Below are positions 1-50,586 of a stretch of DNA of 50,586 nt, piece after piece. The translations under genes and the position numbers were made by a program. Source of the DNA: Chlorobiaceae bacterium (GTDB lineage Bacteria; Bacteroidota; Chlorobiia; Chlorobiales; Chlorobiaceae); assembly GCA_013334865.1 (NCBI GenBank), contig JAAXWS010000018.1:1-50586 (forward strand). Reading direction: 5' to 3'. Below the pieces are notes generated by a model, which did no database searches, had not been told where the DNA came from, and saw only the letters and a program-made list of their open reading frames with translations. How positions within the stretch are numbered: position 1 is the first letter of the stretch; each line of letters starts with the position of its first letter.

Positions 1-79
1 CACTTCGTTCCAGCTGTTCACGCAGGTTGGCTTCTAAGCGGACCAGCAGGGGCTGAAGCGACCCGAAAGGTCACATGAC
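1..79. other. Unassigned left edge of window
   Basis: No gene can be assigned. One plus-strand frame is open from base 1 to a TGA at 76-78, and another ends with TAA at 35-37 after an aromatic-rich stretch. Either could be the 3' end of a gene that starts to the left. The terminator just after supports a rightward gene ending here, but the fragment is too short to identify. Confidence 0.3.
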
Positions 80-125
80 ATGACTGCAGGCAGAATCTCC
101 GGATTCGCCTGCAGTCATTTTTTTT
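80..125 (+). terminator. Rho-independent terminator
   Basis: A perfect 12-bp stem (80-91 pairing with 107-118, arm ATGACTGCAGGC) with a 15-nt loop is followed by an eight-T run (118-125). This is a textbook intrinsic terminator for whatever gene ends at the left edge, and it insulates the NAT gene that follows. Confidence 0.85.
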
Positions 126-173
126 ACCTGTCAGGGCGTTGGTACTCTCCCGTATTTGCGTTTCATTTCTCGT

Positions 174-941
174 ATGCAACCTTCTAACTTCGACTTACGA
201 TCCTATCTCTTGAGGATTGGTTTCGCCGGAACCCCTTCGGCGGACCTTGCGACGCTCCGCGGCATGATGCGGCGCCAGCTCTTTTCGGTGCCGTTCGAGA
301 ACCTGGAGGTGCAGGAGGGGCGAGTGGTGTCGCTCGTACCTGAGGAGATCTTCTCGAAGATCGTCGGACGGCGGCGGGGCGGTTACTGCTACGAGGTGAA
401 CGGCATCTTCGCGATGGCGCTCGACGCGATAGGTATTCCGTACCGGTTCGTTGCCGCCCGGCCGATGACCTACCCGGTGCGCCGGCCGAAGACGCACATG
501 GCGATCGTGGCTGAGGTGGACGGCGGGCAATGGCTGTGCGACCTTGGTTTCGGGAGCTACGGCATCCGGGAGCCGGTCAACCTCGACTGGCTGGACAGGG
601 AGATCAGGCAGGATTACGACATTTTCAGGCTGGGCAGGGCGCCTGAGGGTGATTATCTCCTGCAGTCATTCATCGACGGTGCATGGAAAAACCTCTACGA
701 GTTCAACCTGCAACCGCAGGAGTGGGTCGATTTCGAGCCGGCCAACTTCATGAATTCGACGCATCCCGATTCGATCTTCGTCCGTAACCTTATGGTGGTC
801 CTGCAGAATGAGCGGGGCAAGGAGGTGCTGACCGGTTATTATTTCAAGAGTGTTTCGGAAGGGCGTCCGGTCGATAGGAAGATTGTTCCGGAGGAGATTC
901 CCGGGCTGCTGAAGGAGCGGTTCGGCATTATTCCCCGATGA
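174..941 (+). CDS. Arylamine N-acetyltransferase (NAT)
   Basis: Cytosolic enzyme of the NAT family, which moves acetyl from acetyl-CoA to arylamines, hydrazines or related amines through a Cys acyl-enzyme. The Cys-His-Asp triad is intact: Cys72 in RGGYCYEVNG, His108 in PKTHMAIVA and Asp123 in CDLGFGS, numbered from the ATG at 174. That spacing matches the family, and so does the length of 255 residues. An in-frame TTG at 156 would add six residues; I prefer the ATG because the family normally begins close to this point, although neither start has a clear Shine-Dalgarno sequence. The 3' end overlaps the convergent menD gene by 14 bases. The physiological substrate cannot be read from sequence, and the neighbourhood (menaquinone genes on the other strand) does not settle it. 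Confidence 0.93.
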   Translation: MQPSNFDLRSYLLRIGFAGTPSADLATLRGMMRRQLFSVPFENLEVQEGRVVSLVPEEIFSKIVGRRRGGYCYEVNGIFAMALDAIGIPYRFVAARPMTYPVRRPKTHMAIVAEVDGGQWLCDLGFGSYGIREPVNLDWLDREIRQDYDIFRLGRAPEGDYLLQSFIDGAWKNLYEFNLQPQEWVDFEPANFMNSTHPDSIFVRNLMVVLQNERGKEVLTGYYFKSVSEGRPVDRKIVPEEIPGLLKERFGIIPR

Positions 942-2670
942 GACGGGCAGCCTCTGCGATGGCGGACTTGAGCTTACGGTGGAGTGCGACGTTCCCTTCC
1001 CTCGAACAGGAGACCTCGACGAGCATCGAGCGTTCGGATTTCAGGGCGGCAGAGATGCAGCTGTGGAAGTCGGCGTTGGTCAGGGGGTTGGCGTAGCCGA
1101 GCCCGAAGGTTGCGGCGGCCGCCTTGAGGTTGAGGTTCTGCGGGGTCGCGAAGCAGGTTTCGAAGACGTCTTTTTCCCCGGATACCGGCAGGAATGAGAA
1201 GATGCCTCCTCCGCCGTTGTTCAGCACGACGACGACGACGCGGTTCCACTCGTGGTCGAGCAGTGAAAGGGCGTTGAGGTCGTGCAGGAAGGAGATGTCG
1301 CCGATGAGCAGCACCACCGGCTTGCCCAGGCCGGCCGAAAAGCCGGCCGCGGTGGAGGTGATGCCGTCGATGCCGCTGGCTCCGCGATTGAGCGCGGTGC
1401 GGACGGGGCGTTTGGCCGAAGGGGCTGCGTAGATGTCCATGTCACGGGCCGGCATGCTGTTCGAGACGAAGAGCCCCTGCCCCTCTCCGAGGATCGAGGA
1501 GACGATCCTTGCGGCGGAGATTTCGTTGACCGGCATCTCCCCGGAGCAGGCTGTGGCCTCGATCGTTTCGGAGGCGGCGGCGAAGAATGCGCCGGCTTTC
1601 GGCGTCCCGCCTGGCTTCCGGCATCCTTCCATGGCTACGGCGACGGCAGCCGGCGGGGCCTCGATGGTCAGGGTGACGTTGTGGTCCTGGTCGAAGCGCT
1701 CCGGATTCTCCCGCACGACGACATGGTGGCGCGGTTTCCACCGGCGGATCGCCCCGGCGGGCTGCTTGCCGATCAGCATGCCCCCGAAATGGATGACTGC
1801 ATCCGGACGGTACCTGTCGGTGAACTCCTCCGAATAGAAGGCGAGCTGCCACGGTTCGCAATCCGCCGAGATCCTGGCGCCGGAGGTAAGGTCGGCGAAG
1901 AGCGGCACGCCGAGCGACCGGGCAAGCGTGGCTACCGCATCCGTGTCCGACCGGTGATCGAGGTTGCCGGCGACAAAGAGCGGGTTGGATGCCGTTGCGA
2001 CGATCTCCCTCAGGGCGGCGAGCCCTTCCTGCGACGGTGTTTTCGAGGGTCTCTCGAATCGGGTCCAGGGATGCCCTGATTCCAGCCACTCCCTGACCGG
2101 GGCGAGCCACGGATCGTCGAGGTCGGGTGTTTCGGGGATGAGCGGTTCGCGGAACGGCGCGTTCAGGTGGACCGGACCGGCAGGCGATCCGATGCTTTTC
2201 CTGAGGGCATGCCCGACGGTACTCAGCAGCGAGGCGAGCGGCGTGCCGGTCTCGGGGGCAGGGAGCTGGAAGCTCCAGCGGGTGTAGCTGCCGAAGATGT
2301 CCTGCTGCCGGATCGTCTGGTTCGCCCCGGCGTCGAGGAGCTCGAAGGGGCGGTCGGCCGAGAGGACGATCATTGGACGGGCATCGGCGGAGGCCTCGAC
2401 CACGGCGGGGAAGTAGTTGGCGACGGCGGTGCCGGAGGTGCAGACGAGCACGGCAGGCATGCCGGTGGCACGGGCGTAGCCGAGGGCGTAGAATCCGGCG
2501 GAGCGTTCGTCGGGGAACATCCGGAACCTTGCCCCGGGGTTTCGCGCGATCGCGATGGTGAGCGGGGTCGAACGCGAGCCGGGCGAGACGCAGAAGAGAT
2601 CCACCCCCTGTCGGACGAACTCCTCGACGAGGAGGCGGCTCCAGAGTGTTGTTGCCTGCCGGTGGTTCAT
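928..2670 (-). CDS. menD: SEPHCHC synthase MenD (menaquinone biosynthesis)
   Basis: Thiamine diphosphate-dependent 2-succinyl-5-enolpyruvyl-6-hydroxy-3-cyclohexene-1-carboxylate synthase. It adds the succinic-semialdehyde unit derived from 2-oxoglutarate to isochorismate, the first committed menaquinone step. The N-terminal pyrimidine-binding domain begins LFCVSPGSRSTPLTIAIA and continues with FPDERSAGFYALGYARATG; the C-terminal domain has the cofactor/metal motif GDISFLHDLNAL. The length of 580 residues fits the family. The open frame extends upstream of 2670 with low-complexity Arg-rich sequence, which I take as a shadow of menF: the ATG at 2670 overlaps the menF stop as ATGA, a typical translational-coupling junction. 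It forms an operon with menF; the other men genes are not in the window. Confidence 0.96.
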   Translation of the reverse strand: MNHRQATTLWSRLLVEEFVRQGVDLFCVSPGSRSTPLTIAIARNPGARFRMFPDERSAGFYALGYARATGMPAVLVCTSGTAVANYFPAVVEASADARPMIVLSADRPFELLDAGANQTIRQQDIFGSYTRWSFQLPAPETGTPLASLLSTVGHALRKSIGSPAGPVHLNAPFREPLIPETPDLDDPWLAPVREWLESGHPWTRFERPSKTPSQEGLAALREIVATASNPLFVAGNLDHRSDTDAVATLARSLGVPLFADLTSGARISADCEPWQLAFYSEEFTDRYRPDAVIHFGGMLIGKQPAGAIRRWKPRHHVVVRENPERFDQDHNVTLTIEAPPAAVAVAMEGCRKPGGTPKAGAFFAAASETIEATACSGEMPVNEISAARIVSSILGEGQGLFVSNSMPARDMDIYAAPSAKRPVRTALNRGASGIDGITSTAAGFSAGLGKPVVLLIGDISFLHDLNALSLLDHEWNRVVVVVLNNGGGGIFSFLPVSGEKDVFETCFATPQNLNLKAAAATFGLGYANPLTNADFHSCISAALKSERSMLVEVSCSREGNVALHRKLKSAIAEAARLIGE

Positions 2671-4112
2671 GTGGCCTGCTTTGTAATGGCCAGGATCTCG
2701 CCGATCTTCTGGTCGACCTCCTCCCACTCGGAATCGGGGTCCGAACCGCGGACCAGGCCTGCTCCGGAGTAGAGGAAGACACGGTCGCCGTTGACGAGCG
2801 CCGAACGGATTCCTACGGCGAACTCGGCGGCGTCCCGGCTCATCCAGCCGATCGGGCCGGCATACCAGCCCCGGCAGAACGGTTCGAGGTCGGCGATCAG
2901 CCGCATGGAGGCGTCCCTTGGCACGCCACCGACGGCCGGGGTCGGATGAAGCTGCCGGAGCACGGTGCTGTCGGTGCAGAACTCCGGTTTCAGCCGTGCC
3001 GTGCAACTGGTGTAGAGGTGGGCGAGCTGGCTGAGCTGCAGCACCTGTACGCGTTCATCCATGTCGATGTCGCTGCAGACCGGCTGCAGCTCGCGGTAGA
3101 TCGTATCCTTGACGAACCGGTGCTCCCTGACGTCCTTCTCGGAGTTGAGCAGCAGTTCGGATGCGGTGTGGTCGTCTGCCTTGAGCGCCTCCTTGGTCAC
3201 GGTGCCGGCCAGCGCTTCGGTCAGGAGCCGGTCGCCGTCTCGGCGGTAGAGGCGTTCCGGCGTGAAGCTGATGAACGCGTGTCCCTCGACCGGCTCGAAG
3301 TAGAACCGGTAGGTGGATGTCTCGGGAAAGGGGTAGTTCATGAGGAACCGGATCGCCGGCACAGTGCCGGAGAATTCGAGTTCGGTCTGCCTGGCGAGGA
3401 TCACCTTCTCCATCTCGCCGGACCTGAAGGTGTCGAGCACCCGGCGGCAGCAGTCGATCCACTGTTCACGGTCTGGGCAGTATGAGGTCTTCTCCAGGTC
3501 GGGGAGATCGGCATCTGCGGACGGGAGGCAGGAGGGGTCTACCGAATCAAGCGCGTCGAGCAGCTTTCGTCCGGCTTCTTCGATCTCCTCGCCGGGACCG
3601 ATTCTGAGCGTGCAGGTGAGCGATGCTCCGGTTTGCGATCCCTCCAGGGTGACCTGCGGGAGGATGAAGAGGCTCGGGCTGAATCCCTCCCACAGCCGGT
3701 TCTGCTGCTGGAGGTTGTTGAAGCAGAATCCCCCGACGTACCGCGCATGGGCGTGTTTGCCCTGCATGGCATGCTCGAGCATGAGGAAGCTCCGGTCGTT
3801 AGGGCCGGTGCCGTTCAGCTCGATGCGGTCGGCTTCACCAACGCCCGCCACCCATTCGCTCTTCTCCCGGTTCATCCAGTAGAGCTTCGGGAAGCGCTTC
3901 TGGCGGGAGAGCCAGCCGAGCGCGTCGGGCATTGTGACCGGGACGCTGAATGTCCTGAAGGAGGGGGGGGCGTCCTCCCCGGTTCCGTCATGCCGCCCAA
4001 ACGCCTCTCGGACCCTCTGTTTCAGGAGGGGCAGGGCCAGGTCTATCGGGTGGGGTCTGTCGTCTGCCGGTATGTTCTTATGCGCTTCTGTCATAAATCC
4101 CGTGAAATTCAA
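2667..4112 (-). CDS. menF: Isochorismate synthase MenF
   Basis: Chorismate-utilising enzyme that isomerises chorismate to isochorismate, the substrate for MenD encoded directly downstream. The C-terminal chorismate-binding domain is clear: LLTEALAGTV, NSEKDVREHRFVKD, HPTPAVGGVPRDA, GWYAGPIGW and the closing SGAGLVRGSDPDSEW. The N-terminal half is variable, as usual for MenF. Two starts are possible: TTG at 4112, preceded three bases earlier by a good AGGAG, and ATG at 4094 with a weaker site; they differ by six residues. I kept the TTG because of the ribosome binding site. The start does not affect the functional call. EntC/DhbC-type siderophore use is unlikely given the menD coupling. Confidence 0.95.
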   Translation of the reverse strand: MNFTGFMTEAHKNIPADDRPHPIDLALPLLKQRVREAFGRHDGTGEDAPPSFRTFSVPVTMPDALGWLSRQKRFPKLYWMNREKSEWVAGVGEADRIELNGTGPNDRSFLMLEHAMQGKHAHARYVGGFCFNNLQQQNRLWEGFSPSLFILPQVTLEGSQTGASLTCTLRIGPGEEIEEAGRKLLDALDSVDPSCLPSADADLPDLEKTSYCPDREQWIDCCRRVLDTFRSGEMEKVILARQTELEFSGTVPAIRFLMNYPFPETSTYRFYFEPVEGHAFISFTPERLYRRDGDRLLTEALAGTVTKEALKADDHTASELLLNSEKDVREHRFVKDTIYRELQPVCSDIDMDERVQVLQLSQLAHLYTSCTARLKPEFCTDSTVLRQLHPTPAVGGVPRDASMRLIADLEPFCRGWYAGPIGWMSRDAAEFAVGIRSALVNGDRVFLYSGAGLVRGSDPDSEWEEVDQKIGEILAITKQAT

Positions 4113-4186
4113 AGACTCCTGTCATGCGTCTTGATGGGGGGCTGCATGATCACGGAGCGACCTTCCTTGCCTGATGCCTTACGGAT

Positions 4187-4816
4187 TCATTGCCTGCCGT
4201 CCTGACGGGGAGCGGGCTGCAGGTGCCTTTCGAGGGCGACGGCAAGATAATTGTTTTTCTTCTGAAGCCACGCATGGATTTTCCGGGCTTCGTCCATCCT
4301 GCCTGCCCTGATGTGGCAGATGGCCATGGTGTACCACGCTTCGTCGAACGAGTAGCTGTTGTCGATGGCCTGGCGGTAAGCGGCGATGGCGTCGTCGTAG
4401 CGTTGCAGCTGGAAGTAGACGTTGCCCAGGTCGAAATGGCGCAGGGAGTCGTCAGGAGCCATCTGTACCCGTTTCTTCATCCAGGGGAGGGCTGCCGGAT
4501 AGTTCTTCTGGTTGAAGTATGCCGCGCCCATTGCCGAATAGGCTTCGTCGAGCCCCGGTTCCAGCGCGATAGCCCGCTGGTAGGCGGTGATGGCTTCGGC
4601 GAACTTCTGCTGGCGGGAGTACTCCTTGCCGAGGTTCAGGTAGGCTCTTGCGTCTTCCGGACTCTTCCAGACCGTCTGCTGCAGCTCCCGTATGCGGGTG
4701 TCCTTGTTCTGGCATGCCGACAGGCCTGCGATGCAGATGATGGCGAGGAGCGACCTCAGGGCGGTGAGGAGACGCTTCTGCATCTGGTTCGATGGCTGGT
4801 TCGACAGTTGGATCAT
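4187..4816 (-). CDS. TPR-repeat lipoprotein
   Basis: Predicted lipoprotein with a hydrophobic segment followed by a lipobox (CIAGLSAC), so it is probably lipid-anchored in the envelope. After the Cys there are about four tetratricopeptide repeats, recognisable from the W/Y-LG-Y-F-A-Y-A-P pattern (for example ARAYLNLGKEYSRQQKFAEA and the next unit with AAYFNQKNYPAA). TPRs make protein-binding superhelices; the partner is unknown. Of three in-frame starts (4888, 4816, 4783) I chose 4816, because an AGG lies a few bases upstream and because a signal peptide with a 10-15-residue positive region results. The gene lies 74 bases upstream of menF on the same strand and may be co-transcribed, but nothing ties it functionally to menaquinone synthesis. 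Confidence 0.85.
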   Translation of the reverse strand: MIQLSNQPSNQMQKRLLTALRSLLAIICIAGLSACQNKDTRIRELQQTVWKSPEDARAYLNLGKEYSRQQKFAEAITAYQRAIALEPGLDEAYSAMGAAYFNQKNYPAALPWMKKRVQMAPDDSLRHFDLGNVYFQLQRYDDAIAAYRQAIDNSYSFDEAWYTMAICHIRAGRMDEARKIHAWLQKKNNYLAVALERHLQPAPRQDGRQ

Positions 4817-5072
4817 ATGGCCTGCAGGCTTTACCGGTAATTCTTGGTTCCTTTTCTCCCGACTCGATTCTGCCGCTTGCCCTGGCAATCAAGGAGAGCT
4901 CTGACGACGTTCCGCATGTCTTGTCAATATAGCTACTGGCTCATTCTTCTGCTAACCGCCGCCATGTTTTCGGTTGCCGGCCCAGCTGGCCCGCCAGCTG
5001 TTGACAGTGGCGTTTTTTTTGCTCACTTTACGGATGAGGAGTCTCCAATAACCGATAACGGAACCCTGATTC
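4817..5072. other. Intergenic region, divergent TPR lipoprotein / HMA protein
   Basis: Non-coding gap between divergent genes. A short palindrome (CAGCTGG 4983-4989 with CCAGCTG 4994-5000) sits just before an eight-T run (5013-5020). A plus-strand frame starting ATG at 4917 looks superficially like a signal peptide but runs out of frame into the HMA gene and loses protein-like composition, so I do not annotate it. Promoters for both genes must lie here, but I cannot place them. Confidence 0.4.
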
Positions 5073-5279
5073 ATGAAATCCGAGATACATGTCACGGGAA
5101 TGCGTTGCCACGGCTGCGAAATCCTTGTCACCGAGGCGCTCGAGGAGGTGGAAGGGGTCGAGCAGGCCAAGGCCTCACACGAAACGGGCGTCGTGATCGT
5201 GGAGTACGACGAGTCGAAGGTTGACCCGGCATCCATCAGGGGGGTGATCGAGGCCCAGGGATTCAGCGTGACCTCCTGA
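5073..5279 (+). CDS. Heavy-metal-associated (HMA) domain protein, CopZ-like
   Basis: A 68-residue stand-alone HMA domain with the betaalphabetabetaalphabeta length of copper chaperones. The metal site is MRCHGCE near residue 10, i.e. the MxCxxC motif that binds Cu(I) or a similar soft metal through two Cys; the second x is His rather than the common A/S. The end (IEAQGFSVTS) fits the last helix and strand of the fold. It probably carries copper to a P-type ATPase or scavenges it, but no copper ATPase or regulator is nearby, so the metal and partner are inference. It is monocistronic, followed after two bases by a bidirectional terminator. Confidence 0.88.
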   Translation: MKSEIHVTGMRCHGCEILVTEALEEVEGVEQAKASHETGVVIVEYDESKVDPASIRGVIEAQGFSVTS

Positions 5280-5280
5280 A

Positions 5281-5317
5281 ACGAAAAAAGCCCCTGCGAT
5301 GCAAGGGCTTTTTTCGT
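5281..5317. terminator. Bidirectional intrinsic terminator (HMA gene / tRNA-Asp)
   Basis: A 17-bp stem with one mismatch (5281-5297 with 5301-5317) has a three-base loop. It is A-rich at the outer left and T-rich at the outer right, so it can stop transcription both rightward from the HMA gene and leftward from tRNA-Asp. Confidence 0.85.
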
Positions 5318-5336
5318 TTGTCCTATCGGAACGTTG

Positions 5337-5411
5337 CGGAGCTGACGGGGCTCGAACCCGCGACCTCCTACGTGACAGGCAGGCGCTCTAACCAAACTGA
5401 GCTACAGCTCC
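5337..5411 (-). tRNA. tRNA-Asp (GUC)
   Basis: The reverse strand folds as a complete cloverleaf: seven-pair acceptor stem GGAGCTG/CAGCTCC, D stem GCTC/GAGC, anticodon stem CCTGC/GTAGG with loop CTGTCAC (anticodon GTC, aspartate), T stem GCGGG/CCCGT with TTCGAGC loop, and discriminator G. The CCA end is not encoded (CAA follows). It is a solitary tRNA gene, transcribed toward the bidirectional terminator at 5281-5317. Confidence 0.97.
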
Positions 5412-5429
5412 GTTCCTGAATGGTTGACA

Positions 5430-5458
5430 AAAGTAGCGAACGGGAGATTTCTTTCCAA
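5430..5458 (-). promoter_or_regulatory. Candidate promoter of tRNA-Asp
   Basis: On the minus strand TTGGAA (5458-5453) and TACTTT (5435-5430) are separated by exactly 17 bases, and the -10-like box ends 18 bases before the mature tRNA 5' end. This is a plausible housekeeping sigma factor promoter, inferred from pattern only. The rest of 5412-5641 is AT-rich and must also carry the gltA promoter, which I could not place. Confidence 0.4.
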
Positions 5459-5641
5459 ACAATATTTTGGATTTTTGAGAATAGGTTTTCGCCGGGGAAA
5501 AGGATTAAACTATATAACGGCAGAATGCAGAAAGATGGGTGCGAGAATGCCCGGAGTTTTGTAATTTCAGCCAAGAACAAGCGGCGAGTCCCCTGAAAAA
5601 GGATGAGCATTCCTTTGTAACTCCTAAATAAATGAATTGTT

Positions 5642-6985
5642 ATGTCCGATTCCGAGCATCGCAACTCGTTGACGATTACCGACAATCGTACCGGCAAGAG
5701 CTATGAGCTTCCCATCGAGGATGGAACCATCCGCAGCATGGACCTCCGGCAGATCAAGGCCTCCGATGAGGATTTCGGCCTTCTCGGCTACGATCCGGGC
5801 TACCTGAACACCGCCTCCTGCAAAAGCTCCATCACCTACATCGACGGCGACAAGGGCATCCTCCGCTACCGCGGCTACCCGATCGAACAGCTGGCCGAGA
5901 AGAGCACCTTCCTCGAGACCGCGTACCTCCTGATGAAGGGCGAACTTCCGGACAAGGAGCGGCTCGCTGTGTGGACCTACAACATCAGGTACCATACCGA
6001 GGTCCACACCAACATCACCAAGTTCATGGAGGGTTTCCGCTACGACGCGCACCCGATGGGCATCCTCGTCGGCACGGTCGGGGCGCTGTCGACCTTCTAC
6101 CCGGACGCCAAGGACATCTCCCATGAGGAGTCCCGCAAGCTCCAGGTCCGCAGGCTCCTCGGCAAGATCCCGACGATGGCGGCCATGAGCTTCCGCCACA
6201 GCCTCGGGCTTCCTTACGTGGCGCCCGATACCGAGCTCAGCTACACCGGCAACTTCCTCTCCATGATGTTCAAGAGCATGGAGCGTTACTACAAGCCGAA
6301 CCCGGTACTCGAACATGCGCTCGACGTGCTCTTCATCCTTCACGCCGACCACGAGCAGAACTGTTCGACCAATGCCGTGCGTTCGGTCGGCAGCTCGAAC
6401 GTCGATCCCTACTCGGCGATCGCCGCAGGCTGCGCCGCGCTTTACGGCCCGCTTCACGGCGGCGCCAACGAGGCGGTGATCCACATGCTCAACGAGATCG
6501 GTTCCATCGACAGGATCCCCGCGTTCATCAAGTCGGTCAAGGAGGGGTCGGGGCGCCTGATGGGCTTCGGGCACCGCGTCTACAAGAACTACGACCCGCG
6601 AGCCAAAATCATCAAGGAGATCGCCTTCAGGGTCTTCGAGGAGACCGGCAAGAACCCGCTGCTCGACATGGCGCTCGAGCTGGAGAGGATCGCGCTCGAG
6701 GACGACTACTTCGTGAAGCGGAAGCTCTACCCGAACGTGGACTTCTATTCCGGCCTGATCTACCAGGCGATGGGCTTCCCGACCGAGATGTTCCCGGTGC
6801 TGTTCGCCATCGGCCGCACGCCCGGATGGCTCGCCCAGTGGATCGAGCAGGTGAAGGACCCCGAGCAGAAGATCGCGCGCCCGAGGCAGATCTACCTCGG
6901 CGAAGAGTGCCGGGACTTCATGCCGATCGAAGCGCGTCCGAAGAAGATCGTCGACGAGGCCAAGTTCGGCATGTGCCGTATCTGA
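5642..6985 (+). CDS. gltA: Citrate synthase (type II, GltA-like)
   Basis: Condenses acetyl-CoA and oxaloacetate to citrate. The 447-residue length and N-terminal beta-rich domain fit the Gram-negative hexameric (type II) enzymes. Active-site residues are visible: His237 in LHADHEQN, His272 in YGPLHGGANE, His311 in GFGHRVYKNYDPR and Asp367 in YPNVDFYSG. In green sulfur bacteria, which fix carbon by the reductive TCA cycle with ATP-citrate lyase, this enzyme would act in the opposite direction, e.g. during acetate assimilation; that context is established knowledge, not shown here. It starts a rightward gene group, although a GC-rich hairpin separates it from gatC. Confidence 0.97.
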   Translation: MSDSEHRNSLTITDNRTGKSYELPIEDGTIRSMDLRQIKASDEDFGLLGYDPGYLNTASCKSSITYIDGDKGILRYRGYPIEQLAEKSTFLETAYLLMKGELPDKERLAVWTYNIRYHTEVHTNITKFMEGFRYDAHPMGILVGTVGALSTFYPDAKDISHEESRKLQVRRLLGKIPTMAAMSFRHSLGLPYVAPDTELSYTGNFLSMMFKSMERYYKPNPVLEHALDVLFILHADHEQNCSTNAVRSVGSSNVDPYSAIAAGCAALYGPLHGGANEAVIHMLNEIGSIDRIPAFIKSVKEGSGRLMGFGHRVYKNYDPRAKIIKEIAFRVFEETGKNPLLDMALELERIALEDDYFVKRKLYPNVDFYSGLIYQAMGFPTEMFPVLFAIGRTPGWLAQWIEQVKDPEQKIARPRQIYLGEECRDFMPIEARPKKIVDEAKFGMCRI

Positions 6986-7000
6986 TGCCTTGCCCGTTTA

Positions 7001-7038
7001 ACCGGCCCCTTGACCCCGTCCGGGGCGAGGGGGCCGGT
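7001..7038 (+). other. GC-rich intergenic hairpin between gltA and gatC
   Basis: ACCGGCCCC (7001-7009) pairs perfectly with GGGGCCGGT (7030-7038), enclosing a second small CCCC/GGGG stem. There is no T run, so it is not a classical terminator; it could stabilise the gltA 3' end or partly uncouple gatC expression. Confidence 0.6.
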
Positions 7039-7064
7039 ATCTGCCATTTCAACGATTGATTGCC

Positions 7065-7352
7065 ATGTCGGTTACCATCAAAGACGTCGCATACATAGCC
7101 GAACTCGCGAGGCTGCGCTTCACCGAGCCGGAGCAGGAGAAGATGACGCGTGAACTCAACATGATCCTGCACTATGTCGAGAAGCTCAACCAGGTCGATA
7201 CCGAAGGGGTCGAGCCGCTCAGCAGCATTCACGACCAGTCGAACGTGCTCAGGGAGGACGTGGAGCGGCCGTCGATCTCCAACTCCGAGGCGCTGAAGAA
7301 CGCACCGGACCGCCAGGACCGCTTTTTCAAGGTTCCGAAGGTCATCGGCTGA
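7065..7352 (+). CDS. gatC: Asp-tRNA(Asn)/Glu-tRNA(Gln) amidotransferase subunit C
   Basis: Small subunit of the GatCAB amidotransferase, which converts misacylated Glu-tRNA(Gln) and/or Asp-tRNA(Asn) to the correct amide form. At 95 residues it matches the family, with the typical start (VTIKDVAYIAELARLRFTEPE) reading as helix, the central LNMILHYVEKLNQVDTEGVEP and the C-terminal FKVPKVIG. I use the ATG at 7065; an in-frame TTG at 7056 adds only three residues. The catalytic gatA and gatB genes are not adjacent, common in bacteria where gatC is scattered. The next gene follows after seven bases. Confidence 0.94.
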   Translation: MSVTIKDVAYIAELARLRFTEPEQEKMTRELNMILHYVEKLNQVDTEGVEPLSSIHDQSNVLREDVERPSISNSEALKNAPDRQDRFFKVPKVIG

Positions 7353-7359
7353 GCCGGCC

Positions 7360-7677
7360 ATGGCCGTACTCACCCAGAAACAGGACGGCGTCTGCATCTC
7401 CATCCGGGTCCAGCCCCGGTCGTCGCGCAGCGGCGTCGCCGGCCTGTACGGCGAAAGCGTGCGGATCTGCCTGAAGTCGGCCCCGGTCGACGACGCGGCC
7501 AACCTGGAGTGCAGCACCCTGCTCTCCAGACTTTTCGGGGTGCCCCGTTCCAGCGTTTCGCTTGTTTCGGGCCGTAGCTCCCGCAGCAAGGTGATGAGGA
7601 TCGAGGGGCTTTCGGTCGCCGCTGCGGAGGCCGTGCTTGCCCCCTACCTCGCCAGTACCATCCCCCACATGCCATGA
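7360..7677 (+). CDS. DUF167 (YggU-like) family protein
   Basis: Small protein of the DUF167/YggU family, whose role is not established. Diagnostic features are the beta strand with VQPRSSRSGV near residues 17-26, VRICLKSAPVDDAANLE (the family's KAPPVDGKAN-type block), and LVSGRSSRSKVMRI near the end. The 105-residue length is normal. The stop codon overlaps the dtd start as ATGA, so it is translationally coupled to dtd and lies in the gatC-DUF167-dtd-kdsB cluster. No enzymatic function should be inferred from these neighbours. Confidence 0.88.
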   Translation: MAVLTQKQDGVCISIRVQPRSSRSGVAGLYGESVRICLKSAPVDDAANLECSTLLSRLFGVPRSSVSLVSGRSSRSKVMRIEGLSVAAAEAVLAPYLASTIPHMP

Positions 7678-8126
7678 AGGCAGTTGCCCAGCGGGTTTCA
7701 CGTGCAAGCGTATCGATCGGCGGTTCGCTGTACTCGGAGATCGGCAGCGGGCTGCTGCTGCTGGTGGGGATCGGCCGCCGCGACACCGGCGACGACTTGT
7801 CGTGGATGAGCAGGAAAATCCCCAACCTCCGTATTTTCGAAGATGATGCCGGGAAGATGAACCTTTCGGTGAAGGAGGCCGGCGGTTCGATCCTCGCCGT
7901 CTCCCAGTTCACCCTGTATGCCGATGCAAGCCGCGGCAACCGGCCGGGCTTTTCGGAGGCCGCTCCGCCCGACGAGGCCCGCGCGATGTTCGATCGCTTC
8001 GTCGAGCAACTCAGGTGCGAATCGGGCTGTCCGGTTGAGACCGGAAGTTTCGGCGCCGACATGCAGGTCGACCTGCTGAACGACGGCCCGGTCACCATCA
8101 TCCTCGAATCCCCGACAAAACCATGA
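7674..8126 (+). CDS. dtd: D-aminoacyl-tRNA deacylase
   Basis: Homodimeric proofreading enzyme that hydrolyses D-aminoacyl-tRNAs (and Gly-tRNA(Ala)), recycling tRNA and keeping D-residues out of protein. The start [15 protein letters not shown], the catalytic [15 protein letters not shown] and the NDGPVTI motif carrying the cross-subunit Gly-Pro are intact; the length of 150 residues is typical. It overlaps DUF167 upstream (ATGA) and kdsB downstream (ATGA), so the three are very likely one transcript. Confidence 0.96.
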
Positions 8127-8881
8127 CAAGGACCATGAAGAGCGTCATCGTGATTCCGGCAAGGCTCTCGTCGAGCCGCCTCAAGGAGAAGATGCTGGCC
8201 GACCTCGAGGGTGAGCCGCTGATCGTGCGGACCTGGCAGCAGGCCATGAAGTCGAAGCTCGCGTCCCGCGTGGTCGTGGCCACCGACAGCGAACGGATCG
8301 CCGACGCCTTGCGGTCCGCGGGGGCCGAGTTCGTGATGACCTCGCCCGACGCCGCCTGCGGGACCGACAGGATCGCCGAGGCCGCGGGGATCGTCGGCGG
8401 GGAGGTGTTCGTTAACCTGCAGGGCGACGAGCCCCTGATCGACCCCGCTACGATCGACCTGGCCATCGAGCCGTTCTACCGTGAAGGTTCCCCTCCGGAC
8501 TGCACGACGCTGGTGTTTCCCGTCGGCCCCGAAGAGCGGCATGTGATCGAGGATCCGCACGTGGTCAAGGCGGTGCTCGATACGAAAGGCGATGCGCTCT
8601 ATTTTTCGCGATCCCCGATTCCGTACCTGCGTGAAACGCCGCCGGGCATGAAGTTCTACCGTCATATCGGCCTCTACGCCTTCAGGGCCGATGTGCTGCG
8701 GGCGTTCGTCTCCCTGCCGCCCTCGCTGCTCGAACGTGCCGAATCGCTCGAGCAGCTTCGGCTCCTCGAGAACGGCTACCGGATCCGGTGCATCGAGACG
8801 AGCGTGGATACCCCCGGCGTGAATACCGCCGAAGAGCTGGAAGAGGTGCGCCGCCTGTTCAGGAGCCGCTTCCGTCCGTGA
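8123..8881 (+). CDS. kdsB: 3-deoxy-manno-octulosonate cytidylyltransferase
   Basis: Activates Kdo with CTP to CMP-Kdo for lipopolysaccharide core assembly, cytosolic and Mg-dependent. The nucleotidyltransferase fold starts [20 protein letters not shown]; further signatures are [42 protein letters not shown] and the final [11 protein letters not shown]. The length of 252 residues fits. The ATG at 8123 overlaps the dtd stop; a second Met four codons later (8135) is a possible alternative. The 3' end overlaps convergent xseA by 23 bases. Its presence implies an outer membrane with Kdo-containing lipopolysaccharide. Confidence 0.96.
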
Positions 8882-10070
8882 CCTCGGCACGGCGGCTGCC
8901 GTCCTGGAAGACAAGGTCCACGCCGTCCCCCGGCGAAAGCGATGCGGCCGATGTCACGTAACCACCCTTTGCAGAGACCAGCGCGAACCCGCGTTTGAGC
9001 ACCCGCCGGACATCGAGCATCGCGAGCCGTTCCGCAGCAGCGTCGAAGAGCATCTCCCGCTGGCGGAGTTTCTCTGACGCACCACGTGCAGCCTCCTTTT
9101 CCAGCGTCGCAAGGCGATCTTCCATCTGGCCGAGCATCAGCACCGGGCGGTTGAAGGCGTAGCTGCCGCAGATCGAGTCGACCTGGAGCTGTGCCCCAGA
9201 GATCTTGCCGTCCATGAGGATCGCCTGCCGTCCGGCAAGGCTGTCGATGTGCCGCAGCAGCTCCTCCCGGTCCGGCGCCGCCCGTTCGGCGGCGATGGAT
9301 GGGGTGCCGGCGCGCAGGTCGGCCACCATGTCGGCGACCGTCAGGTCGGTCTCGTGGCCGATGGCGCTGATGACCGGTATGCGCGACCTGAATATGGCTT
9401 CGGCGACCGCCTCGTCGTTGAAGGCCTGCAGGTCCTCGGAGGAGCCTCCGCCCCTGGCCAGGATGATCACGTCGGGCCGGTGCTCGGGTATCGGCGGGTC
9501 GTTGAAGTAGCCGAGGGCCCGGACCACCGATTCGACGGCCCTGTCGCCCTGCACCTGCACCGGGTAGAGCAGCAGCGAGGCTGCCGGGAAGCGGCGGGCG
9601 AACACGTCGCTCATGTCCCTGATGACCGCTCCGGTCGGCGAGGTGATCATGCCGATGGCCGAGGGGATCCTGGGGAGCGCCTTCTTTCGCTCGGGGTCGA
9701 AGTAGCCGGCCCTGGCCAGCCGGGCGATAAGCTGGGCGAGCGCCTGCTGCTGGGCCCCCTCGCCGGTTCCGGAGAGCGAGGTGCAGATGAGCTGGTACCG
9801 GCCGGCCGGCGGGTAGACCTCGAGGCGCCCCTCGGCGACGACCTCGAGGCCGTCCCTGAGCTCCATCGGGAAGCGGCTTCGCACACTCTTCCAGATGACG
9901 GCGGGGATCTGCGCCTCGGCGTCCTTCAGCGTCAGGTAGACGTGGCCGGAGCTGTGCTGCTTGCAGTTGGAGACCTCCCCCTTGACCCTGACGAACGGGA
10001 AAAGGCTCTCCAGCTCGTTCTTGATGGCTCTGGTCAGTTCGCTGACGCTCTGCGCGACGGCTTCGTTCAT
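8859..10070 (-). CDS. xseA: Exodeoxyribonuclease VII large subunit
   Basis: Catalytic subunit of ExoVII, which degrades single-stranded DNA to oligonucleotides in both directions. The 403-residue protein begins with a helical strap and OB fold ([25 protein letters not shown]), continues with the nuclease core [30 protein letters not shown] and [17 protein letters not shown], then a helical C-terminal region and the RGFALV segment. The small subunit xseB is not adjacent. Convergent with kdsB, sharing 23 bases at the 3' end, so no room exists for a separate terminator. Confidence 0.96.
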
Positions 10071-10103
10071 GCTCGGGATGCTTTCGGTTGGGGCCGGAAC
10101 CGG

Positions 10104-10134
10104 CGGTTTTCCGGCAAAATACGGTTTTCCGGCA
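10104..10134. repeat. Short direct repeat upstream of the HU/SPOR gene
   Basis: CGGTTTTCCGGCA occurs at 10104-10116 and 10122-10134, an 18-bp period, in the divergent gap between xseA and the HU/SPOR gene. It could be a tandem operator or only slippage; no function is shown. Confidence 0.55.
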
Positions 10135-10228
10135 TCACTTCATGTCAGGTCGACGGGCAAGTGTTATATTCGGATTGGGTTTTCAGGGAACCGTGCTTCC
10201 CGTCATTGTGCAATCCCTCATGATCGCT

Positions 10229-11221
10229 ATGTCCATTCAGAACGGTGCCGAGCTGCTTGCGGAGCGCCTCGGAACAGATATCCCCCAGGCCGCGCTCCTG
10301 CTCGACCGTTTTGCCGCGGGCATGGCCGCCGCACTCCTCGGCACGGGAGCTCTCTCGATCGAGGGTGTCGGCTCCTTCTCGGTGGTTCACGACCACGCGG
10401 CAAGCTCCGCTGCCGGCAAGGGCGCGATGTTCATGCCGCCGAAGAACCGCATCTCCTTTGATCCGCGCATTCCTTCCCGGGGTGGTTCCACCCGCATCGC
10501 CGTCGAGCGGCTCGGTATGGAGCCCGGCGAGGCCCAGGGCTTCGCGAAGGCCATCGCGTCGGTTTGCGGGCAACTGCGCAAGCGGGGGGGCGAGTTCGAG
10601 CTGCGCGGCTTCGGCCGGCTCTCGGCCGACGGAGGGAAATGGGGCTTCAGGGGCGACCCGGGCCTCGAAGAGCTGCTCAACGGTCTCTACGAGGGGCTGA
10701 AGGGGATCGAGATGCCTGATCGTTCCGCGCTTGACGCACCGGCTGCTCAAGGGCGCTTCATGAAGCCGGCAGCGATCGGAATGGCCGCCATCCTGCTCTG
10801 CGCCGGCGCCTATTTCGCATCGACCCGGTTACCTTCATCCATTGGCGGAAGCCCCACGCCCCAGGCCGTGGCCGGATCCGTTGCGCTGGCGCGGCATGCA
10901 CCCGCCCCGCCGGCGCCGACAGCGGCGAGTCCCGACTCCCTCGTGCTCGGCAAGGGGCGGTACACGGTCATCGCGGCCACCTTCTCCTCCCTGAAGACCG
11001 CCAGGGAGGAGGCCAAGCGTCTGTCCGGCCTGGGCCACCGGATCATGATCTGGCCGGTCCGCAGCGAAGGCCATCGATACTACCGGCTCGTGACCGGCGA
11101 TTTCACCGGGTTCGGCGAAGCGCGCGACAGCCTGCGCAACATGCCGGCCGGCCTCTCCAAAAACGTCTATATCCAGCAAGCCTATAAAAATGTCGTCATC
11201 TATGGAGAACATGGGTTGTAG
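10229..11221 (+). CDS. HU-like plus SPOR domain membrane protein
   Basis: The N-terminal about 160 residues resemble two IHF/HU-like domains of the CCDC81-type found in Bacteroidota/Chlorobiota SPOR proteins: GTGALSIEGVGSFSVV with FMPPKNRISFDP, then GGEFELRGFGRL. A single membrane segment (AIGMAAILLCAGAYFAS) follows, then a Pro/Ala linker, and a C-terminal SPOR domain (GRYTVIAATFSSLKTAREEA ... YYRLVTGDFTG), which binds denuded septal peptidoglycan. The likely topology is a cytoplasmic HU-like part and periplasmic SPOR, suggesting a division-site or envelope role. The start is uncertain: I chose ATG 10229 because it begins the conserved domain; ATG 10220 and longer starts exist, all without a strong ribosome site. 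The 3' end overlaps the start region of bchY. Confidence 0.82.
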   Translation: MSIQNGAELLAERLGTDIPQAALLLDRFAAGMAAALLGTGALSIEGVGSFSVVHDHAASSAAGKGAMFMPPKNRISFDPRIPSRGGSTRIAVERLGMEPGEAQGFAKAIASVCGQLRKRGGEFELRGFGRLSADGGKWGFRGDPGLEELLNGLYEGLKGIEMPDRSALDAPAAQGRFMKPAAIGMAAILLCAGAYFASTRLPSSIGGSPTPQAVAGSVALARHAPAPPAPTAASPDSLVLGKGRYTVIAATFSSLKTAREEAKRLSGLGHRIMIWPVRSEGHRYYRLVTGDFTGFGEARDSLRNMPAGLSKNVYIQQAYKNVVIYGEHGL

Positions 11222-12443
11222 CAAGCTCCATCCGCAGTCGATGTGCCCCGCGTTCGGCGGGTTGCGCGTGCTCATGCGCATCGATGGAACACAGGTCTGC
11301 ATGGCGGCCGACCAGGGGTGCCTGTACGGCCTGACGTTCGTTTCCCATTTCTATGTCGCCCGCCGCTCGATCGTCTCCCCGGAGCTCATGAACGTCCAGA
11401 TCTCCGGCGGCACCATGATCGACGACCTCCGCCGGACGATCGAAGCCATCGCCGAAGACCCTTCGGTGCGCTTCATTCCGGTGGTGAGCACCTGCGTGGC
11501 CGAAACGGCCGGCATCGCCGAGGAGCTGCTCCCGAAGCGGGTTGGCAATGCCGAGGTTTTGCTGGTCAGGTTGCCCGCATTCCAGATCAGGACCCATCCC
11601 GAGGCGAAAGATGTCGCCGTCTCCTCGCTCGTCCGTCGGTTCGGCGCGTTCGACCATCCGAAGAGGGAGAAGTCGCTGGTCGTGCTCGGCGAGATCTTCC
11701 CTGTCGACGCCATGATGATCGGCGGCGTCCTGCAGCGGATCGGCGTGCAGTCGGTCATCACCCTGCCGGGAGCGGACCTCGACGACTACGCCCAGGCCGG
11801 CAGGGCTTCGGCCTGCGCCGTACTGCACCCGTTCTACGAGAGGACGGCCTCGCTGTTCGAGTCTGCCGGCATGAAGATCGTCAGGGGAAACCCGATCGGC
11901 GCCAACGCCACCGCGCAGTGGATCGAGCGCATCGGCGAGGCCCTCGACCTCGACATGGAGATCGTGAGGCAGGTCGCCGAAGAGGAGAAGCAGAAGGCCA
12001 AGCAGGTGATGGCCGGATTCGGCCACCTGGAAGGTTCGGTGATCGTTGCGGGCTACGAGGGAAATGAGCTGCCGCTGGTCCGCCTGCTGCTCGAAGCGGG
12101 CCTCGACGTTCCCTACGCGTCGACATCCATTGCCCGCACCCCTCTCGGCGAGGAGGACCACCAGCTCCTGAGTACCCTCGGCACCGAGGTCAGGTACCGC
12201 AAGTACCTCGAAGAGGACGAGGAGGCCGTGCTCCGTCATCGCCCCGACCTGGTGATCGGCACCACCGCCCTGGACAGCTTCGTCAAGGAGCAGGGCATCC
12301 CGGCCATCTACTACACGAACAACATCTCGGCCCGGCCGATCTTCTTCGCCTCCGGCGCCGCCTCGGTGCTCGGCATGATCGCCGGCATTATTGCGAAGAA
12401 GGATGTGTACCGGAAGATGAAGGAGTACTTCGCTGAATCGTGA
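11211..12443 (+). CDS. bchY: Chlorophyllide a reductase subunit Y
   Basis: NB-protein component of the nitrogenase-like chlorophyllide oxidoreductase (BchX-BchY-BchZ), which reduces ring B of chlorophyllide a toward bacteriochlorophyll a. Diagnostic features are Cys12 in MCPAFGG, Cys37 in DQGCLYGLTFVSHFY and the Cys in VVSTCVAETAG, which provide ligands for the 4Fe-4S cluster at the BchY/Z interface; then GEIFPVDAMMIGGVLQRIG, and the C-terminal AIYYTNNISARPIFFASGAA. Starts at 11190, 11202 and 11211 are in frame; I prefer 11211, preceded by GGAG three bases upstream and beginning at the conserved region, but this is not certain. It overlaps the HU/SPOR gene, indicating coupling. bchX and bchZ are not in the window. 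This gene identifies the host as a bacteriochlorophyll a-making phototroph. Confidence 0.95.
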   Translation: MGCSKLHPQSMCPAFGGLRVLMRIDGTQVCMAADQGCLYGLTFVSHFYVARRSIVSPELMNVQISGGTMIDDLRRTIEAIAEDPSVRFIPVVSTCVAETAGIAEELLPKRVGNAEVLLVRLPAFQIRTHPEAKDVAVSSLVRRFGAFDHPKREKSLVVLGEIFPVDAMMIGGVLQRIGVQSVITLPGADLDDYAQAGRASACAVLHPFYERTASLFESAGMKIVRGNPIGANATAQWIERIGEALDLDMEIVRQVAEEEKQKAKQVMAGFGHLEGSVIVAGYEGNELPLVRLLLEAGLDVPYASTSIARTPLGEEDHQLLSTLGTEVRYRKYLEEDEEAVLRHRPDLVIGTTALDSFVKEQGIPAIYYTNNISARPIFFASGAASVLGMIAGIIAKKDVYRKMKEYFAES

Positions 12444-12475
12444 CGCGTAACACGTGACTGCTCTGTCTTGATAAT

Positions 12476-12507
12476 CGAAATCGGTATCGAAATCGATACC
12501 GATTTCG
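12476..12507. repeat. Inverted repeat, shared family copy 1
   Basis: CGAAATCGGTATCG (12476-12489) and its exact complement (12494-12507) are separated by four bases, giving a very stable hairpin 30 bases after bchY. The same arm sequence recurs at 27996-28049, so this is an interspersed repeat family rather than a chance palindrome. It may act as a 3' end stabiliser or weak terminator for bchY. Confidence 0.8.
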
Positions 12508-12514
12508 CCATTCA

Positions 12515-12697
12515 GGAGCTAAGTAACCTATTGCGTGGGGTGCCAAAACCTCTATCCCCTTGTTCATGATTGACTTACAGGGAATTTATCCTCCCTTTAA
12601 ACAACAGCTTCTTTAATAGGGGCTAATTTGCCCCATAAACTGTTTTATAAGAGTGGTTTAAGGGATAATAATCCCACACGAGACGTTACTTAGCTCC
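12515..12697. mobile_element. MITE-like element with terminal inverted repeats and 6-bp target duplication
   Basis: The ends are GGAGCTAAGTAAC (12515-12527) and its exact complement (12685-12697); extended imperfectly, the terminal inverted repeats match at 22 of 27 positions. Immediately outside both ends is the same hexamer CATTCA (12509-12514 and 12698-12703), the hallmark of transposition. The 183-bp interior is AT-rich, has a GGGGC/GCCCC hairpin and no credible transposase, so it would need one in trans. I do not recognise the parent insertion sequence family from these ends. Confidence 0.8.
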
Positions 12698-12755
12698 CAT
12701 TCAGCATCCAGCCCCCGCGTCTCCGGGTTATCGTGTAGTGCCGGAGTAATAAACA

Positions 12756-12782
12756 GAAAAGCCGGGAAGTTCCCGGCTTTTC
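12756..12782. terminator. Bidirectional intrinsic terminator downstream of frr
   Basis: GAAAAGCCGGGA pairs with TCCCGGCTTTTC around a three-base loop. It has A residues on the left flank and T on the right, so it works leftward for frr, which ends 23 bases away, and can also stop transcripts from bchY. Confidence 0.85.
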
Positions 12783-12805
12783 GATGATATTTGAGAGTGG
12801 TGGCG

Positions 12806-13366
12806 TCACACCTCCATGATCTCCTTCTCCTTCTGGGCGATCAGGTCGGTGATCTGCTTCTCGAACTTGTGCACGAGGTCGTCGGCCTCCTTCTTGCCGC
12901 GGTTCTTGTCGTCCTCGTTGATCTGCTTGTCCTTCTCGAGCTTCTCCACTTCATGGATGAGGTCGCGGCGGAGGTTGCGGAGCGAGACTTTCGAGTCTTC
13001 GCCGAACTTCTTGGTGAGCTTCACGTACTCCTTGCGGCGCTCTTCGGTGAGCGGCGGGATGCTGACGCGGATGAGCTGGCCGTCGGCAGAGGGGTTGAGC
13101 CCCAGGTTGGCGTCGCGGATCGCCTTCTCGGCGGCCGACACCATGGACTTGTCCCAGACCTGGACGGAGAGGGTGTGGACATCGAGCACGCCGACGTTGC
13201 CGACCTGCTTCAGCGGCATCTGCTGGCCGTAGGCTTCGACCTTCACGCGGTCGAGCAGCGCGGTGGTGGCTTTGCCGGTCCTGATCGAGGCGATCTCGTG
13301 CTGGAACGCCTCGATGGTCTTCTTCATCCTCGGCTCGAATTTCTGTATAACGTCCCTGACAGTCAT
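12806..13366 (-). CDS. frr: Ribosome recycling factor
   Basis: Releases the 70S ribosome from mRNA after termination, together with EF-G. The length of 186 residues and all family blocks are present: MKKTIEAFQHEIASIRTGKA, the beta domain with GNVGVLDVHTLSVQVWDKS and IRVSIPPLTEERRKEYVKL, and the final coiled helix ending in LIAQKEKEIMEV. In many bacteria frr follows pyrH, but here the upstream neighbour on the same strand is rpmE, 36 bases away, so the two may be co-transcribed. Confidence 0.97.
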   Translation of the reverse strand: MTVRDVIQKFEPRMKKTIEAFQHEIASIRTGKATTALLDRVKVEAYGQQMPLKQVGNVGVLDVHTLSVQVWDKSMVSAAEKAIRDANLGLNPSADGQLIRVSIPPLTEERRKEYVKLTKKFGEDSKVSLRNLRRDLIHEVEKLEKDKQINEDDKNRGKKEADDLVHKFEKQITDLIAQKEKEIMEV

Positions 13367-13402
13367 AACGGTATCAGTTGGTTTGATTCGCGGACGGGGT
13401 GC

Positions 13403-13627
13403 TTACTGGGCGTTCGTTTTGGCGGCAGGCTTGGCGAAGCGCTTGTTGAAGCGTTCGACACGGCCGGCGGTATCGATCAGCATCTGCTTGCCGGTGTAGT
13501 ACGGATGGCATTTGCTGCAGATGTCGACCTTGATGGTGTTCCTGGTCGAGCGGGTTTCGAAGCTGGTGCCGCAGTTGGCGCAGATGGCCGTAACTTTCGT
13601 ATACTTCGGGTGGATCTCTGGTTTCAT
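13403..13627 (-). CDS. rpmE: Ribosomal protein bL31 (zinc-binding type)
   Basis: Component of the large subunit at the intersubunit bridge. It is 74 residues from the ATG at 13627, beginning [20 protein letters not shown], with the zinc-ribbon pairs C16-x2-C19 and C37-x2-C40, which mark the C+ (zinc-containing) form. A longer open frame upstream lacks protein-like character and the family never has it, so I reject those starts. Zinc-containing L31 forms are often exchanged for a Cys-free paralogue in zinc shortage; no such paralogue is in this window. Confidence 0.96.
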
Positions 13628-13745
13628 GACCTTGGGAATTACGTTGTCAGTTGGACAATAAACAATTGACCCCAAATAAACTGCTTTTTCCTTTAATAAA
13701 CAAGTGCGGATTCGGCCTCCGGCCATTATCCGCGGACTTTGCAGC

Positions 13746-15848
<2,103 letters not shown>

Positions 15849-15854
<6 letters not shown>

Positions 15855-15876
15855 TGGATAATGGATAATGGATAAT
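15849..15876 (+). repeat. Four tandem copies of GGATAAT across the recG stop
   Basis: Four perfect head-to-tail heptamers run from the last recG codons into the gap before rsgA. The TAA stop lies in the first copy. Being seven bases long, a change in copy number downstream of the stop alters only the recG-rsgA spacing; it cannot change RecG itself. Confidence 0.85.
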
Positions 15877-15918
15877 GGAACGCGGGGCGCTGGGGTTCGA
15901 AAACAACAGGCGGCATAG

Positions 15919-16854
15919 ATGAAAGAGCTGGTGACAGGGGTGGTCGTCCGTACGGGGGGGGCCTCCTATATCGTCGAGTGCGAGGACGGCCGCCAGGTCA
16001 GGTGCCGGACCGTGCCCGGGACGGTTGGCGACAACGAGGGAGAGAGCCTCGTGGCCGTCGGCGACCGTGTCGCCTTCAGGCCGAAGGCATCGGGCACCGA
16101 GATGCCCGAAGGGGTGATCGACCATGTTTCTCGCCGTTCCAGCGCGCTGGTCCGCCGCCGTGATGTTCGACGCAACCGGAGCAAGGAACAGGACCAGGTC
16201 ATCGCGGGCAACATCGACCAGCTCGTGGTCGTCTCCTCGGCTGGCGATCCTCCGCTGAACCGGCGCCTTATCGATCGCTATCTCGCCTTCGCCGAATCCG
16301 AGCACCTGCCGCTGCTGCTCCTGGTCAACAAGTCCGACCTTGCCGAGCCTGGGCAGCTCGAAGAGGCCCTCGAGACCTACCGTGCCCTCGGATGCACGAT
16401 CTGCTGCGTCAGCGCGGCCCGCCGGACCGGCCTCGATGAGCTGAAGGCGCATCTCGACGGCAAGGTGTCGGCGTTCAGCGGACATTCCGGAGTGGGCAAG
16501 TCGACCCTGATCAACCTGCTGCTTGGAAGGAAGGAGCTGAAGACGGCCAGGATCAGCTACCGGACCGGCAAGGGCGTGCATACGACCAGCAGCGCGACCA
16601 TGCTCCGCCTGCCTGAGGGGGGCTACGTGATCGACACACCCGGCATCCGCGAGTTCAACCTCTCCGGCATCACCCGCGAAAACCTGCGGTTCTATTTTAC
16701 GGAGTTCCTGCGCTTCATGCCCGACTGCAGCTACTCTTCGTGCACCCACACGGTGGAGCCGGGCTGTGCGGTCGCGGGGGCGGTCGGAAGCGGGGCCATC
16801 GATCCCGAACGTTACGAGAGCTACCTCGCCCTGCTCGGGTCGCTGGAGGAGTGA
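15919..16854 (+). CDS. rsgA: Small ribosomal subunit biogenesis GTPase RsgA
   Basis: Circularly permuted GTPase that checks late maturation of the 30S subunit. The motif order is G4 (NKSD, 137-140), G1 (GHSGVGKST, 188-196), a switch region with GKGVHTTSSA, then G3 (DTPG, 239-242), the permutation expected for YjeQ/RsgA. An N-terminal OB fold (about 1-70) and a C-terminal zinc-binding motif (Cys270, Cys275, His277, Cys283) complete it. The 311-residue length is normal. It follows recG by 64 bases on the same strand and has an AGGCGG-like ribosome site before the ATG. Confidence 0.96.
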   Translation: MKELVTGVVVRTGGASYIVECEDGRQVRCRTVPGTVGDNEGESLVAVGDRVAFRPKASGTEMPEGVIDHVSRRSSALVRRRDVRRNRSKEQDQVIAGNIDQLVVVSSAGDPPLNRRLIDRYLAFAESEHLPLLLLVNKSDLAEPGQLEEALETYRALGCTICCVSAARRTGLDELKAHLDGKVSAFSGHSGVGKSTLINLLLGRKELKTARISYRTGKGVHTTSSATMLRLPEGGYVIDTPGIREFNLSGITRENLRFYFTEFLRFMPDCSYSSCTHTVEPGCAVAGAVGSGAIDPERYESYLALLGSLEE

Positions 16855-16921
16855 GCCACTCCGGCGGCCGGGAGGTGCCGGGCGGCGGGCATTTCCGTCG
16901 CTGCAGGCGCACGTGAATTTC

Positions 16922-18319
16922 ATGACACAACAAAACCAGCAAGCCATGATCGTCACCATCAATCCGGCCACGGGCGAGCCCATTGCCGAATATGCAACCA
17001 TGCCTTCCGGGGAGATCGACAGGCTCCTGCGCCTGGTGGATGCCGATTTCCGCCGATGGAGGCTGACCGGCATGGAGGAGCGCTCCCGCCTCATGAAGCG
17101 CCTCGCAGAGCTCCTTCGTGAGCAGCAGGAGGAGCATGCGCGACTCGTGAGCCTCGAAATGGGCAAACCGCTTGGCCAGTCGAGGGCCGAGGTGGGCAAG
17201 TGCGCCTGGGTGTGCGACTGGTTCGCCGACCGGGCCGCAGAGTTCCTGCAGCCGGAGGAGAGTGAGTTCGACGGCGCCAAGGGGATCGTCCGGTTCGAGC
17301 CGCTCGGCGTCGTCCTTGGTGTGATGCCCTGGAATTTTCCCTACTGGCAGGTGCTCCGGTTCGCCGCTCCGGCCATCATGGCCGGCAACGGCATCGTCGT
17401 CAAGCATGCGCCCGGCGTCACCGGGTGCTCCATTGCCATCGAGAAGCTGTTCGTCGACGCCGGGTTCCCGGAGCATCTCTACCGGGCGGTCCATGTGGCC
17501 CTCGACGATGTCGATCGCCTGACGGGTTTCATGATCGACCACCCTGCGGTCCAGGCGGTCTCCGTGACCGGGAGCACCGGCGCTGGCCGCGCGGTCGCCT
17601 CGAAGGCGGGGAGGGCTATCAAGCGGAGCGTGCTCGAACTCGGCGGGAGCGATCCCTACATCGTGCTCGACGATGCCGACCTCAGCCAGGCCGTGGATGT
17701 GTGCGTGGCCAGCCGGCTCCTCAACAGCGGCCAGAGCTGCATCGCGGCCAAGCGATTCATCGTGCATACAGCTCTCATCGACGAGTTTACGGAGATGCTG
17801 GTGCGGAAGATGCGGGCGGCGAAGGTGGGCGACCCCTTCGCCAACGGTGTCGACGTCGGCCCTATAGCCCGTGCGGACCTTCGTGACCTGGTGCATTCGC
17901 AGGTTGAACGGAGCGTTGCTGCCGGCGCGAAGCTGCTGTGCGGCGGCGTGTTCCCGCAGGGGCCGGGGTATTTTTACCCTCCAACGGTGCTGGGGGGCGT
18001 CAGGAAAGGCATGGCGGCCTGGGAGGAGGAGATCTTCGGGCCGGTGGCGACAGTGATCGAGGTTCGAGACGATGACGAAGCCGTCGCTGTCGCCAACGAC
18101 AGCGAATACGGACTTGGATCCGCGGTCTTTTCCCGCGACCTCGACCGGGCGCTAGCCATCGCATCCCGCCTTGAAACGGGCAACTGCTTCATCAACTCGA
18201 TGGTCAAGTCTGATCCGCGCCTGCCTTTCGGTGGGGTCAAGCTTTCAGGGTATGGGCGGGAGCTGTCGCACCATGGCATCCGCGAGTTCGTCAACATCAA
18301 GACGCTCGTTGTTGTCTGA
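16922..18319 (+). CDS. Aldehyde dehydrogenase, succinate-semialdehyde dehydrogenase type
   Basis: NAD(P)-dependent aldehyde dehydrogenase superfamily. Catalytic residues are in place: Asn138 in MPWNFPYWQ, Lys161 in VVKHAPG, Glu239 in LELGGSDPY, Cys273 in NSGQSCIAAKRF. The overall sequence, including INPATGE at the start and LPFGGVKLSGYGRELS near the end, is that of the succinate-semialdehyde dehydrogenase branch, which produces succinate; exact substrate and NAD/NADP preference are inference. The longer frame upstream of 16922 overlaps rsgA and has no family similarity. Starts at 16922 (465 residues) and 16946 (457) are both reasonable. It is followed by a repeat-built terminator. Confidence 0.88.
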   Translation: MTQQNQQAMIVTINPATGEPIAEYATMPSGEIDRLLRLVDADFRRWRLTGMEERSRLMKRLAELLREQQEEHARLVSLEMGKPLGQSRAEVGKCAWVCDWFADRAAEFLQPEESEFDGAKGIVRFEPLGVVLGVMPWNFPYWQVLRFAAPAIMAGNGIVVKHAPGVTGCSIAIEKLFVDAGFPEHLYRAVHVALDDVDRLTGFMIDHPAVQAVSVTGSTGAGRAVASKAGRAIKRSVLELGGSDPYIVLDDADLSQAVDVCVASRLLNSGQSCIAAKRFIVHTALIDEFTEMLVRKMRAAKVGDPFANGVDVGPIARADLRDLVHSQVERSVAAGAKLLCGGVFPQGPGYFYPPTVLGGVRKGMAAWEEEIFGPVATVIEVRDDDEAVAVANDSEYGLGSAVFSRDLDRALAIASRLETGNCFINSMVKSDPRLPFGGVKLSGYGRELSHHGIREFVNIKTLVVV

Positions 18320-18340
18320 ACCTTCCTGCGGGAGCGTGCC

Positions 18341-18455
18341 AAGGAGTTCAAGGACACAAGGGACAACAAGGACGAAGAAAAGAGGCTATCCCGCAACCCC
18401 GCCTTCTTATTTGTCCCCGTGGTCCCTGCAGTCCCTGGCGTCCCTATCTTTTTTT
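18341..18455 (+). terminator. Terminator-like structure built from opposed 9-bp repeats
   Basis: Four 9-bp units with an (A/G)GGA(C/G) core (AAGGAGTTC, AAGGACACA, AGGGACAAC, AAGGACGAA; 18341-18376) face four units ending GTCCC (18409-18444), which are their approximate complement. Together they form a long imperfect hairpin, followed by a seven-T run (18449-18455). It probably ends the aldehyde dehydrogenase transcript. Similar GTCC units at 9-bp spacing occur at 28104-28130. Confidence 0.6.
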
Positions 18456-18459
18456 GACG

Positions 18460-19674
18460 TTACATCTCGGCAGCCAACTCGGAGAGGTAGGTCTTGATCG
18501 ACTTGTGTTTGTCCAACCCGAGCTTTTTGTGCATCCGGTAGCGGATGCTTTCCATGCCCCGGGTTGAGATGCCGACCGAACGGGCGATCTCCCGGGTGTC
18601 GTAATTCAGCTTCACCATCAGGCCGATCCGGAGCTCCCGCTGGTTGAGGTTCGGATGCTTCTTCTGCAGTTTCGACAGGAATTCGGAGTCTCCTGTCGTC
18701 AGCTCCGTCTTGAGCCTTTTTTCGGCCAGTTCCGTCTCGAGCATTCCCTGGCACTGCTCTGTCATGCGGTTTTTGATGTGCTGTTCGATGTCAAGGGTCT
18801 TGATCTGGTCGCAGAGCAGGTGCAGGGCCGAACTCTTTTCACCGATAGCTGTCGAAATCCTGGTAAGCTCCATCTCCTGGGCCGAGATTCTCGATTTCAG
18901 CGCGGCTTTTTCCTGGGCGAACTGCTGCTGCTCCTTCCTGTTCAGCTCGACCTGGGCGTTCATGAGGATGATCTTCTGGGTCAGGCGATGCTCATAGTCG
19001 TTCCTCAGGCGCTGCTGCTCCTTTTCCTGATGCGCTTCCCGCGACCTCAGGTCCTCCTGCATGTGGGAAAGCGCTTTGAAATAGGGGTAGAAGGGGCTGT
19101 CGGTCGACGGCAGATTGATCTGCTGGTTGTACATGTTCAACCATGAGATCCTGGCAACGGCGGCAAGAAATTCGTTTTTCAGGATGGCGTTGGTTTCCTG
19201 CAGGGTATCTCCAGCCTCGTCCGCTTTGCCAGCCTTGATATCCATGACGGTCCTGATGGCATCATTGTAGTCCTCCCTGAGCAGCACGGTCATGTTGTTG
19301 GGGGTGATGGCCGCGAACGTTTCAACGATGATCCTGCATGACTCGTCGATATTGTAGAATATCACGACTGCAAATTTTGGGCCCCAATGAAAGATCAGGT
19401 CGTTGATCCCCTGCTTGTAATCGTAGGAGACGTCGAGGATGTTCTTCATGTCCCAGAGGAGGTAGGGGTGTGTGTCGGGGGGGGTGCTTTCCTTCAGCAC
19501 GGTTTTCACCAGTTCGTTGCTCAGGGTCTCAAGGGTGACCGGATGGGCCGCCTCGACGTATGCATGCAGAATATCATTGCCGATCAGATCGAGATGCTTG
19601 GTGTAACCGGAATGCGGCTCTTTCCAGTGCGGTTTGGAGGTGATCGGAAGGCCTGAAACTGGACATGTGTTCAT
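18460..19674 (-). CDS. LuxR-type HTH regulator with N-terminal STAS-like region (paralogue 1)
   Basis: A 404-residue protein of no named family I recognise. Visible parts: an N-terminal motif MNTCPVSGLPIT; an alpha/beta region about residues 25-160 (LDLIGNDILHAYVE, LLWDMKNILDVSYDY, FAVVIFYNI) that resembles a STAS/SpoIIAA-like fold; a conserved block FLAAVARISWLNMYNQQINLP; a long Glu/Gln-rich coiled coil about 215-300; and a C-terminal LuxR/GerE-type HTH beginning KKHPNLNQRELRI and including YDTREIARSVGISTRGMESI. It is probably a DNA-binding regulator with a sensing or partner-binding N-terminus. There is no kinase, receiver Asp site or membrane segment. Tandem with a clear paralogue 307 bases upstream on the same strand. 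An in-frame start at 19785 adds 37 residues absent from the paralogue, so I use 19674. Confidence 0.8.
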   Translation of the reverse strand: MNTCPVSGLPITSKPHWKEPHSGYTKHLDLIGNDILHAYVEAAHPVTLETLSNELVKTVLKESTPPDTHPYLLWDMKNILDVSYDYKQGINDLIFHWGPKFAVVIFYNIDESCRIIVETFAAITPNNMTVLLREDYNDAIRTVMDIKAGKADEAGDTLQETNAILKNEFLAAVARISWLNMYNQQINLPSTDSPFYPYFKALSHMQEDLRSREAHQEKEQQRLRNDYEHRLTQKIILMNAQVELNRKEQQQFAQEKAALKSRISAQEMELTRISTAIGEKSSALHLLCDQIKTLDIEQHIKNRMTEQCQGMLETELAEKRLKTELTTGDSEFLSKLQKKHPNLNQRELRIGLMVKLNYDTREIARSVGISTRGMESIRYRMHKKLGLDKHKSIKTYLSELAAEM

Positions 19675-19981
19675 GTTGTTCGGTATATCGTTATTTCGGT
19701 ATAGGATACACCCGTCATGAAGTGCTGTTAGGCGTAATGATGCGGGTGTTGAAGCATGATAAAGATTAAATTTGGTTAAATCCAAATGATTATACTTTTC
19801 AGGTGTAAGCCGCTGCTGTATTGTTTTTTTAAATAGCGGAGCCCCTGGCTCGTTATGTTTGACTCTTGGTGGCGTGTTGCTGGAGTATCTGTGCTTGTTT
19901 ATGCGTATTTGGGTGTCGAAGGGGGTGGGCTGCGGCGACGCCCATCCGGTATCCCGGACGGGACGTCGTGATACCGGTTCG
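19675..19981. other. AT-rich gap between the paralogous regulators
   Basis: Contains no gene. Near the right end CCGGTATC (19946-19953) and GATACCGG (19970-19977) form an inverted repeat right after the upstream paralogue's stop, likely its 3' hairpin. The remaining AT-rich 270 bases probably carry the promoter of paralogue 1, which implies that the two genes are expressed separately. Confidence 0.5.
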
Positions 19982-21211
19982 TCAGGAGTTGAATACCGGC
20001 AGGTTCGTCAGGTAGGTTTTCAGTGATCGGTGTTTTTCGATGCCGATTTTCCGGTGGAGACGATACCTGGTGCTTTCGATCCCCCGGACCGACAGCCCCA
20101 TCATGCGTGAAATGTCGCGCGAGTTGTAGTCGAGTTTGATGAGCAGGCAGATCCGCAGTTCCCGCTGGTTCAGGTTCGGGTGTTTTTTCTGGAGCATCGA
20201 GATGAATGCCGAATCCGCTTCAGTAAGTTCGGTATTCAGCTGCGCCTCTTTCCTGCCGGTTTCCACGAGATTCAGGCAGCAGCTCGAAAGTTTCTGCTTG
20301 ATTTGGGGTTCGGCGTCGAGGTCGGCAATCAGCTCGCAAAGGGTCTTCAGCGTGGATGTCTTTTCGGCGTTCGCCGTCGATATCCTGGTCGATTCGAGAT
20401 CGTGCGACGAAACCCTCGAGGCCAGCGCAAGCTTTTCCTCCCTGAACTGTCGTGCGTTCTTCCGGTTGAGCTCGATCTGGGCGTTGAGTGCCGTGGTTTT
20501 CTGGGCCAGCTGTCTCCTGCAATCTTCGAGCGTCTGGTTCAGGATCAGGTCGTGTTCGGCCTCCATGGACTTGAAGTCGCCCTGGATGACCTCGAGTGCT
20601 TTGAAGAACGGATAGGACGCATGCGTTTCGGAAGGCAGGTAGATCTGCTGGTCGAACATCTTCAGCCACGCCATCCTGGCCAGCGTCGACAGGAACTCGA
20701 CCCTGACGAGGGGATCCTGGCCTCCCCGGCTCTCTCCGGTGGCTTCATCCCGCATTTTGCCGGATTTGAAGCCCATGATGAAGGATATGGCCTCTTCATA
20801 GTTCCCGCTCAGGATGAAGGCAAGCCCGTGGGGCGCTATCGAACGGAACATATCGAGCTGGAGCCTGATCCCTGGATCGATGTTATAGAATACGACGATC
20901 CTGAAATCGGGGTTCCAGTTGTAGATGAGGCTGGTGAACTCCTTCTTGTACGCATAGCTGAAGCCGACGATGTTCGTGCAGTCGATCAGCAGATGCAACT
21001 GCTTTCCGGAAAGCTTCTCTTCCCTTATGAGTGCCGACAGCGTGGCCTGGTCGAGATGCTCGAGGATTATGCCGTGCCGGGCGCTTTTTTGGACGTGAAT
21101 GATGTCATTGCCGATCAGCGTGAATTTTTTTGTATAGTCTCCTTTCGGACTATCAAAACTCCATTGACTTCTTTCGGTGATCGGTAAGCCAGTTACCGGA
21201 CAGTGATGCAT
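19982..21211 (-). CDS. LuxR-type HTH regulator with N-terminal STAS-like region (paralogue 2)
   Basis: A 409-residue paralogue of the gene at 18460-19674, collinear over its whole length. It has the same N-terminal CPVTGLPIT motif, the same alpha/beta region (FTLIGNDIIHVQKSA, LHLLIDCTNIVGFSYAYK, FRIVVFYNIDP), the conserved FLSTLARMAWLKMFDQQIYLP block, a coiled coil, and the LuxR-type HTH (LQKKHPNLNQRELRICLLIK, ISRMMGLSVRGIESTRYRLH). The HTH and N-terminal motif are the best conserved parts and the coiled coil the least, as expected for a tandem duplication that has diverged. Ligand, partner and targets are unknown. It is divergent from the phosphatase operon, across an AT-rich 177-base gap. 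Confidence 0.8.
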   Translation of the reverse strand: MHHCPVTGLPITERSQWSFDSPKGDYTKKFTLIGNDIIHVQKSARHGIILEHLDQATLSALIREEKLSGKQLHLLIDCTNIVGFSYAYKKEFTSLIYNWNPDFRIVVFYNIDPGIRLQLDMFRSIAPHGLAFILSGNYEEAISFIMGFKSGKMRDEATGESRGGQDPLVRVEFLSTLARMAWLKMFDQQIYLPSETHASYPFFKALEVIQGDFKSMEAEHDLILNQTLEDCRRQLAQKTTALNAQIELNRKNARQFREEKLALASRVSSHDLESTRISTANAEKTSTLKTLCELIADLDAEPQIKQKLSSCCLNLVETGRKEAQLNTELTEADSAFISMLQKKHPNLNQRELRICLLIKLDYNSRDISRMMGLSVRGIESTRYRLHRKIGIEKHRSLKTYLTNLPVFNS

Positions 21212-21388
21212 GGCAATGTAGGGTTGTCATGGGGGGAACTCTGTTTTTTGCCTTGGTATACCTGAAATATCCGATAAAGATTTTACAAAAAAAAATATAA
21301 TATCCGGTCTAAAGTATATTATTTCACTGCATTTTCGTTATTACGTCAATTAGTGTGCTGTTTTGCGTCATTATTTTGAAACCACAGT
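21212..21388. promoter_or_regulatory. AT-rich divergent promoter region
   Basis: A 177-base, unusually AT-rich spacer between paralogue 2 (leftward) and the phosphatase-lipid kinase-GlmU-like-trpG genes (rightward), with an A9 tract (about 21287-21295) followed by TATAATAT. It must hold promoters for both directions; several TATAAT-like boxes are present and I cannot choose among them. Confidence 0.45.
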
Positions 21389-21928
21389 ATGCCGGTCAGG
21401 ATTCTTTTCGTCTGTTATGAAAACATCTGCCGTTCACCGATGGCCGAAGGGCTGTTCACCGCCCTGTCGGACATACAGGGAGTCGCACATCATTTCGAAG
21501 CAGAATCGGCAGGGACGGTTTGCTACCAGTCGGGCTCCTCTCCCGATCCGAGGGCAATCCGCGCAGCCGCCCGTTCCGGAATCGACATTTCCGGGATGAG
21601 GGCCCGATGCATCCATGAACTCGATATGTCAGCTTTCGATCATGTCTTCGTCATGGACCATGACAATTACCGTGAGGTGGACGGGGTTGTGGATGGAGGC
21701 ATCGGGCCGATGGTGCATATGATGACCGAATTTGCCGATGTGCCCGCCGGTACCGAGATCGAAGATCCCTATTATGGACCCGAGTCGGGATTCGACAGGA
21801 CCCTTGCTTCGCTGGACGATTGTGTCCGGGGCATCCTTGCCCACCTGTTCTCCGTGCACGTACTCGTCGAGACATCAGCTCCTGATGAAAGGAACCCTCA
21901 ACCCATTGACGACGGGAGCCATGGTTAG
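21389..21928 (+). CDS. Low-molecular-weight protein-tyrosine phosphatase
   Basis: Cytosolic phosphatase of the LMW-PTP/Wzb family. The P-loop C-x5-R-S is present as Cys9-YENIC-Arg15-Ser16 (the usual GNICRS glycine is Glu here), and the general acid is Asp126 in the DPYYG motif. The 179 residues are somewhat longer than usual (about 150-160), with a variable C-terminal tail. Such enzymes often dephosphorylate exopolysaccharide tyrosine kinases, but no such kinase is nearby, so the target is unknown. Its stop overlaps the start of the lipid kinase gene by eight bases. Confidence 0.93.
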   Translation: MPVRILFVCYENICRSPMAEGLFTALSDIQGVAHHFEAESAGTVCYQSGSSPDPRAIRAAARSGIDISGMRARCIHELDMSAFDHVFVMDHDNYREVDGVVDGGIGPMVHMMTEFADVPAGTEIEDPYYGPESGFDRTLASLDDCVRGILAHLFSVHVLVETSAPDERNPQPIDDGSHG

Positions 21929-22835
21929 AAAGGATAGCTTCACCTTCATTTTCAACCCCGCCGCCGACAAGGGGCGTGCGGCAGGCAAGGCTCGCATGAT
22001 CGAGCGCTCTCTGGCCACGTTTGCCAATGCCTCACTTGAGGTTTCACGGTTCCCCGGTCACGCTGGTGAGATCGCCCGCAACGCGGTCGGCGGCAGTTCG
22101 ACGCTGATCGCCTGCGGCGGTGATGGTACGCTCAACGAAGTCGTCAACGCGGTTGTCGGAATGCCGGTCAGGGTCGGCATCATTCCCGTCGGTTCGGCCA
22201 ACGATTTCCTGAAGACGCTACGTCCGGCCAAAAAAACGACCGAGGATGCTATCGCTGGCCTTGCGGACTGTGCAAGCCGGACGGTCGATCTCGGCCATGT
22301 CGAGTTCGGCGACGGCGGGTCGAGGTATTTCGTCAATTCGATCGGTATCGGCTTTACCGGGAGGATCGCCCGCACGGTGCAGGCGACGCCATGGTTCCGG
22401 GGGGAGCTCTCCTATGCTTACGCGCTGGTCAGTGTGCTTTTAGGTTATACACCCTTAAAAATGCATATTGAAATCGAAACTCCAGACGGCAAGCTTGAAC
22501 TGCGTGAACCGGTGTTCGCCTTCTCGGTCTCGAACGGGGCCGTCGAAGGTGGAAAATTCAGGATCGCACCCCACGCCGACCCGGCCGATGGTCTGCTCGA
22601 CGTGTGCATCCTGAAGGCTATCCCGAAATGGAGGTTTCCCGGTTATGTGTTCAAGTACCTGAAGGGGACGCAGATCGACGACCCCGAAGTGCTGTACTGC
22701 AAGGCCTCGGCCCTCCGTGTTTTCATGCCCGAGGGGGATGCGATGCATATGGATGGCGAGGTTTTCAGGAATGTGAGCGGATCAATGGGGATCTCCGCTG
22801 TACCGCGTGCGGTCGAAATACTTTTTGATCCATAA
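21921..22835 (+). CDS. Diacylglycerol/lipid kinase family protein (YegS/DagK-like)
   Basis: The DAGK catalytic fold phosphorylates a lipid alcohol such as diacylglycerol with ATP. The N-terminal FIFNPAADKGRA, the nucleotide motif CGGDGTLNEVVNAV and the PVGSANDFLKTL block are diagnostic; the C-terminal beta domain ends with HMDGEVF. The 304-residue length fits. The ATG at 21921 has GGGAG two bases upstream; an ATG at 21885 would add 12 residues and lacks a ribosome site, and earlier in-frame codons lie inside the phosphatase gene. Substrate choice among diacylglycerol, sphingoid or other lipids cannot be read from sequence. Confidence 0.92.
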   Translation: MVRKDSFTFIFNPAADKGRAAGKARMIERSLATFANASLEVSRFPGHAGEIARNAVGGSSTLIACGGDGTLNEVVNAVVGMPVRVGIIPVGSANDFLKTLRPAKKTTEDAIAGLADCASRTVDLGHVEFGDGGSRYFVNSIGIGFTGRIARTVQATPWFRGELSYAYALVSVLLGYTPLKMHIEIETPDGKLELREPVFAFSVSNGAVEGGKFRIAPHADPADGLLDVCILKAIPKWRFPGYVFKYLKGTQIDDPEVLYCKASALRVFMPEGDAMHMDGEVFRNVSGSMGISAVPRAVEILFDP

Positions 22836-22866
22836 TGGGTTCCTGTCCCAGTTATCGATGTGACGT

Positions 22867-24120
22867 ATGCAGGTTATCGTTTTCGAAGATCAGAAGGTCA
22901 GCCGTTTCATGCCGCTTGTCGGCCTGAAGCCTGTCTACGCCCTCCATTCCGGTGCCATGTCCCTGTTGGACAGGTTCGTGTCGGCTGCCTCGGGCCGGGT
23001 CAACCTTACCTGGCATCTCCGGAGCCACATTGCCCCATGGTTCGGCGAGGTGCACTCCGGAGCGACGGTCAACGCACTCCTCGAAGAGGATCTGCTGCTG
23101 CTGAACGGCAGGCTCGTCTGCGACGAACGGGTGATCGGGCTTGCCTCTGCCGATGACCTGCAGCCGGGGCACGCCGTAGTGCAGGATGGGGACCTTGTCG
23201 CCTGCCGCCTTCGCGCCGCAGATCTTCCGGATGGAGGAACACCGCTTCCGGAGCTGATCGACGGCAGGGCACTTGCCGAGTCGATGGAATGCTCCGGGGG
23301 CTCCGGTTTCGTATTGCTGGAGAACCTCTGGGACCCCGTCGCCATGCATCCTGGGCTGCTGCAGCGGGACCGTGCCCTTTTTCCGCTCGGCAGGCATGAG
23401 GGGGAGATCCATCCGTCCGCCGTGCTGGTCAATCCCGAAGCCATCTCCATCTGCAGGGGGGCGACGGTCATGGCCGGCGCCGTGCTCGATGCAACGGACG
23501 GCTATATCCATATCGGGGAGGGGGCCGTAGTCGAACCCCAGGCGGTGCTGATGCAGAACGTCGTGCTTGCCCCTGGCGCCCGCGCGAAGATCGGTGCCAA
23601 AATCTACAGCAACGTGTTCGTGGGGGGGGCATCGAAGGCCGGAGGCGAGATCGAGGATTCGATCATCGAACCCTACGCCAACAAGCAACACGACGGTTTC
23701 CTTGGCCACTCCTATATTTCGTCCTGGTGCAACCTCGGCGCGGCGACCAATACTTCCGACCTGAAGAACAACTACAGCAAGGTCAGCCTGGTGGTCGGCG
23801 GGCGTCAGATGCAGACCGGCCTCCAGTTCCTTGGCCTGCTTATAGGTGAGCATTCGAAATGTGCCATCGGCTCCCTGTTCAACACCGGCACGGTCGTGGG
23901 CACATCGGCCAACATCTTCGGCGCCGGGATGCCCACGAAGCACGTTCCGTCGTTCTCCTGGGGGAACGGCCACCCGTCTTTCGAGCCTTGCCGGATTGAC
24001 AATGCTCTCGAGACCGCCCGCAGGGTCATGGAGCGGCGACGCATAGCCATGAGCCCGGCTTACGAAGCCATGTTCCGGAAAGCGGCCGAGCTCGAGCCGC
24101 TTTCGGCCGCAACATTGTAA
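22867..24120 (+). CDS. GlmU-like sugar nucleotidyltransferase/acetyltransferase
   Basis: The 417-residue protein resembles the alternative GlmU family of Bacteroidota/Chlorobiota, thought to make UDP-GlcNAc. The N-terminal half ([17 protein letters not shown] ...) is a diverged nucleotidyltransferase-like domain without the classical LAAGxGTRM loop. The C-terminal half is a left-handed beta-helix of hexapeptide repeats ([50 protein letters not shown]), with [20 protein letters not shown] near the active site. UDP-GlcNAc feeds peptidoglycan and lipopolysaccharide. It follows the lipid kinase gene by 31 bases. Confidence 0.85.
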
Positions 24121-24143
24121 ACTTCTTTCAGTACGCTATTCGC

Positions 24144-24707
24144 ATGATACTCGTTATCGATAATTACGATTCGTTCACCTACAACCTCGTGCAGTATATC
24201 GGCGAACTTGGCGCCGAGACGGTGGTCTACCGCAACGACGAACTGACCGTGGAGCAGGTGCTCGCCCTGAATCCCGAGAAGATCGTGATCTCGCCCGGTC
24301 CGGGAACACCTCAGGACGCCGGAATTTCGGTGCCGCTCATCAACGCCGTGCAGGGACGCATCCCGCTGTTCGGCGTCTGCCTCGGACACCAGGCCATCGG
24401 CGAGGCGCTGGGAGGCAGGGTCGTTCGCGCGGGCAAGATCATGCACGGCAAGGTCTCCTTGGTCTACCATGACGGGCTGGGGGTGTTCCGCGGTCTGGAA
24501 AACCCGTTCCCGGCCACGAGGTACCACTCCCTCGTCGTCGAACGGGAAACCCTCCCGTCATCCCTGACGGTGCGGGCGTGGACGGAGGATGGCGTCATCA
24601 TGGGCATGGATGCTCCGGAACTCGGCCTTTATGGCGTGCAGTTCCACCCGGAATCCATCATGACCTCTGAAGGGCACCGGCTCATCAGGAACTTCCTCGA
24701 GATCTGA
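24144..24707 (+). CDS. trpG: Anthranilate/aminodeoxychorismate synthase glutamine amidotransferase
   Basis: Class I glutamine amidotransferase subunit, which supplies ammonia to the chorismate-binding subunit for tryptophan or folate (4-aminobenzoate) synthesis. The triad is Cys79 in GVCLGHQ, His168 and Glu170 in VQFHPESI; the start [30 protein letters not shown] and RYHSLVV are typical. The 187-residue length fits TrpG/PabA. Because no trpE or pabB is adjacent, the assignment to tryptophan, folate or both is open; amphibolic use is common. Last gene of the rightward set that starts at 21389. Confidence 0.93.
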
Positions 24708-24951
24708 TCCGGCATGGCCTGCCCCGAAGCTTCACCCCGTGAACTGCCGGGCCGGCATCCGGCCCCCCCTTGTCGCAGCCGCTGGTCGTGGGGCCGGATG
24801 CTTGTAAAAACGGTTTCATCGACGAGGCCGATCCCGGAAAATCGATCGCAAGCATCACGGAGTGCTATTCCTGAGATTACGGCATCAGGTATTGAAATTC
24901 GATGCGGCAAACCTATGGAAACACTGAATTTTTTACGACGTGCTACGGTTC
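24708..24951. other. Intergenic region with a 12-bp hairpin after trpG
   Basis: No gene seen. GCATCCGGCCCC (24755-24766) pairs perfectly with GGGGCCGGATGC (24790-24801) across a 23-base loop. It lacks a T run, so its role (3' end stabiliser, attenuator relic or repeat) is open. Confidence 0.5.
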
Positions 24952-25380
24952 TTATTCCGGAACTGCCGACCAGTCGAGCAGCTGTTTGCGCTCCGATGGG
25001 GTGAGTTCCGCCTGTTCAAAGCCCGGAATGACGGCATGACGGGAGGTGTTTCCCGATATGATCAACGACCGGATCCGCTTTTTTACCCGGAATCCGTCGT
25101 GGTTGGGTGCGCCGGATAGTTCCGACAAGTTGATCGCCTGCCTGGCTTTCCGCACTTCATGGACGACATACCAGGAGAGCGGCGCGATGAACGCGCTGTT
25201 CGGCCAGCGGGTGGCGTAGGAATGACATTGGCCGCATCTTGATTCCAGGGTCCGGCGTGCCGGAAGCGGGAGCGCTCCGGCGCCCTTCGATGGCGGATCG
25301 ACCCGGCCGAGGGGGACGAACTGGCAGAGCATCAGCGCGAGGATGAGCCAGCCGGCAATGCTACTGGTCCTTGGGTTCAT
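24952..25380 (-). CDS. Haem-binding domain protein (c-type, CxxCH)
   Basis: A 142-residue exported protein with an N-terminal hydrophobic segment (IAGWLILALMLCQFVPL) and one c-type haem site, CGQCHSYATRWPN. This and the following FIAPLSWYVVHEVRKARQAINLSE match the haem-binding family whose members carry CxxCHS-x2-TRWPWY and PVSW-x-x-x-D-V; here two positions differ (PN for PW, HEV for HDV). It should be attached to the membrane facing the periplasm. Placement opposite the ResB/CcsA genes, which attach such haem, suggests co-inheritance. Electron-transfer partner unknown. Confidence 0.88.
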   Translation of the reverse strand: MNPRTSSIAGWLILALMLCQFVPLGRVDPPSKGAGALPLPARRTLESRCGQCHSYATRWPNSAFIAPLSWYVVHEVRKARQAINLSELSGAPNHDGFRVKKRIRSLIISGNTSRHAVIPGFEQAELTPSERKQLLDWSAVPE

Positions 25381-25468
25381 GCTGTTTTTGTGGGACCTTG
25401 CATGGTGACATTGTGTTGGAAATTTATATAATTAACTCAAATCACGGCATCGGGCCCAAAATATTTCG

Positions 25469-25523
25469 CCGGTTTGACGGAAGGCGCTGCGGAGTTTGCA
25501 TGCAGCGCCTTCCGTCAAACCGG
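25469..25523. promoter_or_regulatory. Perfect 22-bp inverted repeat between divergent genes
   Basis: Bases 25469-25490 and 25502-25523 are exact reverse complements over 22 bp, with an 11-base loop (25491-25501). No T run follows on either strand. It lies 88 bases upstream of the haem protein start and 61 bases upstream of the HTH regulator, i.e. in the shared divergent promoter region. It may be an operator, an RNA hairpin in one leader, or an interspersed repeat. No other copy was noticed in this window. Confidence 0.75.
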
Positions 25524-25584
25524 ATTCAGCTTTCGGCAGCCTGGTAGTAACGTTGTATCCTGTCAATATTTTTGTTTTTGACCG

Positions 25585-25914
25585 ATGATTTTTCCCTGTG
25601 AAAAAGCCGTATGGTATTACCTGCCCCAGATCAGGGCAGACCTTGCCAAGGAACTGGTCAAGACCGGCATGACGCAGTCGAAAGCGGCGATGCTGCTGGG
25701 CGTGACTCCCGCGGCGGTTTCCCAGTACCTGCACAAGAAGCGGGGCCAGCAGAACATCAAGAGCCGCGATTACCGGCACGAGATAAAGAGTGCCGTCGAG
25801 AAGATCATCGTCGGGGCAGCCATCAGCGAACTGCACGGCATCGTCTGCAAGTGCTGCCAGATCCTGAAGAAGGACGACGTCGACGTCATCGGTTCCTGTG
25901 ACAAATCAACCTGA
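25585..25914 (+). CDS. Small HTH regulator with C-terminal Cys cluster
   Basis: A 109-residue predicted DNA-binding protein resembling the COG2522-type regulators. After an N-terminal PCEKAVWYYLPQIRADLAKEL, a helix-turn-helix is evident (MTQSKAAMLLGVTPAAVSQYLHKKRG, residues 29-54). Five Cys occur at 5, 88, 90, 91 and 105, four near the C-terminus (CKCC and SC), which could bind iron-sulfur, haem or metal. It is immediately upstream of, and at its end close to or overlapping, resB, and divergent from the haem protein, so control of cytochrome c maturation is a reasonable guess but not shown. The 22-bp inverted repeat just upstream is a candidate operator. Confidence 0.8.
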   Translation: MIFPCEKAVWYYLPQIRADLAKELVKTGMTQSKAAMLLGVTPAAVSQYLHKKRGQQNIKSRDYRHEIKSAVEKIIVGAAISELHGIVCKCCQILKKDDVDVIGSCDKST

Positions 25915-25918
25915 GCAC

Positions 25919-27166
25919 ATGCAAACCAGTAAATCCCCCCTCACGCCGTCCTCTCCGCCCGAAGGGTTCGGAAAGGCGGCACTGTTCACCCTGTCGGCCA
26001 TCATCGCCGGCTTCGCCATCGAGTTCCTGACCTCCGGGAACGGTATCACCATTCCCCGCTGGCCGGCCAACGGCCTGTTCCTTGCGGCATTCGCCTCGGC
26101 GATCGCGGCGGTTGGGTTCGGTTTCAGGGATCATCCCGTTGTCGGGTGGATGGGCGGGATCCCGGTGGGCCTGAGCCTCATCGTCGGCCTCGCGCTGCTC
26201 TCCCTCGTCGGGGGTGTGCTGCCCCAGGATCCGTTACCTCCCGGCTCCATGGTGTCCACGCTTCGCCTCAACGGCATGTTTTCGAGCTGGCCCTTCGCGT
26301 TCGTGACCCTGCTGTTCCTGTTCAACCTCGGCCTTTCGCTGCTCTGGAAGACGGTGCCATTCAGGGTCGCGAACCTCCAGTTCATCCTGTTCCACGGCGG
26401 CTTCTGGCTCGCCCTCGCCTGCGGCCTTGCCGGTACGGCCGACCTGCAGCGCCTGATCATTCCACTGTACGAGGGAAAGGAGAGCAACGTGGCCTACGAG
26501 ATGCCGAGCGAACGCCCTGTGCACGTTCCCTTTTCGATCTACCTGAATGATTTCCAGATCGACGAATACGTTCCGCAGTTTGCGCTGTACGACCCGGCTA
26601 CCGATCAGGTCATCGCCGAGAAGGCGGGGATGGTCCCCGAGGTGCGCAAGGGGGCTCGAGCCGTATGGCCGGGTATCGCTTCCGCGACGGTCACCGATTT
26701 CAGGTCCGATGCCCTGCCCGACAGGGACGGCAATCCGCTGCCTTCGAACGGCCATAAGGGTGTGCCTTTCGCGAAGGTGCGCGTCGAGGTGCCCGGACAG
26801 GCGCCGGTCGAACGCTGGATCAACGGCGACGGCCCCGATATCCGGCCGCAGTTCATTCCGGTCGGCGACTACTTCATCGTTATCGCTCCCGGGGCGCCCA
26901 AGGCGTTCAGGTCGCACGTCATGATCCGTTCGGCATCGGGCGGGCACCAGCCCGGAGTGCTCGAGGTGAACAAGCCGGTCGATGTCCTCGGCTGGAAGCT
27001 CTACCAGATGGGCTACGACGAAAAGGCCGGCCGCTGGTCGACCATGAGCCTCGTCGAGGCGGTCAACGACCCGTGGCTGCCGGCGGTCTACCTTGGATTC
27101 TTCATGATCATGGCAGGGAACCTGCTCTTTTTCTGGAAAGGCGTCAAAAAAATGGAGGCAGCATGA
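25919..27166 (+). CDS. resB: Cytochrome c biogenesis protein ResB
   Basis: System II haem-delivery partner of CcsA. Membrane segments are visible at AALFTLSAIIAGFAIEFL, PANGLFLAAFASAIAAVGFG, LIVGLALLSLVGGVL, FVTLLFLFNLGLSLL and near the end AVYLGFFMIMAGNLLFF. The large periplasmic domain lies between (about residues 170-370), as in the family, and includes FSIYLNDFQIDEYV. From ATG 25919 it is 415 residues; a GTG at 25898 would overlap the HTH gene and add seven. The stop overlaps the ccsA start as ATGA, so the two are coupled. Confidence 0.92.
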   Translation: MQTSKSPLTPSSPPEGFGKAALFTLSAIIAGFAIEFLTSGNGITIPRWPANGLFLAAFASAIAAVGFGFRDHPVVGWMGGIPVGLSLIVGLALLSLVGGVLPQDPLPPGSMVSTLRLNGMFSSWPFAFVTLLFLFNLGLSLLWKTVPFRVANLQFILFHGGFWLALACGLAGTADLQRLIIPLYEGKESNVAYEMPSERPVHVPFSIYLNDFQIDEYVPQFALYDPATDQVIAEKAGMVPEVRKGARAVWPGIASATVTDFRSDALPDRDGNPLPSNGHKGVPFAKVRVEVPGQAPVERWINGDGPDIRPQFIPVGDYFIVIAPGAPKAFRSHVMIRSASGGHQPGVLEVNKPVDVLGWKLYQMGYDEKAGRWSTMSLVEAVNDPWLPAVYLGFFMIMAGNLLFFWKGVKKMEAA

Positions 27167-27960
27167 CCCTGGTTGAATTTCCGGCCATCGCCGTGGCGAC
27201 CGCCGCCTGCTGGGGCCTGGGCAGCCTGCTGCAGATTCCTGCGAAAAAATCCAGGCCCGCGGCCTCGGCCTCCTGGCTGCTGATGACCGGCGGCACGGCG
27301 TTGCTCGCCTGGTTCCTCGCATCGTACTGGATCGCCCTCGAGCGGCCGCCGCTCAGGACACTCGGCGAGACCCGCCTTTGGTACGCCACCCTGATTCCTG
27401 TCGTCGGGTACCTGGTGGAGTACCGCTGGAAGATCGGATGGCTGAAGTATTACTGCATGGGCCTGGCGACCCTGTTCCTCGGCATCAACGTCATGAACCC
27501 GGACGTGTTCCAGAAGGCGCTCATGCCTGCCCTGCAGAGCGTGTGGTTCGTGCCGCACGTTGTGGTCTACCTCGTTGCCTACGTGCTGCTTGCGGCATCG
27601 GCCGTGGCGGGCTGGCACAACCTCTGGCTGAAGTTCCGTGCCAGGAGCTCGAAGGTGTCCGATTCGATGTCGCACTACCTTGCCCTGCTCGGTTTCGTAC
27701 TCCTGACCTTCGGGCTGGTCTTCGGCGCCCTCTGGGCAAAGGAGGCCTGGGGGCACTACTGGACCTGGGACCCGAAAGAGACCTGGGCCTTCATCTCCTG
27801 GCTGGCCTACCTCGGCTACCTGCACCTCGTGGCGCGCAAGACCGACGTCACCGTACTGCAGTGGTACCTCGGCCTGGCTTTCATCGTCCTGCTGGTCTGC
27901 TGGTTCGGCGTCAACTACCTCCCCTCCGCCCAGAACAGCGTGCACACCTATTCGGGATAA
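27163..27960 (+). CDS. ccsA: Cytochrome c biogenesis protein CcsA/ResC
   Basis: Integral-membrane haem-handling synthase of system II, which joins haem to exported apocytochromes c. The tryptophan-rich WWD motif is intact (WGHYWTWDPKETW, 196-208), as are the flanking His ligands His132 (VWFVPHVVVY) and His261 (NSVHTYSG) and several hydrophobic helices. The 265-residue length fits. It starts with ATG 27163 preceded by GGAGG, overlapping resB's stop. Haem would be attached to, among others, the c-type protein at 24952-25380. A terminator follows at 28058-28090. Confidence 0.95.
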   Translation: MTLVEFPAIAVATAACWGLGSLLQIPAKKSRPAASASWLLMTGGTALLAWFLASYWIALERPPLRTLGETRLWYATLIPVVGYLVEYRWKIGWLKYYCMGLATLFLGINVMNPDVFQKALMPALQSVWFVPHVVVYLVAYVLLAASAVAGWHNLWLKFRARSSKVSDSMSHYLALLGFVLLTFGLVFGALWAKEAWGHYWTWDPKETWAFISWLAYLGYLHLVARKTDVTVLQWYLGLAFIVLLVCWFGVNYLPSAQNSVHTYSG

Positions 27961-27995
27961 CGGAGATCAGGGACTCGAAAAGAGTGAGACTCCAG

Positions 27996-28049
27996 ATCGA
28001 AATCGGTATCGCAATCGTCATCGCAATCGATTTCGATACCGATTTCGAT
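27996..28049. repeat. Inverted repeat, shared family copy 2
   Basis: A perfect 16-bp inverted repeat (27996-28011 with 28034-28049) whose arm contains the 14-mer CGAAATCGGTATCG also seen downstream of bchY (12476-12507). Here the loop is 22 bases and itself holds further ATCG units. It lies 35 bases after ccsA, just before the terminator. Both copies are downstream of a gene, as expected for a REP-like element. Confidence 0.8.
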
Positions 28050-28057
28050 GAGATGTA

Positions 28058-28090
28058 AAAAAAGCCGGGCATCACGTACCCGGCTTTTTT
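28058..28090. terminator. Bidirectional intrinsic terminator (ccsA / bshC)
   Basis: A 12-bp perfect stem, AAAAAAGCCGGG with CCCGGCTTTTTT, and a nine-base loop lie between the convergent ccsA and bshC genes. A/T flanks on both sides let it stop both transcripts. Confidence 0.9.
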
Positions 28091-28131
28091 ATTGGCCCCC
28101 TTATCTCCCTGTTGTCCTTGTGGTCCTTTTC

Positions 28132-29823
28132 TTACAATTCCACGATCAGATGCGTTTCGGCCGAATAGCCCTGCAGCACTTTTTTCAGGTCGTCGATGAG
28201 TCCTGGGCCGTATTTGTTGAGGTAGTGGAAGATGTTGACGACCCTCTCCTGGGGCTTGCCTTCCGGGAAGAGGTTGAGCTCCGCCCGGTCGAGCTGCTGC
28301 AGCAGCTCCTCATGCTTCCGCCTTCCGGCGCGATAGGTCCTCTCCTTCAGCCCCTCGATGATTTTCGCGACCTGCCCCGACGAGGCGGCAAGTGCCGGCT
28401 GGAGCGTCGGGTCCATTTTGACCAGCGACGGTTCGAGTGCCGACAGGGCCCGGGCCACTTCCGCCTCGGCCTGGTCGAACAGGATGTCGATGTCGTGGTT
28501 TTCGGCGCCCGAGACCATCGATTTGCGAAGCAGCTGGATATCCTGGAACGCTGTTTCGTAAACCTGTTTCCTCGAGAAGCTCGGCCTGCCGGTCACCTTG
28601 AGCACCTTGTCCATGGTGCGCACCACCTTTGGCTCGACCAGCGTGAAGCTGCCTCTCGGCATGACGAAGGGCATGGCGAGACCGAAGCGTTCGTATGCTT
28701 TCCGGTACTGCGCCAGATAGCTGATCTCCCCCGGGCCGGCGATGTAGGCGAAGGTCGGAAGGACGGTGTCCTGCACGATGGGCCGCAGGATGACGTTCGG
28801 GCTGAAGCGTTCGGGATGGTCCTGGCAGATTTCGATCAGCTGGTGGCGCGAGTATTTCTGGCGATCGGGCAGGATGACGAAGCTGTCCGGCACCGGCTGC
28901 TCGATCTTCTGGCGCTGGCCGAGCTGGTTGAGGTAGAACGCGTTCACCGGGCGCGGCTTCGATTGTGCGGGGTAGCCCATCGATTCGAGCACCGAGCTCT
29001 GCGCGACAACGTCGTAGGAGGATGCCGGGCAGGTTTCGATCTCCCTGCAGAATACCGGGCCGGCAAGCCGCTTGAATTCGGGATCGTTCGTCGAGAGCAG
29101 GATGAGCGGATGGTCCCTGAAAAGCCGCATCAGGGTCCGGGCGAAGGCGCTTTCGAAGGTGGCGTCGGGTTCGTAGCATGAACTTATCAGCTCGGCGATC
29201 GCGGGTTTGAAATCCGACTCCGGCAGCAGTTCGAGGAACTGCCTCACGGTTTCGCCGATGTTCCTTCCGAGCGGCGTCGGACCCACCATCTGGTCGGGAA
29301 GACGATGGGCCGCCTCCGCAGCGACCTTCACCAGCCCGTTGCCGGAGAAGAGGATCGTCGATGCGGCTTCGTCGAAGTCGTGGTCTTCGCTCTCCAGCCA
29401 GAAGATGGGCACGAAATCGTACTCGGGGAACAGCTCTTTCTGCTTTTCCGCCATGACGACGGCGGTCAGAGCCTTGTATACGGTGTAGAGCGGGCCGGTG
29501 AAGAGTCCGGTCTGCTGGCCGGTGACGATGGCCATGCAGCGGGGGGAGGCAAGCTTCTCGATCTCCCGTAGATGGCGCTCGGTGCAGCCGAACATCCGGT
29601 TCTGCCTGGTGAGAAGGGCCGTAAGCTCTTTCCGCCTGAAGTTCCTGGATGCAAGGAGCCCGAGGTGACGGTAGTAGTCGGCATCCTTGCGGTAGTCGAG
29701 GTGGAAGCAGGAGGATACGAGCTTCGAGCGCTCCTCTCCCTCGGAGGTGTAATCGCAGAACAGGCGTGAAAATCCCTTTTTCGGCGTCTGAATCCGCTGG
29801 TAGTCGATAAGGAAGGTGTTCAC
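28132..29823 (-). CDS. bshC: Bacillithiol biosynthesis cysteine-adding enzyme
   Basis: Adds cysteine to GlcN-malate, the last step of bacillithiol synthesis. In green sulfur bacteria the thiol is known as N-methyl-bacillithiol. The 563-residue length and conserved blocks are right: [56 protein letters not shown] and [16 protein letters not shown], with a long C-terminal coiled coil. bshA, bshB and the methyltransferase are not in the window. Five bases separate its ATG from the surE stop, so the two are probably co-transcribed. Confidence 0.95.
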
Positions 29824-29827
29824 AGGG

Positions 29828-30604
29828 TCATTTTTTTAATGGCCAGTTCAGCAGTTCGGCCCTGAATCCGTGCGCAGTGAAGTCGCAAGAGAGGGGAGTC
29901 ACGGCCACGTAGTTGTGGCGCACCGCGTACTCGTCGCTGCCGAGGTCGTGATCATGCAGCTGCAGGGTGCCGCTGAGCCAGTAGTAGGGGTTGCCGTACA
30001 TGTCGTTGCGCTCGATGGCGGCTTCCTCCCAACGGGATTTTCCCTGCGAGGTGACCAGTACGCCGCGGATTTCCGCTTCCGGCACGTTCGGGATGTTCAC
30101 CGACAGGATCGTGTCCGGGGGCAGCCCCCGGACGAGCACCTCCCGCGCGAGCGTCCTCGAGAACTTTGCCGCATAGGTGAAATCGGCGTCCACGTAGGTC
30201 GTCAGGGAGAACGCGAGCGAGGGGATGCCCTGCAGCACCCCTTCCAGGGCCGCAGCGACCGTGCCCGAGTAGAGGGTGTTCATGGCCGTGTTGCTGCCGT
30301 AGTTGATTCCCGAGACGATCAGGTCCGGCTTGCTTTTCAGGATATGGCTCAGCGCCACCTTGACGCAATCGACCGGAGTGCCCGACACGGTATGGCCGAA
30401 GAAGCGGTTGTTCCTCGAGTACTCCCTGACGCGCAGCGGTTCGCCGAGGGTCATGGCGTGGCTCATGCCGCTGTGCGGCTCCGCCGGGGCCACCACCGTG
30501 ACGTTGCCGATTTTTTTCATGGAGGCGGCAAGGGCGTGGATCCCCGGCCCTTCGATGCCGTCGTCGTTGCAGACGAGGATATTGGGTCTACTGCGCGAAG
30601 TCAC
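29828..30604 (-). CDS. surE: 5'/3'-nucleotidase SurE
   Basis: Metal-dependent nucleoside monophosphatase/exopolyphosphatase of the survival protein family. The metal site [10 protein letters not shown] at residues 13-22, [14 protein letters not shown], and the [22 protein letters not shown] signature are intact, in a typical length of 258. It ends directly before bshC and follows the patatin/Omp85 gene on the same strand after 53 bases, so a leftward patatin-surE-bshC transcript is plausible. Confidence 0.96.
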
Positions 30605-30657
30605 TCTGGAGCGGATGAAGGTTTGTGCCCGTATCAGGTCGCGGGCAGTGGTTGCAA

Positions 30658-33447
30658 TCAGAAATCATGGCCAAGGCTGAAATAGATGACCAGCTTGGAG
30701 AAGTTGAGTTCGGCATTGTCTTTCACGTCGTTCGCCTCGAATGCGAAGGCTTTCGAGGCGGTCAGGCGTGCCGGCCCCAGCGGCGTCTCCCAGACGAAAC
30801 CGGCGCCGATACCCTGCACCAGCTCCTTGACCGACATCCGCTGCCGTACCTGCCAGACATTGCCGATGTTGTAAGCGCCGATGATCGAGGTCGGGAATAT
30901 GATCTGGACCGGGGACTTGTAGCGCAACATGGCGCCTGCCACGGCGATATTGTTGCCGATGAGGTCGTTCTCCTTCACGCCGATGAAGCGGTAGCTGTAC
31001 TGGTTGCCCATGCCGCCGAGGAAAAACCGTTCGCTGAAGGGGAGCGTCTGGCTGCTGATGCCTCCGACGGCGGAAATCTGCAGGGTGGTGCTGCCGGAGA
31101 TGCCGAAGTTCTCTTCATGGGATCCGGCGAGCTGCCAGTAGCCGACATTCGCATGGTCGGCCCCGTATGCCGAGGTGTACCTGATATTCGTGTATCTGCC
31201 CTCCGACGGCAGGAAGGAGCTGTCCCTCGTGTCGATGATGAAATGCGCGCCAACTGCAGCCACCGAAACATTTTCCGTGGCAAATCCCGCCACGCTCGAG
31301 CTGCGTGGATAGGTCCGGGCGTTCTGCAGGGTCAGGTCGCCGACGAGCCGCCCGCTGGTTCTTATCTGTGTGCCGAATGCCGCCGTCATGCCGTACCTCT
31401 GGATGCCCAGGGCAAAAGGGGGCCCGGCCGGTGAGGGATACAGGACCTTCTGGCGGGTTTCGAAGTCCCGCTGGTCATAGAACGCTTTCGTGTAGAGCGT
31501 CAGGGGGGTACTGCCTATCCTCGGGATGCCGTACTCGAGGTTGACCCGGTTGTTGTTCTGGCTTACCTTTGCCCATCCTCCGATCGAGTTTGCCGATCCG
31601 TTGAGGTTTTCGTTCCGGAAGTCGAGCAGCATCTGCGCGTTCGAGGTCTCGTCATACCTGAGGCCGAGCCGGAGGACCGTCGCGGGCTTTTCGTCGAGCC
31701 GGATGTTCATGGTGCCCGCCTGCTTTCCCTTGCCGGGTTCCGGAGATTCCGTACTCACGGATACCCGGTTGAAAACCCCGGTGCCGTAGAGGTTGTCGAC
31801 CGAGCTTTTCGCATCGTCGAGCTTGAGTGGTCTTGAGGTGTCGATCTCGAGTTCACGCCTGATCGGGGTATCCCTGGTAAGTTTCCTGTCCTGCGTGATG
31901 CCGACCGATTCGATCATTCCGGAGGTAAGCCTGATTCGCAGCCTTTCCCCGTCGATCGAGGTGCCGTCGATGCCGACCAGGCTGTATCCCTTGTTCCTGT
32001 AGGCCCTGACCAGTTTCTCCATGGCTTTCGTCGCCATCGCATTGGTGTAGAGCGTTCCGGTGATGGACCTGAACGCCTCCTTCACCGCATGTTCGTCGAC
32101 GGCATCGGCCGGTCCTCCGGATACCTCGACCCGTTCGATCCGCGGGAGCGGCGTCAGGAAGAAGACGACTGAGCGTTGTCTGGCATCGATCTCCGCATGG
32201 GCCTGCGTGAACAGGTCGGTGGCGAGCAGCTCGCGCAGGGCGGCCTTGAGGTGGGTCGAATTCCTGATGATGCCTCTCGCCGTCCTCAGCTGCTCCATGC
32301 AAGCCGCCCTCTCCGGGATGCCCTGTATCGACTTCGAGAAGCGCCTGATGTCGGTGTCGTTGGCATGGGTGACCTGGATGTTGCGGCTGATGGTCGAGGC
32401 GAGCAGCCGGCCTTTCGCGTAGCCGAGTTCGATGAGGCGTCGGATGTCCGAGATGTCCGTGGCTTTGTGGTCGTCGAGGTCCGGTGAGATGACCAGGTCC
32501 GCACGGTCGAGCTGGACCGGGTACTGCACCTGTGTGAGGATGGTCATTGCCTGGTCGGCGGCCTTCCAGGGAATGTCCAGGTCCTCGCCATCCTTGTACA
32601 TCTTGCCGTGCGTGTCGATGGCGACCTTGTACTCCGCGCCGGCCGTTTCGAGTTCGTCGACCGGCAGGTTGGCCACCAGGCCCCCGTCGGCGAGCTTGAG
32701 GCCGTTGCGCTCGATGGGCTGGAAGATGACCGGGATGGTACTGCTGGCGCGCATCGCTTCGGAGAGCGGTCCCGAGGTGAGCGTGACCCGGCGCCCCGAA
32801 ACGAGGTCGGTGGTGACTGCCCGGAACGAGATGGGTAGGCCGGAGAACTCGTTGGTCGTGTGGTACGGGGCGTTCAGGATGAGCAGGTCGATGGTCCGGG
32901 TCAGGGTCTGTGCCGAGCTCAGGGATTTCGGCAGCACCAGTTTGACCCCTTCGAAACGGATGGCGATGGATGCCCGGTCCCTGACGCCTTTCTGCTCCAT
33001 GTAGCTGCTGGACCTCGGGGCGTCGTTGTCGAGGGAGAGGATGTTCTTCAGTGGCAGGGTGGCGGCGATCGACTCGAGCTCGGCAGCCGTGTAGCCGGAG
33101 CTGTAGAGGCCGCCGACAAGGGCGCCGATGCTGGTGCCGGCAATGAAATCGACGGGGACGCCCTCCTCTTCAAGCGCCTTCAGCACCCCGATCTGGGCAA
33201 ACCCGTTCGCCCCCCCGCCCGACAGTGCGAGCCCGACGGTTTTCCTCGCGGGCTTCATGGCCGGAAGGATGGCGTACCGCCTGCCGGGAGCGGCAAGCGT
33301 GTCCGGATAGACCACCGTCACGGCATGCGCGGCCCGGCCGGACGACGGGACGAGCCCCGACAACGCCAGCAGTATGGCCAGGAGTATGCGGTGGGCAGGT
33401 TTTGGCAACGGATCGGTGCGGTTTGCGTTGGCGTCTCGCCGAAGCAT
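30658..33447 (-). CDS. Patatin-like phospholipase with C-terminal Omp85 barrel
   Basis: Type Vd-like outer-membrane protein (PlpD/FplA class). After a signal peptide ([24 protein letters not shown]) comes a patatin domain with oxyanion motif GGGANG (77-82), nucleophile Ser106 in GTSIG and catalytic Asp254 in [10 protein letters not shown]. Then one POTRA-like region or more ([36 protein letters not shown]) and a C-terminal 16-strand-type beta barrel with [14 protein letters not shown] and a terminal Phe (YFSLGHDF). It should be a surface or periplasmic lipase tethered by the barrel. The 929 residues are counted from ATG 33447; an ATG at 33486 is an alternative. It is divergent from accD within 80 bases. 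Confidence 0.9.
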
Positions 33448-33526
33448 GAACGGGGTGCTGTTTTTGACTTCTCGTCCCGAGTTCATATCTTGAGGGCAAT
33501 GTAAACTCTTTAGTCGTAATATAGAA

Positions 33527-34366
33527 ATGGTCTGGTTCAAACGGGCAAAGCCCTCGATCCGCACGACGGACAAACGCGATACCCCAGAAGGGCTCTGGAC
33601 GAAGTGCGACGAATGCGGCGCGGCCCTCCATAAAAAGCAGCTCGAAGACCACCAGTACACCTGCCCCGATTGCGGCCTGCATTTCCGGATTTCGCCTTCC
33701 GAATACTTCTCGATCCTGTTTGACGACGGCGCTTACCAGGAGTTCGACGCGAACCTCCGCGCCGCCGACCCGCTCAATTTCGTCGATACGAAGAACTATC
33801 CCGACCGTGTCCGTGAAACCATGTCCAAGACCGGCAAGTCCGAGGCCTGCCGCAACGCGGTCGGCGAGATGGACGGACGCAAGGTGGTGATCTCCGCCAT
33901 GGATTTCGGATTCATCGGAGGATCGATGGGCTCCGTGGTGGGCGAGAAGATTGCAAGGGCCGCAGACAAAAGCCTCGAACTCAACGCTCCGCTGGTGGTG
34001 ATATCGCAGTCCGGCGGCGCGCGAATGATGGAAGGAGCCTTCAGCCTCATGCAGATGGCCAAGACCTCCGCGAGGCTCACCCGCCTCGGCGAAAAGGGCA
34101 TCCCGTACATTTCGCTGATGACCAATCCCACCACAGGAGGCATCACGGCTTCATTCGCCATGCTCGGTGACATCAACATCAGCGAGCCGAAGGCGCTGAT
34201 AGGTTTTGCCGGTCCGCGCGTCATCCGCGACACCATCAAACGCGACCTCCCCGAGGGGTTCCAGCGCGCCGAGTTCCTCCAGGAGCACGGGTTCCTCGAC
34301 CTGATCGTCCACCGCAAGGACCTGCGCGAACAGCTCATAAGCCTGTTCGGCCACATGGCGCGGTAA
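33527..34366 (+). CDS. accD: Acetyl-CoA carboxylase carboxyltransferase subunit beta
   Basis: Half of the carboxyltransferase that makes malonyl-CoA, with AccA. The N-terminal zinc ribbon is complete (Cys27, Cys30, Cys46, Cys49), followed by the crotonase-fold core: [53 protein letters not shown] and [12 protein letters not shown]. The 279-residue length fits. It is monocistronic here, with a terminator after it. It diverges from the patatin/Omp85 gene, so one short region must serve both promoters. Confidence 0.97.
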
Positions 34367-34367
34367 A

Positions 34368-34496
34368 CGTGACGCGTGACGTGATCAACCGGTTAATGCG
34401 CACCTGCATATAAGCATGAGGGCCTGCAAGAACGAGGAGGGATGAACTTCGATCTTGCAGGCCTTTTTCTTTAGCCGTCACGCGTCACGCGTCACG
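34368..34496. repeat. CGTGACGCGTGACG repeats flanking the accD terminator
   Basis: CGTGACGCGTGACG at 34368-34381 appears inverted at 34476-34489 and again, overlapping, at 34483-34496. The pair brackets the terminator at 34421-34468 and may be a remnant of a small repeat element. A related GTGACGCGTAACACGTGAC string follows the bchY stop. Confidence 0.6.
34421..34468 (+). terminator. Intrinsic terminator of accD
   Basis: GGCCTGCAAGAACG (34421-34434) pairs with CGATCTTGCAGGCC (34450-34463) with one mismatch, then TTTTT. It lies 55 bases after accD. An A-poor left side makes it mainly rightward, so thyX on the other strand may depend on another site. Confidence 0.8.
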
Positions 34497-34502
34497 ATTT
34501 TT

Positions 34503-35153
34503 TCATGCCCACCCCAGCGCCCTGCTGGTAACCGGGAACTGCTCCGCGAAGATCTTCCTGACCGCGTCCGCGATGTTGCGGTGCTCCTTCTGGGTACTTA
34601 TGTCGGTGCGCACCTCGAGGTAATGGATCCAGCTCCGCACCGACCCCTTCATGTAGAGCCTGGTCTGCGTGCCGAGCGGCAGCAGCACCCTGGCGCACTC
34701 CTTGGCGATGCCCTTCTCCAGCGCCGCCTCGTACAACTCCATGCCCGTGGCCGCCACACGCTCCTGGGCCTCGTCGAACCATTTCACGGTTTCCGCGTCG
34801 AGGTCGTTAAGCGAATTCTGCCGGTTTTTGGTGTCCTGCCTCCTCGGCTCGTAGCGTTCGATCGACTGGGCCTTCGCATATCTCATGGAGAATTCCTGAA
34901 AGCAAAAGGATTTATGACGTAAAATCTGCGGCGAGATAGCCCTTGAGGTGACGATCTCCACCGTCATGTCGACCATCTCGAAAACGCTCCAGTGCTTGTG
35001 CTGGATGCAGTAGGAGAGCAACTTCTCGTAGTCGGGCGTCTCCTGGTGCGGGCTCGACACCCTGGCGCAGTAGGCGACCAGCCCTTCCGGGGTCAGCTGG
35101 CGGTTGTCGATTTCGATGAGCGGGTTGGTGACGGAGATGAGTCGTACCTGCAT
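34503..35153 (-). CDS. thyX: Flavin-dependent thymidylate synthase
   Basis: Makes dTMP from dUMP with methylenetetrahydrofolate and FADH2 in organisms lacking ThyA. The 216-residue protein has the ThyX motif region at 79-91, which reads [13 protein letters not shown]. Compared with the canonical RHRxxSxxxxSxR it has Lys81 for the second Arg and Cys84 for the first Ser, while Ser89 and Arg91 are kept. Other blocks ([39 protein letters not shown]) are standard. It is divergent from the giant adhesin gene across a 230-base AT-rich gap. Confidence 0.95.
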
Positions 35154-35383
35154 GGCCGGCGGATTAGATGTTGGAAAAACAAAATATACGCAACGCAGGA
35201 TGATAGCGAAACCAGCTTTGATGCTGTGCGCAGATAGAGTAGATTTACTTATAAGGTGAGTTACAAGTAAATCTATTTATGGTTTTTTATTGATATCGTT
35301 ACGGATATCCGAAGCAGAACGTTGGTTGGATATTACCATATTACCGAAGAACGTCAGTTCGTAAAACGTAACCATACGTCATC
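35154..35383. promoter_or_regulatory. AT-rich upstream region of the giant gene
   Basis: The AT-rich gap between thyX and the giant gene contains a perfect inverted repeat AGATTTACTT/AAGTAAATCT (35241-35250 with 35265-35274, 11 bp when extended), followed by a T-rich tract. A second small one is GATATC-6-GATATC near 35293. These are candidate operator or terminator elements; the promoter itself cannot be fixed. No gene seen. Confidence 0.5.
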
Positions 35384-38300
35384 ATGCCCCCTGGTCATCG
35401 GCAGCCAAACAAGCGGCGAGGCATGTTTATCGCCCTCGAGCCGCGCATCATGCTCGATGCGGCAGGCGTAGCCTTGCTCGCCGACGTTCTTGCCGAAACG
35501 GTTGCGGATGCCAACCATGCCGACGCATCGACCGACGCTGCGGCAAAGACATGCGTCACATTCCGCGATACCGTTTCCACCGACCCATCCCATCCCGCGG
35601 ATACGGCCATTGCTGAAAAGGCAATGCTCGAAACGGCGGTTGATCCCGGCCCGGCTGACAAAACAGCAGCAGAACCGAAAGCCGTCGAAAAGGTACCGGA
35701 GGTAAAGGCCGTCGATACCACGCTGGCCGTTGCCGATACTGCCGTCACCCGTCGGGAAATCGCGGTCGTCGACGCCTCGGTGCCCGATGCAGACTCCCTG
35801 ATCGCAGGGCTCCCCTCGAACATCGAGGTCATCCGTATCGACGGCAACAGCTCCGGTCTGTCACAGCTCGATGCTGTCCTTGCCGGCCAGCAAGATATCG
35901 ATGCGCTCCACATCTTCAGCCATGGTTCCGCAGGCAGTTTCACGCTCGGCACCGACCTTGTCGACAAGGCCTCGCTCGACCAGTATGCTTCCCGACTCTC
36001 CTCCATAGGCCATTCTTTGAACGCTGAAGGCGATATCCTCCTCTATGGTTGCAATATCGGTCAGGATGGCGGTTTTGTCGACCGGATCAGCGAGTTGACA
36101 GGTGCAGATGTTGCGGCTTCAAATGATGCGACTGGGGCAACTGCGCTCGGTGGTGATTGGGTGCTTGAGGCTGAGACCGGTGGTGTCGGGGCGGTAGATG
36201 CTGCCCCCCTTCATGTGGTAGATTACACGCACCTCCTGACTACTGTTAATCTAGGGGCCGTAGATTTAGCCACGACATTCGGGTCAACGTATTATGTCGA
36301 CTACTACTATTATACGATGACCTTGAGCAATCCTAGCGGTATGGCTCCGGGCGGCAGCGTCTGGGGAAATGGCATCTATACGGATGATTCACGTATAGGT
36401 CAGGCTCTTTGGTTTGAGGCCGGAACGTATACTTCGGCTTCGGTAACAATCCAAATCCTTCCCGACCCAGGTAGTTATTCGTCGAGCACCAGTAATGGTA
36501 TTACGACATCCAGTTATGGTGCCTGGTCTTCTGGAGCATACGATATTATCAGCTATTCCACGACGACGAACTATGCCCCGAGTGTGACCTCGGGCTCGAC
36601 GGCATCGGTATCGGAGAACGTGTCGACATCTACGACCGTGTATACGGCAACGGGAAGCGATCCTGAAAGCCAGGCGCTGACCTACAGCCTAGGCGGGACG
36701 GATGGCAGCCTGTTCAATATCAACAGTTCGACGGGCGCGGTGACCTTCAAATCGAGCCCGAACTACGAGAGCCCTTCGGATAGCGGCGCAAACAACGTGT
36801 ATGACATCACGGTGACGGCGACGGACACGGGCAGCCTGTCGGCAAGCAAGGCCGTGGCGATCACCGTGACCAACGTGAACGAAGCGCCAACAGTTACTGC
36901 CCCCGCATCATTCTCTGTGACCGAGGACGTTTCAGGAAACCTGACGTACACCGGAACCCCGTTTGCAGATGCTGACAGCAGCAGCCTCACAGCGACGCTC
37001 TCGATCAGCGACGGCACGATCACGGGGAACGCAGGAACCGGCGTGACGGTGGGTGGAACGGCCACGTCGAGAACGTTCAGTGGTTCCGTGAGCGACCTGA
37101 ACACCTATTTCAAGACGTCAGGGAAGATAACCTGGCAGAGTGCACTGAACAGTACCTCGAGCAGGACGCTGACGACGACGGTCTCAGACGGGAGTCAGTC
37201 GACTTCTGCGAACAGCACGATCAGCGTGAGCGCGGTCAACGACGCTCCAGTGAGGACGGCGGGGAGCCTGTCGGCAATCACGGTGAACGAAGACAGCGCG
37301 AACAGTACGGCGGCGACGCTCAATCTGGGCAGCGTGACATACGGGAACGGCGGGGGTTCGGATGAGAATACCCAGTCGCTGACCTACACGATGACGTCCA
37401 TACCCTCGTTCATCACGCTGTGGAAGAGCACCGGGACGCAGGTGGCGGCGGGCGGGACGGTATCGGCCAATGAATTGCAGGGACTTCAGTACAAAACGAT
37501 CGCCAATGCCAACGGCATCGGAGCGATCCAGTGGACGGTGGTGGACAACGGAGGAACGGCGAATGGTGGCGTCAATACGCTGACGGAGAGCCTGTCGGTC
37601 ACGGTGAACGCCGCGCCGGCCATCAATATCAACCAGTCCTTGTCGTTCGACGGTACTAATGACTATATCTCCATATCAAACATCGCATTCCCTTCGGGCC
37701 CGGCGTTCACGGAAGAGGTTTGGATAAAGCCGTCTGATGCAACGTTCACATTCCGCGGAATCCTGGGCTATGAGTCGGGCTCGCCCAATCAGAGGACGCC
37801 GGGTATCTGGCAGTACGGAAAAAAGGTTCATTATGGTTTCGGGAATGGTAGCGCATGGATAAGTGGCACCACGGCGAGCGACGTGCTGACCATCGGCGAA
37901 TGGAACCATGTGGCCGTGACCTATGATGGCAGCACCCTTACCCTGTATGTTAACGGCGTCGTCGCGGATTCACTTGCGACAACGGCGAGTCCTTACCAGA
38001 ACAGCACACTCTATATCGGGAGGGTCGACAACTATTTCTACGGCCAGGTAGCCGATGTTCGGATCTGGAGCGATGCCAGGACGCAACCCGAAATTCAGGG
38101 CAATATGCATTCGGCGTTGCAGGGGAATGAGACAGGCCTGCTTGCCTACTACCCCTTCAATGACGCTGACGGAACCAGTGTCGATGACAGTTCGACAAAC
38201 AGCTATACCGGGACTGCGACCAATTTCGCGTCCATGAACAGGTCGGATGACGGTCCGCCGTTGTTCAAAGTTGTGGAAGATGTCGCCGGTAGCCTCATTT

Positions 38301-41300
38301 TTAGCGGTACCCCATTTGCCGATATCGATGGGGATCCGCTGACGGTGACCCTTTCGGCCAACGACGGGCTCATTGCCGGACAGGCTGGCACCGGCGTCTC
38401 GATAGGTGGCACCGATACCTCCAGGACATTTTCGGGCAGCGCGGCAAACCTGAATACCTACTTCGGAACGGCGGGCAACATTACCTACACCACGGCCCAG
38501 AACCAGACCGGTAGCCGAGTGCTTACCATTTCGGCTTTCGATGGAGCTGCTACGACCTCTACGACCGAGACCATCACCGTTACTGCGGTTAATGACGCAC
38601 CGACTTCGACGAACGACAGCGTAACGGTTCAGGAAGATACGGCCACGCTTTTGGCTGCCGGCGATTTTGGCTCTTACAGCGATGTGGAAGGCAGTTCGAT
38701 GGCCAGCGTGAAGATCACGGCCCTGGAGAGTGCCGGAGACCTTGAGTACAACAACAGCGGGACGTGGACGGACGTGACGCTGAGCCAGGTGGTTACGGTC
38801 GCTGACATTGCCGCGGGAAAGCTTCGTTACGCAGCCGCCCAGAACGCTAACGGTAACGGGTATGCAACGATCGGATTCGCGGTCAGCGACGGGACCGACT
38901 GGAGTATCGGCACATATACCCTGACGCTTGACGTGAGTGCGGTGAACGATGCGCCGGTGGCGAGCGGGAGTGCCAGCCTTTCGGTGGTGAACGAAGGGGC
39001 CGTCTCTCCTGCGGGCGCGACAGTCTCGAGCCTGTTCGGTGGGAATTTCCAGGACACGGCGGACGGGGTGACGGGTGGATCGAGCGCGAACACGCTGGCG
39101 GGTGTGGCGGTCACGGGGTATACGGCGGATGCGGCGAAGGGTGCGTGGCAATACTCCACTGATGGTGGAAGCACGTGGACCTCGATCGGGGCCGTGAGCG
39201 ATACGAGCGCGTTGAAGTTGCAGGCGACTTCGAAACTTCGGTTCCTTCCGGTTGCCTACTGGAGCGGGACGGCGCCCTCGCTGACGGCAAGGCTGATCGA
39301 TTCGAGCACCACGGTGACCAATGCGACTGGTGTGAACGTTTCAGTGAATGGTGGTGCGACGGCGATCTCATCGGGTACGGTGAGCCTGGGCGCGAGCGTT
39401 ACGGCGGTCAACGACGCGCCGGTACTGTATGGCAACTCGCTTGACGGCGCGTTGAGCTTCGACGGTTCCAATGACTATGTCTCTTTTGCCGATAACGATA
39501 GTTCGATTTCGACGGCGTTCACTCTCGAGGCCTGGATAAACTGGACCGGGAGCGGCACCCAGTTCATCGGCGGCAAGGCTGTCGGGCAGATGGAGTTGCA
39601 AACCAGCGGTTCGTCATTGCGATTCAATCCAACCGATCATGTGTGGATCGATGCCTATAACGTTCTGACAGCCAACCAATGGACCTATGTTGCGGCGGAA
39701 TATGACGCTGCAAACAGCATCGCCAGGGTTTATGTCAACGGTCAGGAGGTGCCTGTAGTTAATAACGGTACCAATCCAATTGGCACGGCACTGCTGAGTT
39801 CAGACACCTCCTTTTTCCTCGGCAAGCGCTCCGATAATTCCTACTATTTCCAGGGATCCATTGGCGAATTCCGGATCTGGAACGACATTCGGACGGCTGC
39901 TGAAATTCAGGCCTACTGGAATCAGAGCCTGAACGGAAGTGAGCCGGGCCTCGTCAACTTGTGGCGCATGAACGACGCCAGTGGTACTGCGGTTGCCGAT
40001 TCGGTTTTGGTGGCAGGGCAAACCCCGAACAACGGCACCATCAGCGGCGCGACCTGGGTGCCGGCCTCGACCCATTCGATGGCCTCCATTACTGAGGATG
40101 CGACCAGCAACTCCGGTTCGCTTGTCTCCACGATTCTCGACACCAGCGTCAGTGATCCGGACAGCAGTGCCCTGGAAGGCATGGCGATCACCAGCCTCGC
40201 TTCCGGCAGGGGTACCTGGCAGTACTCCACCGATAACGGCAGCAACTGGGGCAATGTCGGAACGGTATCGGACACAAGCGCTCTGCTTTTGCGGGCAACC
40301 GACAAGGTGCGTTTCGTCCCCGATGCCATCAACTCGGATAGCGCATCACTCACCTACAAGGCGTGGGATCAGACCAGCGGTACGCAGGGGAATAAGGCCG
40401 ACACGTCAAGCAGCGGTGGTTCGACGGCGTTTTCAGCCGCATCGGATACGGTGCAGATTACCGTGAGCGCGGTGAACGACGCGCCTGTGGTGAGCCTCAT
40501 CAGCAACCCATACGCGATACATCTCGACGGGACGAACGACTATCTGAGCACCGGATCCAGCCTGTTGAACAACCTTACGGCCTACACGGTGTCGTTCTGG
40601 CTTAACCCAGATCGGCTTACGGCAGGTCTCCGTCAGGACCTTGTCGGCCAGAACGACGCGTTCGAGATCTTCCTGACCGGTACGACGCTGACTTTCTGGA
40701 ATACCGGAACGCCACAGCAGAACCTGACGTTCGACCTGTCATCGGTCCTGAGCGTGGGGGGGTGGACCCATATCGCCATTACGGGCGAGGTCTCGACGAG
40801 CACCGTGAAGGTGTATGCGAACGGCAACCTCCTGGGCAGCCAGACGCACAACAGTATTACGAACTATGGTACCTCATCTTATACGTTGACGGCAGGCGGG
40901 TATGTTTCCGATGCGTCTTTTGCACATAATTTCCAGGGGTACTTCGACGAGATATCGATCTGGAATACTGCCAAAAGCGGCAGTGAAATTGCAGCATTGC
41001 AGACCAGCAAGCTGGGCGGTAGCGAGAGTGGCCTTCTCGGGTACTGGGCGCTGGACGAAGGAAGTGGTACGAGTGCGGGGAACGGCGTTTCCGGGGCGGC
41101 GGCGGCAACCGCATTCACGCTTGTGAACGGCGCAGCCTGGTCGGCATCGACGCTTGGGGGCCAGGCCGCCTATACCGAGCAGGCCGCAGCTGTATCCCTG
41201 CGTCCATGGATCGTGCTGTCGGACGTTGACAATGCCACGCTGTCGTCGGCGACAGTCAGTGTCAGCTCCGGATTAACTACTGGGGATACGCTGTCATTCA

Positions 41301-44300
41301 CCAACGACGGGTCTTCGATGGGCAATGTCGCAGCAACCTACAATAGTGCAAACGGTCAACTTTCCCTCTCTTCCAGCGGGGCTACGGCAACGATCGCGCA
41401 GTGGACCGCTGCGCTCAAATCGGTCTCCTTTTATTCCTCAGCCGATGTTCCGGGAACATCGAGGACGATCACGTGGAGTGTAAATGACGGTTCGCTTTCA
41501 AGCTCCGGAGTGTCGTCGACGATCCAGGTGACGCCGGTGGACGACGCTCCGGTGGTGAGCACTGCTACAAGTAGCGGCATGTATTCGCTGGCGGATATCG
41601 GCACCGCCTATGTCGATATGGTCACCGACGGAGGTGGCTGGGTGCTGGTGGGATACGGCAGTTCCGGCGCGCTCGGCGGCTACCTGACCGCCGCATCAGG
41701 CACCTATGATGCCGCCCGTCAGGGGGCCGCTACCCTGGACGCGCTCGCCTACATGCAGGGGTCAAACGAAATGGCAATTTCGTGGACATCGAACGGCGCG
41801 GCGAAGCCCAATGGTGATATAGGATCATATGCCTATGCGGTGGCTTTTACCCTTCCGAATCCCTCTTCGATGAGCTTGACTGCAGGAGTTTCTCCGGCAG
41901 CAGGAAATACGGCCTCCGATTTTTCATTGACCGGCACCAGTTCGTCGGAGTCGCTGGTCACCCTCAGGAGCTTGCAGGGAAACCCCGGGCTGCCGTCGCA
42001 GATGTACATCCGCAACACGACGTTCGGCGTCAACTACGGGAACTCCTACGGCCTGGTCACCAACACGGGTTTCAACAACCAGCTCGACTGGAATCCCGAT
42101 ACCCAGAACTTCCAGGCGCTGTACGTCGACCATTCCGGCGCTGGGGCTACGACGGGCTACGTGACGACCGGCGGTACCTCCAATGGCTATGTGCCTTCGA
42201 CGATGGCAATCTGGGTCCGCCGCGCCCAGCCTGCGACCGGGTATGCCGAGAATGCTTCGGCAAAGGCCCTGGCGCCGGTGCTGTCGCTGTCGGACGTCGA
42301 TAACACGGCCCTGGCATCTGCAACGGTCAGTATCAGCTCCGGGTTCACCGCCGACGATACACTGTCGTTCACGAATGCTGGTTCGAGCCTGATGGGCAAC
42401 ATTGCGGCATCGTATAACCAGTCTTCCGGTACGCTGACCCTGACCTCGTCAGGTGCAACGGCGACCCTTGGCCAGTGGGAGGCCGCCCTGGCCGCAGTCA
42501 AATACTCTTCGAGCAGCGAGAACCCTACGGCCACAAGTTCTTCTAGAACGTTAGGATGGACGATCAACGACGGTGTCGCAAACTCTTCGACGGTGTCCAC
42601 GACCCTCTCCGTGACGGCGGTCAACGACGTGCCGACGCTGACGGGGCTGACGAACAAGACGGTGGCCGAGAACGCGACCGCTTCGGTGCTGGACAGCGCG
42701 GTGGTGTTTGAGGACGTGGATTCGGCGGACCTGAACGGCGGCACGCTCACGGTGTCGGGTCTGGATTCAGAAGACGTTGTCTCGATCGCCACCGGTGTTG
42801 CCAGCAGCAGCGGGGCGATCCAGCGTAGCGGCGACAACGTTCAGCTGTCCAACGGCTCAACCTGGGCGACGATCGGTACGGTTTCGGGAGGCAGCGGGAC
42901 GGACTTCGTGGTTTCGTTCAGCTCCGCGTCGGCGACGCCGACGGTGGTGGACGCGGTGATCCAGTCGCTGACGTTCTACAATAACGACGACACGCCGACG
43001 GCGAGCCGGACGCTGTCGTTCGTAGTGAATGACGGTGATGGCGGCACCTCGACGACGCAGAGCATGATGGTTGCGGTCACCGCAGCGAACGACGTGCCGA
43101 CGCTGGGCGGCTTTGCGGCAGCAATCGATTCGGTCAACGAGGATACCCAGGTCGAACTCACTCTCGCTGAATTGAAGGCGCAGGGCGACGAGGCCGACGT
43201 GGACGGCACGGTCGAAGCCTTCGTGGTGAAGGCCGTGAGCAGCGGTACGCTCAAGATCGGCGCTTCGTCCGCTACGGCAAGCGCATGGGAGTCGGGCACG
43301 AATGATACGGTCGATGCGACACACAACGCATACTGGACCTCGGCACAGGATGCCAACGGGACGCTCAACGCCTTAACGGTGGTGGCCAAGGACAACAGCG
43401 GTGCCGAGTCGATGACGGCGCGTCAGGCGACGGTGAGCGTCACGTCTGTCAACGATGCTCCGGTGATGACCGCCGGCGCAACGGCAACCTATCTCGAGAA
43501 TGCTTCGGCGGCAACAGGAGGCGGAAGCTCGCTTTCTTTTGGCGGCGGGAGCTATGTCTCGATCCCGTCCAACAGCTCGTTCCCCGCGGGCAACAGCAAC
43601 TACACCATCGAGGCATGGATAAAACCGACGAACCTTGGCGATTATGGGATCATCGGTTGGGGCAACTGGAGCGGTAACCAGGCGAATGCCCTCCGCCTGC
43701 AAGGCAATAGCAACGAACTTTATATCAAAAACTACTGGTGGGACCGGGACCTGTATGCCAGGGTTACTGGCGTTAACCTGCTCGACGGGTACTGGCACCA
43801 TGTTGCCGCCACCTACAACGGCACGACGCGGAGCATCTACCTGGATGGAACGCTGATAGGTTCCGATGAGATAACCAGCCACAACGTGCCCGCGAACCCC
43901 GGGAACATCCGTATCGGGTCGACCAACAACGGAGAGTATTTTCCAGGCGGCATCGACGAGGTTCGTGTATGGAGCGTGGCCCGGACCGCTTTGCAACTGA
44001 GCGGAGCCAAGGATGCGCCGATCAGCGGCTCGACGACCGGGCTGGTGGCCTATTACCGCTTCGATGAAGGGAGCGGTTCCACCACGGCGAACCTGGCTTC
44101 AACCGGGAGCAGCCTCGATGGTACGCTGATGAACTCCCCGACCTGGTTATCCTCCTCGGCGGTCGGGGCTGACACGATCACCCCGGTCCTGACGTTGACG
44201 GACGTTGACGACACCTCGATCGCATCCGGCGCGACAGTGACGATCAGTTCGGGGTTGACGACGGGCGATACGTTATCGATCGACAGCTCCAGCCTCGCAT

Positions 44301-47300
44301 TGGGTATCACGGCGAGCTACGACGCAACCACCGGAGTGCTGACATTCACCGGAAGCGCCTCCGTATCCGCATACCAGTCGATGTTGCGTGGGGTGAAGTA
44401 TGCCAGCAGCAGCGACGATCCAACGGCGGGAGGCACCAGCACGACCAGGACGGTCACCTATTCGGTCACCGATGCCAACGCGGGCGGTAGCGGCGGCGGT
44501 GTGCTGACGGCGACGGCAACCAGTACGATCACAGTTACCGCAGTCAACGACGCGCCGACATTGTCGGGCCTGACGGCCAAGACGGTCAGCGAGAACGCAT
44601 CGGCATCGTTGCTGGACAGCGACGTGACGTTCGGCGATGTGGATTCCGCCGACCTGAACGGGGGTTCGTTGACGGTGTCGGGGCTCGATTCGCAGGATGT
44701 GGTGTCGATCGGGGCAAATACCGAGGCTGCACCGGGCGCGATACGGTTGAACGGGAGCAATGTGCAGGTTTCGGACGGGAGTACATGGACGACGATAGGA
44801 ACAGCTTCAGGCGGATCCGGGACGAACTTTGTGGTCTCGTTCAGCTCTGCATCGGCGACGCCGACGTTGGTGGATGCGTTGATCCAGTCGTTGACGTTCT
44901 ACAATAACGACGAGTCACCGACTGCAAGCCGGACGCTGTCGCTTGTGGTGTCGGATGGAGATGGCGGAACATCGTCCACACAAAGCATGACGGTGTCGAT
45001 AACGGCTGCTAACGACGCGCCGGCATTCACGCAAGGCGACTCGGTTGCGAGTTCGCCGAGCCAGTCGACCATGGCGCTTACCGTCCAGCAGTACACGGGA
45101 TTCCAGTCCAACGTGTTGAACACCTTAAGGACATACGCGAGTACCCATACCGCCAATTACACGGTCACTGCCGAGGTGATCGACTACACGGACGACCCGT
45201 CCGGCTTTGCCGGACTGATCCCCGGGAGTTATCGCTGGCCGGCTGCCGTGGCGACGAACTATTACGGTACGGACGGGATCAACAACAACTTCTTCGCAAG
45301 GATAACCGGCTCCTTCTACGTCAATACACAAGACAATTACACGTTCAGGACCTATAACGACGATGGGGTTTTCCTGATCATCGACGGGAATTACGGCAGC
45401 CCGGTCATCAGTGATAACGGCTATCATGGCGAACAGCAATACACGGGTACGGTGAACCTTGCTGTCGGGACCCACACCGTGGAGCTGTTTTTCTTTGAAA
45501 ATGGGGGCGAGGCCTCCCTTGAGTTCGCTGTCAAATCGTCGACCAGCGATTATGGCCATATCGGGTCGACCAATCCTCTGTTTACGAAACCTGCCACCTA
45601 TGATACCGGGGTAATCGGTTTTGGCGATCTCGATGGAACTGCTGATGATGGCGACCATACGGTAAGTGTCATTCCCGGTTCGGATGTGTTGGGGACCCTG
45701 ACGGCATCGGTGACGACGGCGACCAGTTCGGGTGGCGGCGGTCAAATCACCTGGAGCTACTCTGCTGCCGAAAGCGCGGTCAGGTACCTCGACGCCAACC
45801 AGACGAAGATGGAGTCCTTTACCATCAAGCTTGCCGACAACAACGGTGGGTTCGTGGACAAGGTTGTCAATATCACCTTGACCGGGACCAACGATGCGCC
45901 GACATCGACTGCCGACAGCGTGACGGTCAATGAGGATGCGTCGGTCGTGCTCGCGATTTCGGATTTCGGCACATTCGCCGATGTCGACGGGGACTCGATA
46001 GCGAGCGTGAAGATCAGCTCGCTTGAAAGCGCGGGAGACCTGGAGTACAAGAACAGCGGGGTTTGGACTGACGTGACCTCGGACCAGGTGATCATGGCGT
46101 CGGACATTGCTGCCGGCTATCTTCGTTATTCGGCTGCCCAGAACGCAAACAAAAGCGGGTATGCGACTATCGGCTTTATGGTGAATGACGGGACGGCGTT
46201 CAGCGCGATGGCCTATACGTTGACGGTGAACGTGAGCGCAGTGAACGATGCTCCGGTTGCGAGCGGCAGCGCGACGTTGAGCTCCGTGGCAGAGGACGCC
46301 TCATCACTGTCGGGCGCGACAGTATCGAGCCTGTTCGGGGGGAACTTCAGCGACGCGACTGATTCGGTGACGGGAGGTTCGAGCGCAAACACGCTTGCCG
46401 GCGTGGCGATCACGGGCTACACGGCTGATGCAGACAAGGGCTCCTGGCAGTATACCACCAATGGCTCGACCTGGAACAATATTGGAACGGTATCCGACAC
46501 GAGTGCCGTGACGCTGGGCGTAGGAGCGAACGACAAGCTCCGGTTCCTACCGGCTTCGAACTGGAACGGAACGGCCCCCTCGCTGACGGCGAGGCTGATC
46601 GAATCGAGCACGACGGTGACGAGCGGATCGATCGGTGTTGATGTTTCGGCTAACGGAAATGCCACGGCAATCTCGTCGGGTACGGTAGTCCTCGGGACGA
46701 GCGTGACGGCGGTGAATGACGCTCCTGTTGCGAGCGGGAGTACGAGCGTGACGGTGGTCAATGAGGATGCGGCTGCTCCGACGGGTGCGACGGTGTCGAG
46801 CCTGTTCGGGGGGAACTTCAACGACGCGACTGATTCGGTGACGGGAGGATCGAGCGCGAACACGCTTGCCGGCGTGGCGATCACGGGCTACACGGCTGAT
46901 GCAGACAAGGGCTCCTGGCAGTATACGACCAATGGTTCGACCTGGAACAATATCGGGACGGTGTCCGACACGAGCGCCGTGACGCTGGGCGTAGGAGCGA
47001 ACGACAGGCTGCGTTTCGTGCCGGCTGCGAACTGGAACGGAACTGCCCCCTCGCTGACGGCGAGGCTGATCGAATCGAGCACGACGGTGACGAGCGGATC
47101 GGCCGGTGTTGATGTTTCGGCTAACGGAAATGCCACGGCAATCTCGTCGGGTACGGTAGTCCTCGGGACGAGCGTGACGGCGGTGAACGATGCTCCGGTA
47201 GCGAGCGGGAGCACGAGCTTGACGGCGGTCAATGAGGATACGGCATCTCCGACGGGCTCGACGGTGTCGAGCCTGTTCGGGGGGAACTTCAGCGATACGT

Positions 47301-50300
47301 CGGACGCGGTGAGCGGAGGATCGAGCGCGAACATGCTTGCCGGCGTGGCGATCACGGGCTACACGGCTGATGCAGACAAGGGCTCCTGGCAGTATACGAC
47401 CAATGGTTCGACCTGGAACAATATCGGGACGGTGTCCGACACGAGCGCCGTGACGCTGGGCGTAGGAGCGAACGACAGGCTGCGTTTCGTGCCGGCTGCG
47501 AACTGGAACGGAACTGCCCCCTCGCTGACGGCGAGGCTGATCGAATCGAGCACGACGGTGACGAGCGGATCGGCCGGTGTTGATGTTTCGGCTAACGGAA
47601 ATGCCACGGCAATCTCGTCGGGTACGGTAGTCCTCGGGACGAGCGTGACGGCGGTGAATGACGCTCCTGTTGCGAGCGGGAGTACGAGCGTGACGGTGGT
47701 CAATGAGGATGCGGCTGCTCCGACGGGTGCGACGGTGTCGAGCCTGTTCGGGGGGAACTTCAACGACGCGACTGATTCGGTGACGGGAGGATCGAGCGCG
47801 AACACGCTTGCCGGCGTGGCGATCACGGGCTACACGGCTGATGCAGACAAGGGCTCCTGGCAGTATACGACCAATGGTTCGACCTGGAACAATATCGGGA
47901 CGGTGTCCGACACGAGCGCCGTGACGCTGGGCGTAGGAGCGAACGACAGGCTGCGTTTCGTGCCGGCTGCGAACTGGAACGGAACTGCCCCCTCGCTGAC
48001 GGCGAGGCTGATCGAATCGAGCACGACGGTGACGAGCGGATCGGCCGGTGTTGATGTTTCGGCTAACGGAAATGCCACGGCAATCTCGTCGGGTACGGTA
48101 GTCCTCGGGACGAGCGTGACGGCGGTGAACGATGCTCCGGTAGCGAGCGGGAGCACGAGCGTGACGGCGGTCAATGAGGATACGGCATCTCCGACGGGTG
48201 AGACGGTATCGAACCTGTTCGGGGGGAACTTCAACGACGCTACCGACGCGGTGAGCGGAGGATCGAGCGCGAACACGCTTGCCGGCGTGGCGATCACGGG
48301 CTACACGGCTGATGCAGACAAGGGGGCCTGGCAGTACAGCTTCGATGGCGGGAGCAACTGGACGGCGATATCGAGTTCGATCAGTTCCGCATCCAGCGCG
48401 CTGAGCCTGAAGAGCACGGATTACCTGCGCTTCAGGCCGGCGTCGAACTGGAACGGGAGTGCGCCGACGCTGACGGTGACGCTGATCGACAGTACGGTAA
48501 CGGTGACGACGGGAGCGAGCATCAATGTGAGCAACGGGGGTGGGACGACTGCCTATAGCTCATCGAGCGTGGTGCTGAGCCACAGCGTGACGGCGGTGAA
48601 CGACGCGCCGGTGTTCAGCGATGCCGCGGCGGTGTCGAGCGATGCCAGCCTTATCAGCCAGTATGCATTCAACGGCTCGATCAGCGATGCGATAGGAGGG
48701 GATACGGTCACGGTGTTCGGGACGACGGGCGATCCGAGCAACAAGACCAGTTCATTCGGTTCTGACGCAACGGGCAACTACTGGTCGTGGACGACCGAAA
48801 ACCGTCGGGGCGGGGGATTCATCATCGATGCCGATCTGGCGAATAATTCCGCCTATACGGTGGCATTGCGTTTCAGCTTCAGCGATGTGAGCGGGTACCG
48901 GAAGATCATCGATTACCTCGACAGGGCATCTGATACCGGATTCTACCTTCTGTCGGGAAAAGTAAACTTTTACCCGTTGGGGACTGGAAGCACGGTGTAT
49001 TCCTCGAACCAGGTGATTGACCTGATCGCCACGCGGGATGCGGCGACCAACAAGTTTACCGTGTACCTGTCGGACGGAAGTGGCGGTTACTCTCAGGGTT
49101 TGGAAGTTACTGACACAGGGGGCACCTCCAAACCGGCGATGGTCAACGGCAAGGCGCGGTTCGGATTCTTCTTTGATGACAACGCGACATCGGGAGAGGC
49201 GACGAGTGCCGGCAAGGTTTACGAGATCAAGATCTGGAACCGAGCGCTTGCGGCCGGAGAGATCTCTACAGCGCTAGTGGCCAACAAGGCGCTGACGGAA
49301 GGGAATGCTGCGCTGAGCACGAGCGGGACGCTGCCGCTGGCTGATGCCGATGCGGGTGATACGCTGTCCGCAATCGTGAATTCGGTGTCGGTGAGCGGTC
49401 CCCAGGGGAGTCTGGGCAATGCTGATATCCTGGGGATGATGAGCGTGACGGGCAGCTCGACGGCCTCCGGAACGGGCACGAGCGGGACTGCCGGGTGGCG
49501 ATTTGATTCAGGCAGCCAGACGTTCGATTACCTGCGTTCAGGCGAGACCTTGACGATGGAGTATACGATCCGGGCAAGCGACGCAGCCGGCCTGACAGCT
49601 GACAAGCAGGTGACGATCACGGTGGCGGGGACGAACGATGCGCCGGTGGTGACCAATACCGCGGGGTCGAGGGTTGGCAGCGTGGCCGAGGCAGGCCATC
49701 TTGATGACGGCACGGCGGTTGGCGGGACGTCGCCGGCGATCACCGGGACGCTGAGCTCGAGCGACGTGGATGCCTTGGCGACCAATAGCTGGAGCCTGGC
49801 GGGGGTAAAGCCGACGACCTACGGGACGATGTCGATCGATGCATCGACGGGGGTGTGGACCTACACGCTGGATAACAGCCTTGTCGCAACTCAGGCGCTG
49901 AAAGAGGGCGAGGAGGTGACGCAGGTGTACACGGCACGGGTGACGGACGACAAGGGTGCGTACGCGGACCAGACGTTGACGGTGACGATCAACGGGACCA
50001 ACGACGTGCCGGTGGTGACCAACGCTGCTACGGCCCTTGCCGGGAGCGTGACCGAAGCCGGCCATCTTGATGACGGAACGTCGGTAGCCGGGACGCCGGC
50101 GGCGTCGGGTACCTTGAGTTCGAGCGATGTTGACGCATCGGCGACGAAGAGCTGGAGCCTGGCGGGATCGCAGCCGACGACCTACGGAACGATGTCGATC
50201 AACGCATCGACGGGCGTGTGGACCTACACGCTGGATAACAGCCTTGTCGCAACGCAGGCGCTGAAAGAGGGCGAGGAGGTGACGCAGTCGTACACGGCGC

Positions 50301-50586
50301 GTGCGACGGATGAGTTCGGAGCGTACGTGGACCAGAAGCTGACAGTGACGATCGACGGGACCAACGACGTGCCGGTGGTGACCAACGCGGTTACTTCTCT
50401 GTTCGGGAGCGTTGTCGAGGCAGGCCATCTTGATGATGGAACACCCGAGGCCGGGACGCCGACGGCGACAGGGACGCTGAGTTCGAGCGATGTTGACGCA
50501 TCGGCGACGAAGAACTGGAGCATCGAAGGCACGGCGAGCGAGACCTACGGAACCATTGCGATCAATGCATCGACGGGGTTATGGAC
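35384..50586 (+). CDS. Giant modular adhesin, DUF4347/LamG/PA14/VCBS type (5' part, runs off window)
   Basis: One frame stays open from ATG 35384 to the edge: at least 5067 residues, no stop seen. ATG 35423 is an alternative start. Order: LEPR motif (ALEPRIMLDAAG, 17-28); Ala-rich linker; DUF4347 (125-267); LCCL-like segment (near 326, VWGNGIYTDDSRIG); cadherin-like and VCBS-like beta-sandwich repeats, most ending AVNDAP; five LamG/ConA-like domains (near bases 37634, 39443, 40507, 43523, 48615); fibrinogen/intelectin-like segment (2060-2282, TDGGGWVLVGYG); PA14 domain (3214-3389); five 157-residue repeats (3624-4410); VCBS repeats from 4631. No classical signal peptide and almost no Cys, typical of type I secretion substrates. 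Likely a surface adhesin for cells or polysaccharide; the C-terminal secretion signal lies outside. Confidence 0.9.
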   Translation, partial: MPPGHRQPNKRRGMFIALEPRIMLDAAGVALLADVLAETVADANHADASTDAAAKTCVTFRDTVSTDPSHPADTAIAEKAMLETAVDPGPADKTAAEPKAVEKVPEVKAVDTTLAVADTAVTRREIAVVDASVPDADSLIAGLPSNIEVIRIDGNSSGLSQLDAVLAGQQDIDALHIFSHGSAGSFTLGTDLVDKASLDQYASRLSSIGHSLNAEGDILLYGCNIGQDGGFVDRISELTGADVAASNDATGATALGGDWVLEAETGGVGAVDAAPLHVVDYTHLLTTVNLGAVDLATTFGSTYYVDYYYYTMTLSNPSGMAPGGSVWGNGIYTDDSRIGQALWFEAGTYTSASVTIQILPDPGSYSSSTSNGITTSSYGAWSSGAYDIISYSTTTNYAPSVTSGSTASVSENVSTSTTVYTATGSDPESQALTYSLGGTDGSLFNINSSTGAVTFKSSPNYESPSDSGANNVYDITVTATDTGSLSASKAVAITVTNVNEAPTVTAPASFSVTEDVSGNLTYTGTPFADADSSSLTATLSISDGTITGNAGTGVTVGGTATSRTFSGSVSDLNTYFKTSGKITWQSALNSTSSRTLTTTVSDGSQSTSANSTISVSAVNDAPVRTAGSLSAITVNEDSANSTAATLNLGSVTYGNGGGSDENTQSLTYTMTSIPSFITLWKSTGTQVAAGGTVSANELQGLQYKTIANANGIGAIQWTVVDNGGTANGGVNTLTESLSVTVNAAPAININQSLSFDGTNDYISISNIAFPSGPAFTEEVWIKPSDATFTFRGILGYESGSPNQRTPGIWQYGKKVHYGFGNGSAWISGTTASDVLTIGEWNHVAVTYDGSTLTLYVNGVVADSLATTASPYQNSTLYIGRVDNYFYGQVADVRIWSDARTQPEIQGNMHSALQGNETGLLAYYPFNDADGTSVDDSSTNSYTGTATNFASMNRSDDGPPLFKVVEDVAGSLIFSGTPFADIDGDPLTVTLSANDGLIAGQAGTGVSIGGTDTSRTFSGSAANLNTYFGTAGNITYTTAQNQTGSRVLTISAFDGAATTSTTETITVTAVNDAPTSTNDSVTVQEDTATLLAAGDFGSYSDVEGSSMASVKITALESAGDLEYNNSGTWTDVTLSQVVTVADIAAGKLRYAAAQNANGNGYATIGFAVSDGTDWSIGTYTLTLDVSAVNDAPVASGSASLSVVNEGAVSPAGATVSSLFGGNFQDTADGVTGGSSANTLAGVAVTGYTADAAKGAWQYSTDGGSTWTSIGAVSDTSALKLQATSKLRFLPVAYWSGTAPSLTARLIDSSTTVTNATGVNVSVNGGATAISSGTVSLGASVTAVNDAPVLYGNSLDGALSFDGSNDYVSFADNDSSISTAFTLEAWINWTGSGTQFIGGKAVGQMELQTSGSSLRFNPTDHVWIDAYNVLTANQWTYVAAEYDAANSIARVYVNGQEVPVVNNGTNPIGTALLSSDTSFFLGKRSDNSYYFQGSIGEFRIWNDIRTAAEIQAYWNQSLNGSEPGLVNLWRMNDASGTAVADSVLVAGQTPNNGTISGATWVPASTHSMASITEDATSNSGSLVSTILDTSVSDPDSSALEGMAITSLASGRGTWQYSTDNGSNWGNVGTVSDTSALLLRATDKVRFVPDAINSDSASLTYKAWDQTSGTQGNKADTSSSGGSTAFSAASDTVQITVSAVNDAPVVSLISNPYAIHLDGTNDYLSTGSSLLNNLTAYTVSFWLNPDRLTAGLRQDLVGQNDAFEIFLTGTTLTFWNTGTPQQNLTFDLSSVLSVGGWTHIAITGEVSTSTVKVYANGNLLGSQTHNSITNYGTSSYTLTAGGYVSDASFAHNFQGYFDEISIWNTAKSGSEIAALQTSKLGGSESGLLGYWALDEGSGTSAGNGVSGAAAATAFTLVNGAAWSASTLGGQAAYTEQAAAVSLRPWIVLSDVDNATLSSATVSVSSGLTTGDTLSFTNDGSSMGNVAATYNSANGQLSLSSSGATATIAQWTAALKSVSFYSSADVPGTSRTITWSVNDGSLSSSGVSSTIQVTPVDDAPVVSTATSSGMYSLADIGTAYVDMVTDGGGWVLVGYGSSGALGGYLTAASGTYDAARQGAATLDALAYMQGSNEMAISWTSNGAAKPNGDIGSYAYAVAFTLPNPSSMSLTAGVSPAAGNTASDFSLTGTSSSESLVTLRSLQGNPGLPSQMYIRNTTFGVNYGNSYGLVTNTGFNNQLDWNPDTQNFQALYVDHSGAGATTGYVTTGGTSNGYVPSTMAIWVRRAQPATGYAENASAKALAPVLSLSDVDNTALASATVSISSGFTADDTLSFTNAGSSLMGNIAASYNQSSGTLTLTSSGATATLGQWEAALAAVKYSSSSENPTATSSSRTLGWTINDGVANSSTVSTTLSVTAVNDVPTLTGLTNKTVAENATASVLDSAVVFEDVDSADLNGGTLTVSGLDSEDVVSIATGVASSSGAIQRSGDNVQLSNGSTWATIGTVSGGSGTDFVVSFSSASATPTVVDAVIQSLTFYNNDDTPTASRTLSFVVNDGDGGTSTTQSMMVAVTAANDVPTLGGFAAAIDSVNEDTQVELTLAELKAQGDEADVDGTVEAFVVKAVSSGTLKIGASSATASAWESGTNDTVDATHNAYWTSAQDANGTLNALTVVAKDNSGAESMTARQATVSVTSVNDAPVMTAGATATYLENASAATGGGSSLSFGGGSYVSIPSNSSFPAGNSNYTIEAWIKPTNLGDYGIIGWGNWSGNQANALRLQGNSNELYIKNYWWDRDLYARVTGVNLLDGYWHHVAATYNGTTRSIYLDGTLIGSDEITSHNVPANPGNIRIGSTNNGEYFPGGIDEVRVWSVARTALQLSGAKDAPISGSTTGLVAYYRFDEGSGSTTANLASTGSSLDGTLMNSPTWLSSSAVGADTITPVLTLTDVDDTSIASGATVTISSGLTTGDTLSIDSSSLALGITASYDATTGVLTFTGSASVSAYQSMLRGVKYASSSDDPTAGGTSTTRTVTYSVTDANAGGSGGGVLTATATSTITVTAVNDAPTLSGLTAKTVSENASASLLDSDVTFGDVDSADLNGGSLTVSGLDSQDVVSIGANTEAAPGAIRLNGSNVQVSDGSTWTTIGTASGGSGTNFVVSFSSASATPTLVDALIQSLTFYNNDESPTASRTLSLVVSDGDGGTSSTQSMTVSITAANDAPAFTQGDSVASSPSQSTMALTVQQYTGFQSNVLNTLRTYASTHTANYTVTAEVIDYTDDPSGFAGLIPGSYRWPAAVATNYYGTDGINNNFFARITGSFYVNTQDNYTFRTYNDDGVFLIIDGNYGSPVISDNGYHGEQQYTGTVNLAVGTHTVELFFFENGGEASLEFAVKSSTSDYGHIGSTNPLFTKPATYDTGVIGFGDLDGTADDGDHTVSVIPGSDVLGTLTASVTTATSSGGGGQITWSYSAAESAVRYLDANQTKMESFTIKLADNNGGFVDKVVNITLTGTNDAPTSTADSVTVNEDASVVLAISDFGTFADVDGDSIASVKISSLESAGDLEYKNSGVWTDVTSDQVIMASDIAAGYLRYSAAQNANKSGYATIGFMVNDGTAFSAMAYTLTVNVSAVNDAPVASGSATLSSVAEDASSLSGATVSSLFGGNFSDATDSVTGGSSANTLAGVAITGYTADADKGSWQYTTNGSTWNNIGTVSDTSAVTLGVGANDKLRFLPASNWNGTAPSLTARLIESSTTVTSGSIGVDVSANGNATAISSGTVVLGTSVTAVNDAPVASGSTSVTVVNEDAAAPTGATVSSLFGGNFNDATDSVTGGSSANTLAGVAITGYTADADKGSWQYTTNGSTWNNIGTVSDTSAVTLGVGANDRLRFVPAANWNGTAPSLTARLIESSTTVTSGSAGVDVSANGNATAISSGTVVLGTSVTAVNDAPVASGSTSLTAVNEDTASPTGSTVSSLFGGNFSDTSDAVSGGSSANMLAGVAITGYTADADKGSWQYTTNGSTWNNIGTVSDTSAVTLGVGANDRLRFVPAANWNGTAPSLTARLIESSTTVTSGSAGVDVSANGNATAISSGTVVLGTSVTAVNDAPVASGSTSVTVVNEDAAAPTGATVSSLFGGNFNDATDSVTGGSSANTLAGVAITGYTADADKGSWQYTTNGSTWNNIGTVSDTSAVTLGVGANDRLRFVPAANWNGTAPSLTARLIESSTTVTSGSAGVDVSANGNATAISSGTVVLGTSVTAVNDAPVASGSTSVTAVNEDTASPTGETVSNLFGGNFNDATDAVSGGSSANTLAGVAITGYTADADKGAWQYSFDGGSNWTAISSSISSASSALSLKSTDYLRFRPASNWNGSAPTLTVTLIDSTVTVTTGASINVSNGGGTTAYSSSSVVLSHSVTAVNDAPVFSDAAAVSSDASLISQYAFNGSISDAIGGDTVTVFGTTGDPSNKTSSFGSDATGNYWSWTTENRRGGGFIIDADLANNSAYTVALRFSFSDVSGYRKIIDYLDRASDTGFYLLSGKVNFYPLGTGSTVYSSNQVIDLIATRDAATNKFTVYLSDGSGGYSQGLEVTDTGGTSKPAMVNGKARFGFFFDDNATSGEATSAGKVYEIKIWNRALAAGEISTALVANKALTEGNAALSTSGTLPLADADAGDTLSAIVNSVSVSGPQGSLGNADILGMMSVTGSSTASGTGTSGTAGWRFDSGSQTFDYLRSGETLTMEYTIRASDAAGLTADKQVTITVAGTNDAPVVTNTAGSRVGSVAEAGHLDDGTAVGGTSPAITGTLSSSDVDALATNSWSLAGVKPTTYGTMSIDASTGVWTYTLDNSLVATQALKEGEEVTQVYTARVTDDKGAYADQTLTVTINGTNDVPVVTNAATALAGSVTEAGHLDDGTSVAGTPAASGTLSSSDVDASATKSWSLAGSQPTTYGTMSINASTGVWTYTLDNSLVATQALKEGEEVTQSYTARATDEFGAYVDQKLTVTIDGTNDVPVVTNAVTSLFGSVVEAGHLDDGTPEAGTPTATGTLSSSDVDASATKNWSIEGTASETYGTIAINASTGLW
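46253..48612 (+). repeat. Five tandem 471-bp (157-residue) repeats in the giant gene
   Basis: Units start near 46256, 46727, 47198, 47669 and 48140. Each codes for a domain with SGSTSVT, TVSSLFGGNF, SSANTLAGVAITGYTADADK, LRFVPAANWNGTAPSLTARL and AVNDAP. Units 2-4 are nearly identical in DNA; unit 5 diverges after GYTADADKG. A diverged single copy also occurs at 38959-39420. Comparison at 942 bp shows exact identity over about 46633-47218 versus 47575-48160. Confidence 0.9.
49643..50586 (+). repeat. VCBS-type tandem repeats in the giant gene
   Basis: Two complete units and one partial unit of 121-122 residues each begin after GTNDAP/GTNDVP and contain AGHLDDGT, GTLSSSDVDA, ASTGVWTYTLDNSLVATQAL and LTVTI. 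This is the classic VCBS domain of large RTX-type adhesins. The array continues beyond the window. Confidence 0.88.

Follow-up and report, generated by a model that had tools for sequence, protein, structure and literature searches.

Each part of the two proteins described here resembles something known. The STAS or SpoIIAA-like fold is found in SpoIIAA, in RsbS and in the DUF3478 protein 2q3l; described STAS proteins act on an anti-sigma factor or a transporter, and STAS folds occur in non-regulatory contexts too. Response regulators of the NarL/FixJ type, such as GacA/UvrY, MctR and DosR, have a LuxR-type helix–turn–helix (HTH) head together with a receiver, the module with the phospho-acceptor aspartate. 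Further relatives are regulators of Bacteroidota and Chlorobiota in which a TPR array or a Reg_prop/Y_Y_Y beta-propeller sensor is followed by a coil and a GerE-type HTH. Finally, NosP/FIST–histidine kinase systems have a counterpart beside short relatives of our proteins in Chlorobium.

In the window (the whole stretch of Chlorobiaceae DNA that was analysed, 50,586 nucleotides), two genes combine these parts in another way. Their products resemble STAS/SpoIIAA-like proteins in the predicted fold of residues ~20–150, but have neither a Pfam STAS match nor a clear phospho-serine loop, and the domain is fused to a coil and an HTH, in contrast to STAS proteins whose target is an anti-sigma factor or a transporter. 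They share the HTH head of NarL/FixJ response regulators without the receiver or its phospho-acceptor aspartate. With the TPR- and propeller-type regulators they have in common a homologous C-terminal coil and HTH, a cytoplasmic HTH and the lack of a receiver; their sensor differs, being a STAS-like domain confined to Chlorobiaceae. This is a new architecture built from known parts. The genes, A and B, and their domains are as follows.

18460 to 19674, minus strand: gene A, 404 aa, with a predicted STAS-fold N-terminal domain, helical bridge, coiled coil and LuxR/NarL-type HTH
19231 to 19617, minus strand: STAS-like domain of A, residues ~20–148, from the AlphaFold2 (AF2) model, VIA and Foldseek
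18715 to 19089, minus strand: long helix or coiled coil of A, residues ~196–320, placed by alignment with B, with gapless columns and a hydrophobic period
18469 to 18696, minus strand: LuxR/NarL-type HTH of A, residues ~327–402 (GerE E 0.029; 94% mean identity among A orthologues)
19982 to 21211, minus strand: gene B, 409 aa, a faster-evolving paralogue with the architecture of A
20753 to 21148, minus strand: STAS-like domain of B, residues ~22–153, from the full-length AF2 model and VIA
20240 to 20614, minus strand: long helix or coiled coil of B, residues ~200–324 (model helices 200–297 and 302–324)
19994 to 20221, minus strand: LuxR/NarL-type HTH of B, residues ~331–406 (fold match to DosR; GerE E 0.026)

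Both reading frames stand as the original prediction gave them, with 404 and 409 codons; that prediction did not name the strand. They are collinear, and B lies upstream of A in transcription order. The two proteins are 46% identical (E ~1e-114), in agreement with their earlier description as tandem paralogues, and are the sole two members of their family in the host genome (2.42 Mb, 44 contigs). Orthologues of 80–83% identity, together with the homologues present in 84 of 86 Chlorobiaceae genomes, rule out chance or antisense reading frames. A phage or defence origin was also ruled out, since no viral relatives were found and the PADLOC and PHROG matches were coil or HTH noise.

No described family accounts for the full length of A or B in the libraries searched: Pfam, NCBIfam, PHROG, PADLOC and the PDB by sequence gave nothing beyond a weak LuxR-type HTH match. 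Profile searches of PDB sequences had no significant match, and the NCBIfam matches were partial HTH matches to response regulators only. The absence of receiver, kinase and PAS domains, claimed from the sequence, was borne out by the Pfam and NCBIfam searches. No published description of these proteins or of their architecture was found in the literature searched, which lay mostly outside subscription journals.

A STAS-like region near the N-terminus had also been claimed, with structure prediction suggested as the check, and the claim was right at the level of fold. AlphaFold2, applied to single chains, modelled residues 1–160 of A with pLDDT 88.5 and pTM 0.83, and full-length B with mean pLDDT 87.4. 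STAS proteins dominate the fold-search lists for both predicted models. The N-domain of A aligns with SpoIIAA (1tid_D) with the highest VIA Z obtained, 11.8 (rmsd 2.5 Å, 112 aligned), and with the SpoIIAA-like DUF3478 protein 2q3l_B at a Foldseek E of 1.9e-4; the N-domain of B aligns with STAS proteins at VIA Z 10.7 (rmsd 2.7 Å, 112 aligned). Structure prediction thus confirms residues ~20–150 of A and B as a predicted STAS/SpoIIAA-like fold. By sequence, the Pfam STAS or SpoIIAA-like model did not match A or B up to E 10, and no STAS family was among the 25 Pfam families listed for 50 homologues. Profile comparison with STAS proteins by hhalign gave a probability of 5.5%, two of the STAS sequences being approximate, and was discarded as support because the signal was too weak.

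The fold neighbours of the N-domain, SpoIIAA, RsbS and RsfB, raise the question whether it works as a genuine anti-anti-sigma-type switch, in which phosphorylation by an RsbW/SpoIIAB-type serine kinase decides whether the HTH is released or captured. Conservation of D77 where the predicted third strand ends (44 of 50 homologues) would fit such partner switching. However, no phospho-loop of the DSSG type is visible. The loop at this place reads SYxYK, more generally [S/N/T/K][Y/F]xYK, with the register to SpoIIAA taken from a weak alignment; at column 85 a serine or threonine is present in 36 of 50 homologues, and no Ser/Thr column of the loop is invariant. Moreover, the A/B pair has no neighbouring kinase or phosphatase gene of such a system. 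We consider this switch unlikely.

The N-terminal Cys-Pro-Val motif, which had been called strongly conserved and taken as a sign of a function beyond DNA binding, showed a divided distribution. Of 27 A/B orthologues 26 retain Cys4-Pro5, as do all four upstream Chlorobium copies, and for these the statement holds; the motif is absent from all 19 other full-length Chlorobium homologues, and across all 50 homologues the cysteine occurs in 30. Trp17 and Tyr26 are much better conserved. Functional essentiality is therefore not supported, because most Chlorobium homologues have lost the motif, and an essential redox or metal site in general is ruled out by the same 19 proteins. Redox or metal sensing through this motif would be in line with its near-invariance in the A/B group, but it is a lone cysteine without a partner motif, and the 19 Chlorobium homologues without it keep the rest of the domain. 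Such sensing seems very improbable.

The second conserved element of the original prediction, the FLxxxARxxWL...P block, forms the bridge to the coil. Its F173, L174 and P193 are nearly invariant and the block is well conserved in A, so that the claim stands for these; in the Chlorobaculum orthologues of B it is strongly altered. In the AF2 model a helix at 165–183 is followed by a nearly continuous helix of ~125 residues at 200–324. The first 98 columns of this long helix have no indels across 50 homologues and its strongest hydrophobic period is 3.56, as expected of a coiled coil. Model and alignment thus both show the predicted coiled coil, as a long helix whose length does not vary.

For the C-terminus, the proposed LuxR-type HTH is supported by a weak GerE match and by fold. 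Pfam GerE scored 14.5 bits on A and B, below the cut-off of 23.5, and matched 46 of 50 homologues with a best E of 3.5e-4. The HTH of B superimposes on the C-terminal domain of DosR with VIA Z 9.3 (65 aligned, rmsd 2.3 Å), and LiaR and VraR were further fold matches.

The two halves of the protein have different distributions. A search across Chlorobiota and Bacteroidota, as suggested at the outset, matched a profile built from the first 210 residues in 78 of 86 Chlorobiaceae genomes and in none of 308 other Bacteroidota/Chlorobiota genomes, whereas the coil–HTH half is present in 84 of the 86 and recurs, more weakly, at the C-terminal end of regulators with TPR or Reg_prop/Y_Y_Y sensors in other members of the phylum (phmmer E down to 1e-18). 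Seven of eight outside relatives scanned have a TPR array or propeller/Y_Y_Y sensor, which A and B lack. The family thus appears, judging from these sequence comparisons, to join a lineage-specific input domain to a phylum-wide output module, the TPR or propeller sensor having given way to the STAS-like domain. The idea of regulators of green sulfur bacteria outside any named family gains support from the missing full-length family match and from the confinement of the N-domain to Chlorobiaceae.

Within the genus of the host, N-domain homologues occur in all 21 genomes, as a tandem pair in 19 and as A alone in two. The latter two indicate that A does not need B. Mean identities among orthologues of A and B are 94% versus 79% in the HTH, 74% versus 50% in the coil and 64% versus 52% in the STAS domain. 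By this measure A evolves slowly and B fast, and in both the HTH is more conserved than the STAS domain, a pattern of conserved output and variable input. In the tree, A and B of the genus form separate groups, which places the duplication before the radiation of the genus; the upstream copies of Chlorobium pairs have very long branches, and their placement is therefore unsure.

Taken together, A and B are probably cytoplasmic, dimeric, STAS-gated transcription factors of one undescribed family restricted to Chlorobiaceae. We infer that they sense a signal, dimerise, pair with each other and bind DNA, and that A regulates its own expression, in the following way. The STAS-like domain would be the input module and would be switched by a partner protein or a small ligand, presumably not by serine phosphorylation of the canonical kind. 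Dimerisation would be through the coiled coil, which would also relay the input to the HTH pair, and the STAS-like domain would stand in the place of the TPR or propeller sensor of the phylum-level relatives. A would be the conserved core regulator, using the dyad described below to act on its own promoter, and B, a diverged paralogue, would contribute a second input, perhaps in the form of a homodimer or of an A–B heterodimer. Heteromers joined by the coils, as proposed at the outset, would be compatible with the retention of the pair in 19 of 21 same-genus genomes, the fixed length of the coil and the slow evolution of A beside the fast evolution of B.

Two non-coding elements accompany the genes.

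19709 to 19748 (region 19697 to 19762), minus strand: conserved 40-bp dyad CACCCG-N28-CGGGTG just after a −10-like TATCAT and ~35 bp ahead of the A start codon
21212 to 21388, no strand assigned: AT-rich intergenic region (GC 0.31–0.34) between B and the divergent LMW-PTP/lipid-kinase genes; the divergent order is conserved

An AT-rich region had been described upstream of each gene. This is true for B; for A it applies only to the ~150 bp next to the start (GC 0.40–0.44), and the rest of the gap has a GC of 0.57.

The dyad stands upstream of A in all 19 same-genus genomes scanned, with one copy per genome. Across them it is 40–41 bp long and reads CACCYG-N28/29-CRGGTG, with TCAT/ATGA beside the arms, after a TATAAT-like box. 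No convincing second copy was found in the host genome or in the scanned same-genus genomes, and for this reason the dyad reveals no regulon; as a single conserved site, it is a candidate for binding tests. It is intact in two genomes that have A but no B (loci L045 and L046), and B is therefore not its obligatory reader. An operator common to A and B was ruled out: the two upstream regions have no joint motif beyond A/T runs, and the dyad is at A only.

The place of the dyad between the −10-like box and the start codon would also suit an RNA leader structure that controls translation of A. Nearly all the sequences can fold as a single strand, and one double change (CCCG/CGGG) in the window preserves the stem. 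However, pairing covariation was not above that of shuffled sequences and Rfam had no matching family, two results that rule out a riboswitch, and inverted half-sites suit a dimeric HTH protein equally well. A leader structure in place of an operator is a possibility to be taken seriously, if not the one we favour. With the operator reading retained, the dyad would be the site at which A acts on its own promoter.

The locus itself is fixed. Throughout the family it is flanked on one side by recG, rsgA and an aldehyde dehydrogenase gene, and on the other by genes for an LMW-PTP, a YegS-type lipid kinase and an alternative GlmU-type transferase. Little is known of how green sulfur bacteria regulate their genes, and a regulator family at one fixed locus in nearly every Chlorobiaceae genome offers an entry point. 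In Chlorobaculum relatives (L038–L044, e.g. L040:7533–8471) a DUF1848 gene, absent from the window, lies between A and the aldehyde dehydrogenase gene. In Chlorobium the locus has a full-length pair, one full-length copy or short coil–HTH forms of 170–215 aa; in another variant, a full-length copy and a short form flank the lipid kinase gene on either side.

At the syntenic locus in Chlorobium, genes for a NosP-like FIST protein and then a hybrid kinase often come after the short coil–HTH form (L069:5992–10653, also L071–L082). The FIST protein matched FIST at E 8.9e-44 and FIST_C at E 2e-36; it is not a NosP equivalog, since its score against the NosP model was 83 and the cut-off is 450. The kinase has PAS, HisKA, HATPase and receiver domains. 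Co-location of FIST and coil–HTH genes is clear: 18 of 23 FIST places across Chlorobiaceae are at most 1.3 kb downstream of a same-strand coil–HTH gene. One genome (G181, L124) has full-length, short-form and FIST genes in tandem, which rules out strict mutual exclusion of full-length forms and the FIST–kinase pair at the locus. No relevant paper on FIST in Chlorobi was found in the literature searched, mostly outside subscription journals.

This co-location and the tandem genome would be expected if the regulators were outputs of a NosP-like FIST/hybrid-kinase pathway, a protein of which docks on the STAS-like domain of full-length forms or on the bare coil of short ones. However, FIST is absent from the genome of the window and from all 21 same-genus genomes, at least three FIST–kinase pairs have no adjacent coil–HTH gene, and the kinase receivers have no obvious docking site on the coil–HTH protein. 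Moreover, the co-location may descend from one inherited event. We regard such an output role as improbable. Our preferred reading, input through the STAS-like domain, leaves room for a broader idea, which we hold to be rather doubtful: a new signalling design in which a coiled coil wires a STAS fold directly to a head that binds DNA, while at the same Chlorobium locus the FIST/hybrid-kinase pair serves the same output module in trans. If this were true, two distinct input routes would converge on one regulator.

Some individual loci depart from these patterns. At L036:5953–7227 the B orthologue has a very long branch, an altered HTH and no Cys-Pro-Val motif, and the dyad before A is decayed at the same locus. 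In a single-contig same-genus genome (G052, L016:1489–2748) the B frame is without its usual start and the Cys-Pro-Val segment, as if frameshifted by sequencing error or decay. The upstream paralogue at L025:98–1353 (G056) is split into two overlapping ORFs and is apparently broken. The FIST–hybrid kinase pairs without a neighbouring coil–HTH gene are at L125:4711–8660, L126:3387–7621 and L127:4158–8440, and two of these three adjoin a 6-phosphogluconate-dehydrogenase-like gene, as judged by eye.
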